A stretch of DNA of 54,998 nt. Source: Haloferax elongans ATCC BAA-1513 (GTDB lineage Archaea; Halobacteriota; Halobacteria; Halobacteriales; Haloferacaceae). Made by a program: the position numbers and the translations under genes. The stretch is taken from NCBI RefSeq assembly GCF_000336755.1, contig NZ_AOLK01000015.1:8023-63020 (forward strand), in the 5' to 3' direction. The notes under the pieces were generated by a model that saw nothing but the letters and a program-made list of their open reading frames with translations, searched no databases and was not told where the DNA came from. Positions within the stretch are counted from its first letter, which is position 1. The number at the start of each line of letters is the position of its first letter. Below, in pieces: positions 1 to 54,998 of this stretch.

Positions 1-8123: not shown

Positions 8124-8327
8124 GTTTCACGTGAACGACACGCGAGAAGGTATGTCCACCGACGATTCTCACAGACCTGTGGTGAGGTTCCCGTGTCGTC
8201 CCTTTTCTGTGGCTGTCTTCCCTTTCTGTGGGCGTCCCCTTCCGTGCCGTCTCCCCTTTCTGTGGCCGTCTCTCCTTCCGTGCCGTCTCCCTCCCCCCGT
8301 GGCCCGCTGTGCCGACCTTCTCTGCGC
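8124..8327. repeat. Pyrimidine-rich imperfect tandem repeats
   Basis: Between about 8196 and 8305 a 17-20 bp unit of the form ccyttycygtgscgtcty recurs about six times, alternating cctttctgtggccgtctc-like and ccttccgtgccgtctccc-like copies. The stretch lies downstream of the flavin-protein gene and upstream of the ATPase gene. No convincing coding frame is present. Confidence 0.65.
8126..8135. promoter_or_regulatory. Palindrome TTCACGTGAA at the ATPase start
   Basis: A perfect 10-bp palindrome lies 3-12 nt upstream of the proposed GTG start of the P-type ATPase. Its location fits an operator, but no binding protein is known to me. Confidence 0.35.
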
Positions 8328-8768
8328 TTACCGGGCCGTCTCTCGCCCCGTTAGCTCGTCGAAGTCGAGTTCGACCAGATGAATCTGAAGGTCGTCGATT
8401 TCCTCGTCGAAGACGCGGACGCCACCGAACAGTTCGTTGATAGTGGCGTCGTCGGGAACCTCGTCGTCTGGAAGGGTTCGAACTGACCCGCGAGCCATGA
8501 TGCTCCAGGAATCCTTACCGGCGTCTTCATAGCAGACGAACGTCGCTTCGGTCGTCGTTTCGACGAAGTCGAACTTCTCGCTGTCACCGTCGTCGGTCAG
8601 GCGAAAGAGGAGTCGCCCACCTTCTGCGTCGTATGCGACGTGAACCGGGACTCCGTAGGCGCGTCCGTCGTCGGCGAGCGAGAGAATGCCAGACGAGGCG
8701 TTCGCCAGTCGCTCGGCGATTTCGTCGTCGTCCAACCCGACCGTGTAGACGTACCTGATATCGTCCAT
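8328..8768 (-). CDS. Pyridoxamine 5'-phosphate oxidase-like (FMN split-barrel) protein
   Basis: The 146-residue protein has the split-barrel pattern: a lead helix (DDDEIAERLANAS), strand GILSLADDGRAYGVPVHVAYD, strand RLLFRLTDDGDSEKFDFV, then ATFVCYEDAGKDSWSIMARGSVR. This resembles the small haloarchaeal pyridoxamine-oxidase-family proteins that bind FMN or F420 and often act as flavin reductases. No specific substrate can be read. The ATG at 8768 is chosen because residues upstream are not homologous. It is followed by the tandem-repeat region. Confidence 0.82.
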   Translation of the reverse strand: MDDIRYVYTVGLDDDEIAERLANASSGILSLADDGRAYGVPVHVAYDAEGGRLLFRLTDDGDSEKFDFVETTTEATFVCYEDAGKDSWSIMARGSVRTLPDDEVPDDATINELFGGVRVFDEEIDDLQIHLVELDFDELTGRETAR

Positions 8769-8829
8769 ACTGGTCGGTTCGCGCCGCCGACACATGAATG
8801 GGCTGCCGAAGTGAGAAGCACGGTCGCCG

Positions 8830-9309
8830 TCAGTCGGTGAAGTAGAATTCAGATTTGGGCATCCGCTCTCGAACTTTCGGCGGTGCGTGTCGGACGATGT
8901 GCACGTCGTAGGTCTTGCCGCTCGCGACGTTGCCACCGACGCTGGCGAGTGGCGTGACGACGCGGCCCGCGTTTTCGCTTCCGACGAAGACGACGTCCGC
9001 GCCTTCGTTGTGGGCGACTCGCTTGAGTTTCCCGACGATTTCGCCAGGGGCCGGGAACCGACCCGCAGCGAGTGACCGAAACGACGCTCTCGGTGCGATT
9101 TTCACCGCGGTGCGGTGGAGTTCGCTGACGATATCGTCTCGGTCGAAGTCGTCTTTCGATGGTATCCACCCCTGATCGACAGCGTACTCTGCATCCACCG
9201 GGACGACGGCGACCGCGAGAACGTCGTCGCCGGTCTGCTTCGCGTAGGTCGCCGCTCGATGGAGCGCTGCATTCGACAGCTGTGACCCGTTGTAGGCGAC
9301 GATGTACAT
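8830..9309 (-). CDS. Divergent UspA-domain protein
   Basis: The 159-residue protein begins MYIVAYNGSQLSNAALHRAATYAKQ, a Usp fold in which the usual VPTDGS is AYNGS. The C-terminal loop VFVGSENAGRVVTPLASVGGNVASGKTYDVHIV departs from the ATP-binding G-x2-G-x9-G-S/T pattern, so nucleotide binding is doubtful. It is cytoplasmic by sequence. It lies in a minus-strand run with the flavin protein and the hypothetical gene upstream, with spacing of 29 to 61 nt, so co-transcription is possible. Confidence 0.82.
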   Translation of the reverse strand: MYIVAYNGSQLSNAALHRAATYAKQTGDDVLAVAVVPVDAEYAVDQGWIPSKDDFDRDDIVSELHRTAVKIAPRASFRSLAAGRFPAPGEIVGKLKRVAHNEGADVVFVGSENAGRVVTPLASVGGNVASGKTYDVHIVRHAPPKVRERMPKSEFYFTD

Positions 9310-9338
9310 ACCGGCTAGTTAGGCAGGAACCTGATAAG

Positions 9339-9668
9339 TCAGTCGTTGGTGAACGATTCGAGTTCCGATTCCAGTGACCCACCGAGACGGTCGAGGGCGT
9401 CCTGTGCGGCCGCCGCGACAGCCTCGGGGTCTCGGAACGAATCGCCGACGCCGGATTCACGGCGGTGCCACTCGCCGCCCGCCCGGGCGAAGATATCGAC
9501 CCACCAGTAGAGTGTGAGTCCGCGTGAGAACTCCGTGATAGTGACGCGGAAACGACTGTCTGGCGACTCGTAGACGACTTGTGACCGGGGGTCGTCGACG
9601 CTCGCGTCCACGTCGAGTTCGACGGTCCACCCCTCCGGAAGTGAGAGTGAGAAGGGGTCGTCTGTCAT
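9339..9668 (-). CDS. Conserved haloarchaeal hypothetical protein
   Basis: A 109-residue soluble acidic protein starting MTDDPFSLSLPEGWTVELDVD. The pattern of short strands (SRFRVTITEFSRGLTLYWWVDIF) followed by a helix (DPEAVAAAAQDALDRLGGSLESELES) suggests a small alpha/beta fold. I do not recognise a named family. It lies 50 nt from the end of the copper ATPase gene, in the same direction. Confidence 0.7.
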   Translation of the reverse strand: MTDDPFSLSLPEGWTVELDVDASVDDPRSQVVYESPDSRFRVTITEFSRGLTLYWWVDIFARAGGEWHRRESGVGDSFRDPEAVAAAAQDALDRLGGSLESELESFTND

Positions 9669-9718
9669 CGTTCGTGAACGAACGACACGCAGTGACTTGA
9701 CTAATGCGCTCGCGGCAG

Positions 9719-12256
9719 TTAGTCGAGCGAGCGAGACGAGTTGGCGACGACGAGCAGGCTCGACGTACCCATGGCGATGGCGGCGAAAAGCGGATTGAGG
9801 ACGCCGAGCACCGCGAGCGGAATGGCGACCGCGTTGTAGCCGAACGCCCACGTCAGGTTCCCGCGAATGCGGCGGTTCACCCCGGCCGACAGCGAGAACA
9901 CTTCGGGGACCGCGTCGATGTTGCGGCCGACGAGCACCGCGTCCGCGGCGTCTCCAGCGATGTCCGTCCCGGTCCCGAGTGCGATGCCAATGTCGGCGGC
10001 CGCGAGCGCCGGGGCGTCGTTGCTCCCGTCGCCGACCATCGCGACCGTCCCGCGATTGCGGAGGCGGTCTACCGTCTCGGCTTTCGCCTCCGGGGGAACG
10101 CCGGCGAACACGTCGGTCACGTCCGGGTGGTCGCGGAAGCGGCGCGCGGCGCGCTCGGAATCCCCAGTCAGAACGACCACGTCGCGCCGGCCGTCGTCGG
10201 CGACGGCGGCGACCACGTCGTCCCACTCGTCTCGCGGTTCGTCGCCGACCACGAGGACGGCCTGTGCGCTGTCTCTCCGACCGACGACGACCGGGACTGC
10301 ACCCTCTTCGCGGGCAGCGTCGATTGCGGCGGTGAGGGTCTCACCGATTGCCATGCCCTCGTCTCGAAGGAGTGCCGGGTGACCGACGACGACTCGCTCG
10401 CCCTTGGCGGCACCTGTGTCATCTTCGGACCCTTCGGCGACTCCTGTGCCGTCTTCGCCTTCGACGACACCTATGTCGCCTCCGGCTCCTCTGACCCACT
10501 CGACGACGCCCGAGACTCCCCTGTCGTGGACAGTCACGGCGTCGGCGGGGAGGTCGGGAACGTCGAGGTCGCGCCCCTCGGCCGCCTCGACGACAGCCGT
10601 CGCGAGCGGGTGCGCGGAGAAGCGTTCCAGCGCGGCGGCCGCTTCGAGGGCAGAATCGGCGTCGGAGTCGTTCTCGGTGCCGCTCTCGGCGTCTCCACCA
10701 GTCTCGACCCGCAGGACCGCCATATCGCCGTCAGTCAGCGTTCCCGTCTTGTCGAAGACGACCACGTCGACGTCCGGAACGGCCTCGAAGACGGCTTCCG
10801 AGGCGACGACGATGCCGCGACTCGCTGCCGTCTTGATACCCGAGGCGACCGCCAGCGGGGTTGCGAGTCCCAGCGCACACGGACACGAGACGATAAGAAC
10901 CGTCAGGCCGACGAGGAGTGCCGCAGTCGCCGACTGGCCGCCGTAGAGCGTCAAGCCGAAGGCGACCACCGCGAGGACGAGCACCGTCGGGACGAAGATA
11001 GTCGCCAGTTTGTCTGCGAGGCGCTGGACGCCCGAGCGGGCGCTCTGGATGTCCCAGAGCAGTTCGACCAGTCGGTCGAGCGTGCTGGTCGCGTCCTCGC
11101 CGACTTCCACGACCAGCGGGCGGTCGGTGACGACAGTCCCGCCGAGCACCTCGTCGCCGGGGCGTTTGGTTCGGGGCATGGACTCTCCCGTGACGAGTGC
11201 TTCGTCGACGGCGGCGGTCCCCTCGGCGATGGTCCCATCGACTGGGACGCGCTCGCCGGGGCGGACCTCGACCGCGTCGCCGGGTTCGAGGTCGTCCACT
11301 GGGACTGTCTCGACACCCTCGGCGGTGCGGCGGCGAGCTTCTGAGACGCGAGACGCCGCGAGGTCCGAGAGCATGCCGGCCGCCTTGCGCTTGATGCGGT
11401 CTTCGTAGTAGTTTCCGAGCGTCACGACGAGGATGATGGCGACGGTCACGTCGAAGTAGACGTGGCTCTCACCGAGGACGACTGCGGCAGTCGAGTAGAC
11501 GTACGCGCTGGTCGCCGCGAGTGAGACGAGCAGGTCCATGTTCGGTTGGCCCGCGCGGAGGCTGACGACGGCCCCGCGAAGGATGGGAAAGCCCGTGTAG
11601 AAAAAGACGATAGAGGTCATAAGCCAGATGTTGCCGAGGATGTACATCCCATCGAAGAAGCCGAGTTCGACGACCGGTGAGATGCCGACGTACGTCGGGT
11701 AGAGAAACAGGACGTACCACATCATCACCATCATCCCGAAGACGCCGCCGCCGATGACGAAGCGCGCGACCTGATTGTCGCTTCGCTCGGCAGCCGCTCG
11801 TTCTTCTGGGTCACGGGTGCCGTACCCGTAGCGTGCGAGTGTCGACGAGAGGTCGTCGAGGTCGGTCTGTTCCGGGTCGTACGAGACCCGAACCATGTCG
11901 CTTGCGTAGCTCGCATCCGCGGCGTAGACACCTTCGCAGTTTCGGGCCGTCCCTGAGACGAACGCCTCACAGGTCGCACAGTGCATCCCGTCGACGGCCA
12001 TGTAGGTTCGCTCGGCTCCGTCGGGGACGGTCTCTTCTTCTCCGGCGAGTTCGCGTTCGACGGTCTCGGGGTCTGCCGTGGCAGCATCGCCGAGCGTGCG
12101 CGTGATTTCGAGACACCCGCGACAGCAGAACGCCCCGTCTACGTCGTCGCCCGTAATCGGTGGCGACGGAGTTGGGAGGCCACAGAGGTCGCAGCCGTCG
12201 GTATCGATGTCATCTGACTGGCCAGCAGACCGACGGGGCTGCGTTTTGGTCGCCAT
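9719..12256 (-). CDS. Copper-translocating P1B-type ATPase (CopA/CcoI-like)
   Basis: The 845-residue protein has an N-terminal cysteine cluster (C22, C25, C44, C45, C48), an HMA metal-binding domain with the CxxC pair C93/C96 (GMHCATC), and the P1B core. The core shows the CPC transport motif (IVSCPCALGLATPLAV), DKTGTLTDG, the SAHPLA nucleotide motif and GDGSNDAPALAAAD. The added N-terminal cysteine cluster is typical of CcoI/FixI-type pumps that supply copper for haem-copper oxidases. That fits its position: its start is 2 nt from the stop of a SafE-like gene and it is divergent from cbaDBAE. Acidic Gly/Asp-rich insertions in the nucleotide domain look like halophilic expansions. The start is the ATG at 12256; longer frames overlap the SafE-like gene. 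Confidence 0.92.
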   Translation of the reverse strand: MATKTQPRRSAGQSDDIDTDGCDLCGLPTPSPPITGDDVDGAFCCRGCLEITRTLGDAATADPETVERELAGEEETVPDGAERTYMAVDGMHCATCEAFVSGTARNCEGVYAADASYASDMVRVSYDPEQTDLDDLSSTLARYGYGTRDPEERAAAERSDNQVARFVIGGGVFGMMVMMWYVLFLYPTYVGISPVVELGFFDGMYILGNIWLMTSIVFFYTGFPILRGAVVSLRAGQPNMDLLVSLAATSAYVYSTAAVVLGESHVYFDVTVAIILVVTLGNYYEDRIKRKAAGMLSDLAASRVSEARRRTAEGVETVPVDDLEPGDAVEVRPGERVPVDGTIAEGTAAVDEALVTGESMPRTKRPGDEVLGGTVVTDRPLVVEVGEDATSTLDRLVELLWDIQSARSGVQRLADKLATIFVPTVLVLAVVAFGLTLYGGQSATAALLVGLTVLIVSCPCALGLATPLAVASGIKTAASRGIVVASEAVFEAVPDVDVVVFDKTGTLTDGDMAVLRVETGGDAESGTENDSDADSALEAAAALERFSAHPLATAVVEAAEGRDLDVPDLPADAVTVHDRGVSGVVEWVRGAGGDIGVVEGEDGTGVAEGSEDDTGAAKGERVVVGHPALLRDEGMAIGETLTAAIDAAREEGAVPVVVGRRDSAQAVLVVGDEPRDEWDDVVAAVADDGRRDVVVLTGDSERAARRFRDHPDVTDVFAGVPPEAKAETVDRLRNRGTVAMVGDGSNDAPALAAADIGIALGTGTDIAGDAADAVLVGRNIDAVPEVFSLSAGVNRRIRGNLTWAFGYNAVAIPLAVLGVLNPLFAAIAMGTSSLLVVANSSRSLD

Positions 12257-12258
12257 CG

Positions 12259-13056
12259 TCACCCCAACGGTTGGTAGAAGGGAACGTGAAGGTGTGGGAC
12301 CATGACGCCGAGGAGCATCAGCCCGTGGGAAAGCGGGATGTATCCGAGGACGAGGAACGACGCACCCAGTGCGCGGTGGAGCGTCTTGCGCCGCCGCGCA
12401 GACACCTGTCCGAGGAGCGTCCCGTAGAGGAACAGCGTCGGTATCGTCCCGAGGCCGAGCAGTCCGAGCAAGGCAGCCGACCGGACTGGCGCGCCCGTCG
12501 CGAACGCATAGAGGTACGCCGGGTAGATGATTGGACACGGGAGCAGGCCGTGTATCGCGCCGAGTCCGAGGATTCGTGGTCCGCCGACGAGGCGGTCGAC
12601 GCGAGCTGTCGCCCACCCACTGATGCGACCGAAGAGGCGGGTGACGGGAGCGGGCGTGAATCGGTCCATCGCGCTCGACCGACCGACGAGATAGCCGACA
12701 CCAGTGAGGATGATGGCACTCCCGACGAGCAGGCCCATCGTTCCACGAACACCGGTTCCGAAGAGCGAAAGCGCGTCGACCGCCCCGAAAAGCAGACTTC
12801 CGGCGAGGGCGAAGGTGGCACCGAGTGCCGCGTAGCTCAGTGCCCGGCCGACGTTGAACAGGGCGTGCTGTCGAACTTGAAAGAGCGTGAGTGAGTCAGT
12901 CTGCTCGCGCTCGCTCAGTCTGTCGGCGTAGACGCTCACGAGCGGACCGCACATCCCCAGACAGTGCGCACCGCCGAGTAGTCCGACGAAGAGGAACGCA
13001 ATCGCTTCCGGCGACTCTGCGACCCACGTGGGGGCGGTAATGCCGCCGTCCATCAT
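12259..13056 (-). CDS. SafE/TauE-like (DsbD-type) membrane protein, probable copper/oxidase assembly factor
   Basis: The 265-residue protein has about six membrane segments. The first conserved motif is GGAHCLGMCGPLV with paired cysteines; the second half has GLLPCPIIYPAYLYA. These cysteine and proline motifs mark the family once called sulfite exporter TauE/SafE or DsbD_2, which next to oxidase genes is usually a copper-handling assembly factor (CcoS/CcoH-like role). It is translationally linked to the copper ATPase (2-nt gap). The stop of the His-rich peptide gene lies 55 nt upstream of its start. The Met-Met start at 13056 or 13053 cannot be separated. Confidence 0.85.
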   Translation of the reverse strand: MMDGGITAPTWVAESPEAIAFLFVGLLGGAHCLGMCGPLVSVYADRLSEREQTDSLTLFQVRQHALFNVGRALSYAALGATFALAGSLLFGAVDALSLFGTGVRGTMGLLVGSAIILTGVGYLVGRSSAMDRFTPAPVTRLFGRISGWATARVDRLVGGPRILGLGAIHGLLPCPIIYPAYLYAFATGAPVRSAALLGLLGLGTIPTLFLYGTLLGQVSARRRKTLHRALGASFLVLGYIPLSHGLMLLGVMVPHLHVPFYQPLG

Positions 13057-13110
13057 GCTCTCGTCCCTCCGGTGTACACCGTGCTACCGACCACCATTCT
13101 CCCGGCCATC

Positions 13111-13329
13111 TCAGGCTGTGTGTTCGTGTTCGTGGTCCGGTTCGTGGTTACTCTCGTGTCCGTGTCCACCCTCTGTCGGACTCATAAGCAGGTAGATGAC
13201 AGTGGAGATGATGAGGACGTTGACAGCCGTGACGACCCCTGCGAGGGGGTTTTTCGTCACGCCGAAGACGATTGCTGGCAGGAGCGCGACCAGTGCGACC
13301 GTTCCGGCACGGCGCGGAGTGAGTTCCAT
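13111..13329 (-). CDS. Small membrane protein with His-rich tail
   Basis: A 72-residue protein with two hydrophobic segments (VALVALLPAIVFGV and GVVTAVNVLIISTVIYLLM) and a C-terminal tail rich in His and acidic residues (GGHGHESNHEPDHEHEH) that looks suited to binding copper or zinc. It is the first gene of the minus-strand set with the SafE-like protein and the copper ATPase and is divergent from cbaDBAE, which suggests a role in oxidase metal loading. No named family is recognised. Confidence 0.72.
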   Translation of the reverse strand: MELTPRRAGTVALVALLPAIVFGVTKNPLAGVVTAVNVLIISTVIYLLMSPTEGGHGHESNHEPDHEHEHTA

Positions 13330-13428
13330 ATCAGTGAGTTACTGTGGGTACTGTTTCGGATTTCGCCGATTCTAACACCGTGAGAATAGGGTCTTATCTT
13401 GAAGTCTTGGTCATACCCAACACCGGGT
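13330..13428. promoter_or_regulatory. Divergent promoter of oxidase operon and copper module
   Basis: On the plus strand tcttatct (13392-13399) lies about 32 nt before the ATG of cbaD. The opposite side serves the His-rich peptide gene. The shared short region suggests that both sets are expressed together. Confidence 0.45.
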
Positions 13429-13719
13429 ATGGCCGTTGATTCGACAACAGAGGGGAGCACCGCGTCCCCTACCTCTGACGACTCCGACTTGGTCGGTGAT
13501 GGAGGGGTAAACGTGGTGGACCAGAGCGGCTCTGAGCCGCCTACTGATTCTATCGTCGGGACGGCCGACGACAGCATCGTCCGCGAAATTGGGCACGACG
13601 AATTCGACCCAGTTGGGACGCTCATACTCGTCCTCATCTACATGGCCATCCTCCTGGGGATGTGGGTGTTTATGTACTTCGTCGAGTTCCTGGGTCGCGG
13701 CGTGACGGTGGTGGGCTAA
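13429..13719 (+). CDS. cbaD: ba3-type oxidase small subunit, CbaD-like
   Basis: A 96-residue protein with a long acidic Ser/Thr-rich N-terminus and one C-terminal membrane helix (VGTLILVLIYMAILLGMWVFMYFVEFLGRG). Its position immediately before subunit II matches the cbaD place in the haloarchaeal ba3 oxidase operon order DBAE known from Natronomonas. The assignment rests on position and topology more than on motifs. The start chosen is ATG 13429, about 32 nt after a TATA-like element; an upstream in-frame TTG is unlikely. Confidence 0.75.
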   Translation: MAVDSTTEGSTASPTSDDSDLVGDGGVNVVDQSGSEPPTDSIVGTADDSIVREIGHDEFDPVGTLILVLIYMAILLGMWVFMYFVEFLGRGVTVVG

Positions 13720-13720
13720 G

Positions 13721-14254
13721 ATGGAGATTCACGCCTACGAGAAACTCTGGTTGGCGCTGGCACTCGTCCTCATCGTCGGGTTCATCGGCACCATCACCTA
13801 CGGTGCCGCCGGCGCAGGTATCGAGATGATAGACGACAAGGGTGGCACCGTCGACCCGGCGACGCTCGACGACCACCCGAAGTTCGGTGACCCCGGCATC
13901 GAGAAGACCGGCGAGAACAGCTACGACGTGTATCTCGTCGCTCGCCAGTTCGTCTTCGAACCCGGAACGTCCGAACCGCTCCGCGTTCCCGAGGGAAGTA
14001 CCGTCACGTTCCACGTGACTGCTGCTGACGTCATCCACGGATTCGACGTCGTCGGGACGAACGCCAACACGATGGCGATTCCCGGGCAGGTCGCCGAGTT
14101 CACTGTTCGATTCGAAGAACAGGGGGAGTACGGGATTGTGTGTAACGAATACTGTGGGTCGGGCCACCACGTGATGGAAGGGTCCATAGTCGTGATGGAA
14201 CAGAGTGAATTCGACAGTTGGTACGCAGAACAAAACCAGGAGGGAGAGAACTGA
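13721..14254 (+). CDS. cbaB: Cytochrome c oxidase (ba3-type) subunit II, CuA protein
   Basis: The 177-residue protein has one N-terminal membrane anchor (LWLALALVLIVGFIGTITYG) and a cupredoxin domain outside the membrane. The binuclear CuA ligands are visible: His in ADVIHGFDVV and the cluster CNEYCGSGHHVM (two Cys, His and Met). Subunit II accepts electrons, probably from a halocyanin-type blue copper protein, and passes them to subunit I. The gene starts one base after cbaD and its stop overlaps the start of cbaA (TGATG). Confidence 0.95.
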   Translation: MEIHAYEKLWLALALVLIVGFIGTITYGAAGAGIEMIDDKGGTVDPATLDDHPKFGDPGIEKTGENSYDVYLVARQFVFEPGTSEPLRVPEGSTVTFHVTAADVIHGFDVVGTNANTMAIPGQVAEFTVRFEEQGEYGIVCNEYCGSGHHVMEGSIVVMEQSEFDSWYAEQNQEGEN

Positions 14255-16026
14255 TGGCGACCGCATCTGGTAACGAACCGCTGTTCGTCGAGCGGTTCCC
14301 CGACGAGGCAGCCGTCGCGAGAGCGAACCTGCTCGTCGCGTTCGTCGCCCTCGGTATCGGGGCATTCTTCGGTCTCGTCCAGGCACTCCACCGGACCGAT
14401 ATCCTCCGAATCATCGACTCGGCAGACTACTACACGCTGTTGACCGGTCACGGCGTGCTCTTGGCCATCGTGTTTACTATCTTCGGCCTTGCAGCGTTCT
14501 TCCACTGGGCGACCGCACGGAGTCTCGACCAACCCGCGGTGAGTAGTCTCTTCTCGTGGGCGTGGTTTGGACTGATGACGACTGGGTCGGTTCTCGCCTC
14601 AGTTGCCATTCTCGGCGGACTGGTCCCAAGTCTCGGAATTAGCGCAGACGTGCTGTTTACCTTCTACGCGCCACTGCAGGCACACCCGATATTCTACATC
14701 GGACTGGCGATGTTCATCGTCGGAACGTGGCTTTCGGGTGCCGACTGGTTCCTCTCGTACCGCGCGTGGCGTGAAGACAACCCTAACGAGCGAATCCCAC
14801 TGCAGGCCTTCATGGTGCTGACCACGATGATTATGTGGTACATCGCCACCGTCGGCGTGGCCGTGTCGGTGGTGTTCTTCCTCATCCCGTGGTCCCTTGG
14901 CCTCATCGAGAGCGTCAACCCGCTTTTGACCAGAACGCTGTTTTGGTTCTTCGGCCACCCAATCGTGTACTTCTGGCTCATGCCAGCGTACATGATGTGG
15001 TACACTGTCCTGCCGAAACTTGCTGGTGGCCGCCTGTTCAGTGACCCGCTCGCACGCGTGGTGTTCCTGTTGTTCCTCCTGCTTTCGACCCCGGTCGGCA
15101 TCCACCACCAGTACCTCGACCCGGGTATCGCAGAGGGCTTCAAGTTCATCGCCATGACGAACACGATGTTCCTCCTGCTCCCGTCGCTTCTGACGGCGTT
15201 CACCGCAGTCGCGAGCATCGAACACGGTGCGCGACAGCGCGGCGGTGAGGGCTATCTCAGCTGGCTCGGTGCGCTCCCGTGGCGTGACCCTGCGTTCGCC
15301 GGAATGGCGTTCGCTGGCCTCATCTTCGCCGCCGGTGGCTTCTCGGGCATGATCAACGCCGGGATGAACATCAACTACCTCATCCACAACTCGCTTTGGG
15401 TCCCCGGCCACTTCCACATGACCGTCGGAACGGCGGTCGCACTGACCTTCATGGCTGCTGCGTACTGGCTCGTCCCGCAGCTCACGGGCACGAAGCTCTA
15501 CAGCCGCCCGATTGGACTCTTGCAGGTCGTCCTGTGGTTCGTCGGCATGGTCTTCATGTCGAACGCGATGCACCGCGCCGGTCTCGCCGGGATTCCGCGG
15601 CGGACCGCCGAACCGCAGTACCAGAACTTCGACTTCGTGACGCCCATCGGCAGCATCTTCGAGCTTCGCGTCCAGATTGCCTTCGGCGGGCTGCTGTTGT
15701 TCCTGTCGGTGGTGTTGTTCCTCTTCAACATGCTCCTGACCGCGTTCGGTGAGAAATCCGAGCGCCCGGTCGACGAGTACCTCCCGGAACCCCTCTCTGG
15801 GCCAGAGGGAAGCCCGCGCGTCCTCGACAACCTCGGACTGTGGACCGGTATCGCCGTCGTCCTCGTCATTCTCGCCTACACACTCCCGATTGCGGGCATC
15901 ATCCAAAACGGCGGAGGACTGTTCGGCGGCGGGCTGCCCGTCCCAGTTACGGTGTTCCCCGACGTAGAGATAGTGAAGACAGTTCTCGCAGGTGCGTTTG
16001 CCGCGCTCGCGGGGGTGTTACTATGA
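14254..16026 (+). CDS. cbaA: Cytochrome c oxidase (ba3-type, B-family) subunit I
   Basis: The 590-residue protein has about 13 membrane helices. Haem and CuB ligands are seen: TGHGVLLAIVF (low-spin haem His), FGHPIVYFWLMPAYMMWY (CuB His, with the nearby Tyr typical of haem-copper oxidases), GIHHQYLDPG (two CuB His), and HNSLWVPGHFHMTVG (high-spin and second low-spin haem His). This is the O2-reducing, proton-pumping subunit. The lack of A-family channel motifs and the HPIVYFW form place it in family B. It overlaps cbaB and cbaE by a few bases at each end. Confidence 0.95.
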   Translation: MATASGNEPLFVERFPDEAAVARANLLVAFVALGIGAFFGLVQALHRTDILRIIDSADYYTLLTGHGVLLAIVFTIFGLAAFFHWATARSLDQPAVSSLFSWAWFGLMTTGSVLASVAILGGLVPSLGISADVLFTFYAPLQAHPIFYIGLAMFIVGTWLSGADWFLSYRAWREDNPNERIPLQAFMVLTTMIMWYIATVGVAVSVVFFLIPWSLGLIESVNPLLTRTLFWFFGHPIVYFWLMPAYMMWYTVLPKLAGGRLFSDPLARVVFLLFLLLSTPVGIHHQYLDPGIAEGFKFIAMTNTMFLLLPSLLTAFTAVASIEHGARQRGGEGYLSWLGALPWRDPAFAGMAFAGLIFAAGGFSGMINAGMNINYLIHNSLWVPGHFHMTVGTAVALTFMAAAYWLVPQLTGTKLYSRPIGLLQVVLWFVGMVFMSNAMHRAGLAGIPRRTAEPQYQNFDFVTPIGSIFELRVQIAFGGLLLFLSVVLFLFNMLLTAFGEKSERPVDEYLPEPLSGPEGSPRVLDNLGLWTGIAVVLVILAYTLPIAGIIQNGGGLFGGGLPVPVTVFPDVEIVKTVLAGAFAALAGVLL

Positions 16027-16220
16027 GATTCACCAAAGCACAAGCGCTCATACTGATCGCGTTCAGCATTCCGGTCGCCATCGAACTCCGCACGGTCGCA
16101 GGGTTCTTCAACTACGACCTCCCCCTCATCGGGGTCGTCGTAATCGAGTTCCTGTTCCTCGCCCTGCTGTTCGTCCTGTACGGACTGTACGGCGAGAAGT
16201 CAACTCCCGCGGCTCAATAA
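16023..16220 (+). CDS. cbaE: ba3-type oxidase small subunit, CbaE-like
   Basis: A 65-residue protein with two hydrophobic segments (LILIAFSIPVAIEL and LPLIGVVVIEFLFLALLFVLYGLYG). Its ATG overlaps the cbaA stop (ATGA), so translation is coupled. Place and topology match CbaE of the haloarchaeal oxidase. Sequence motifs alone would not identify it. Confidence 0.78.
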   Translation: MRFTKAQALILIAFSIPVAIELRTVAGFFNYDLPLIGVVVIEFLFLALLFVLYGLYGEKSTPAAQ

Positions 16221-16538
16221 CTGGCCTCTGAGTTCGACCCCCATTCTACCCTGTCCCGAGCCGCCTCACCCTGACCCGCCTCACCTCGCGGAGTCGGGGC
16301 CGGCGTCAAGGACGACTATTTTTCTGACACCTGTCCCAGGTAGCAACTAGGTACTGTCTATTTAGTGACCACCTTGACTGGCCTCAGGTCTACTCACCCC
16401 TCGCTTCTCAAACTGATTTCTAGGGGCAGTTCTTTCGCGGATCGAGGTACACAGACTCCGGCACCTTCATGAGATATATTTTAATATTTCATTCAGGCAA
16501 CAAACAATATATAGGGTGGTTATCAAGTGTGTGGTAAG
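16221..16538. other. Spacer before toxin island, turning AT-rich
   Basis: No gene is seen. The segment tctcaaactgatttctaggg (16406-16425) resembles ctcaaactggtttaactagg (about 1284-1303), so both may be remains of the same mobile-element end. From about 16470 the base composition becomes AT-rich. Confidence 0.4.
16506..16515 (+). promoter_or_regulatory. TATA box of DUF4157 toxin gene
   Basis: aatatatagg is centred about 29 nt before the ATG at 16539, the distance for a leaderless start, and supports ATG 16539 over the GTG at 16527. Confidence 0.55.
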
Positions 16539-18074
16539 ATGGGATTTCGCTCTGCGAAAGAGAAGACGAGCGAGGGCCAACAGTCCTCGACCGTCCCGTC
16601 GATTCAGGAGTTGACAGGTGGGTCCGACCGCAGTCGCGGTGGAGGTGAGTCACTACCGGCGCAGGACAGTGAAGCTGGGTTCGGACTTGAAGCGTATCGC
16701 CCCGGGATGGACGTTCAGGTTCAACGCCTCGTCGAGAGCCACGGTGCCAGCCAAGTGCGGCAGTGGGCCGACGAGGGAATGACCGTGGACACGATGGGCA
16801 AACCGCGGGACATGCGACAGTTCCGCGAGCGTCAGAAAGAACGCCCAGCCGAGGTGCCGAAAGATATCGAACGCCGGAACGCGAAATCGGTCCAGCGCAG
16901 CCGCAACGCACATCACGAGGCGTCGAAGGCTGGCGATTCGCAGGTGCCCGATAGCGTTCGGGACGTGATTTCGTCGCCCGGCCAACAGCTCGATAGCTCG
17001 ATTCAACAAACCATCGAGGAGCGCATGGGCGATTCGCTCGGTGACGTGCGAATTCACACTGGCCCGCAGGCCGCCAAAGCCTGTCAGGATATCAACGCTC
17101 GTGCGTTCACTGTCGGGAATCACATCGCGTTCAATCACGGTGAGTACGACCCGAATTCGGCAGAAGGTCAGCACGTGCTGGCTCACGAACTCGCACACGT
17201 TCGCCAGCAGACCGGCGGGGCGGTGTCGATGCTGCCCCAAGAAGGGCTGGAGTTAGAGATCGATCCGGATCCACAGTTAGAGCGGGAGGCCGAGGAAACC
17301 GCTCAGCGCGTGATGCGCGGTGGGGAACTCGGGGTTCACCGGATGCGCCACTCGGAGGTGCACGTTCAGCGTATGCCCTCCAAGTCCGGTCGTGATGATG
17401 TCTCGTCTCTCTCGGCACTTCGTGAGATGGGAGTGAGCGAAGAGCTAATCGGGCAGATACGGCAAGAGGTTGACCCAAACGATCATACTGTGTTCATCAG
17501 AGATATTAAACTAATAGTTGATGAATCCACCAAGGACGTTGGGAGTGACCAAGGAGAGGTAGGTGAAATACTATCCTCTGAAAAGGGATTGTCCAAACGA
17601 TTAGCCGAGAAACAAATGACTGAGACGAGTGACATAGAGAATCTCACCACTATCCCAATGCCAAATACGTTCACGAAAGGCGTTGATATTCAGTGTCCCA
17701 ATGGAGAGAATCCGGAGTATGACAAAGTATTATTGAACGAGGAAACAGGAGAGGTATCTCACGTCGTCGAAGAGAAAACAGGCGGTGGAATCAGCTCAAA
17801 AGCTGATAGAGCCATTTTACAGGCCGAAGATAATCTGAGAACTATACAAGAAGAAGGCATCAATCAGATACTTAACGACAAGTGGATGGATGATGCCCTC
17901 ATATCTGGGCTCTCGAAGGAGGATTTTGAGAATGCTTCTGCTTGCGCGATTGTCCCGAAAGGGATGGACAACAGTGAGACAGCAGACAATATAAGCGAGG
18001 ATCAAATAATGGAGTATCGGTGGAACCCGGTCGAGTTCAACCTCATGTACAAAGTAGTAAACGAGGTGAAGTGA
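16539..18074 (+). CDS. DUF4157 (eCIS-core metallopeptidase) protein with nuclease-like C-terminal effector domain
   Basis: The 511-residue protein has three parts. Residues 1-165 are polar and low in hydrophobics. Residues about 165-285 form a DUF4157 domain (DVRIHTG...ARAFTVGNHIAFN...GQHVLAHELAHVRQQ) with a zinc-peptidase motif HELAH at 216-220. From about 290, after KSGRDD, a lower-GC region begins. It contains D395 (EYDKVLL) and an E411-x-K413 triad (VVEEKTGG) spaced like a PD-(D/E)XK nuclease core. DUF4157 proteins are associated with extracellular contractile injection systems and polymorphic toxins, so I infer a toxin or effector. The next gene, one base away, is the likely immunity gene. 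No signal peptide is seen. The nuclease call is inference. Confidence 0.82.
   Translation: MGFRSAKEKTSEGQQSSTVPSIQELTGGSDRSRGGGESLPAQDSEAGFGLEAYRPGMDVQVQRLVESHGASQVRQWADEGMTVDTMGKPRDMRQFRERQKERPAEVPKDIERRNAKSVQRSRNAHHEASKAGDSQVPDSVRDVISSPGQQLDSSIQQTIEERMGDSLGDVRIHTGPQAAKACQDINARAFTVGNHIAFNHGEYDPNSAEGQHVLAHELAHVRQQTGGAVSMLPQEGLELEIDPDPQLEREAEETAQRVMRGGELGVHRMRHSEVHVQRMPSKSGRDDVSSLSALREMGVSEELIGQIRQEVDPNDHTVFIRDIKLIVDESTKDVGSDQGEVGEILSSEKGLSKRLAEKQMTETSDIENLTTIPMPNTFTKGVDIQCPNGENPEYDKVLLNEETGEVSHVVEEKTGGGISSKADRAILQAEDNLRTIQEEGINQILNDKWMDDALISGLSKEDFENASACAIVPKGMDNSETADNISEDQIMEYRWNPVEFNLMYKVVNEVK
17041..17400 (+). repeat. DUF4157 homology block, copy 1
   Basis: This coding block (DVRIHTG to KSGRDD) is repeated at about 18507-18877 with clear nucleotide similarity. 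The sequence downstream of the block is entirely different in the two copies. Confidence 0.8.
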
Positions 18075-18075
18075 G

Positions 18076-18504
18076 ATGGGTACGTTCAGTTTGATAGTTC
18101 CTGAAGATGAACAGACCATAGAAATCGGGAAAGCCTGTTACCGGTTTCACATAGACCACTCTCAGTACGATAGTGATAAGTCACCAGAGGAGTTGCGTGA
18201 CTACCGAAATTTCAAAGAGAAAATGAACGAGAACGAGAGATTCATGGTGTACGAAAAGGCATCTCACACAATTGTAGACGCCGCAGAACCCCCCATTCAA
18301 CACGTCTTTGACGAGTACCGCGACGATGAGTTTGTCGTCCACGACTCAGAAGGGCTATCGAGATTTGTTGAGGCATTAGAGGCAGCTCGTGAGAATCTGG
18401 ATTCAGATGGAGGAATCATAGACGTGCGTGACAGAAAAATCGAGAAGTGTATCAACATTATCCTGTTCGCAAGAGAGAATAACTACGGGATTTCGTATTC
18501 GTAG
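18076..18504 (+). CDS. Candidate immunity protein for the upstream DUF4157 effector
   Basis: The 142-residue acidic soluble protein (MGTFSLIVPEDEQTIEIGKACYRF...) is not recognised as a named family. It begins one base after the effector stop, is encoded in the same low-GC style, and is followed immediately by a second, displaced toxin cassette. In polymorphic toxin loci the gene directly after the toxin is normally its immunity protein; that is the basis of the call. A sequence-based function cannot be given. Confidence 0.6.
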   Translation: MGTFSLIVPEDEQTIEIGKACYRFHIDHSQYDSDKSPEELRDYRNFKEKMNENERFMVYEKASHTIVDAAEPPIQHVFDEYRDDEFVVHDSEGLSRFVEALEAARENLDSDGGIIDVRDRKIEKCINIILFARENNYGISYS

Positions 18505-18720
18505 GTGGATGACGTACGGATTCACACCAGATCTTCAGTCGCCAAAGCGTGTAAGGACATCAACTCCCGAGCGTTCACCGTTGGCAATCACGTCGCCTTC
18601 AACGCTGGAGAGTACGATCCCGAGAGTGCCGAGGGCCAACACGTTTTAGCCTACGAACTCGCGCACGTCCGCCGGCAAACCCAGGGGCAGTGTCGATGCT
18701 CCCGCAAAAAGGTGAATTAG
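18505..18720 (+). pseudogene. 5'-truncated, frameshifted DUF4157 copy (upstream part)
   Basis: Starting at the GTG directly after the preceding stop, this frame reads DDVRIHT...INSRAFTVGNHVAFNAGEYDPESAEGQHVLAYELAHVRRQT, clearly a second copy of the DUF4157 domain without its first half. The zinc motif HELAH is changed to YELAH. A single missing base near 18688, compared with copy 1, shifts the frame, which ends at 18720, while the homology continues in the frame beginning at 18690. It is a recombination remnant rather than a working peptidase. Confidence 0.82.
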
Positions 18721-18877
18721 AGATTGACCCAGACCTGCGCTTAGAGCGTGAGGCCGAAGAGACTGCCGAGCAGGTGATGCGCGGTGGAAAGTTGGGCATT
18801 CATCGAATGCGACACTCCGAGGTGCACGTTCAACGAGCGAAGGACTTGGAGCATGGCAAAAGTGGTAGGGACGACAG
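18507..18877 (+). repeat. DUF4157 homology block, copy 2
   Basis: Second copy of the block at 17041-17400, diverged by many substitutions and one single-base deletion. It lies directly in front of the colicin-D-like domain, so recombination between the copies would join the full-length protein to this toxin. Confidence 0.8.
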
Positions 18878-19190
18878 AGAGGGAATCGCCAGTGAATTAG
18901 AGTTCCCAGACCGTCAGCTCCAGAAAAAATTCAAACATGCCAAACGCTTCGGAGTAAATGGAAGCTGGAATAAAGAAAATAAAAACCGATTCAATATGGC
19001 GTTGATAAATCACATCGAAAGCCCTGATACAGAACGGATTTCTGGAACATATCGCGGTGAGAAAGTGTTCCACTTCTATAACTCAGAAACGAAAAACAAC
19101 GTCATTACAACAAGAGACGGGGAGTTCATCTCCGGATGGACACTCAGTAACAAACAAGAAGAGCACCTAACAAAAAGTGGAGACCTGTGA
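18690..19190 (+). CDS. Displaced toxin cassette: DUF4157 tail plus colicin-D-like tRNase domain
   Basis: The frame starts at GTG 18690 (or ATG 18696) and gives 166 residues. Residues 1-62 are the DUF4157 tail up to KSGRDD. Residues about 75-166 match the catalytic domain of colicin D, which cleaves the anticodon loop of tRNA-Arg. KFKH (K80, K82, H83) aligns with the colicin D Lys-x-Lys-His containing the catalytic His, GTYRGEKVFHFYNSET matches the central strand region, and FISGW (S148, W150) matches its Ser/Trp pair with the same spacing. All known active residues are kept. It lacks its own N-terminal trafficking region, so it is either silent until recombination or expressed as a short cytoplasmic protein. 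The next gene is its immunity partner. Confidence 0.82.
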   Translation: MSMLPQKGELEIDPDLRLEREAEETAEQVMRGGKLGIHRMRHSEVHVQRAKDLEHGKSGRDDREGIASELEFPDRQLQKKFKHAKRFGVNGSWNKENKNRFNMALINHIESPDTERISGTYRGEKVFHFYNSETKNNVITTRDGEFISGWTLSNKQEEHLTKSGDL

Positions 19191-19200
19191 GGACCTACCG

Positions 19201-19494
19201 ATGAACGATAAAGACATAATACAAAAGTATTCGAAGCTCATTCAGCGATTCATCCAAAACGAAACGACTGCAAGTGAATTTTCTGATGAATATCTGGATG
19301 AATTCATAGAAGAAGACGGAGAGTTCTCTGAGGAAACGTATGAAATTTTGCAGAATATGTTTGCGGAAGCCGAGGCATATTGTGAAAACCCAGAGCTACG
19401 CGGGGAGAGAGATATTGGCGAAGCGGAGTTGCGAAACGTGGCGACTGAAACCGCAACCAAACTAGAGCAGAGGCTGAAAGACACCGACTGTTGA
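19201..19494 (+). CDS. Colicin-D-immunity-like protein
   Basis: The 97-residue highly acidic helical protein (MNDKDIIQKYSKLIQRFIQNETTASEFSDEYLDEF...EILQNMFAEAEAYCENPELR) resembles the colicin D immunity/self-protective family. Members bind the toxin active site and mimic tRNA charge. The family pattern is Y..LI..F....isa.eF...yl..f, then eiL...F.dv.ayc....l. It starts 10 nt after the colicin-D-like toxin gene, the expected place. Size is normal for the family. Confidence 0.82.
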   Translation: MNDKDIIQKYSKLIQRFIQNETTASEFSDEYLDEFIEEDGEFSEETYEILQNMFAEAEAYCENPELRGERDIGEAELRNVATETATKLEQRLKDTDC

Positions 19495-19583
19495 AGCAAC
19501 TCTCGGTGACCGAAGATAGTTTCCCGCACTCTGGGAACCAGTCTGCGTATATATGGGGTATTCTGGACTACGTATAGCTGACC

Positions 19584-19802
19584 ATGAAGCTCGACGTGAT
19601 GAAGGTCGGAATCGGCGTCGCGGTCGTCATCGGACTTGTCCTGACGGGCGTCGCCGGATACGCACTGTTCGCAACGCTCGGCGGTATCTCGGGGCTGACT
19701 ATCGCGCCCGAACTGCTCGTGAGCATCGTCTTCGGCGTGCTGCTCGTCGCGGCCGCCGCCAGCGTCTCGAAAATCGCTCCGACGCCGCGCACCCGCGTCT
19801 AA
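19584..19802 (+). CDS. Small two-helix membrane protein
   Basis: A 72-residue protein with two hydrophobic segments (VGIGVAVVIGLVLTGVAGYALFATL and LLVSIVFGVLLVAAAASV) and a short basic C-terminus. Codon use is back to high GC. A TATA-like tatatat near 19550 precedes it by about 30 nt. Function unknown; not part of the toxin island by composition. Confidence 0.65.
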   Translation: MKLDVMKVGIGVAVVIGLVLTGVAGYALFATLGGISGLTIAPELLVSIVFGVLLVAAAASVSKIAPTPRTRV

Positions 19803-19906
19803 TACCGCCGGAAGCACGTTCGTAACCTCCATTCTCCGCGACCCGACTCACTGAACGGTGCAACTCGGTCGCCACAGCAATGACACTGCCAGACCAATCG
19901 ACAGTC

Positions 19907-20338
19907 ATGTACGAAACAGTCCTCGTTCCGACCGACGGGAGTGCTCGGTCGCGTGCCGCCGCCCGTCGCGCTATCGACCTCGCGGCGACCTACGGAGCCA
20001 CGGTTCAGGCCCTCTCGGTCATCGACGCCAGCGACCTTGGCCTGTGGACGTCTGCTGACGTTCCAGTCGACCGAGTACAGGCCAGCCTCAGAGACGCCGC
20101 CGAGATGGCGGTCGAAGAAATCGACGTGCTCACAGCAGAGTCCGACGTTCCCTGCGAGACGACACTCCGAATCGGCGTCCCGCATCGAGAGATTCTGGAC
20201 GCTGTCGAGGAGGGCGGTGCTGACATCGTCGTGATGGCGACCCACGGCCGAACTGGGTTAGAACACGCCCTCCTCGGTAGTACGACAGAGCGAGTCGTCC
20301 GACTCGCTGATGTGCCCGTGTTGACCGTCCGAGAGTGA
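19907..20338 (+). CDS. Universal stress protein (UspA family)
   Basis: The 143-residue Usp domain begins MYETVLVPTDGSARSRAAARRAIDLA and has the ATP-binding loop VMATHGRTGLEHALLGSTTERVVRLADVPVLTV. The ATG at 19907 gives the standard start; an in-frame ATG at 19880 would add nine residues (MTLPDQSTV). It converges on the HtrA-like protease gene. Confidence 0.9.
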   Translation: MYETVLVPTDGSARSRAAARRAIDLAATYGATVQALSVIDASDLGLWTSADVPVDRVQASLRDAAEMAVEEIDVLTAESDVPCETTLRIGVPHREILDAVEEGGADIVVMATHGRTGLEHALLGSTTERVVRLADVPVLTVRE

Positions 20339-20362
20339 CACCGGACCTGCTGAATCGACTGA

Positions 20363-21448
20363 CTACTCGATTGGAATTCGACTGCCGCCGTCGCCGTCAC
20401 GGTCGCGGCCGCCAGCAACGGGTCGCTCGTCGAGTTCGACCACGAGCGTCGCCGGGTCGCCGTCGCGGTAGACGTCCACGGCGACTGGCTCTCCGGGCCG
20501 GGTCTCGGTGATGAGATAGCGCATCAACTCCTCGTGTGTCCGAACTGGGTTGCCTTCGATTGCGACGATAACGTCGCCGCCGACGGGAATCTCGGCTCCA
20601 CGGTGGGCAACTGCCTCGTGGCAGCCGTTCAGGAACGCCTCACCGCCGTCCGGGCCGACCGCGTTCACGACGAGGACGCCCCGCGGCGCGTCGAGACCGT
20701 TCGCTTCGGCCACTGTCGGCGTCACGTCGAGGGTGCGAGCGCGGAGGTAGGAGTGTCGATATCGGCCATCGGAGACGAGGTCCGGGACGATGCGCGAGGC
20801 GATTGCTGGGGAGATTGCGAATCCGATGTTGTCGCCCTGTTTCGCGCGGTTGACGCCGACGACTTCGTAGGCTATGTCGCCGTCGTGGTCGCCGTCGTCG
20901 TTGTCACTCTCGTCACCCATGCCGCCGTCACCGTCGCCGCCGACTTTCCGACCGACGAGGGGGCCGCCGGAGTTTCCGGGGTTGATGGGCGCGTCCGTCT
21001 GGACGACGTCAGGGATTGCGAAGCCGTTCGAGGTCGGAAGCGAGCGATTCGACCCGGAGACGATACCGGCCGAGATGGAACCGTCGAGACCGAGGGGATT
21101 GCCGAGCGCGGCGACTTGCCGACCGGGTGCGGGGTTCTGCGTAGCGAGCGGGAGCGAGCCAACGCTAGCGGGGAGGTCGTCGACGGCGACGACTGCGAGG
21201 TCCGTGTAGGCGTCCGTGCCGACCACGTCGCCGACGCGCCACGTGCCGTCTGCGAACCGGAGTTCGACACGGCCCGTGTCGCTGCCGTCAGCGAGTCGAG
21301 CGACGTGGTCGTTGGTCACGAGATGCTGGTCGTCGTAGACGAAGGCGCTCCCCGCACCGCCAGGGCGTCGCCGGCCGCCGACGTAGACGGAGACGACTGA
21401 CGGAATCACGTCGCGATACAGTCCTTCGAAGTCGATAGGTGTGGACAT
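20363..21448 (-). CDS. HtrA/DegP-type serine protease with PDZ domain
   Basis: The 361-residue protein has a trypsin-like domain with catalytic H48 (TNDHVA), D83 (YTDLAVV) and S160 (NPGNSGGPLVG), then a C-terminal PDZ domain (from about 240, with GGDVIVAIEGNPVRTHEELMRYL). No signal peptide or membrane helix precedes the protease domain, so it may be cytoplasmic. An acidic Gly/Asp-rich insertion of about 25 residues (GGDGDGGMGDESDNDDGDHD) follows the active serine loop. The likely role is removal or refolding of damaged proteins. The start is ATG 21448. Confidence 0.9.
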   Translation of the reverse strand: MSTPIDFEGLYRDVIPSVVSVYVGGRRRPGGAGSAFVYDDQHLVTNDHVARLADGSDTGRVELRFADGTWRVGDVVGTDAYTDLAVVAVDDLPASVGSLPLATQNPAPGRQVAALGNPLGLDGSISAGIVSGSNRSLPTSNGFAIPDVVQTDAPINPGNSGGPLVGRKVGGDGDGGMGDESDNDDGDHDGDIAYEVVGVNRAKQGDNIGFAISPAIASRIVPDLVSDGRYRHSYLRARTLDVTPTVAEANGLDAPRGVLVVNAVGPDGGEAFLNGCHEAVAHRGAEIPVGGDVIVAIEGNPVRTHEELMRYLITETRPGEPVAVDVYRDGDPATLVVELDERPVAGGRDRDGDGGSRIPIE

Positions 21449-21602
21449 GGTGGGGCGTCGATAGAGCGACATCTCGCCGTCTCGACCGGCGCTTACCTCG
21501 GGTTAGTGTCCGACAGATTTGAGGATGTCGTGTGGTGACACTGTACAAGGACGTTGCGCAGACAGAACGTCGCACCCAGTCACAATTCGGCCGCCACCGC
21601 CC

Positions 21603-21610
21603 TTTTTAAT
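21603..21610 (+). promoter_or_regulatory. TATA box of KDPG aldolase gene
   Basis: tttttaat is centred about 31 nt before the ATG at 21638, consistent with a leaderless transcript. Confidence 0.5.
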
Positions 21611-21637
21611 ACCATCTGTAGTAAATATCGGGTCGAA

Positions 21638-22297
21638 ATGGTCGCACTCGACGTACACGAGGACATGCAACGAATCGCCGACAGCGGTGTCGTCGCTGTG
21701 ATGCGAGGCGCGGACGCGGACACCATCATCCAGGTCGCAGACGCCCTCCACGAAGGCGGCGTCACTGCCTACGAAATCACCGCCGACAATCCCGACGCGA
21801 TGGACCTCATCAGCGAGGTGTCGGCGTCGTTCTCTGACGACGAGGCAATCGTCGGCGCGGGGACGGTCCTCGACGCGCCGACTGCCAACGCTGCGATTCA
21901 GGCCGGCGCGGAGTTCGTCGTCGGCCCGAACTTCGACGAGGGCGTCGTCGAGACGTGCAACCGCTACGGAACCATCGTCGCGCCGGGAATTATGACACCG
22001 ACCGAAGCCGTCACCGCCTACGAGGCGGGCGCGGACCTCGTGAAGGTCTTCCCGGCGTCGTCGCTCGGACCTGGCCACCTCAAGAGCATGAAGGGCCCGC
22101 TCCCGCAGATTCCGATGATGCCGACCGGTGGCGTCGGCCTCGACAACGCCGCGGACTACATCGACGCCGGTGCGGTCGTCGTCGGCGCAGGTGGCGCGCT
22201 CATGGACGACGAGGCTATCGAAAACGGCGACTTCGAATCCATCACGGAGACGGCCCGCGAATTCTCGCAGATTATCGACGACGCCCGAGCCGAGTAA
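21638..22297 (+). CDS. eda: KDPG/KHG aldolase (Eda family)
   Basis: The 219-residue TIM-barrel protein is a class I aldolase of the bacterial Eda type. Visible are E46 (VTAYEITADN), the AGTVLD motif, and the Schiff-base lysine K136 in DLVKVFPASSLG, followed by the phosphate-binding GGVGLDN and GAGGAL. It splits 2-keto-3-deoxy-6-phosphogluconate (or a related 2-keto-4-hydroxy acid) into pyruvate and an aldehyde, as in the semi-phosphorylated Entner-Doudoroff pathway of haloarchaea. The exact substrate is not fixed by sequence. It is a single gene with its own promoter, convergent with the carbonic anhydrase. Confidence 0.88.
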   Translation: MVALDVHEDMQRIADSGVVAVMRGADADTIIQVADALHEGGVTAYEITADNPDAMDLISEVSASFSDDEAIVGAGTVLDAPTANAAIQAGAEFVVGPNFDEGVVETCNRYGTIVAPGIMTPTEAVTAYEAGADLVKVFPASSLGPGHLKSMKGPLPQIPMMPTGGVGLDNAADYIDAGAVVVGAGGALMDDEAIENGDFESITETAREFSQIIDDARAE

Positions 22298-22315
22298 CCG
22301 AATCGAGTCGCCGGA

Positions 22316-23011
22316 TTACCGAATCGATTTTATCCGGTCTGCGAACTCGTCTGGGACCCACTCAACGATGGTCTCGGGGTCCGAATCACCGTTCGCGGCG
22401 ACGAGGTACGCCGCACCGTCTTCGTCGCCGTAGGCGCGCTGGAAGTCGTAGACGAAGCCCCAGCAGTCGGTCGATTCGGGAACCTCGTCACTCTCGGTGA
22501 GAAACTCCACTTGCCGGACGACGACGTACTCGACCAGACGGTTGACGGCGTCGTCAGTCGGCGTCTCTTCGTCGAAGATTCCCAATTCTCGTGCCTCTTC
22601 GACGAGCGGAACGAGACGCGAGACGGCGGCTTCGACGGCCACCGGAAGGTCGTTCGCGCCGTCACCGACGACGAACTCGTAGGCTGCTGTGATTCCGCCG
22701 CAGCCCGTGTGTCCGAGGACGACGATATCTGAGACGCCGAGTGAGGCGACTGCGTAGCCGACGACGTCGTTGACGACGAGTTGACCGTCGACCTCGGTCC
22801 ACACTTGATTGGCGACGTTGACCGATTTGAAGAGTTCCCCCGCCTTGTCGGTGTTCCAAAGTGCTTCGACTGGAACACGAGAGTCCGAGCACCCGATGGT
22901 GACCACTTGTGGCGTTTGCCTGTCTCGAAGCCCCTCGAAGTAATCTGCGTCGAGGTGCTCGACGTGGTATTTGTTTCCAGCCACGAGCGATTCCAGAACC
23001 GAATTCGCCAT
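22316..23011 (-). CDS. Beta-class carbonic anhydrase
   Basis: The 231-residue protein carries the beta-CA zinc site: C41-x-D43-x-R45 (GCSDSR) and H101-x2-C104 (GHTGCGG), with a typical following helix. It interconverts CO2 and bicarbonate in the cytoplasm. It lies downstream of dabBA on the same strand but 95 nt away, with its own TATA-like box, so it can be regulated separately. A perfect 8-bp inverted repeat lies between that box and the start codon. The DIC uptake genes beside it fit a shared inorganic-carbon role. Confidence 0.93.
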   Translation of the reverse strand: MANSVLESLVAGNKYHVEHLDADYFEGLRDRQTPQVVTIGCSDSRVPVEALWNTDKAGELFKSVNVANQVWTEVDGQLVVNDVVGYAVASLGVSDIVVLGHTGCGGITAAYEFVVGDGANDLPVAVEAAVSRLVPLVEEARELGIFDEETPTDDAVNRLVEYVVVRQVEFLTESDEVPESTDCWGFVYDFQRAYGDEDGAAYLVAANGDSDPETIVEWVPDEFADRIKSIR

Positions 23012-23040
23012 TACGTCATACTAACGCTCTTCTGACGTAA
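23011..23040. promoter_or_regulatory. TTACGTCA-N14-TGACGTAA inverted repeat in carbonic anhydrase promoter
   Basis: Perfect 8-bp arms (23011-23018 and 23033-23040) flank the expected transcription start. The right arm abuts the minus-strand TATA-like CTATTTA (about 23038-23044) and the left arm touches the ATG. The position suits a repressor site; the binding protein is unknown. Confidence 0.5.
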
Positions 23041-23106
23041 ATAGCTTCGACGGGGCGAACAGTCACCGCAAGACTCCATCCGAACGGACGGCCGGCAGCC
23101 ACCCAA

Positions 23107-25599
23107 TCAGTCGTCTGCGGCGGGTGGCGCGGCACGTTCGGCAGTCAGTTCGGGCTCTTCGGTCGCGTCACGTCCACGTTTGTCGGCCGTCTCAGCAGCG
23201 ACCCACGTCAGGTCCTCGTCGTACTCGAATGCAGTGTCGTTCTGTGTCGGGTCCACGACAGTCAGCGAGAGCCAGCCGTTGTCCAGCAGTTCAGTGACGG
23301 CGGCGTTCGATTCGAGGACGGACGTCACACGGTCGACCGGGGCGTGAATCACCGTCGAGAGGCGCAGCGGTTGGTGGTATGGGTCGTCGTCGGCCGCCTT
23401 GACTGACTGGAGTGGCAGCCCCGTCATCAGGTCTCCACCGTTCCCTTGGTAGACGCCGACGTTGCCGACCGGGTTGTGAGTAATCTTCGACCCGCTCCCG
23501 TAGACCGCGTTGTCCACGGTCGAGAAGTAGTACTGCATGTTTATCCACTGGGTGACGACCATGGGGCCGGACACGATGGCCGCGAGGGCCTCACCGGAGT
23601 CGTCGTCCCGCCAGTCGTAGGAGTGGAGGAACGACCGACCATCGAGGTCGAGACCCTCCGTCAGCGACCGGGGGCCGATGACGAAGCCCGCGTTGCCAGC
23701 GAGTCCCCATTCGGGGCGCGTCTCGGCCCAGTCCGCGGCGCGGCGTTCAGCCTCCCGAGTCCCCGGTTCGGACGCGTCCATCGTCTCTGTCCGCTCTGCA
23801 GCCGCACCAGCTCTGGCGGTTTCGAGGTCCGAGCGGAGCTGTTCGAGGTCTGCTTCGTGGCTCTCGGGAACAGGCCCGGTAAAGAGCGACACGTCGTCCG
23901 TCGTCGTGTTGTGTTCGCCAGCGACGAAGACGGTGTCCGACGGGATGTCGAACCCGCGGTCGCGGAGTTCGGCCTTGACCTCGTCGTCGTTACAGATGGC
24001 CGCAAGGACACGAGCACTCGGTCCGCCAGCGTTGCCGGCACAGGCACCGCAGTCGAGACTGGACTCGAACGGGTTGTTCGCAGTCTGGCTGGCGTGGCCG
24101 ACGAACGCGACGATGCGCGCGAACTCGTCCCATCCCATGAGTTCGAACGCGGTCTCGGCGTACTCGACTTTCTCCGCCGTGGACAGACCTTGTGGCAGGT
24201 CCGCGTCGGCGGCCGAGTCCTCGTCGAGTGCCGGTTCGCAGAAGTCTGCGTGGGAGGGGACCCGCTCTGACGCGCCGGTGAGGAAGTCGTACACGCGTGA
24301 CGGGAAGAGCGTCCGCGCCGTGAGGGCTGCCCCGTAGCCGACGCCGGTACTCTCGACGAAACTGAACACGGTCGCCGCGTTCGAGGTGAGTGATTTGAGG
24401 ACGTTCCCAGCGGCACTGGTCGTGTTCGTCCACGTGTCGTAGCGGTCGTGTTCGTGGTCGCATCCCTCGGCCGGGCGGTCGGCGACGTAGTGTTGTGCGT
24501 CGAGAATCGGCGGGCAGGCGTCTATCGCGACGTTGGAGTCGTAGGCTTCGTAGCGCATCGGAACCCCGAAAAAGCCCGCGTAGCCGTAGGTCTCGTAGGC
24601 ACCGGCGTCCTCGATGTGCCGACGGATGACTTCCGAGCGCGTGTCGATACAGAAGACGAGTTGTGCATCCGGGCGACCACCGTCTTCGAGGGCGATGGCT
24701 GGCTCGTCCCCTTCGGCCGCGGCTGGCGAGTGCTTTTGGTCGGCAATCGCCTCGACCAGTTCGGTGCGGTAGGTGGTCTCCCACGCGTCCAGCCAGATTT
24801 CGGGAAGCGGGACGTCGTCGTGTTGGTGGCTGCGTTCAGACTGCGTCGATTCTGCCGCAGCATCCGTCGGACCGAGTGGCGCATCGAAGAGGTCTGTGAG
24901 AACCATCCTGACGGCCAGATACTCCGTGAGTGTGATGGGATAGTTAGCCTGCCAGTCGCCACCGTTGTCGGCCCGCTGTTTGATGAACCCGGTCCACCCC
25001 GGCAACCGTCCGAGGTGGAACTCGAAGAGGTCTACCAACTGGTCGCGCGGGTACGCGGAGACAATCTGGTCGATTGCCTCCGTCGGGTCGTCGGGGTAGG
25101 TGGCGACGGCGCTCGGGTCGGGAAGCGACCCATCGTGGCGTGCCACGGACTGAAACGCGGCGTAGAACCCGCGTTCACGGTTCGGCATCGGCCACGAAGC
25201 GTGTCCCTCGTCGAGGAAGGCGGCGAGCCATTTCGTCAAAACCGTATCGACGACATCGTGTTGACTCGACTCGTCGTCGTCCTCGGCGGCCGACTCCGTT
25301 TGGTCCTCCATGCGCGACAAGAGAGTCGATGGGTCCTCATCGTAGCCGTGGTCGCGTAGTTCGCGCCGAAGCGTCTCCCGGTCGATTTGGCCCGTTTCGA
25401 GTGCGGCGCGGAACACGTCTGCACTCGGGTAGCCGCGGCCGCCGAACAGGTGTTCGGCCTGTTCGACGGCCTCGTGGAACGGGCGGTCTTCGAACCCGCT
25501 GAGTGGGTTCGCCGTCACGAAGGAGTGAAGCGGCCAGACCGACCCGACGCTGGTTGCTGCCTGTTCGATGGTGTCGCGAATCGTTTCGTTAGTACTCAT
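23107..25599 (-). CDS. dabA: Inorganic carbon accumulation subunit DabA (UPF0753/DUF2309)
   Basis: The 830-residue protein belongs to the DabA family, the carbonic-anhydrase-like partner of an energy-coupled CO2-hydrating/bicarbonate-accumulating complex. The zinc residues are present: C317 and D319 (VFCIDTRSEVIRRH), H502 (FVGHASQT) and C517 (SLDCGACAGN). The 15-residue spacing between the last two is the same as between H524 and C539 of characterised bacterial DabA. The C-terminus has the conserved MQYYFSTVDNAVYGSGSKITHNPVGNVGV stretch. The protein is soluble and probably membrane-bound through DabB. It overlaps the dabB stop by 11 bp, so the two are co-translated. Confidence 0.93.
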   Translation of the reverse strand: MSTNETIRDTIEQAATSVGSVWPLHSFVTANPLSGFEDRPFHEAVEQAEHLFGGRGYPSADVFRAALETGQIDRETLRRELRDHGYDEDPSTLLSRMEDQTESAAEDDDESSQHDVVDTVLTKWLAAFLDEGHASWPMPNRERGFYAAFQSVARHDGSLPDPSAVATYPDDPTEAIDQIVSAYPRDQLVDLFEFHLGRLPGWTGFIKQRADNGGDWQANYPITLTEYLAVRMVLTDLFDAPLGPTDAAAESTQSERSHQHDDVPLPEIWLDAWETTYRTELVEAIADQKHSPAAAEGDEPAIALEDGGRPDAQLVFCIDTRSEVIRRHIEDAGAYETYGYAGFFGVPMRYEAYDSNVAIDACPPILDAQHYVADRPAEGCDHEHDRYDTWTNTTSAAGNVLKSLTSNAATVFSFVESTGVGYGAALTARTLFPSRVYDFLTGASERVPSHADFCEPALDEDSAADADLPQGLSTAEKVEYAETAFELMGWDEFARIVAFVGHASQTANNPFESSLDCGACAGNAGGPSARVLAAICNDDEVKAELRDRGFDIPSDTVFVAGEHNTTTDDVSLFTGPVPESHEADLEQLRSDLETARAGAAAERTETMDASEPGTREAERRAADWAETRPEWGLAGNAGFVIGPRSLTEGLDLDGRSFLHSYDWRDDDSGEALAAIVSGPMVVTQWINMQYYFSTVDNAVYGSGSKITHNPVGNVGVYQGNGGDLMTGLPLQSVKAADDDPYHQPLRLSTVIHAPVDRVTSVLESNAAVTELLDNGWLSLTVVDPTQNDTAFEYDEDLTWVAAETADKRGRDATEEPELTAERAAPPAADD

Positions 25600-27076
25600 T
25601 GTACTCCTCTCTGGTTGTTACGGTCGTTCCGGGCGCGGGCCGCGTCGCATTCACGAGTGCCATGTACAACCGAGTGCTGCGCCGGTAGACGCCACTCTCG
25701 ATGGTGACGTACGCCAAGGCGAACGCCGCGGCGACGACGACGTGAACGAGCGTCAGTTCGGTCGGGGCCGTGACGAACGGAACCCCGACTAACGCGTGTT
25801 CGATGGTCTTGTAGACAAACGCGTACAGCCCGATTGCCGGCAGGAACACGAGCGGAATCGCTCCGAACCGAAGGACCGTCGGGAGCGCCGCGTGGCGTAT
25901 CGTCTCACGCGTGGCGTGCATCGTGGTCAGCACGACGAGTCCCGCGAGCAGCAATCCGCTATCGAAGGCGGTTCCCTCACCGGTCGTGACGGCGAACAGG
26001 GCACCGCCCGCGAGTGCCGTCAGGATGGTCACCGAGAATCCGATGACTCCCACCGATTGTTTCGCGGCGTACTTCCCATCGGGGCTTCCCTGTTCGACGG
26101 TACCTCCCGCGGAGAGGAACTGATACGCTTTGTAGAACCCGTGGAGGATGAGGTGGGTGATGGCGGCACCGAAGAAGCCCAGTCCCGCCTGCATGAACAT
26201 GAACCCCATCTGTCCGACGGTCGAACAGCCGAGTTTCCCCTTGACGTCCGTCTGGACCGTCTTGAGGAGCTTTCCGACGAGGGCACTCGTCGCGCCCACG
26301 ACCACGATTGCCAGCATGAAGCCGCGGTCGACAGTGACGACCGGCGCGAACCGGAGTAACAGGATACCGCCCGCGTTGACGAATCCCGCGTGCATCAGTG
26401 CCGACGCGGGTGTCGGCGCTGTCATCGACGACAGTAACCACGTGTGGAACGGGAGCAGTGCGGACTGAATCATCGCCGCCAACAGGAGCATCGCAACCGC
26501 AAACAGAACGGCCCCGGTGGGTGCAATCTCCGCCGAGGCGACGGCGGAGACAGTCGATGCACCGGTTTCCCACCACAACGTCGCGAAGGCGACTGCCAGC
26601 AGTGCACTGCTCCCCGCGAAGTACCGACGTGCGTGTGCAGCCGCCGTCCGAGCGTGCGGCCAAGAGTCGACGTGGCCGATGAGGTTGGCCATCACGAGGC
26701 CCATCGTTAGCCACAGCACCGCGAACACGGCAAGCGAGTCCGTCGCGACCAGTGTCATCACGACGAGCGTGAACGCGAAGACGTTGCCGAAGAACTTGTT
26801 GAGCGCGCTGTCTCCGGCCATGTAGCGCCGCGAGTAGCTGTGGACGATTCCGCTGAAGAACGTCACGACCACCCACATCACGACTGTCAGCCCATCGACG
26901 GAGAACAGTCCCAGAAGCGACCAGTTCTCGGAACCGGACAGTCGGAGGGAAGCTACCACGAGACTCGCCACCCACAGAAGCCACACGACTCGCGTGAGAA
27001 CTTGGGGGAGTTGCGGCGTCGCCGTCGTCGTCTTCGGTAGCGATCCGACCCGAGTAAATCTCGTCTCGTCTGTCAT
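25589..27076 (-). CDS. dabB: DabB, proton-conducting NuoL-type membrane subunit of the DAB complex
   Basis: The 495-residue protein has about 13 membrane helices and the proton-antiporter (NuoL/M) fold. Motifs include SGIVHSYSRRYMAGD, the helix LPFHTWLLSSMTAPTPASALMHAGFVNAGG with its conserved Lys/His-type charged positions, and KGKLGCSTVGQMGFMFMQAGLG. In DAB systems this subunit couples ion flow to CO2 hydration by DabA. It is followed by dabA with an 11-bp overlap and preceded by a 403-bp spacer with a palindromic site, then a Lrp-type regulator gene. Confidence 0.93.
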   Translation of the reverse strand: MTDETRFTRVGSLPKTTTATPQLPQVLTRVVWLLWVASLVVASLRLSGSENWSLLGLFSVDGLTVVMWVVVTFFSGIVHSYSRRYMAGDSALNKFFGNVFAFTLVVMTLVATDSLAVFAVLWLTMGLVMANLIGHVDSWPHARTAAAHARRYFAGSSALLAVAFATLWWETGASTVSAVASAEIAPTGAVLFAVAMLLLAAMIQSALLPFHTWLLSSMTAPTPASALMHAGFVNAGGILLLRFAPVVTVDRGFMLAIVVVGATSALVGKLLKTVQTDVKGKLGCSTVGQMGFMFMQAGLGFFGAAITHLILHGFYKAYQFLSAGGTVEQGSPDGKYAAKQSVGVIGFSVTILTALAGGALFAVTTGEGTAFDSGLLLAGLVVLTTMHATRETIRHAALPTVLRFGAIPLVFLPAIGLYAFVYKTIEHALVGVPFVTAPTELTLVHVVVAAAFALAYVTIESGVYRRSTRLYMALVNATRPAPGTTVTTREEYNEY

Positions 27077-27479
27077 CGTTTTGGGCTATGGCAGTCCGTG
27101 AGTCCCGCTCGACGTGAGTGGGTCAATCACTTACTGTCCTCTTCTTGCCTATAGCACGAACACATTCACTATTAAACTCTTCTATCCGAACAATTTGTTC
27201 TCTAGATTGCCTATGAAAGAACATTATGGTCTGTGGTGGCAATTACCAAACGTGTGCGAGAGTCCTGGCGAGAAACTCTGTCCACCGGCTACGCTCCGTC
27301 TCAGCCTCGTTTACCGTCCAACGCCATCCGTGCCAGATTTCGAAACTCGTGCTGAATTCACAAACAGTTCGAGTTTTGGCTCAATCTCAAGCAAATCGTT
27401 CGCCGAACACGGGACGGGAGAAAACGCAGTCGTTCGCAGTGACCCTGTGCGACCAGTTACGCCGCGCGACCAGTCGCAG
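27077..27479. promoter_or_regulatory. Long upstream region of dabBA
   Basis: The first 130 bases are AT-rich and hold the dab promoter: a minus-strand TATA-like GTTTAATAG (27171-27179) and a palindrome at 27188. A weak inverted repeat (gtgagtg/cacttac, 27114-27134) lies in the presumed leader. The rest (27240-27479) shows no gene on either strand that I can support. Confidence 0.5.
27188..27200. promoter_or_regulatory. GAACAA-T-TTGTTC palindrome upstream of dabB TATA box
   Basis: A 13-bp near-perfect palindrome sits just upstream of the TATA-like box on the minus strand, at the place for an activator or repressor. Size and symmetry suit Lrp/AsnC proteins, and a Lrp-type gene lies next to it. 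The same half-site occurs in the SDR promoter at 37360-37383. Confidence 0.5.
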
Positions 27480-27962
27480 TCACTCGGTCGTCGAGGACTC
27501 GTCGCCCTTGAACCCGCCGAACGGCGTCGTCTTGTGGCTTCGAACGAGTACCTCGTCGGCGACGGTCAATCCGAGGTCAAGCAGTTCCTGTGCGACCGGT
27601 GTGACGTCGTCGTCGTTTTCGCCGATGACGGTGACGAGGAGGTTCTTCTCGCCGGTGACGAGTTCCTGCACCGAGACGACGCCGTCGATAGCGAGGATGT
27701 CGTCGATTATGGCTCCGCGCTCGGGTATCGGAGCAGTACAGAACAGCAGCATCCGAAGCGGATAGCCAGAGGCCTGATAGTCGATTTCGGCGCGGTATCC
27801 CTTGATGACAGACCGGTCTTCGAGGCGCTGGATTCGCTTTCGGACCGTGCTGCCCGAGGTCCCCGCCCGCTCGGCAATGTCGCCGGACGACATGTTTCGA
27901 GCGTCCTCCTGCAGCGCGTGGAGAATTGCGCTGTCCACGTCGTCGATGTCGTTGCTGGCCAT
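27480..27962 (-). CDS. Lrp/AsnC-family transcriptional regulator
   Basis: The 160-residue protein has an N-terminal HTH (DDVDSAILHALQEDARNMSSGDIAERAGTSGSTVRKRIQRLEDRSVIKGY) and a C-terminal RAM/AsnC effector domain (GVVSVQELVTGEKNLLVTVIGEND). Proteins of this type form dimers or octamers and bind amino acids or other small ligands. Its gene precedes dabBA in the same direction, so it is a good candidate regulator of the inorganic-carbon genes; this link is inferred from position and from the nearby palindrome. Confidence 0.9.
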   Translation of the reverse strand: MASNDIDDVDSAILHALQEDARNMSSGDIAERAGTSGSTVRKRIQRLEDRSVIKGYRAEIDYQASGYPLRMLLFCTAPIPERGAIIDDILAIDGVVSVQELVTGEKNLLVTVIGENDDDVTPVAQELLDLGLTVADEVLVRSHKTTPFGGFKGDESSTTE

Positions 27963-28007
27963 GTCAGTACGTACGCAGGACCGGAGAAAGGCATTTTGCT
28001 CCGTTGG

Positions 28008-29774
28008 TCAACGGTCGTTCGAATCGGAGCCCGAGCGGTCTTCGACAGCAGCCTCGCCTTCTTCGTCGGGAGCCTCCACATCGTCGCCCCAGAGGAAGGA
28101 ATCGTCTGTATCCGTCGACTCGGTGGGCGTCTCCGTCGCCCCGTCGTCGGTTGGCGTCTCAGTTGGCTCGTCATCGGTCTGCGTCTCGGTCGCCCGGTCG
28201 TCGGTGGACGTCTCAGTTGGCCCGTCGTCGTCCGGTTCGGATTCGTCCGTCGCGTCGACACTGACGCCGAGGGCGGCCTGTCGTGCACGGCGGCGCTCTT
28301 CGCGGCGTTCCGCCAGTGCATCTCTGAGCCTGTCGTTCAACGTCTCGCGCAGGTCGACTGCGTCATCGCCACCGATATCGACGGCCGCGGCGTCGCCACC
28401 GACGAGCGAGAGGCTACCTGCAGTGTCTGCGGTCACGGTGGCGACGCGCCAGCGACGCTGGAAAATCGTTCGGGTGTCGATAATCGTCTGAATCCGATAG
28501 TACGGGACGAAGCGCGTCTCGCGCTTCCAGAAGCCGTTTCGAGTGACCACGTGGTCATCGGTCAGTCCGTAGCCGCGATGTCGCCACTGATAGACTCCGG
28601 CGACGATAGCGACCGGGACGAGCGCGAGTGGGACGTACCACGGAATCGCTCTGTCGAGAAGCGTGTTCGCACCGAACAGGGCGAGCGCGATTGCCCCGAG
28701 CGCGAGCGAGTAGCGGACGGCGTAGCGGCGTCGGATTCGTTTCGGTGGGCGCTCGTAGGTCGGTTCAGCCACGCCTTCGAGGTCGTCTACGAGCGAGCGG
28801 ACGCGCTCGCGCCGGGCGAGGGGAATCGCTGCTTCCGACCCGCGACCGACGCTCGACCCGTTTCGGCTGTCACCGCTGGGGGCGTATCCCGCGGTTTCGA
28901 TGAGGAGCGTCGCGAATCCGAAGTGCCGCTTGAGCGGGTTGTCTTCGATGGTGAGCGTCTGGAGTTTGTCGAGCGGAATCGACCCGTTGTAACGCTGCAG
29001 GAGACCGCGTTCGTACTGGAGTTCGTCGCCGACGCGAGTCAGTCGGAAGTCGTAGTAGTTGACCACGGCGCGGATGAACCCGGCACCCCACGAGACGAGC
29101 GCGACGAGGAGGACCAGTCCCCCGAGTCCAACTGCCGTGGCGACGACCCCACTGGTCGGGAGGGGAACGTCGATGTACGACGAGGCGACGGGAAACGCAG
29201 AGGTCACGAAGACGAAGACGAGGCCGGGCAGTCGCAGGTCGAACGAGAGGGCACCGACGATAGCCAGTTCCCGCGGGGCCAACTCGAACAGGACTTCGCG
29301 GTCGGGTTCGGTCGCCTCCCCCGCCGACTCACCGCGTTTCAGTCGGGCGACTTCCGTCTGGATGCGGAGTGCCTCGTCGTACGCGACGAAGCGGAGACTG
29401 CCTTCGGTCTCGCCACCGCCGGCGGTTTCGAGGTTCACCGCCGCGATGCCGAAGAGACGTTGGGCGACGTTCCGCGAGATATCGACGTTCTGGATGCGTC
29501 GATAGGGAATCTCGCGATTTCGGCGACCGAAGACGCCGGAGCGAATGTCGAAGGTGTCGGGCGTGAGTTCGTACTCGAATCGCTGGTAGTAGGCGAATTC
29601 GTAGCCCGCGATGGCGAGCACGAGCGAGCCGAGGAGGATGATGCCGCCGAACGCACCCAGAAAGCCGCCGAAGGCTGCCCCGCCGGAGAAGACGAAGAAC
29701 GCGACGGCGAACACGATGCTGACGCTTCGCTGGGCCGCCCGGTACGGAACAGAGAGTGGCGACAGATGGGTCAT
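28008..29774 (-). CDS. Membrane protein with multiple bacterial-type PH domains (YdbT-like)
   Basis: The 588-residue protein has membrane pairs near residues 20-60, 165-235 and 335-390. Each is followed by a bPH2 domain with the RRNREIPYRRIQNVDI and GSIPLDKLQTLTIEDNPLKRHFG signatures, and a third copy has RFVPYYRIQTIIDTRTIFQRRW. The C-terminal about 90 residues are disordered and acidic, with TET-TDD-type repeats. Similar YdbS/YdbT pairs occur in bacteria and haloarchaea; their role at the membrane is uncertain, possibly stress or antimicrobial tolerance. The start overlaps the stop of the upstream partner (ATGA). Confidence 0.85.
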   Translation of the reverse strand: MTHLSPLSVPYRAAQRSVSIVFAVAFFVFSGGAAFGGFLGAFGGIILLGSLVLAIAGYEFAYYQRFEYELTPDTFDIRSGVFGRRNREIPYRRIQNVDISRNVAQRLFGIAAVNLETAGGGETEGSLRFVAYDEALRIQTEVARLKRGESAGEATEPDREVLFELAPRELAIVGALSFDLRLPGLVFVFVTSAFPVASSYIDVPLPTSGVVATAVGLGGLVLLVALVSWGAGFIRAVVNYYDFRLTRVGDELQYERGLLQRYNGSIPLDKLQTLTIEDNPLKRHFGFATLLIETAGYAPSGDSRNGSSVGRGSEAAIPLARRERVRSLVDDLEGVAEPTYERPPKRIRRRYAVRYSLALGAIALALFGANTLLDRAIPWYVPLALVPVAIVAGVYQWRHRGYGLTDDHVVTRNGFWKRETRFVPYYRIQTIIDTRTIFQRRWRVATVTADTAGSLSLVGGDAAAVDIGGDDAVDLRETLNDRLRDALAERREERRRARQAALGVSVDATDESEPDDDGPTETSTDDRATETQTDDEPTETPTDDGATETPTESTDTDDSFLWGDDVEAPDEEGEAAVEDRSGSDSNDR

Positions 29775-30235
29775 ACCGCGTCGTCGCCCTCGGCGCGGAT
29801 GGCGAGTCGCTTCAGTCGTTCCTGCAGGTCTTCAGCCCCGTCTGGTGTGAGACCGGGAATCGACACGTCGGCACCGCGGGAACCGGCAGTGTAGACGATG
29901 GTTGAAGCCAACCCGGCGAGCCGTTCGATAGGGCCGCGGGCGGAATCGACGTGCTGGATGCGGACGAACGGGACGACAGTGTTGACCTTCGTGAAGACGC
30001 CGCGTTGGAGATACAGCGAGTCGTCGCGGAGTTCGTACCGCCACGCACGGTACCGAAGCAAGGCAAAGCCGACGCCAGTGACGAGGAAAAACCCGCCGGT
30101 GACGACCGGTGCGTAGATAGGAATCGAAAATGGAGCGAACAGGACTCCAGCACCCGTGAGACCGCCGACGACGAGTGCGACCACGACTGCGCGGGCGACC
30201 CAGAGAAGTCGAATACGAGGATGGAGACGGTTCAC
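29771..30235 (-). CDS. PH-domain membrane protein (YdbS-like)
   Basis: The 154-residue protein has two N-terminal helices (AVVVALVVGGLTGAGVLF and APVVTGGFFLVTGVGFALL) and one bPH2 domain (LRDDSLYLQRGVFTKVNTVVPFVRIQHVDSARGPIERLAGLAST). It is the partner of the larger multi-PH protein, with which it overlaps by 4 bp. The start chosen is a GTG at 30235, because a strong Shine-Dalgarno GGAGGT lies 6 nt before it. This is unusual in a genome of mostly leaderless genes. Confidence 0.85.
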   Translation of the reverse strand: MNRLHPRIRLLWVARAVVVALVVGGLTGAGVLFAPFSIPIYAPVVTGGFFLVTGVGFALLRYRAWRYELRDDSLYLQRGVFTKVNTVVPFVRIQHVDSARGPIERLAGLASTIVYTAGSRGADVSIPGLTPDGAEDLQERLKRLAIRAEGDDAV

Positions 30236-30241
30236 AGAGAC

Positions 30242-30247
30242 ACCTCC
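30242..30247 (-). promoter_or_regulatory. Shine-Dalgarno GGAGGT deciding a GTG start
   Basis: The minus strand reads GGAGGT, six bases, then GTG at 30235. This perfect anti-16S complement selects the second of two in-frame GTG codons for the YdbS-like gene. Confidence 0.6.
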
Positions 30248-30309
30248 ACGAGCGAGAGCATACACTCGGGCGTAGTCGTGTGACGCTAAATATCTGTGGC
30301 CGAATCGGC

Positions 30310-31074
30310 CTACGGTGTCGCGGCGAGGCGTCTCTCGACCCGCCGAAGCGCCTCGGTTAGCGTCTCGCCGACCGCCGCCAACGTCGAGAGAACCGGGTAC
30401 CGAACGGAGAGGTCCTGATAGAGGTACTCGGCGACGTCCGGCACGAGTGACGACAGCTCCCGTCGGTGGTCGGCAATCGTCTGCTGACGAGTGGCTGCGA
30501 GCTCGTCGACACGGGTCTGGAGTCGACAGACGTTCTCGCGAACCGCCAGCAACTCGTTGAAGCTCCGCTCAGACAGCGGTTTGTCGTCGAGGAAAGACAG
30601 GCGGTTACAGAGCGTCGAAATTTCGTCGGCCATCGATTCGACCGATTCGAACTCCCCATCGACGATATCGACGAACTCCATTCGGTCGGCGACTGCTTCT
30701 GTCGCAGCAGAGGCAACGGTCTGCCGGAGTGCGGGCGAGAAGACGGTCGCCGATTGGAACGCGGCAGCGACGTCCGGTCCGAACTCTGCTGCGAGACTGT
30801 CGGCGAACGGGTCACCGTACTCTTCGTCGTAGTGCGGCACCGACATCACAGTTCGTTCGTACGCCCGACGAACGCGCGTGAGCGACCCATCGGTCGCTTG
30901 CTGGTGTCCGATGAGTGGGGGCGTCGAGGCCGCCGAGGCCGTCGGAGCTGTGGCTTTCAGCTTTCCGACCTCACGTTTGAATGCACGGAACGCCTCTCGC
31001 TCGTCGACACAGCGCCGACGCTCGCGTCGGAGCGCCCGTTTTGCGGCCTCCAGACTATCGAGGCTTACCGCCAT
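30310..31074 (-). CDS. Haloarchaeal hypothetical protein with coiled-coil segments
   Basis: The 254-residue soluble protein has a basic helical N-terminus (SLEAAKRALRRERRRCVDEREAFRAFKREVGKL), a Pro/Ala/Thr linker, and two long helical regions near residues 135-170 and 185-225. It may belong to a haloarchaeal DUF (DUF7260-type) but I am not certain. The ATG at 31074 overlaps the stop of the metallophosphoesterase gene by 10 bp, so the two are probably co-transcribed. No catalytic motif is seen. Confidence 0.7.
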   Translation of the reverse strand: MAVSLDSLEAAKRALRRERRRCVDEREAFRAFKREVGKLKATAPTASAASTPPLIGHQQATDGSLTRVRRAYERTVMSVPHYDEEYGDPFADSLAAEFGPDVAAAFQSATVFSPALRQTVASAATEAVADRMEFVDIVDGEFESVESMADEISTLCNRLSFLDDKPLSERSFNELLAVRENVCRLQTRVDELAATRQQTIADHRRELSSLVPDVAEYLYQDLSVRYPVLSTLAAVGETLTEALRRVERRLAATP

Positions 31075-32063
31075 CGAACCGCCCCCGGAACGTCCGCCCC
31101 GACGACTCGGTTCGGCGGGGTTCGCTCGTCGACGAGCGGGAGCGACGAGAGGAGTCCGCGGTCGGCATGGGCCGCGATTCCCTGCCCGTGTGCATTTCCG
31201 CTGGATGCGAGTGTGTAGGCTTCGGCCATCCCCTTCGGCCCGGCGAGCGGTACGAGTCGAACTGTCGTTCCCTCGCGGTCGACCTCGACGAGGAGGAACG
31301 ATTGCGGGAACGAACTCGTCGCGGGCGCGATGAGTTCGCGGACGCCGTCGCGGACGGCAGTGGCCGGCCAATGGATGTGTCCCGAAAAGGCGAGGGGGAC
31401 ACCGTGGTCGGCGAGAATTCCGGTCAACTCGTCGGCGTTGCGAAGTTGGTAGAAATCGGCGTCAGGGAACTGCCCCGTGTGCTGGCGCGGGTGAAACAGA
31501 TTGTGATGGAGGAAGACGATGGAGGCCGACGCGTCAGTGAGGTGGTCGTCCAACCAATCGAGGTGCTGGGCTGGGATGACTCCCTCGTGGGTGTCAGAAA
31601 GTGGGCGCTCGGACCCGCCGCTGGCGGAGTCGAGGCCGACGATGTCGAGACCGCCGAGGCGACACGCGAACGGAAGCGAGCCGTCAGCGTACCGTCTCGC
31701 GAACGTATCGGGAGCTATCGCCTCGTGGTCGTCCCACTCTTTCGGCACGTCGTGGTTGCCCGGAACTGAGGCCCACGGCTCCGGGAGGTCGGCGAGAATC
31801 TCGTCGACCACGTCATACTCGGCAGGGCGTCCGTCACGCGTCAAATCGCCGAGAAGGATGGTCCCGTCTACGTCGAGGTCGCGGATGGTCGAGACGGCCG
31901 TTCGAAGGCGGTTTTCGGTCCGGTGGTAGACTTTCCACGTCCCGGAACCCGTCGGCGTGACATGCGGGTCGGAGACAACGGCGAGGCGAGTCGGCGTTCG
32001 CGAGACCGGACGAGCGAGACGAGCGAGAACCGGACCCGGCGTGTGCGGGTGGGCGGTTCTCAT
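31065..32063 (-). CDS. Calcineurin-like metallophosphoesterase
   Basis: The 332-residue protein has the ordered metal-binding motifs of the family: DPHV (residues about 32-35), GDLTRDG, GNHD, LHHNLFH and GHIHWPA near residue 232. It is close to cyclic-nucleotide or phospholipid phosphodiesterases of the Icc type, but the substrate is not known. The start at ATG 32063 (MRTAHPHTPG) is chosen as the first Met near the fold; an extension to 32135 enters the promoter. Downstream is the coiled-coil hypothetical gene, overlapped by 10 bp. Confidence 0.87.
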   Translation of the reverse strand: MRTAHPHTPGPVLARLARPVSRTPTRLAVVSDPHVTPTGSGTWKVYHRTENRLRTAVSTIRDLDVDGTILLGDLTRDGRPAEYDVVDEILADLPEPWASVPGNHDVPKEWDDHEAIAPDTFARRYADGSLPFACRLGGLDIVGLDSASGGSERPLSDTHEGVIPAQHLDWLDDHLTDASASIVFLHHNLFHPRQHTGQFPDADFYQLRNADELTGILADHGVPLAFSGHIHWPATAVRDGVRELIAPATSSFPQSFLLVEVDREGTTVRLVPLAGPKGMAEAYTLASSGNAHGQGIAAHADRGLLSSLPLVDERTPPNRVVGADVPGAVRWR

Positions 32064-32335
32064 CGGTCTATTGTCCGTGTATAAGTCCCGAGTTCGGTCG
32101 CACGATGCACACGGATGCTCCCCGATTCCCGGCACAACTCGATTTGAAGTGACGTTTCAAGGACGTCAGTCACATCGTCCTCTGGCATACACGAATACCC
32201 ATTCGAGGCAGGGTAGTAAACATATCGTATAAAATATATATTTTAGAATGTAGCTATTGATAAACTACGTAGTACTACAGAGACGGGTGTAGAAAGCGGC
32301 ATGAAGCGTCTGAAAACGAAGGTCGTGAGGTCCGA
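32064..32335. other. AT-rich intergenic region with nested palindromes
   Basis: No gene is seen. TAAAATATATATTTTA (32230-32245) is a perfect 16-bp palindrome. ACTACGTAGT (32264-32273) overlaps GTAGTACTAC (32269-32278), both perfect. The sequence contrasts with the surrounding high GC. Confidence 0.6.
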
Positions 32336-32782
32336 TTAGGAGACGAGGAGACCAGCGATGACGAGCAGGGCGGTGGCGACGAACGCGGCCCCGAGATAGA
32401 ACGGCGCAGCGTCGTCTGCCGGGGTTCGGACTTTCTTCTCGGCAAGTCCGCTCTTTGCCTTGCTTCCGCCGATTTCGACGAGTCCGGTCACGACGAGCCA
32501 GAGACCGAGCATCCCAATCACGAGGTGCCCACGAGACGACCCGAGCAACGTCTCGACGGTGTAGCGCGTTCCGGCGAGGTGGCCGCCGGTGACGAACATC
32601 AGGAGGGAACCGACGCGCGACCCCATCGTCAGTCGGGAGATAACAGACTCGAATGCCGCGGCGCGGATGTTTCCGGCCCGAGCGGTCGGGAGTACGCCGA
32701 CGGCGAAAAAGAGGACGCTCCCCATCCAGAGTCCGCCGACGAGCATGTGGACTGTGGCCATCACAGTGTCGATAAGTGCCAT
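32336..32782 (-). CDS. CopD-like four-helix membrane protein
   Basis: The 148-residue protein has four predicted helices. The N-terminal helix carries HMLVGGLWMGSVLFFAVGVLP, the pattern of the copper resistance D / YbaN-like membrane family, with His and Trp-Gly motifs. Later segments are GSLLMFVTGGHLAG, LVIGMLGLWLVVTGLVEIGG and FVATALLVIAGLLVS. It may bind haem or copper, but direct evidence is lacking. It is divergent from the S9 peptidase. Confidence 0.75.
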   Translation of the reverse strand: MALIDTVMATVHMLVGGLWMGSVLFFAVGVLPTARAGNIRAAAFESVISRLTMGSRVGSLLMFVTGGHLAGTRYTVETLLGSSRGHLVIGMLGLWLVVTGLVEIGGSKAKSGLAEKKVRTPADDAAPFYLGAAFVATALLVIAGLLVS

Positions 32783-32888
32783 GTCCGACGGGTTAGTTCA
32801 CCGAGTCTTGAAGGTTTCACCTTCGATTCGGGTTTGCGTCGCCTCAGAATCGGGAGATGGTGTTGGGCGTCGTGGACTTCGCCGACGC

Positions 32889-32898
32889 AAACATATTT
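32889..32898 (+). promoter_or_regulatory. TATA-like box of S9 peptidase gene
   Basis: aaacatattt is centred about 32 nt before ATG 32927, consistent with a leaderless transcript. Confidence 0.4.
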
Positions 32899-32926
32899 CA
32901 TGGCCGTCTGCGAGGTAAGCCAGTAT

Positions 32927-35080
32927 ATGTCAGGCAAACTCTCAGTCGAGTCTTTCTACGACCTCTCCCGCCCGACAGATACTGCGGTGTCCCCGGACGG
33001 TCAGACGGTCGCCTTCACGGTGGCCGAATCCGACCCAGACGAGGACGAGCGCGTCGCGTCGCTGTATGTCGTTCCGACAGACGGGTCTCGCAAGCCGCAC
33101 CGACTCACCCGCCTTCCGGGTGCGTCGTCGCCGACGTGGTCGCCGGACGGAAGCCGACTCGCCTTCATCGCCGCGCGTGACGAGGACGTGTCCCGTCGCG
33201 TCGGTCGCCAAGCCGACGCTTCGGCTGACGAAGACGAGGACGAAGCCGACGCGAGTGCAGAGTCAGACGGCGACGACGATTCCGACGAAAACGAAGCGGA
33301 TGGCGACGATTCCGACGACGCGACAGCTGGGCCAAACGGCGACGAACCGAAACCGCAGGTATGGTGTTTCGACCTCGAACTCGGCGGCGACGCGACCCAA
33401 CTCACCTCGTTCGACGAAGGCGTCTCGGAGTTCGACTGGTCGCCCGACGGCGACCAACTCGTCGTCTCTTCTCGCGACCCCACCGAGGAAGAACAGGAGT
33501 ATCTCGAACAGCGCAAGGACGGTGGGCCAATCGAGACCGAGCGCCTCCAGCACAAGGTAAACGGGGTCGGCTGGACCGACGAGGTGACGACCTACCTGTT
33601 CGTGGTCGACCTCGACACCGGCGAGACGGAGCGACTGGACGAGGCCACTGCAGCGGGTCCAATCTCCGACGCCTCGGGGCTTCAGCCCGCGTGGGGACCG
33701 AACGACCGCATTGCGTACATCACGTCGGACGCCGAGCATCCCGACGACACGTACGCCACAGACCTGTTCCTCATCGACCCCGACGGTTCGAACGTGGAGA
33801 ACGTGACCGATGGCGACCAACTCCTCGGCGGTCCGAAGTGGAGTCCGGACGGAACTCAAGTCGCCTTCGTGAGTGGCGACGCCGAAAACTGGTACGTTCC
33901 TAGCGAAATCCACGTCGCCGACCTCGGGACCGACGAGGTGCGGTCGCTCTCCAACTCACTCGACCGGACGGTCGCGATGGGCGCAGGCCCCCACTGGGCG
34001 TCGAACGACGAACTCTACACACTCGTCGCCGACGAGGCGAAAACCAGACTCGTCCGTCTCACGCCCGACGCCGACGCACCAGAGCGAGTGTTCGAAGCAC
34101 AAGGAGACTATCGTGCGATTCAGACGCTCGACGTCGGCGGCGACCACGCGGGTCTCGTCGTCTCGGACCCGAGTGAGGGGTGGGATATCTACAGCCTCTC
34201 GCTCGACGACGTCGACGCTACGGACGAGGTAGACGCCGAGTCGTTCAAACGTCTCTCTGCGCTCAACACCGACTTTGTCGACGAGTACGAGATGCCACAG
34301 ACCCGGCGTGTGGCGTACGAGAGCGACGGCTGGGAGGTCGAAGGCATCGTCTACGCGCCAGCAGACTTCGACTTCGACGACCCGGACCCGCTGCCGACTA
34401 TCGTCGCCATCCACGGCGGGCCGATGTCCTACGACGAACCCGAGTTCAGGTTCGAACACCCGGCGTTCACCTCGCGTGACTATCTCGTGTTCCGGCCGAA
34501 CTACCGCGGTGGCACCTCGTACGGCCAGGAATTCGCCGAGGAACTCCGCGGCCAGTGGGGGACCGCCGAAGTCGACGACATCGTCGCGGGCGTTGAGGAC
34601 CTCACCGACCGCGGGTGGACCGACCCGGACCGCGTCTTCGGTTATGGGGTCTCCTATGGCGGCATCGCACAGGGGTATCTTGTGACCCAAACCGACCTTC
34701 TCACCGCTGCTGTCCCGGAACACGGTATCTACGACCTTCGTTCGGATTACGGGACCGGCGACAGTCGACTCTCTATCGAACACGAGTTCGGCACCCCGTG
34801 GGAGAACCCGGACACAATCGACGCCGCGTCGGCAATCACGGACGCCGGTAACATCGACACTCCCCTTCTCGTCATGGCTGGCGGGCAGGACTGGCGCTGC
34901 CCACCGACGCAGTCCGAACAGCTCTACGCCGCCGCGAAATCACAGGGCGTCGATGCGAAACTCGTGGTCTATCCCGACGAACACCACGCCGTCAGCAACC
35001 CCGAGCGTGCGACTCACCGCCTCGAACAGATTCTCGACTGGTACGAGCGTCACGACCCGGCCGTCGAAGTCGAGGAGTGA
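32927..35080 (+). CDS. S9-family peptidase (acylaminoacyl-peptidase/prolyl oligopeptidase type)
   Basis: The 717-residue protein has an N-terminal beta-propeller of TolB/WD40-like blades (PTWSPDGSRLAF, FDWSPDGDQLVV, PKWSPDGTQVAF) and a C-terminal alpha/beta hydrolase. The triad is S576 (GYGVSYGGI), D655 (GGQDWRCPP) and H687 (DEHHAV), and WRCPPTQSEQLY is typical of family S9C. An acidic insertion of about 50 residues, almost only Asp/Glu/Ala/Ser, interrupts the propeller near residues 100-145. It probably degrades short peptides in the cytoplasm; no signal peptide. The start is ATG 32927. Confidence 0.92.
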   Translation: MSGKLSVESFYDLSRPTDTAVSPDGQTVAFTVAESDPDEDERVASLYVVPTDGSRKPHRLTRLPGASSPTWSPDGSRLAFIAARDEDVSRRVGRQADASADEDEDEADASAESDGDDDSDENEADGDDSDDATAGPNGDEPKPQVWCFDLELGGDATQLTSFDEGVSEFDWSPDGDQLVVSSRDPTEEEQEYLEQRKDGGPIETERLQHKVNGVGWTDEVTTYLFVVDLDTGETERLDEATAAGPISDASGLQPAWGPNDRIAYITSDAEHPDDTYATDLFLIDPDGSNVENVTDGDQLLGGPKWSPDGTQVAFVSGDAENWYVPSEIHVADLGTDEVRSLSNSLDRTVAMGAGPHWASNDELYTLVADEAKTRLVRLTPDADAPERVFEAQGDYRAIQTLDVGGDHAGLVVSDPSEGWDIYSLSLDDVDATDEVDAESFKRLSALNTDFVDEYEMPQTRRVAYESDGWEVEGIVYAPADFDFDDPDPLPTIVAIHGGPMSYDEPEFRFEHPAFTSRDYLVFRPNYRGGTSYGQEFAEELRGQWGTAEVDDIVAGVEDLTDRGWTDPDRVFGYGVSYGGIAQGYLVTQTDLLTAAVPEHGIYDLRSDYGTGDSRLSIEHEFGTPWENPDTIDAASAITDAGNIDTPLLVMAGGQDWRCPPTQSEQLYAAAKSQGVDAKLVVYPDEHHAVSNPERATHRLEQILDWYERHDPAVEVEE

Positions 35081-35146
35081 GCGCCACCTGTCGAAGCCAC
35101 CGTGAACCCCGCCTGTCGTTGGCAGCGAGTGCGGCCCTCGACGTGA

Positions 35147-35833
35147 TTACCGGAGAATCTTCGGCGGTTCGGCCGTCACCCTGAGGTCGCCCGCGTAGTG
35201 GACGAGCGGGTCGCCACCGGGGTGGTCGAACCCGCAGGCTTCGAACATCGTATTCTCGCGTATCTCGACGTCCGCGTCCTGAATCGGCCACGGGTCGTGG
35301 TGAATGTCGCCGATGACGACCGGCCAGTCGTCGGTGTAGAAACGATAGTTCTCGACGAGAAATGCGTCGAGCGACCCCGATTCGACCTGTTCGACGTCTC
35401 CCGTCGGTCGGTAGGTCGCGTCGAACCGTGCACCCGGCGAGTTCCCGGAGGCAGGTCGGTGACTCTTGAACTCGATGTTGCCGTCGTGCTCGTCGACCGA
35501 GATTGTCGCGTAGCTGTAAGGCAGGCGGTACCCGAGTCGGGCCATCGCCACACCCAGTCGGTCGGCCGCTTCGAGTGTGAAAAAGTAGACGCCGCGTTTG
35601 CCCCCGTCTGCGGGTTCGACGTAGGTTCGGAGGTTCACCTCGGGAAACGCGAGGCCCAGTGGCGACCCCCGGGGGCGAATCTCCCCCATGTCGAACGAGA
35701 CGACACCGAGCCACGCCCGCCCGTCGGCGGTCGCGACCGAAAGCTGGTCGGGAAGATGCGACTCGACGACTGCTGGGTCGACCGGCCAGTGCAGGAACAG
35801 CGTGTGTCGCCATCGCATCGAGAGCAGGTCCAT
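35147..35833 (-). CDS. DUF2071 (YqjF-like) protein
   Basis: The 228-residue protein matches DUF2071: start MRWRHTLFLHWPVDPAVVESHLPDQLSV, then AWLGVVSFDMGEIRPRGSP, FPEVNLRTYVE, GVYFFTLEAADRLGVAMAR and the C-terminal EACGFDHPGGDPLVHYAGDLRV. The family is related to acetoacetate decarboxylase folds, but its function is not known. Start ATG 35833. It converges with the peptidase gene and is divergent from the aldo/keto reductase. Confidence 0.88.
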   Translation of the reverse strand: MDLLSMRWRHTLFLHWPVDPAVVESHLPDQLSVATADGRAWLGVVSFDMGEIRPRGSPLGLAFPEVNLRTYVEPADGGKRGVYFFTLEAADRLGVAMARLGYRLPYSYATISVDEHDGNIEFKSHRPASGNSPGARFDATYRPTGDVEQVESGSLDAFLVENYRFYTDDWPVVIGDIHHDPWPIQDADVEIRENTMFEACGFDHPGGDPLVHYAGDLRVTAEPPKILR

Positions 35834-35976
35834 ACGAGACAGTTGGGCCGACAGAGGGTGTCGGTTTCGGCCGGGGATGGTCCGTCTCGGTGTGAGACCA
35901 GGGACCGTTTCGTTCCAGTATGAGCGGCGAGTAAGCCGCCGAAACGACCACCTTGTTGGCAGTCTATCAGGAACGT

Positions 35977-36825
35977 ATGGTACTCGACAACGCAAGCGGC
36001 ACGTTCGACATCGGCGGCGACCTGACCGTTCACCGACTCGGATTCGGCGCGATGCGACTCACTGGCGACGACATCATCGGCGAACCGGACGACGTGGAGA
36101 ATGCAAAGCAGGTTCTCCACGAGGCCATCGCCCGCGGAGTCGATTTCATCGACACGGCAGATTCCTACGGACCCGCTGTCTCGGAGCGACTCATCGGCGA
36201 GGCGCTCGCGCCGTATCCTTCGGACCTCGTCGTCGCCACGAAAGGCGGACTCCTTCGGAACACCGAGGGTGACTGGAAACCCAGCGGCTCTCCCGATTAC
36301 CTCCGCAACGCCGTGCTCGGAAGCCTCGACAGACTTCGAGTGGACACCATCGACCTCTACCAACTCCACCGCCCCGACCCGCACGTCGATTTCGAAGACT
36401 CGGTACACGCCCTCGCCGAGATGCGCGACGAGGGACAGATTCGGCACGTCGGGCTCTCGAACGTCTCCGTCGAACAACTCGACAAAGCGCGCGATATCGT
36501 AGACATCGCGACGGTGCAGAACCAATACAACGTGGCAAATCGGGAGTTCGAGGAGGTCCTCGACGCCTGCGAAACCTACGGTATCGGATTCATTCCGTGG
36601 TTCCCGCTCGGCGCGGGCGACTTGGGCGAGAAAGCCGACGCGGTGGCTGCTGTCGCGGAGAAGCACAACGCGACACCCGAGCAAATCGCACTCGCGTGGC
36701 TGCTCCACCGGTCTGACGTGATGCTCCCGATTCCGGGCACGTCGAGCGTGTCACACCTCCACGACAACGTCGCAGCCTCGCACATCGGACTCGACAGCGA
36801 CGATATGGACCGATTAGAGGAGTGA
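35977..36825 (+). CDS. Aldo/keto reductase
   Basis: The 282-residue TIM-barrel NAD(P)H oxidoreductase shows the catalytic residues in order: Asp and Tyr in DTADSYG, Lys in VVATKGG and His in YQLHRPDP. The cofactor-binding IPGTSSVSHLHDN lies near the C-terminus. The substrate is unknown. The macro-domain gene starts two bases after its stop, with a Shine-Dalgarno-like gaggag inside its last codons, so they form an operon. Confidence 0.9.
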   Translation: MVLDNASGTFDIGGDLTVHRLGFGAMRLTGDDIIGEPDDVENAKQVLHEAIARGVDFIDTADSYGPAVSERLIGEALAPYPSDLVVATKGGLLRNTEGDWKPSGSPDYLRNAVLGSLDRLRVDTIDLYQLHRPDPHVDFEDSVHALAEMRDEGQIRHVGLSNVSVEQLDKARDIVDIATVQNQYNVANREFEEVLDACETYGIGFIPWFPLGAGDLGEKADAVAAVAEKHNATPEQIALAWLLHRSDVMLPIPGTSSVSHLHDNVAASHIGLDSDDMDRLEE

Positions 36826-36827
36826 CG

Positions 36828-37331
36828 ATGGAGTTCACAGTTATCCAAGGAGACATCGCAGCCCAATCTGCCGACGCGCTCGTGAACGCCGCCGGAACGA
36901 GCCTCAGGATGGGGTCGGGCGTCGCGGGTGCGCTCCGCCGGGGCGGTGGCGACGAACTCAACGACGCGGCGATGGCGAAGGGATCAATCGACCTCGGCGA
37001 CGTCGCCGTGACTGACGCCTTCGACCTCGATGCCGACTACGTGATTCACGCCGCCGCGATGCCTCACTACGGCGACGGGCAGGCGACGGCCGAAAGTATC
37101 CGTGACGCCACCGAAAACGCCCTTCGTGCCGCGGACGAACGCGGGTGCGAATCACTCGTCCTTCCCGCGCTCGGGTGTGGCGTCGCGGGATTCGACTTGG
37201 AAGACGGTGCGCGAATCATCTGCGAGACGATTCGCGCGTTCGAACCGACCACGCTTCGAGATGTTCGGTTCGTCGCCTACGCTGACGACGAGTACGAGAC
37301 GATTTCCCGAGTCGCTGAGGAGACGAGCTAA
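36828..37331 (+). CDS. Macro-domain protein (ADP-ribose binding/hydrolysing)
   Basis: The 167-residue protein is a single macro domain: QGDIAAQSADALVNAAG, GSGVAGALRRGGG (diphosphate loop), HAAAMPHYGDG and LPALGCGVAGFDLEDGA. Such domains bind ADP-ribose and often remove it from proteins or from O-acetyl-ADP-ribose. The Asn of VNAAG, needed for hydrolysis in MacroD-type enzymes, is present. The start is ATG 36828; an in-frame GTG at 36822 is less likely because the gaggag motif fits the ATG. It is in an operon with the aldo/keto reductase. Confidence 0.9.
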   Translation: MEFTVIQGDIAAQSADALVNAAGTSLRMGSGVAGALRRGGGDELNDAAMAKGSIDLGDVAVTDAFDLDADYVIHAAAMPHYGDGQATAESIRDATENALRAADERGCESLVLPALGCGVAGFDLEDGARIICETIRAFEPTTLRDVRFVAYADDEYETISRVAEETS

Positions 37332-37359
37332 CCCCGCCCCAACAGCTATCAAAATAATA

Positions 37360-37383
37360 GAACAATTATTTAATCAATTGTTC
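37360..37383. promoter_or_regulatory. GAACAATT-N8-AATTGTTC inverted repeat over SDR TATA box
   Basis: Perfect 8-bp arms (37360-37367, 37376-37383) surround the TATA-like ttatttaatc, which is about 30 nt before the ATG at 37401. A protein bound here would cover the core promoter, so this is a likely repressor operator. The half-site equals that of the dab palindrome at 27188. Confidence 0.55.
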
Positions 37384-37400
37384 TGACAGTTACGACTGCA

Positions 37401-38171
37401 ATGGGCGCGCTGAATGCGAAGACAGCAGTCGTAACGGGCGGAGCGAGTGGCATCGGGCGGTCGATTTCGATGGCGTTCGCCCGCGAAGGATGCGATGTCG
37501 TCGTCGCGGACTGCCAGTCGGAGCCACGAACAGGCGGGACACCGACCCACCAACGAATCGAGGCGGAGACGGATTCGAAGGCGGCGTTCGTCGAGTGTGA
37601 CGTGGGCGACATCGACCAACTCTGGTCGGCTGTCGACGCCGCGGACGAGTTCGGTGGCGTCGACGTGATGGTGAACAACGCCGGAGTCTTCCGCGAACAG
37701 AACTTCTTCGAGGTGACCGAGTCCGACTTCGACCACACGATGGACGTGAACCTCAAGGCGGTCTACTTCGGCGCGCAGGCCGCAGCGAAGAAGATGGTCG
37801 AAGACGGCGGCGGCGACATCATCAATATCTCCAGCGTCTCGGGACTCCGCGGCTCACCGGGCTTTTCGGTGTACGACGCGTCGAAGGGTGCAGTAAAGCT
37901 CTTGACGTACTCGCTGGCGGCCGAACTCGGACCACAGGGGGTCAGCGTCAACGCGATTCACCCAGGACTCACCGACACGAAGATGACGACGGACGACGTT
38001 CCAATCCTCGGCACCGAATCCGAAGAGCTGTTCATGCAGAGCATCCCTGCACGCCGACCTGGAACACCGGACGATGTCGCCGACGCCGCCGTATTCCTCG
38101 CGAGCGACCGCTCGGACTACGTCAACGGCGAATCGCTGGTCGTCGACGGCGGAATGAGCAGTTCGCTCTGA
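37401..38171 (+). CDS. Short-chain dehydrogenase/reductase (SDR)
   Basis: The 256-residue classical SDR has the cofactor motif TGGASGIGRS (residues 12-21), NNAGV, the catalytic Ser in NISSVSG, Tyr and Lys in YDASKGA, and the C-terminal DGGMSSSL. The acidic residue after strand 2 (VVVADCQSE) suggests NAD(H) preference. Substrate unknown. An inverted repeat lies over its TATA box. The flavoenzyme gene follows on the same strand after about 70 nt. Confidence 0.92.
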   Translation: MGALNAKTAVVTGGASGIGRSISMAFAREGCDVVVADCQSEPRTGGTPTHQRIEAETDSKAAFVECDVGDIDQLWSAVDAADEFGGVDVMVNNAGVFREQNFFEVTESDFDHTMDVNLKAVYFGAQAAAKKMVEDGGGDIINISSVSGLRGSPGFSVYDASKGAVKLLTYSLAAELGPQGVSVNAIHPGLTDTKMTTDDVPILGTESEELFMQSIPARRPGTPDDVADAAVFLASDRSDYVNGESLVVDGGMSSSL

Positions 38172-38240
38172 CGGATTGCCTCCGCGGCCGACCCTCACCG
38201 CGCCGGTTCGATTAACGTCGTTCGCTTCCTACGTGTTGCC

Positions 38241-39587
38241 ATGGCTTCCCCTCGGGTGGACGACCCGCTCGAACTCGGCGGCGTCACGCTTCGGAACCGC
38301 CTGTATCGAGCGCCGCTTCTCGAATGTGCGGGCAACGGTCCCGACGCGGCGGAGACGCTCGCGGCAGAACTCGAACCCGCTGCACGCGCCGGGGCCGGAC
38401 TTATCTGTCAGGGTGCGACTATCGTCCGTGAGCCGGGCGGCTGTGCCGCCCCGAACATGACCTACGTCACCGACCCAGCGTTCGCCGCGTCACTGTCGAC
38501 GGTGACAGACCGCATTCACGAACACGGGTCGGCTATCGCCATCCAGTTGGAGTACGGCGGCTTGCGGAGCATGGAGACGTGGCACGCTGGCTACCGACAG
38601 GAACACCCGGACCTCCAGCAACTCGCGGTGTCGCGGCCGCCGCGACTGCTTCGCCTCCTCGACGGACTCGGCTTTCTCGACTACGACGCGCACGTCCTCT
38701 CGACTGACGAGGTGTACGACCTCGCCGCCGACTTCGGCCGGTCTGCGGCAATGGCGACCGATGCTGGCTACGACATCATCCATCTCGCCGGGGCGAACAT
38801 GGGGATTATCCACCAGTTTCTCTCGCCGTTCTACAACCGGCGCGACGACGAATTCGGCGACGGTGTCCGCTTTCTCGAAGTCGTCTACGACGAGATACGC
38901 GAACAGGCTGGCGACGTGCCGGTCATGACCAAGGTGCCCGCAGAGACGTCCGCCCCACCGGGAGTCCGTCGGCACCTCACCGAAGGCGATACGGTCGATA
39001 TCTGTCGCCGACTCGTCGATTACGGGTACGATGCGCTGGTCCCCGTCTCCGGGTCGGTGTTCTGGGACGCGAGCATCGTTCGAGGGTCGTATCCTGACCG
39101 CGCATGGTCCGACGAGCAGTACCGGGAAGGGTATGCGGCGGCGTTCGGCGGCCCGCTTCGCGCGCGACTCGTTGCGCTCGGAAACCGTATCGAGGCCGCG
39201 TGGTACGATTTCGACCCGGCGTGGAACGAACGCCTCTGTCGTCGCGTCAGGGATGTTGTGTCGGTTCCCGTGCTCTGTGAGGGCGGGATTCGAGAGCGTG
39301 GTCACATCGACCGACTGCTCGGCGATGCCTGCGACGCCGTTGGAATGGCGCGACCGTTCTACGCCGAACCCGAACTCCCCGCGCGACTCCTCGGCCGCGA
39401 CGTTGCGGACGACACGCGCGCCGTCTGCGAGAGTTGCAACAACTGTGCGGTGCCACAGGTGACTGGTGCCGGAGGCGTCTGTCGGACGCCGTCGGTCCTC
39501 CGCGCCGCTGGAACCCTTAAAAAAGAGGGTGCGTATAATCGACCGCCCGAACCACCGGAAGCGGATGGTAGCGACCCGGAGCGTTAA
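38241..39587 (+). CDS. Old-yellow-enzyme-type NADH:flavin oxidoreductase with Cys cluster
   Basis: The 448-residue protein has an FMN-binding TIM barrel of the OYE family: PLELGGVTLRNRLYRAPL at the start, QLEYGG, FLSPFYNRRDDEFGDG (the usual SP..N.R.D.yGG region) and CEGGIRERGHIDRLLGDACDAVGMARPFYAEP. Near the C-terminus CESCNNCAVPQVTGAGGVC supplies four Cys, like the [4Fe-4S] site of dienoyl-CoA reductase-type members. The second FAD/NAD domain of those enzymes is missing. The substrate is unknown. Confidence 0.85.
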   Translation: MASPRVDDPLELGGVTLRNRLYRAPLLECAGNGPDAAETLAAELEPAARAGAGLICQGATIVREPGGCAAPNMTYVTDPAFAASLSTVTDRIHEHGSAIAIQLEYGGLRSMETWHAGYRQEHPDLQQLAVSRPPRLLRLLDGLGFLDYDAHVLSTDEVYDLAADFGRSAAMATDAGYDIIHLAGANMGIIHQFLSPFYNRRDDEFGDGVRFLEVVYDEIREQAGDVPVMTKVPAETSAPPGVRRHLTEGDTVDICRRLVDYGYDALVPVSGSVFWDASIVRGSYPDRAWSDEQYREGYAAAFGGPLRARLVALGNRIEAAWYDFDPAWNERLCRRVRDVVSVPVLCEGGIRERGHIDRLLGDACDAVGMARPFYAEPELPARLLGRDVADDTRAVCESCNNCAVPQVTGAGGVCRTPSVLRAAGTLKKEGAYNRPPEPPEADGSDPER

Positions 39588-39614
39588 TAAGGCTCTCGCC
39601 GGAGAAACACGGTA

Positions 39615-39989
39615 ATGGCGCGCGACCGGTCCGCGATGGAGTCGGCCGAACTAACGGCGGTGCTCGAAGCGCTCGACGACGCGGACGCACGAGCCATCAT
39701 CAGAGGACTCGAAGAACCCATGACGGCAAGCGAGATATCAGAGACGTGTGACATCCCCCTTTCGACGACGTACCGGAAGTTGGACCTGCTCACCGACGCT
39801 GCGCTCCTCACCGAGGGGACGCAGATTCGAGCGGATGGTCACCACGCGACGACCTACGAAGTATCGTTCGACGAGGTTCGGATTGCCCTCACGGAAGACC
39901 GGGACTTCTCCGTGAACGTCGGGCGGCCCGAACGCAGACCGGAGGACCGTATCGCGGATATCTGGTCGCAGGTTCGGAGGGAGACGTAG
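39615..39989 (+). CDS. Winged-helix (ArsR-like) transcriptional regulator
   Basis: The 124-residue protein has an HTH core (LEALDDADARAIIRGLEEPMTASEISETCDIPLSTTYRKLDLLTDAALL) and a wing (TEGTQIRADGHHATTYEVSFDEV). It directly precedes a small membrane protein with no gap between stop and start, a pairing seen repeatedly in haloarchaea. The target is unknown. Confidence 0.85.
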   Translation: MARDRSAMESAELTAVLEALDDADARAIIRGLEEPMTASEISETCDIPLSTTYRKLDLLTDAALLTEGTQIRADGHHATTYEVSFDEVRIALTEDRDFSVNVGRPERRPEDRIADIWSQVRRET

Positions 39990-40283
39990 ATGGGCCACCT
40001 CACCACGTCGCCGACGATTGCGACGTTCATCATCGTCGTCAAGACCGGGATTCTCATCCTCGGCAGCCTCATCACGTACTTCAGCTACAAGGCCTACCGG
40101 CGGACGCGTTCGCCAGCGCTTCGAGCGCTCGCGCTCGGATTCGGTATCGTCACCTTCGGTGCGCTGCTCGCGGGTGCGTTCGACGTGCTCCTCAATATCG
40201 ACCTCGCGACCGGCGTCCTCATCGACGCGATACTGACGTTCGTCGGATTCGCGGTCATCACCTACTCGCTGTACGTGGATTAA
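39990..40283 (+). CDS. Small membrane protein paired with HTH regulator
   Basis: The 97-residue protein has three predicted helices (TFIIVVKTGILILGSLITYFSY, ALALGFGIVTFGALLAGAF, IDAILTFVGFAVITYSLYV). The ATG is immediately after the regulator stop, so expression is coupled. It resembles the haloarchaeal DUF7521-type proteins, an assignment I hold only tentatively. A sensor or anti-regulator role for the membrane partner is possible. Confidence 0.8.
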   Translation: MGHLTTSPTIATFIIVVKTGILILGSLITYFSYKAYRRTRSPALRALALGFGIVTFGALLAGAFDVLLNIDLATGVLIDAILTFVGFAVITYSLYVD

Positions 40284-40427
40284 CCGCTTTTTGCGAATCA
40301 GACCTGGCGCGTCGCCTCGGGTTCAACTGTGCTGTCGCTCTTGGTTTGACTATTCTCTCGCCGCTCGGTACTGGTCTTGCGTGACGGTGTACTGGTGGAG
40401 GTTTCTCATCTCGTTGTCTTTCGGAAC

Positions 40428-40482
40428 CAGTTTTGTGACGGGGCAACACACAGGACCATATTGCCCAAAAGTCACAAAACTG
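40428..40482. promoter_or_regulatory. Two-tier perfect inverted repeat upstream of thioredoxin
   Basis: The outer arms cagttttgtgac (40428-40439) and gtcacaaaactg (40471-40482) are perfect over 12 bp. Inner arms gggcaa/ttgccc (40441-40446, 40461-40466) are perfect over 6 bp, leaving a 14-nt loop. It ends 29 nt before the thioredoxin ATG, so it covers the promoter or leader. It may be an operator pair, a leader hairpin or a tiny mobile-element relic. Confidence 0.55.
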
Positions 40483-40511
40483 TTATTACGATGGGGCCAG
40501 TACGGATAGAT

Positions 40512-40937
40512 ATGTCCGACGACGAACTCGAAGAAATTCGCCAGCAGAAACGCGATCAACTCGAATCCAAAATTCGCGGAGATGGTGCTGGTACTGTCGA
40601 AGAACCCAGTGGGGTGCCGTCAGAGCCGGTGTATGTAAACGGTGTGTCTGAGCTGAACGACACCGTCTCGAAGTACGACGTCGTGCTGGTCGACTTCTAC
40701 GCAGACTGGTGTGGTCCGTGCAAGATGCTTGAACCGACGGTGGAACAACTCGCCGCCAACACCGACGCGGCAATCGTCAAAGTCGACGTCGATAAGAATC
40801 AGGAACTCGCCGCCCAGTATCAGGTTCGCGGCGTTCCGACGCTCCTCCTGTTCGCCGACGGCGAGCCAGCGGAACAGATTGTCGGCGTCCGTGGCTACGA
40901 CGACCTCGAAGGCCTCATCGACGCCCACCTCGCGTAA
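40512..40937 (+). CDS. trxA: Thioredoxin with charged N-terminal extension
   Basis: The 141-residue protein has a classical thioredoxin fold from about residue 40, with active-site C67-GP-C70 (DFYADWCGPCKM) and the cis-Pro motif GVPTLLLF. It reduces disulfides in the cytoplasm. The first about 40 residues form a charged helix (DDELEEIRQQKRDQLESKI) that resembles the start of archaeal PDCD5-like DNA-binding proteins; its purpose is unclear. ATG 40512 is chosen; an upstream ATG at 40491 in the same frame lies within the presumed leader. Confidence 0.92.
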   Translation: MSDDELEEIRQQKRDQLESKIRGDGAGTVEEPSGVPSEPVYVNGVSELNDTVSKYDVVLVDFYADWCGPCKMLEPTVEQLAANTDAAIVKVDVDKNQELAAQYQVRGVPTLLLFADGEPAEQIVGVRGYDDLEGLIDAHLA

Positions 40938-41024
40938 CCGGTCCCCCGTCTCCAATTCTCTGTTTTCTTGTCAGTGAGTGGTAACGCGGGTGTCGCTTAT
41001 GACGCTCTCGCGCTAACCTCAGCT

Positions 41025-42503
41025 ATGGAACTCGTCGCCGACCCGGTCGACATCGGAACCCGCGCGCCCACGGTTCTTCTCAACGAGGCGGACGCGGCGG
41101 AACTCGGGGTTCACGCGCTCGAACGCGTGCAACTCCGACGCGACGGCCGGACTACCATCGGCATCGTCGAACTCACCGACGAGCTCGTCGAGCCCGGGAC
41201 GCTCGGGGTGACGCGTCGACTCGGTCACATCGAAGGCTCGGTCGAGGTATCTGTCGCACCGCAGCCAAACTCGGTGTACTACATTCGGAAGAAACTCGAC
41301 GGCATCGAACTCGAAGCGGACGAAATCGAACGTATCGTCCGCGACATCTACGAGGACCGACTCGCGGACGCTGAACTCAGCGCCTACGTCTCCGCCTCGT
41401 ACACACAGGGCCTGTCGATGGAAGAGACGATGCACCTCACCGAGTGTATGGCCAACATCGGCGAGCGTATGTCGTGGTCCGAGGACATCGTCGCCGACAA
41501 GCACTCTATCGGGGGCGTCGCGGGCAACCGCGTCACGCCGATTCTCGTTCCAATCGTCGCCGCGGCGGGACTGAAGATTCCGAAGACCTCGTCGCGGGCA
41601 GTCACGTCCGCCGCCGGGACCGCCGACACGATGGAAGTGCTGTGCGACGTGGACTTCTCTATCGACGAGATTCGCGACATCGTCGACGAGACCGGCGGCT
41701 GTCTCGTCTGGGGCGGCGCGGTGAACCTCTCGCCGGTCGACGACCGAATCATCCGGGTCGAGACGCCGCTTTCTATCGACCCGCGCGGGCAACTCATCGC
41801 GTCGGTCCTCTCGAAGAAAGAAAGCGCTGGCTCGACGCACGTCGTCATCGATATTCCCTACGGAGAGGGTGCCAAAGTTGCGAGTCTCGCCGATGCACGC
41901 GAACTCGCCGAGGACTTCAAACGCGTCGGTACCCACCTCGGCATGTCCATCGAATGCGCAATCACGAACGGAGCAGCGCCAGTAGGTCGCGGTGTCGGAC
42001 CCATCCTCGAAGCCCGCGACGTGCTCGCCACTCTCGCAGGCGACGGCCCGAACGACCTGCGTGTGAAGTCGATACGACTCGCCGAACTCCTGTTCGAGTG
42101 TGCCGGTATCGACGCAGACGCGACCGAAATCCTCGACTCCGGGCAGGCCCGCGAGACCTTCCGAGAGATACTCGCCGCACAGAACGGCGACCCGGACGTG
42201 GTGGCGTCCGACCTCTCGCCCGGTCGCCACACTCACACCGTCCGCTCCGACAACAACGGCGTGGTCACGCACATCAACAACCGCCTCGTCAACGAAGTCG
42301 CCAGACGCGCCGGCGCGCCCAAAGACGCAGGTGCGGGTATCGACCTCCATTGTCGCGTCGGCGAGACGGCTGCAGTCGGTGACGCGCTCTTTACTATCCA
42401 CGCGGAGTCGCCTGACAAACTCGCAGATTCCGAGGACTTGGTCGGTCGCGTGGACACCGTCAGAGTTCGGCACCCCGACGAGGCGCTCGTCGACCGTATC
42501 TGA
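41025..42503 (+). CDS. deoA: AMP phosphorylase
   Basis: The 492-residue protein belongs to the archaeal branch of thymidine phosphorylases now known as AMP phosphorylases. An N-terminal about 85-residue extension domain is followed by the glycosyltransferase-family-3 core with KHSIGGVAGNRVTPILVPIVAAAG, TSSRAVTSAAGTADTMEVL and SKKESAGSTHVVIDIPYG. It converts AMP and phosphate to adenine and ribose-1,5-bisphosphate, the first step of the AMP pathway. The next enzyme gene lies about 100 bp downstream and RuBisCO about 3.5 kb further on. The start is ATG 41025; an in-frame GTG at 40968 is less likely. Confidence 0.93.
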   Translation: MELVADPVDIGTRAPTVLLNEADAAELGVHALERVQLRRDGRTTIGIVELTDELVEPGTLGVTRRLGHIEGSVEVSVAPQPNSVYYIRKKLDGIELEADEIERIVRDIYEDRLADAELSAYVSASYTQGLSMEETMHLTECMANIGERMSWSEDIVADKHSIGGVAGNRVTPILVPIVAAAGLKIPKTSSRAVTSAAGTADTMEVLCDVDFSIDEIRDIVDETGGCLVWGGAVNLSPVDDRIIRVETPLSIDPRGQLIASVLSKKESAGSTHVVIDIPYGEGAKVASLADARELAEDFKRVGTHLGMSIECAITNGAAPVGRGVGPILEARDVLATLAGDGPNDLRVKSIRLAELLFECAGIDADATEILDSGQARETFREILAAQNGDPDVVASDLSPGRHTHTVRSDNNGVVTHINNRLVNEVARRAGAPKDAGAGIDLHCRVGETAAVGDALFTIHAESPDKLADSEDLVGRVDTVRVRHPDEALVDRI

Positions 42504-42602
42504 ACCGAGTGAGTCGCTTCGAGTGGCATGCTCTCCGCGTCGCGCGGTGGCCACCCCTCACCTCGGCAACCATTTTTCCCCACTACCTGCGTACTCCATG
42601 AT

Positions 42603-43556
42603 ATGGACGAGCGCGTACACCCCGAGGTCCGACGCGTCGCGGAGGACATCGACACGATGGAAGTTCGCGGCGCGGCGACCATCGCGGACGCGGTGGCTCG
42701 GGCCCTCAGAACACAGGCCGAAGAGAGCGACGCAACCGACCCGGAGACATTCCGTGCGGAACTCCGCGCGGCGGCCCGTGCGCTCCACGAGACACGCCCC
42801 ACAGCGGTCAGTCTCCCCAACGCGCTTCGGTACGTCCTGCGCGGCATGTCGAGTACGACTGTCGAGGGACTGCAACGAGATGTCGTCCAATCGTCCGAGG
42901 AGTTCTGCCAGCGACTCGACAGAGCACAGACGGACCTGGGTAAAGTCGGCGCGAACCGCCTCCGCGACGGCGACGTCATCATGACGCACTGTCACTCGAC
43001 GGACGCACTCGCGTGCGTCGAGGCGGCCGTCGAACAGGGCAAACATATCGAGGCTATCGTCAAGGAGACGCGACCGCGAAATCAGGGTCACATCACCGCG
43101 GAAGAACTCGCCGACATGGGCGTTCCCGTGACGCTCATCGTCGATTCAGCGGCGCGGCGCTACCTCAACGACGTCGACCACGTCCTCGTCGGGGCTGACG
43201 CCGTCGCCGCCGACGGGAGCGTCATCAACAAAATCGGGACGAGCGGGCTCGCGGTCAACGCCCGTGACAGAGGGACGCCCATCATGGTCGCCTCGCAGAC
43301 GCTCAAACTCCATCCGGGGACGCTCACCGGACACACCGTCGATATCGAGATGCGGGACACCGAGGAGATTATCGACGAGTCGCGCCGCGAAGAAATCGGC
43401 AGTCCGAAGGTCGTCAATCCGGCGTTCGACGTGACGCCGCCGCGCTACGTCGACGCCATCGTCACCGAGCGCGGGCAGTTCCCACCCGAGAGCATCGTCA
43501 CGCTGATGCGCGAACTCTTCGGCGAGGGAACGTCGGAGCCGTGGGCCGAACCCTGA
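42603..43556 (+). CDS. Ribose-1,5-bisphosphate isomerase
   Basis: The 317-residue protein is of the eIF2B-alpha/MtnA fold, in the archaeal R15P isomerase group. Visible are the catalytic-type Cys in THCHSTDALACVEAA, ETRPRNQGHITAEELADMG, and the Asp in LVGADAVAADGSVINKIGTSGLA. It converts ribose-1,5-bisphosphate to ribulose-1,5-bisphosphate for RuBisCO, the second step of the AMP pathway. It was long annotated as translation factor aIF-2B; the adjacent AMP phosphorylase supports the metabolic role. Start ATG 42603. Confidence 0.93.
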   Translation: MDERVHPEVRRVAEDIDTMEVRGAATIADAVARALRTQAEESDATDPETFRAELRAAARALHETRPTAVSLPNALRYVLRGMSSTTVEGLQRDVVQSSEEFCQRLDRAQTDLGKVGANRLRDGDVIMTHCHSTDALACVEAAVEQGKHIEAIVKETRPRNQGHITAEELADMGVPVTLIVDSAARRYLNDVDHVLVGADAVAADGSVINKIGTSGLAVNARDRGTPIMVASQTLKLHPGTLTGHTVDIEMRDTEEIIDESRREEIGSPKVVNPAFDVTPPRYVDAIVTERGQFPPESIVTLMRELFGEGTSEPWAEP

Positions 43557-43614
43557 GTGCGACCTGGCGGCGGCCTGACGGCGACCTGACGGCTGACAGG
43601 TGACTGACGGTTGA

Positions 43615-44277
43615 TTACAGGTGGCCGACGAGTTCGGACATCACTTTCATCTCGGCTTTTCGGAGGTGTTCTGCGGCAGTACTCGTCGAGCAGTCGAGTC
43701 GCTCCGCCACGTCTGCGACCGACCCGCTTCGGGGTTCCTGATAGTAGCCGCATTCGACTGCGACCTCGACTGCCTCCTGCTGTCGCGGTGAGAGTGACCC
43801 CGGCGACACGTCTGCTGGTCCCGAGTACGGGCGGATTTTCAGAATCTCCACGTCGACGCCGTCGGGCGTGTCCTCGACCGCCGACTGAAGGGCATCGTCG
43901 GTTCCGACGAGCGTCACCGAAATCGAGCCGTCGCCGTCGAAGATGACCGGCGGAACGACGATGAGGTCGCCTTGGGTAATCGCCGCCGTCTGTCGCGCAC
44001 CCTTGGCGTCGAGTCGCTCGTTGACGACGATGAAAAAGGAGTCGCCGGGCATCTGTTTCACCTCGTACGAGAGAATTCCCGGCGTCGCCGCCAGCGCCTC
44101 CTCGTAGGCGTCGATATCGGAACCGACGATTTCGAAGATGATGGTGTTCTTGTCAGTCACCGTCGGGTTCCAGTGGTGCAACTTCGTCCGCTCGAACGCC
44201 TCGTGTTCGACGACGAACTCGTGCATGGGGTGCATCTGCTCGTCGTCCGGTTTGAATCGGAGTCCGACCGATTTCAT
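43615..44277 (-). CDS. Bat-type (HTH_10) transcriptional regulator
   Basis: The 220-residue protein has an N-terminal sensor-like domain starting MKSVGLRFKPDDEQMHPMHEFVVEHEAFERTKLHHW and a C-terminal HTH_10 domain (LSPRQQEAVEVAVECGYYQEPRSGSVADVAERLDCSTSTAAEHLRKAE). It is related in layout to the regulator at 2989 but not closely similar in the N-domain. It lies between the R15P isomerase and nuoCD genes and is divergent from nuoCD. The minus-strand TATA-like TTTTTATA is 27 nt before its start, so it is leaderless. Confidence 0.88.
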   Translation of the reverse strand: MKSVGLRFKPDDEQMHPMHEFVVEHEAFERTKLHHWNPTVTDKNTIIFEIVGSDIDAYEEALAATPGILSYEVKQMPGDSFFIVVNERLDAKGARQTAAITQGDLIVVPPVIFDGDGSISVTLVGTDDALQSAVEDTPDGVDVEILKIRPYSGPADVSPGSLSPRQQEAVEVAVECGYYQEPRSGSVADVAERLDCSTSTAAEHLRKAEMKVMSELVGHL

Positions 44278-44299
44278 GTCCGGGTGTAGTCAGATGGAG

Positions 44300-44307
44300 T
44301 ATAAAAA
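44300..44307 (-). promoter_or_regulatory. TATA box of bat-type regulator
   Basis: The minus strand reads TTTTTATA centred 27 nt before the ATG at 44277, the leaderless spacing. On the plus strand the same bases (tataaaaa) lie about 70 nt before nuoCD and might serve it with a leader. Confidence 0.5.
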
Positions 44308-44372
44308 GCGGCCGCACTCGTGAGGCAGAATTCTGAATCGCGTCTTCGGAGAAACGTGACGTAACACAACCA

Positions 44373-46052
44373 ATGTCTCTCGAATCTCCACAAACCGTGA
44401 CCGATTCGGATGCCGCCGGTGTCGCCACCACCGACATCGACGCCGGCGTGTTGCGACAGACGCTCGGCGATTCTATCCTCGACCTCGACCAGCATGTCCA
44501 CGCTCCCGAGGTGACGATTCGCCCCGACGAGGTCCAAGCGGTCCTCTCGACGCTGCGGGACCACCTCGGGTTGGACCACCTCTCGTGTGTCACCGCACAG
44601 GAGTACGAAGACCGCTACGAGTCTATCTACCACCTGAAATCGTACGACGACCCGACGCGCGAACTGAGTGTGGTCGTTCCCACGTCGCGGTCGGACCCGG
44701 TCAGCGAGTCGGCCGCACCCGTGTTCGAGACGGCCAACTGGCACGAACGCGAGGCGTACGACCTCGTCGGCATCCACTACGACGACCACCCGGACCTGCG
44801 CCGTATTCTCCTGCCCGAGACGTGGCAAGGCCATCCACTCGGCCGCGACTACGACCAGCGACGCCCGCAAATCGTCAAATACGACGAGAACGCGAATCCG
44901 CTCCACAAAGACGGCTGGAGCGAGGATAACACGATGCTTCTCAACATCGGCCCGCACCACCCCGCGACCCACGGCGTGATGCACCTCCAAGTCGTCCTCG
45001 ACGGCGAGCAGGTCGTCGACGTAGAACCCGATATCGGGTACATCCATCGCTGCGAAGAGCAGATGTGCCAGCAGGGAACCTACCGCCACCAGATTATGCC
45101 GTATCCCGACCGCTGGGACTGGGGCGGCGGCGGGCTTCTGAACGAGTGGGCGTACGCCCGCACCGCAGAGGAGTTAGCCGGTATCGAGGTCCCCGAGTAC
45201 GCACAGGTCATTCGGACGATGGCGGCCGAGTTGAGTCGCATCCTCTCGCACATGCTCGCGCTCGGTGCCTACGCCCTCGACGTTATCGGCGACTTCACCG
45301 CGACGTTCATGTACGCCATGCGGGACCGCGAACTCGTCCAAGGTATCCTCGAAGACCTCACCGGACAGCGGCTCATGTTCAACTACTTCCGACTCGGTGG
45401 GGTCGTCTGGGACCTCCCGGAGCCCCGAGAGGCGTTCTTCGAGAAGGTTCGTGACTTCCTCGACGGACTCCCAGAAAAGCTCGAAGAGTACCACGACCTC
45501 CTCACGGTCAACGAGATTTTGCAGGCACGAACGCTCGATACGGGCGTCCTTCCGCCGGAGGTCGCAAAGCGCTACGGTGTAACCGGTCCGGTCGCCCGCG
45601 GCTCAGGAATCGACTACGACCTCCGCCGTGACGACCCCTACGGCTACTACGATGAACTCGACTGGAACGTCGTCGTCGAAGACGACTGCGACAACTTCTC
45701 GCGTCTGCTCGTGCGGATGCGCGAGGTCGAGGAATCCGCGTCTATCATCGCCCAGTGTGTCGATTTACTCGAAGACTGGCCCGAGGACGACCGCAACATC
45801 CAGGCGAACGTCCCCCGGACCATCAAGCCGGAGGAAGACACCGAAATCTACCGCGCCGTCGAGGCCGCGAAGGGCGAACTCGGTATCTACATCCGCGCCG
45901 ACGGCACCGACAAACCAGCTCGCTTCAAGATTCGCGGCCCGTCGTTTTCGAACTTGCAGGCGCTTCCCGAGATGGCCGAAGGCGAGTACATCCCCGACCT
46001 CATCGCGTCTCTCGGCAGTCTCGACACGATTATGGGCGAAGTCGACCGCTGA
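44373..46052 (+). CDS. nuoCD: Stand-alone NuoCD-type subunit of complex I
   Basis: The 559-residue fusion has a NuoC-like part (residues about 45-175, ending RRILLPETWQGHPLGRDY) and a NuoD-like part with GPHHPATHGVMHLQVVLDGEQV, GYIHRCEEQMCQQGTYRHQIMPYPDR, LFNYFRLGGVVWDLPEP-like and RGSGIDYDLRRDDPYGYYDEL. Complex I NuoD forms part of the quinone pocket. Here the conserved Tyr of DR-x-DY is Trp250 (DRWDWGGGG). No nuoA, B, H or I gene is beside it, so this is probably a paralogue of the copy in a main nuo operon. Whether it assembles into complex I, replaces the main copy or has another partner is open. Confidence 0.88.
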   Translation: MSLESPQTVTDSDAAGVATTDIDAGVLRQTLGDSILDLDQHVHAPEVTIRPDEVQAVLSTLRDHLGLDHLSCVTAQEYEDRYESIYHLKSYDDPTRELSVVVPTSRSDPVSESAAPVFETANWHEREAYDLVGIHYDDHPDLRRILLPETWQGHPLGRDYDQRRPQIVKYDENANPLHKDGWSEDNTMLLNIGPHHPATHGVMHLQVVLDGEQVVDVEPDIGYIHRCEEQMCQQGTYRHQIMPYPDRWDWGGGGLLNEWAYARTAEELAGIEVPEYAQVIRTMAAELSRILSHMLALGAYALDVIGDFTATFMYAMRDRELVQGILEDLTGQRLMFNYFRLGGVVWDLPEPREAFFEKVRDFLDGLPEKLEEYHDLLTVNEILQARTLDTGVLPPEVAKRYGVTGPVARGSGIDYDLRRDDPYGYYDELDWNVVVEDDCDNFSRLLVRMREVEESASIIAQCVDLLEDWPEDDRNIQANVPRTIKPEEDTEIYRAVEAAKGELGIYIRADGTDKPARFKIRGPSFSNLQALPEMAEGEYIPDLIASLGSLDTIMGEVDR

Positions 46053-46088
46053 CTGGGAAAAAACGGGTTCGTTGCGGAACCGGCGTGC

Positions 46089-47333
46089 CTACCGCGGCGT
46101 CTCGGTGCCCCACTTGTCGAGGGCGACCGCGAGTTCCGGCGTCTCGTCTGCGACTTCTTGGATGGACTTGCCGTCGACGTAGCCGTCGATTGCGGCCCGG
46201 AGTGCGACTGCTCCGGCGCGGGTGCCATCGGGGTGGCCGTGGATACCGCCGCCGAGTTGGATACAGACGTTGGTTCCGGTCGCATCGAGGAGGTCCGGCA
46301 GGAGGCCGGGGTGGAGACCGCCGGACGCGACAGGGAGCACGTCGGTCGTTCCGTAGAGGTCGCTGCGCATCCACTCGTTGATGCCGACAGTGTCTTCGTT
46401 AGCGAGTTTGCCGAGACCAGCCGTGCCGGTGTGAAGTTGGTCGACACCGAGGAGGCGCGAAATCTGTGCGAGGACGCGCATCGAGACGCCGTGGGTCGGC
46501 ATGCGGTCGAATGCGGCGTGCATGGCACGGTGGGCGTGGATGGCCATGCCGTGTTTCTCGGTGCGCTCGCGGACAGTCTGGAGACCTGCCCACCCGGCGG
46601 TGATGATGTCCACCATGACGTACTCGCCGCCCTGTTCGGCCACTTCGTCCACGCGGTCCAGCATCGTCTGGGTGTCCGCGGTGACGTTGATGAGGTAGGA
46701 CTTCTTCTCACCCGTCTCGTCTTCGGCGTCGTCGCGGAGGGCGAGCGACTCGGTCAGGCGGTCGGCGAAGGGATTGAACGCTTGGTCGGTGAGGTTCTCG
46801 TCGTCTTTCAGGAGGTCAACTCCACCGAGCCACGCGTCGTAGCCGACCTGCGCGTGGGATTTCGTCGAGAGGCCGACTTTCGGCTTGGGGACCGTCGCCG
46901 TGATGGGACGGTCGTCGACGCCGAAAATCTCCTCGCGGACCGACGAGCCGAAGAGCGGGCCGTCGAACGACGAGACGATGGCCTCGGGCCACTCACAGTC
47001 CATGAGGCGGATGGTGTCGACCGCTTTCATGCCCATGATGTTGCCCGCAATACAGGAGAGTATCTGCGGCATGTTGCCGGGTTCGAACAGGCCAGCAGGG
47101 TAGGCGACGCCGATGGTGTCGCCGTCGATGGAGAAGGCAGTCGCACCCATATCGGTGAAGTCCGCGCCGGTCTGGAGTGCGGCCCACGTCCCGTTGGAAG
47201 ACTCGGAGGCCACTCGACTCGCGGCCTCCTCTGTCGTCATTCCGGTTGCGGGGTCGATACGGAAAGTGCAGACGAGGTCCTCGTCGGTCGGTTCGTAGTC
47301 GAGGTCCAGGAAGTCTTCGTAGGTGATACCCAT
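46089..47333 (-). CDS. rbcL: Type III ribulose-1,5-bisphosphate carboxylase large subunit
   Basis: The 414-residue protein has the RuBisCO catalytic motifs: TVPKPKVGL (catalytic Lys), GGVDLLKDDEN (carbamylated Lys with Asp and Glu metal ligands), HAHRAMHAAF, and loop-6-type TGTAGLGKL with its Lys. Length and sequence fit the archaeal form III, which has no small subunit. It carboxylates ribulose-1,5-bisphosphate made from AMP by the two enzymes encoded at 41025-43556. A TATA-like element (47355-47365, GTTTTAAGATT on the minus strand) is about 27 nt before the ATG at 47333, so the gene is leaderless. Confidence 0.95.
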   Translation of the reverse strand: MGITYEDFLDLDYEPTDEDLVCTFRIDPATGMTTEEAASRVASESSNGTWAALQTGADFTDMGATAFSIDGDTIGVAYPAGLFEPGNMPQILSCIAGNIMGMKAVDTIRLMDCEWPEAIVSSFDGPLFGSSVREEIFGVDDRPITATVPKPKVGLSTKSHAQVGYDAWLGGVDLLKDDENLTDQAFNPFADRLTESLALRDDAEDETGEKKSYLINVTADTQTMLDRVDEVAEQGGEYVMVDIITAGWAGLQTVRERTEKHGMAIHAHRAMHAAFDRMPTHGVSMRVLAQISRLLGVDQLHTGTAGLGKLANEDTVGINEWMRSDLYGTTDVLPVASGGLHPGLLPDLLDATGTNVCIQLGGGIHGHPDGTRAGAVALRAAIDGYVDGKSIQEVADETPELAVALDKWGTETPR

Positions 47334-47354
47334 AGCTTCGCCTTCGGCCCCACG

Positions 47355-47365
47355 AATCTTAAAAC
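47355..47365 (-). promoter_or_regulatory. TATA box of RuBisCO gene
   Basis: GTTTTAAGATT on the minus strand lies about 27 nt before the ATG at 47333. Confidence 0.5.
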
Positions 47366-47427
47366 GCTATCCAAAAGCGACTTTGGGGGTGGGGACGAAC
47401 CCTAAGGGTTCGGCTCGACGACGGCCC

Positions 47428-48348
47428 TCACAGCACGACGAACGTCGGGAGGTACAGCCCGATACAGAGGAGTGCCGCGCGACGGTCGATACCCCGCCGC
47501 CAGTAAAACAGCGCCAGCACGGCGACCGAGACTGCGAGCATGTAGACCCCCGACGTCGTCACCGTCCCGAGGTCTGTGACGACTACGTCCGCGACGAGCG
47601 CACCGACACCGAGCGAGAAGACCGGGTCGGTGATGTTGCTGCCGAGAATCGCGCCGACGGAGATACCTTCTTGGCCCTCTCTGGCCGCGATACCGGCGAC
47701 GACGACTTCGGGAGCGGTCGTCCCGAGCCCCGTCAGCAATCCGATGAGGTACTCCGAGATACCGACGAGTCTGGCGAGTTCGATGCCGTTTGTCACCATC
47801 ACTTGCCCTCCGACGACGACCAACACCAGTCCGAACACCACACGCGGCAGTCCTCGCTCGGGCGTTTCTTCCTCTTCGACGACCTCTTCGGCGATTTCCT
47901 CACCGCCCTCGTTGGTGTAGAGCGTGTAGACGAAATTGACGTACGCGAGCATCATCAGAAACCCTTCGGAGCGCTGGATGACGCCGTCTTCGAGCGTGAG
48001 CAGCATGATAATCATCGCGAGCGTCATCGCGCCGCCGTATATCATCACGTCGCGGCGCTCGGCGACGATAGGCGAGATGAGCGCGACGATGCCGATAGCG
48101 AGGGTAATCTGCGACGTCTCAGACCCGACGATGTTGCCGACGACGAGGTCGCCCGCGCCGTAGGTGGCCGCGTATATCGAGGTGGTCATCTCGGGAACCG
48201 ACGTTCCGACCGAGATGAGCGTCACACCGATGAAAAACGCCGAGACACCGTAGAATCGCGCGACTTCTGCTGCGGCGGTCACGGCCCTGTCGGCACCGAA
48301 GACGAGTGCGGCGAGTCCGGCGACGAAGAGTGCGACCTCCACGAGCAT
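47428..48348 (-). CDS. Ca2+/cation antiporter of the CaCA family (YrbG-like)
   Basis: The 306-residue protein has ten predicted helices with two inverted alpha-repeats: GTSVPEMTTS...GNIVGSE and GLGTTAPEVVVA...GSNITDP. These Pro-Glu and Ser/Asn motifs bind Ca2+ and Na+ in NCX-type exchangers. A short acidic loop (GGEEIAEEVVEEEETPERG) joins the halves. It probably exchanges Na+ for Ca2+ at the membrane. With the SERCA-like pump at 5418 the window holds two likely calcium exporters. Confidence 0.92.
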   Translation of the reverse strand: MLVEVALFVAGLAALVFGADRAVTAAAEVARFYGVSAFFIGVTLISVGTSVPEMTTSIYAATYGAGDLVVGNIVGSETSQITLAIGIVALISPIVAERRDVMIYGGAMTLAMIIMLLTLEDGVIQRSEGFLMMLAYVNFVYTLYTNEGGEEIAEEVVEEEETPERGLPRVVFGLVLVVVGGQVMVTNGIELARLVGISEYLIGLLTGLGTTAPEVVVAGIAAREGQEGISVGAILGSNITDPVFSLGVGALVADVVVTDLGTVTTSGVYMLAVSVAVLALFYWRRGIDRRAALLCIGLYLPTFVVL

Positions 48349-48411
48349 GGTTGGATGAACCTCTCCGCGAAGTGACCTAAATCTCTCTGCGAAGTGGCGT
48401 AAAACGCTGTC

Positions 48412-50331
48412 TCAGGGCGACAGTAGCGCCCGAACCTCGCGGAACTCGGGCACGTCACTATCGAGCGCGCCACAGAGCGCGTCGGCGGCACCCAGAAGCC
48501 ACTCCGCGCGCTCGACCCGCGATTCGAGGTCTCCCGGTCCGATGCGGTAGCGCTCGACGAGGTCTTCGATTGTCTCTCCCTGCGACCACTCGTGGAGGAT
48601 GCGGGCGGTTTTGACGGCCGTCAGCCAGTCTTCGAACGACTCGGCTTCGCCCATCGCGGTGGTGAACTCGGCGGCGTGGGTCCGGGCGTACTGGTACATC
48701 AGCGCCCGCTCGCGGTTGCCGAGGTAGGTGTCGAGCATGTCTGGCGTGTCGCAGACGACTTCGAGCGCGGTGCGCGGGGTCACGTTCTCGTCGGCCATCG
48801 TCTGGATGGTTCGGATGCCGGAGACGATTCGCGCGCCGGTCGTCGGCGAGACGTACTGCCGAGAGGTCTGCGAGCCGAGCGTTGTCGCCGACAGCGTCGA
48901 GCCATCGACCGTCAGCATCTCCATCCGTTCGAGTTCGGAGACCACGTCGCTGACGAGCGCGGTGAGGTCCACGTCAGCCTGCTGGTGAGCGTAGTAGGTC
49001 GCGGCGAACACGTCGACGACACCGGCCACGGAGTCCGCGAACCCGGAGGCGACAACCGAGAGAACGTGCGTCCGAAGCGACTCGCGGTCGTCGAACTGTG
49101 AGTCGACAGCCTCTGCGTCCGCCTCGACGTAGCGTTCGACCAGTTCGTCGTGGGTGGCTTCGTCGCCGACGAGGACCGCCTCGCCATAGGGGTCGAGGTG
49201 TGGACGGCCCGCCCGACCACACATCTGGTGGACATCGAGGACGGGAATCCACTCCATCGCGTCCCCGGTGTAGCGTTTCTGGTCGCGGATGACGACGCGG
49301 CGCGCCGGGACGTTCACGCCAGCCGCGAGGGTCGGTGTAGCGCAGATAACCGCCAGTCGGCGCTCTCTGAAGGCCGTTTCGACCGCTGCGCGGTGGGAAC
49401 TCCGAAGGCCAGCGTGGTGGAATCCAACCCCGGTGCTGGCGCAGTCGGCGAGGTGGGCACCGGTCGCCGTTCCCCCCAACTCACGCAGTTCGTCGCCGAG
49501 GTCGGTCGCAGGCGACAGGTCCTCCTCGGCGAGTCGTTCCGCCAGCGACTCGGCTTCTCGGCGGGAGCGAACGAAGGCGAGACACTGGCCGCCGCTCGTG
49601 ACAGCGTCTGCGACGAGCGAGACGGTCGCTTCGGTGTCTGCGTCGTCTTTCGGACCAAGCGGTGGTACGTCGACCGCGAGTGAGGTGCCATCGTCGAAGG
49701 CTACTGATTCGTCCGAATAGACGCCTGTCCTGAGCGAAACCGGTCGCCACGTACTCTCGACGAGTTCGGCGTCCAGCCACGAAGCGATGGTCTCGGGATT
49801 ATCGACCGTCGCGGAGAGGGCGACGAGTTGGAGGTCGGGAACACGACGCTGGAGCGTCGCCAACGTCATTTCGAGTGTCGGCCCGCGGCCGGGAGCGCCG
49901 AGGAGGTGGACCTCGTCGACGACGACGCAGGCGAGCGATTCGACCCACGAGGCACCGTTTCGAATCGCGGAATCGACCTTCTCGCTCGTGGCGACCACGA
50001 TGTCGTACTCGCCGAGGTCTTCTTCGGCCGAGTCGAAGTCGCCGGTGGAGATACCGACGTTCACGCCCGGAAGTTGGTCAAACGTCTCGTACTTCTCGCG
50101 TGCGAGTGCCCGAAGTGGGACGATGTAGAGCCCCGGGCCGTCGGCGGTGAGCATCGCCAGTTCAGCGATGAACGTCTTGCCGCTGGCGGTCGGAATAGCG
50201 GCGACGACGCGGCCTCCGTTTGCGACGCCTGCTTCGACGGCGGCCTCCTGCGGCGGGTACAACTCCTCGATACCGTTCGATTCGTAGTGGGAGACGAAGT
50301 CCGCCGACAGCGGGAGGTCACACACGCGCAT
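48412..50331 (-). CDS. hel308: Hel308-type superfamily 2 DNA helicase
   Basis: The 639-residue protein has the Q-like motif (ELYPPQ), Walker A AAIPTASGKT, VVVDEVHLLG (DEAH-like box), LSATVDNP, the second RecA domain with GVGFHHAGL and TPTLAAGVNVPARRVVI, and QMCGRAGRP. The Hel308/Ski2-like family unwinds forked DNA during replication repair. It is slightly shorter than typical Hel308 and its C-terminal winged-helix and ratchet regions (from about 410) are less conserved, so it may be a second Hel308 paralogue. It is separated from the antiporter by about 60 nt. Confidence 0.88.
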   Translation of the reverse strand: MRVCDLPLSADFVSHYESNGIEELYPPQEAAVEAGVANGGRVVAAIPTASGKTFIAELAMLTADGPGLYIVPLRALAREKYETFDQLPGVNVGISTGDFDSAEEDLGEYDIVVATSEKVDSAIRNGASWVESLACVVVDEVHLLGAPGRGPTLEMTLATLQRRVPDLQLVALSATVDNPETIASWLDAELVESTWRPVSLRTGVYSDESVAFDDGTSLAVDVPPLGPKDDADTEATVSLVADAVTSGGQCLAFVRSRREAESLAERLAEEDLSPATDLGDELRELGGTATGAHLADCASTGVGFHHAGLRSSHRAAVETAFRERRLAVICATPTLAAGVNVPARRVVIRDQKRYTGDAMEWIPVLDVHQMCGRAGRPHLDPYGEAVLVGDEATHDELVERYVEADAEAVDSQFDDRESLRTHVLSVVASGFADSVAGVVDVFAATYYAHQQADVDLTALVSDVVSELERMEMLTVDGSTLSATTLGSQTSRQYVSPTTGARIVSGIRTIQTMADENVTPRTALEVVCDTPDMLDTYLGNRERALMYQYARTHAAEFTTAMGEAESFEDWLTAVKTARILHEWSQGETIEDLVERYRIGPGDLESRVERAEWLLGAADALCGALDSDVPEFREVRALLSP

Positions 50332-50488
50332 CTGTCACACGGTGGACCCGGATTCACTTAAATATCTTCGCCGACACGACCGGAGCCTTAAAGCACTGGT
50401 TCGGTTCTCGAAAAGCCGTATACGGCCGATTTTGGGGTTCCACTCGGCAGCTATTTCCCTCACCTGGCCGATAGATGAAGTCAGAACT

Positions 50489-51931
50489 ATGCGCCGCAGT
50501 GCCCTCTTCCTCGTCTTGATCGTCGTTCTCGCTGGGCTTCCCTCGCCGACGCTCGGTGCGGAGGCGACCGCCTACATCGACGACGTGTCCGTCTCGCCCG
50601 CACAACCCGCGCCGGGAGAGCGGTTCACGTTGACGACGGTGATTCAAAACGCCGAGAACAGCCCCTCGAACCTCGACGTGACCGACGTGTACGTCCGACG
50701 TGTCGACGACTCAGACGACATCACACGCGTCGAAGAACTCGGCGTCATTCCGCCGGGGAGCGACCTCACCGTTCCGCTGTCGATGCGATTCGAAAAGCAG
50801 GGCACCTACGACCTGCGTGTGAACGTGGTCGGACGGAGCGACGGGCAGGTCCAGCGACTCCAGTACCCGGTTGTCGTTCGCGTCCGTGAGGGCGGGCCAC
50901 AGGTCGCAGTCGATGTCGGCGATGCCGTCATCGGGACTGAAACGCCGGTGCACGTCACCGTCTCGAACGGCGAAGACGCAGCGGTTCGGAACGTGCGCCT
51001 CTCGGTTGCTGCCGCGAGCGCCGCTGTCAAAAACAGCACGCGTGTCCTGCCGACGCTCGATTCGGGGGCCGCCAAGACGTTCGAGTTCATGGTTACACCA
51101 GAGACAGACGAGTCGGACATCCTCGCGACGCTGCAATACACGACCGCCGACGGAAACGCGCGTACTGCCGAGGCGTCGGCCCCACTCGTCGCGGAGCAAC
51201 TTCGAGAAGAGGTCCGACTGTCTCCCACCCTCGGGAGTGGCGCGCGCCCGTCGGTCCTCGTCGACGTGACGAACCTCGGAAACGCACCGCTCGAAGACCT
51301 CGTGCTCACGCTTCGTGACGGCGACGAGACCGTCCTTCGGAAACCAGTTCGTGCGCTTCCCGCGGAGTCCGAGCGAACCGTCCGGCTGAACGTCTCGTCG
51401 GTCGACCGCGCGACTCTCGACGTGGTTGCGAGCTACGAGACCGGCGACCAGCAGGGAGAAGCGTCGTCGTCGGTCGAGTACGTCGCCTCGCCGGGGACGA
51501 TAGAACTCACCGGCATCGACGTCGAAATCGAAGACGGGAAGACGCACATCTCGGGGAGCGCGAGCAACGTCGGACTCAGCGACGCTCAGAGCGTCGTGGT
51601 CCGCGTGGTTCCCACCGACGGCGTCGTTCCGGCACGGCCCTACAAGGAGTACTTCGTCGGGTCCGTTCCGTCGAGTGACTTCGCATCGTTCGACCTCTAT
51701 GCCAACGTCGAGGCGGGCGTCGAAACCGTCCCCGTCGAAGTGACGTATCTCTCAGACGGCCGCGAGAAAGAGATACGGACGACTGTCGACGTAAACGACG
51801 TCTCCAATTCCGCACCGGACCCCGAGGAGAACTCCGGTGGTGGACTCGGGACGCCATTGCTTCTCGGTGGCGGCCTCGTCGCTGCGCTGGTCGTCGTTGG
51901 TGTCGGATTCTACGCGTACAGACAGCGCTGA
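50489..51931 (+). CDS. Exported COG1361-like (CARDB/S-layer-related) protein with C-terminal anchor
   Basis: The 480-residue protein has a signal peptide (RSALFLVLIVVLAGLPSPTLGA), several immunoglobulin-like repeats (VSVSPAQPAPGERFTLTTVIQNAE, VDVTNLGNAPLEDLVLTLRDG, ISGSASNVGLSDAQSVVVRV) and a C-terminal helix (TPLLLGGGLVAALVVVGVGFYAYRQR). It is therefore held on the outer face. It is followed after 6 nt by an ABC ATPase and an FtsX/MacB-like permease, and probably acts with them as an outer partner, comparable in role to MacA. The start ATG 50489 gives a proper signal peptide; the longer frame to 50342 does not. Confidence 0.85.
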   Translation: MRRSALFLVLIVVLAGLPSPTLGAEATAYIDDVSVSPAQPAPGERFTLTTVIQNAENSPSNLDVTDVYVRRVDDSDDITRVEELGVIPPGSDLTVPLSMRFEKQGTYDLRVNVVGRSDGQVQRLQYPVVVRVREGGPQVAVDVGDAVIGTETPVHVTVSNGEDAAVRNVRLSVAAASAAVKNSTRVLPTLDSGAAKTFEFMVTPETDESDILATLQYTTADGNARTAEASAPLVAEQLREEVRLSPTLGSGARPSVLVDVTNLGNAPLEDLVLTLRDGDETVLRKPVRALPAESERTVRLNVSSVDRATLDVVASYETGDQQGEASSSVEYVASPGTIELTGIDVEIEDGKTHISGSASNVGLSDAQSVVVRVVPTDGVVPARPYKEYFVGSVPSSDFASFDLYANVEAGVETVPVEVTYLSDGREKEIRTTVDVNDVSNSAPDPEENSGGGLGTPLLLGGGLVAALVVVGVGFYAYRQR

Positions 51932-51937
51932 ACGACG

Positions 51938-52603
51938 ATGTCGCACATCATCGAACTTCAGAACGTCTGGAAGCGATACGACACCGGCGGCGAGGTCGTC
52001 GAAGCCCTGAGAGACGTGGATTTCCACGCCGACCCCGGCGAGTTCGTCTCCGTCATGGGACCGTCCGGTAGTGGGAAGTCGACGATGCTCAACGTCCTCG
52101 GCTTGCTCGACACGCCAACCGAGGGAACTGTCTTCCTCGACGACCGAGACGTGACCGACCTCTCGGACCGCCAGATGACGGCCCGACGCAAGGAGTTCAT
52201 CGGATTCATCTTCCAGAGCTTCCACTTGATTCCGACGCTGTCGGCGCTCGAGAACGTCGAGGTTCCCACGCTGTTCGGGGACGACCCGGCCGCCCGCGAC
52301 CGAGCGACGACGCTCCTCGAACGAGTCGGCCTCGGCAACCGACTCGACCACCGGCCCGACCAACTCTCCGGCGGGCAGAAACAACGCGTCGCTATCGCCC
52401 GGGCGCTGATTAACGAACCGCGCATCCTGCTGGCGGACGAACCGACGGGAAATCTCGACCAAGAGACCGGGCGGAGCGTCCTCGACCTCTTCGACGAGAT
52501 TCGCCGCGAAGACGACGTTGCAATCGTCGCGGTGACACACGACCCGCAACTGTCAGACTACACCGACCGAACGGTCGAACTCGTCGACGGGAGGATTCAA
52601 TGA
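51938..52603 (+). CDS. ABC transporter ATPase (MacB/LolD type)
   Basis: The 221-residue ATPase has Walker A GPSGSGKST, the Q loop at FIFQSFHLIP, signature LSGGQKQRVAIARAL, Walker B ILLADEPTGNLD and the H loop VAVTHD. It is close to the MacB/LolD/FtsE class that drives extrusion or mechanotransmission. Its stop overlaps the permease start by 4 bp (ATGA), and the exported COG1361-like gene is 6 nt upstream. The substrate is not known. Confidence 0.94.
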   Translation: MSHIIELQNVWKRYDTGGEVVEALRDVDFHADPGEFVSVMGPSGSGKSTMLNVLGLLDTPTEGTVFLDDRDVTDLSDRQMTARRKEFIGFIFQSFHLIPTLSALENVEVPTLFGDDPAARDRATTLLERVGLGNRLDHRPDQLSGGQKQRVAIARALINEPRILLADEPTGNLDQETGRSVLDLFDEIRREDDVAIVAVTHDPQLSDYTDRTVELVDGRIQ

Positions 52604-53745
52604 ACCCGCTGCAAGAACTCCTCCGACGCGTTCCCGCGTTGTTGATGGCGCGCCGGAACCTCTCGCGCAACCGGATTCGCTCTGGTCTCGCAATTCTCGG
52701 TATCATCATCGGCGTCCTTGCCATCGCCTCGCTCGGCATGTTCGGGACGACACTCCGAACCGGCGCAGACCAGCAACTCGGCGATATCGGCAACGAAATC
52801 AGCATCTCGCCGAACTTGCAGGAGGGCGTCGAGGAACTGACTGACCGCGACGTAGACGAGATTCGTCGGGCCGTCTCTGACGGGGCGGTCGTCCCGATAC
52901 GCTCGGACGCGGTGTTAGTCTCTCGAGGTGACCAACAGACAGTGACAACAATCTACGGGATGGAGAACCCCGGAGCCATCTACGAGGCGAGCGATGGCCG
53001 CGTCCCTGACCGCCTGCGACAGGGGGCGCTCGTCGGGTCCGGCACGGCCGAGTTACTGGACATCGAGCCGGGGAACACCATCGCCGTAGACGGTCGTACC
53101 TACCGCGTCTCGGCCGTCTTGGCCGAACAGCAAGGCATCTCGCTCGTCAATCCGAACAGTGCCGTCGTCCTCCCGATGGAAGACGTAAACGGGACCGGCT
53201 ACTCGCAGGTCGTCGTGAGCGCGGAGTCAGGACAGGCCGCAAACGAGTCCGCGGTCGCGATTCGCGAGGAGTTGAACGAGCGCGAAGAGCGCGTCACCGT
53301 CTTCGAACTCCAGTCGATTACCGCCGGTATCGACCAGTTCTTCGGTATCCTCAACACCTTCCTCATCGGAATCGGCTCGATATCGCTCGTCGTCGCGGGC
53401 GTGAGCATCCTGAACGTCATGCTCATGAGCACCATCGAGCGCCGACAGGAGATTGGCGTCCTCCGCGCGGTCGGCGTCCAACGCGGTGACATCATCCGAA
53501 TGATTCTCGCCGAGGCGGGGCTGCTCGGCACGGCCGGCGGCATCGTCGGGGCACTCTTCGCACTCGGCGCGGGCGTCGCGCTCAATTCGTTCGTCCTGAA
53601 CGACCCGATGGCGACGTTCCAGCCGATTAATTTCTTCTACGTGGCCCTTGCGGTCGGGTTCGGTATCGCGACGAGCATCCTCTCGGGGCTGTATCCGGCG
53701 TGGAAAGCGGCCAACGAGCGACCCGTCGAAGCGTTACGGAAATAG
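52600..53745 (+). CDS. ABC transporter permease (MacB/FtsX type)
   Basis: The 381-residue permease has an N-terminal helix after RRNLSRNRIRSGLAILGIIIGVLAIASLG, a large outer domain (residues about 55-240), then three C-terminal helices in an FtsX domain (FLIGIGSISLVVAGVSILNVMLMSTIERRQEIGVLRAVGVQRGDI...GLYPAWKAANERPVEALRK). This is the MacB topology, which couples cytoplasmic ATP use to movement of an outer domain. It ends the three-gene operon. Confidence 0.94.
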   Translation: MNPLQELLRRVPALLMARRNLSRNRIRSGLAILGIIIGVLAIASLGMFGTTLRTGADQQLGDIGNEISISPNLQEGVEELTDRDVDEIRRAVSDGAVVPIRSDAVLVSRGDQQTVTTIYGMENPGAIYEASDGRVPDRLRQGALVGSGTAELLDIEPGNTIAVDGRTYRVSAVLAEQQGISLVNPNSAVVLPMEDVNGTGYSQVVVSAESGQAANESAVAIREELNEREERVTVFELQSITAGIDQFFGILNTFLIGIGSISLVVAGVSILNVMLMSTIERRQEIGVLRAVGVQRGDIIRMILAEAGLLGTAGGIVGALFALGAGVALNSFVLNDPMATFQPINFFYVALAVGFGIATSILSGLYPAWKAANERPVEALRK

Positions 53746-53808
53746 TTCGGCGGCCACCGTTGCGTCCGCTTTTGACTTCAAGAACGCGAAAAGATAGCAG
53801 CGCGGCGG

Positions 53809-54963
53809 TTAGATGTAGTCGTGCTCGGCGAGGCGCTCGACTGCCTCACGGAGTCGTTCTTCACTTGCAGCGTAGGAGATGCGGGCGTAGCCCGGTGCGT
53901 TGAATGCGCTGCCGGGGACAGTCGCGACCTTCGCGTCCTGAATCGCGCCCTCACACCATGCTTGGTCGTCGTCGTCGACGGGGAGCATCATGTAGAACGC
54001 GCCCTTCGGGACGGCGACGTCCACGTCGTGTTCTGCGAGGAGGTCCACGAGCATGTCGCGGCGGCCTTCGAACGCTTCGCGCATCTCTTCGACCGTGTCG
54101 TCGGTACGGTCCGAAAGTGCCTCGACGCCAGCGTGCTGGACGAAGTTGACTGCACAGGAGACCGAGTGCGAGTGCAGCTTGCCAGCCTGCGAGATGAGGT
54201 CCTCGGGTGCGTGAAGGTAGCCGAGCCGCCAGCCAGTCATCGAGAAGGCCTTCGAGAAGCCGTTGATGGTGATGGTGCGGTCTTCCATCCCGTCGAGGGA
54301 GCCGAGCGACGTGTGCTCGAAGCCGTCGTAGGTGATGCGCTCGTAGATTTCGTCGGAGATGACGGCGATGTCGTGTTCGACCGCGAGGTCACGGACGCCT
54401 TCGAGGGCCGCATCGGAGAAGACGCCGCCGGTCGGGTTCGACGGGCTGTTGACGACGAGCAGTTTCGTCTCGTCGGAGACGGTGTCTGCGAGTTCGTCGA
54501 GTGCGGGTTCGAGGCGGAAGTCGTGCGGCGCGAGGTCGACGCGCTTCAGCGAGCCGCCGGAGAGCTTGACCATCGCCTCGTAGGAGACCCACGCAGGGTC
54601 GAGGAGGACGACTTCGTCGCCGTCGTCGATGAGGGTCTGGAACGTCTCGAAGAGTGCCTGTTTGCCGCCGGGCGTGACGATGACCTCGTCGGCGTCGGCA
54701 TCGACGCCGTTGCCGCGGAGTTTCTCCGCGATGGCTTCCTTGAGTTCCGGGATACCGTTCGAGGAGGTGTAGCCGGTGTGTCCGGCGTCCATCGCGTCCT
54801 TGGCTGCCTGAACGATGTTCTCGGGCGTCGGGAAGTCCGGCGCGCCGACCGAGAGGTCGACGACGTCTTCGCCCTGCGCTTCCAGTTCGCTCGCGAGGTT
54901 CGAGATGGCGAGCGTGGCGCTCGGTTCGACCCGGTCTACCCGGGCGCTGAAGTCGAAGTTCAT
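53809..54963 (-). CDS. aspC: PLP-dependent aspartate aminotransferase (class I)
   Basis: The 384-residue fold-type I aminotransferase has an N-terminal SVGAPDFPTPENI, the cofactor-binding TPGGKQALFE, the NSPSNPTGGV motif, DEIYERITYDG, the PLP lysine in NGFSKAFSMTGWRLGY and the substrate-carboxylate Arg in GYARISYAAS. It moves the amino group between aspartate and 2-oxoglutarate; related amino acids are possible. The start at 54963 gives the usual SARVDRVEPSATL N-terminus. It converges on the ABC operon. Confidence 0.93.
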   Translation of the reverse strand: MNFDFSARVDRVEPSATLAISNLASELEAQGEDVVDLSVGAPDFPTPENIVQAAKDAMDAGHTGYTSSNGIPELKEAIAEKLRGNGVDADADEVIVTPGGKQALFETFQTLIDDGDEVVLLDPAWVSYEAMVKLSGGSLKRVDLAPHDFRLEPALDELADTVSDETKLLVVNSPSNPTGGVFSDAALEGVRDLAVEHDIAVISDEIYERITYDGFEHTSLGSLDGMEDRTITINGFSKAFSMTGWRLGYLHAPEDLISQAGKLHSHSVSCAVNFVQHAGVEALSDRTDDTVEEMREAFEGRRDMLVDLLAEHDVDVAVPKGAFYMMLPVDDDDQAWCEGAIQDAKVATVPGSAFNAPGYARISYAASEERLREAVERLAEHDYI

Positions 54964-54998
54964 GCCAACGCCTCCACCAACTCAGTCGCTGCGTAAAA

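What the first reader, a model, noticed from the sequence alone, without database searches (positions are those of the whole stretch)
18690..19494. Colicin-D-type tRNase domain and its immunity protein in an archaeon
The domain keeps the residues that define the colicin D active site (K80, K82, H83, S148, W150, in the same order and spacing as Lys608, Lys610, His611, Ser677 and Trp679), and the next gene matches the colicin D immunity family. Colicin D cuts the anticodon loop of tRNA-Arg, so an archaeal member would imply tRNA-targeting conflict between archaea.
Basis: partly seen in the sequence, partly recalled or inferred. Interest (0 to 1): 0.82.

Follow-up and report, generated by a model that had tools for sequence, protein, structure and literature searches.

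The report
Displaced archaeal colicin-D toxin–immunity cassette
A salt-loving archaeon carries a colicin-D-like RNA-cutting toxin domain and its matching antidote gene. The pair is a displaced spare cassette, with a broken carrier, behind a working-looking toxin gene of the cell's injection machine; the toxin family was already known in archaea.

Summary
ORF 18690-19190 ends in a Colicin_D domain (Pfam E=3e-21; AlphaFold model pLDDT 96.6; best PDB fold match colicin D, TM 0.83). The next gene is a Colicin_immun/ImmD relative.

The reading changes. The ORF is the 3' piece of a broken contractile-injection effector: its carrier domain (eCIS_core/DUF4157) is truncated, frameshifted by one base and has HELAH changed to YELAH. 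It sits behind an intact eCIS_core effector with its own presumed immunity gene. The 3.2-kb island is absent from all 14 congeners searched. Intact eCIS_core–ColD–Imm operons occur in Halovivax and Natronobiforma. In nine haloarchaeal genomes, 21 of 25 truncated carriers lie under 4 kb downstream, same strand, of a full-length carrier, the layout of CDI/Rhs orphan modules.

Best explanation: a displaced toxin–immunity cassette, kept for immunity and/or as a recombination reserve. tRNase activity is likely for the family, unproven for this copy; tRNA-Arg specificity is not inferable. Archaeal ColD toxins with this carrier and ImmD were catalogued in 2012. New member of a known kind; the general orphan layout is the more interesting part.

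The parts
16527..18074 (+). Upstream full-length CIS effector: eCIS_core (DUF4157/PVC-metallopeptidase, HELAH intact) plus an unidentified C-terminal toxin domain that begins after 'VHVQR' (about 17372)
   Evidence: PF13699 1.5e-30; the C-terminal part has no significant Pfam or PDB match; homology to other full-length effectors of the same genome ends at about 17368-17378
18076..18504 (+). Presumed immunity gene of the upstream effector (142 aa, no family match)
   Evidence: position directly behind the effector; no Pfam hit; inference by analogy to haloarchaeal effector-immunity pairs
18505..18720 (+). 5'-truncated eCIS_core remnant, frame 1; starts at GTG directly after the TAG of the preceding gene; HExxH altered to YELAH; out of frame with the toxin from about 18684 on
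   Evidence: PF13699 profile 19-78, 5e-21; 74% DNA identity to the upstream core
18690..18835 (+). Continuation of the carrier remnant in the toxin's frame (one base fewer than the upstream copy in the stretch around 18684), up to 'VHVQR'
18891..19190 (+). Colicin_D (BECR-fold) nuclease domain and stop codon; K80, K82, H83, S148, W150 kept; D614 is R86, K680 is T151
19201..19494 (+). ImmD-family immunity gene (97 aa from ATG 19201; alternative start GTG 19177)
   Evidence: PF09204 4.6e-14; profile to 1tfk_B 0.0014; alignment
16349..19514 (.). Species-specific island (toxin/immunity part 47% GC against 60-64% in the flanks); in the closest congener the flanks (96% and 94% identical) are about 50 bp apart

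Best explanation
The locus is a displaced (orphan) toxin-immunity cassette of the haloarchaeal contractile injection system (CIS). An effector is normally one protein: an eCIS_core carrier followed by a swappable toxin, with an immunity gene behind it. Here an effector with its own toxin and presumed immunity gene holds the full carrier (16527-18504). A second module, the 3' part of a carrier plus a colicin-D-type RNase plus ImmD, lies displaced downstream (18505-19494). The carrier remnant is truncated, frameshifted and lacks the first His of HExxH, so the ColD toxin is probably not delivered from this gene. The immunity gene is intact and most likely protects against ColD-carrying relatives; the carrier repeat (17041-17371 against 18509-18835) could allow recombination back onto the intact carrier. 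Shown: domain identities, fold, truncation and frameshift, repeat, empty site in congeners, intact eCIS_core-ColD-Imm versions elsewhere, recurrence of the layout. Inferred: tRNA as target, immunity function, recombination switching, route of displacement.
For: Colicin_D and Colicin_immun matches. Structure pLDDT 96.6; top five PDB matches are all colicin D, TM 0.80-0.83. Tandem carrier repeat at 74% DNA identity with a one-base loss in the second copy. Intact in-frame eCIS_core-ColD effectors with ImmD relatives directly downstream in Natronobiforma cellulositropha (L009=L019) and Halovivax (L012=L020, L011). Empty site in all 14 congeners. Same genome: 15 eCIS_core matches and a CIS cluster with sheath, two tube proteins, AAA ATPase and two Baseplate_J matches, partly 93% identical to a Haloferax larsenii plasmid. 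In nine genomes 21 of 25 5'-truncated cores lie under 4 kb downstream, same strand, of a full core; none within 4 kb of one on the opposite strand. Most of the 11 loci read show full effector, partner gene, then a truncated core close behind the partner's stop with another C-terminal domain. CDI orphan modules have the same anatomy (PMC4927057, PMC9086364).
Against: The frameshift could be an assembly error in a draft genome; then the module would be a truncated but in-frame ORF starting at GTG 18505, right behind a stop codon, which might be translated by coupling. A -1 slip on the G run at 18684-18687 is also conceivable. No expression data. The intact eCIS_core-ColD gene of L011 also lacks Asp614 (Val), so losing D614 does not by itself mean inactivity. 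No toxicity or immunity assay exists for this pair. Displacement by another module is inferred from anatomy; no intermediate was seen, since all congeners have an empty site.
Confidence: 0.8

Rival explanations
1. Active second effector: the downstream ORF is translated (coupled at TAG-GTG 18502-18507, by frameshifting on the G run, or from GTG 18690) and the truncated carrier still loads ColD into the injection system.
For: GTG lies directly behind the stop of the preceding gene; the toxin ORF is open with the five named active-site residues kept; several truncated modules elsewhere keep long open frames.
Against: Carrier lacks the first 17-18 profile positions and all sequence N-terminal to it, HExxH reads YELAH, one-base frameshift; D614 and K680 changed.
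Confidence: 0.1
2. Stand-alone toxin-antitoxin pair: the toxin ORF and ImmD are now an intracellular tRNase-antitoxin module (island maintenance or stress response), independent of injection.
For: Toxin and immunity genes are adjacent (10 bases apart) and the island is absent from all congeners, so recently gained.
Against: 49 aa of carrier remain fused to the toxin; no regulator; intact relatives are carrier-fused effectors; the orphan layout is general and follows full carriers.
Confidence: 0.06
3. Pure relic: both toxin and immunity genes are decaying leftovers without present function.
For: Frameshift, altered HExxH, D614R, K680T.
Against: Toxin and immunity reading frames are both intact and the fold core is conserved; the immunity gene keeps most family positions.
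Confidence: 0.12

Closest known systems
Colicin D tRNase domain / Pfam Colicin_D PF11429 (Tox-Colicin D of Zhang et al. 2012)
   Same: Fold (TM 0.83), residues K608/K610/H611/S677/W679, ImmD-family partner directly downstream
   Different: Carrier is eCIS_core and not the colicin receptor/translocation domains; D614 is R, K680 is T; host is an archaeon; substrate untested
PVC-metallopeptidase (eCIS_core/DUF4157) polymorphic toxins of haloarchaea, e.g. Halogeometricum borinquense CIS/T6SS effectors (PMC3482391, PMC11566945)
   Same: Carrier domain, variable C-terminal toxin, partner gene downstream, CIS cluster in the same genome
   Different: The window's ColD copy has a truncated, frameshifted carrier and is probably not directly deployable; no ColD payload is named in the H. 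borinquense paper
Orphan cdiA-CT/cdiI and rhs-CT/rhsI modules (PMC4927057, PMC9086364)
   Same: Displaced 3' end of an effector gene, same strand, behind the intact locus, keeps a stretch homologous to the carrier, intact immunity gene
   Different: Carrier and delivery machine are unrelated (eCIS_core/CIS in archaea); switching by recombination not demonstrated here

Membership tests
Colicin_D tRNase (PF11429) | Profile match above curated cut-off | tested here: met
   76 bits against 25, E=3e-21
Colicin_D tRNase (PF11429) | BECR fold like colicin D 1v74/1tfo | tested here: met
   Foldseek TM 0.83, E 7e-10, top five matches all colicin D
Colicin_D tRNase (PF11429) | Residues K608, K610, H611, S677, W679 | tested here: met
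   K80, K82, H83, S148, W150
Colicin_D tRNase (PF11429) | Hxx[ED] (D614) and [TS]xxK (K680) motif positions | tested here: not met
   R86 and T151; D in 73 of 82 rows and K/R in 68 of 82; 7 rows lack D, one of them a full-length archaeal effector (L011). Essentiality of D614 as stated in PMC3482391. Because real members vary here, this lowers confidence in activity, not family membership
Colicin_D tRNase (PF11429) | Cleavage of tRNA-Arg between positions 38 and 39 | not testable with these tools
   needs biochemistry; family members differ in cleavage site
Colicin D immunity (Colicin_immun PF09204/ImmD) | Profile match and position directly behind the toxin | tested here: met
   53 bits against 22; relatives' profile to 1tfk_B E=0.0014
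Colicin D immunity (Colicin_immun PF09204/ImmD) | Neutralises the toxin | not testable with these tools
   no assay
eCIS_core/PVC-metallopeptidase effector | Complete eCIS_core with HExxH, in frame with the toxin | tested here: not met
   truncated, YELAH, frameshifted; a complete core is present in the neighbour 16527-18074 and in L009, L011, L012
CDI/Rhs-type orphan toxin-immunity module | Displaced carrier 3' end + toxin + immunity, same strand, downstream of an intact carrier gene | tested here: met
CDI/Rhs-type orphan toxin-immunity module | Can recombine onto the intact carrier and be deployed | not testable with these tools
   repeat present (74% identity over a 332-column alignment); event not observed

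The most novel reading that the evidence does not exclude
Haloarchaeal contractile injection systems keep arrays of displaced toxin-immunity cassettes behind intact effectors. The shared eCIS_core repeat lets cells swap the fired toxin by homologous recombination while keeping old immunities, an archaeal counterpart of Rhs/CDI toxin switching, and ColD-type RNases are one of the payloads exchanged.
Probability: 0.4. Interest if true: 0.62.

Novelty: new member of a known kind. Interest (0 to 1): 0.42.

Why it matters
It gives a concrete archaeal ColD-immunity pair in a probable Haloferax genome that also encodes a contractile injection system of the kind shown to kill other haloarchaea, so the question 'do archaea fire tRNases at each other?' can be tested in a genus with genetics. 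The truncated-carrier cassettes behind intact effectors in seven of nine genomes suggest that orphan toxin-immunity modules, well studied in bacterial CDI and Rhs systems, are also a regular feature of archaeal injection-system effectors; the papers held and searched here did not describe that.

Tried and rejected
Single-sequence AlphaFold of the domain (pLDDT 57) was discarded in favour of the 48-sequence alignment. phmmer of the immunity protein alone found no ImmD in the PDB; only the family profile did. NCBIfam gave only a below-cut-off match of the immunity ORF to a bacilliredoxin (27 bits against 340), rejected. PADLOC: no match, so not a catalogued anti-phage defence gene. PF11429 in the genus: only the own genome, so no close orthologue for a selection test. 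Variable domain of the upstream effector: only sub-threshold hits (DA1-like 0.011; nothing significant in the PDB); an ExK-like motif was seen by eye and not pursued. Tree of ColD domains: haloarchaeal rows group together, but with weak support (83/84) on few columns, so a single origin is only suggested. Programmed frameshifting at the G run was considered and kept as a minor rival.

Full report
Check of the observation. The C-terminal part of ORF 18690-19190 is a Colicin_D domain (Pfam 3e-21; PDB colicin D by phmmer 8e-13; by family profile 1.7e-34). With a 48-sequence alignment the model reaches pLDDT 96.6, and its five significant PDB matches are all colicin D chains, TM 0.80-0.83. ORF 19177-19494 is a Colicin_immun protein (4.6e-14), and a profile of its relatives finds ImmD. 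The five named residues are present. In an alignment of 82 sequences the first is Asp in 73 rows, and the window is the only Arg. Zhang et al. 2012 call D614 essential. An otherwise intact archaeal effector (L011) has Val there, so activity is doubtful rather than excluded.

What the ORF really is. Its first 49 residues are the tail of an eCIS_core (DUF4157, PVC-metallopeptidase) carrier domain, and the front of that domain lies just upstream in another frame (18505-18720, PF13699 5e-21). Against the intact upstream carrier (16527-18074, PF13699 1.5e-30) the downstream copy is 74% identical in DNA from 18509 to 18835. It lacks the first 17-18 profile positions and everything N-terminal to them, has one base fewer than the upstream copy near 18684, and reads YELAH where the intact copy reads HELAH. 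It begins with GTG directly behind the TAG of the preceding gene.

Origin. The island 16349-19514 is absent from all 14 other genomes of the genus that were searched. In the closest one the flanks (96% and 94% identical) are about 50 bp apart. The variable parts are poor in GC (47% against 60-64% in the flanks). The same genome has 15 eCIS_core matches and a contractile injection cluster with sheath, two tube proteins, AAA ATPase and two Baseplate_J matches; 41% of a 20-kb stretch of that cluster aligns at 93% identity to a Haloferax larsenii plasmid. The host is therefore most likely a Haloferax close to H. larsenii (inference).

Intact relatives. Full-length in-frame eCIS_core-ColD proteins of 383-401 aa (open frames), each followed at once by an ImmD relative, are found in Natronobiforma cellulositropha (L009=L019), Halovivax asiaticus (L012=L020) and a second species of the latter's genus (L011). 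PF11429 occurs in 9 of 391 Halobacteria genomes, 5 of 86 genera, and in the control genome of Methanosarcina acetivorans. Haloarcula-type copies (L014/L026, L016, L017) have another carrier without an eCIS_core match. The haloarchaeal domains group together in a tree, with weak support.

A general layout. In nine eCIS-bearing genomes, 25 carrier fragments lack their 5' end. Of these, 21 lie less than 4 kb downstream, on the same strand, of a full-length carrier, in seven genomes; none lies within 4 kb of a full carrier on the opposite strand. Eleven such loci were read. Most show an intact effector, a partner gene, then a truncated carrier close behind the partner's stop with a different C-terminal part, usually followed by another partner gene. 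A Halobacterium plasmid shows a similar scar. This matches the anatomy of orphan cdiA-CT/cdiI and rhs modules, for which displacement, retained immunity and recombination back onto the carrier have been proposed, the last with experimental support in Salmonella Rhs (PMC4927057; PMC9086364).

Mechanism. Most likely the ColD module was once the 3' end of an injected effector and was displaced when another toxin-immunity module took over the carrier. Domain identities, truncation, frameshift, repeat, empty site and recurrence are shown. That the domain cuts tRNA, that the immunity gene protects, and that the repeat allows switching are inferred. The substrate cannot be read from the family: colicin D cuts tRNA-Arg between 38 and 39, while ColD-like CdiA-CT EC3006 and Kp342 act on tRNA-Ile at the acceptor stem.

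Comparison with what is known. Archaeal Tox-Colicin D with PVC-metallopeptidase carriers and ImmD is in Table 2 of Zhang et al. 2012, and archaeal ColD loci are discussed in PMC6393860. Haloarchaeal injection systems secreting DUF4157 effectors, several of them toxic to Haloferax volcanii and neutralised by a downstream partner, were shown in 2024 (PMC11566945). The ColD pair is therefore a new member of a known kind. No held paper was found that describes orphan cassettes for DUF4157 effectors, but the 2019 mBio survey of archaeal toxins (PMC6509191) could not be read, so priority is not claimed.

Limits. Draft assembly, no expression data, no assays. The genomes are a hand-picked set rich in effectors, so the count shows that the layout recurs, not how frequent it is across haloarchaea.

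Noticed in passing
L133-L143; also window genome L095:8730-9698, L095:10663-11562, L096:5124-6107, L096:6786-7769: Many haloarchaeal eCIS_core effectors are followed by a conserved roughly 300-350 aa partner (starts like MDAxITGExxxVGLSVIDNN; 36-39% identity among four aligned) with no Pfam match, even where the variable C-terminal domains differ; it may be a shared immunity, chaperone or adaptor rather than a toxin-specific immunity. The own-genome members are named by position and length only; they were not aligned.
   Followed up: partly
16527-18074: The variable C-terminal domain of the upstream effector has no significant family match; a stretch reading VVEEKTG could be part of a PD-(D/E)xK-like nuclease (by eye only).
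   Followed up: partly
L099:4548-5839 (G000:C11): Another eCIS_core effector of this genome is split between two frames in its N-terminal region.
   Followed up: no
L095:7277-8794 (G000:C2): Partly duplicated eCIS_core within one ORF with an ambiguous residue (X) at the junction, possibly an assembly artefact at the repeat.
   Followed up: no
L014/L026, L016, L017: Haloarcula-type ColD toxins have a different N-terminal part (with a CNSPC motif in L017) without an eCIS_core match, so archaeal ColD uses at least two carriers.
   Followed up: partly
L132:4745-4878 (Halobacterium sp. BOL4-2 plasmid): Short eCIS_core scar directly behind the gene that follows an intact DUF4157 effector; a transposase gene lies upstream of the effector.
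   Followed up: partly
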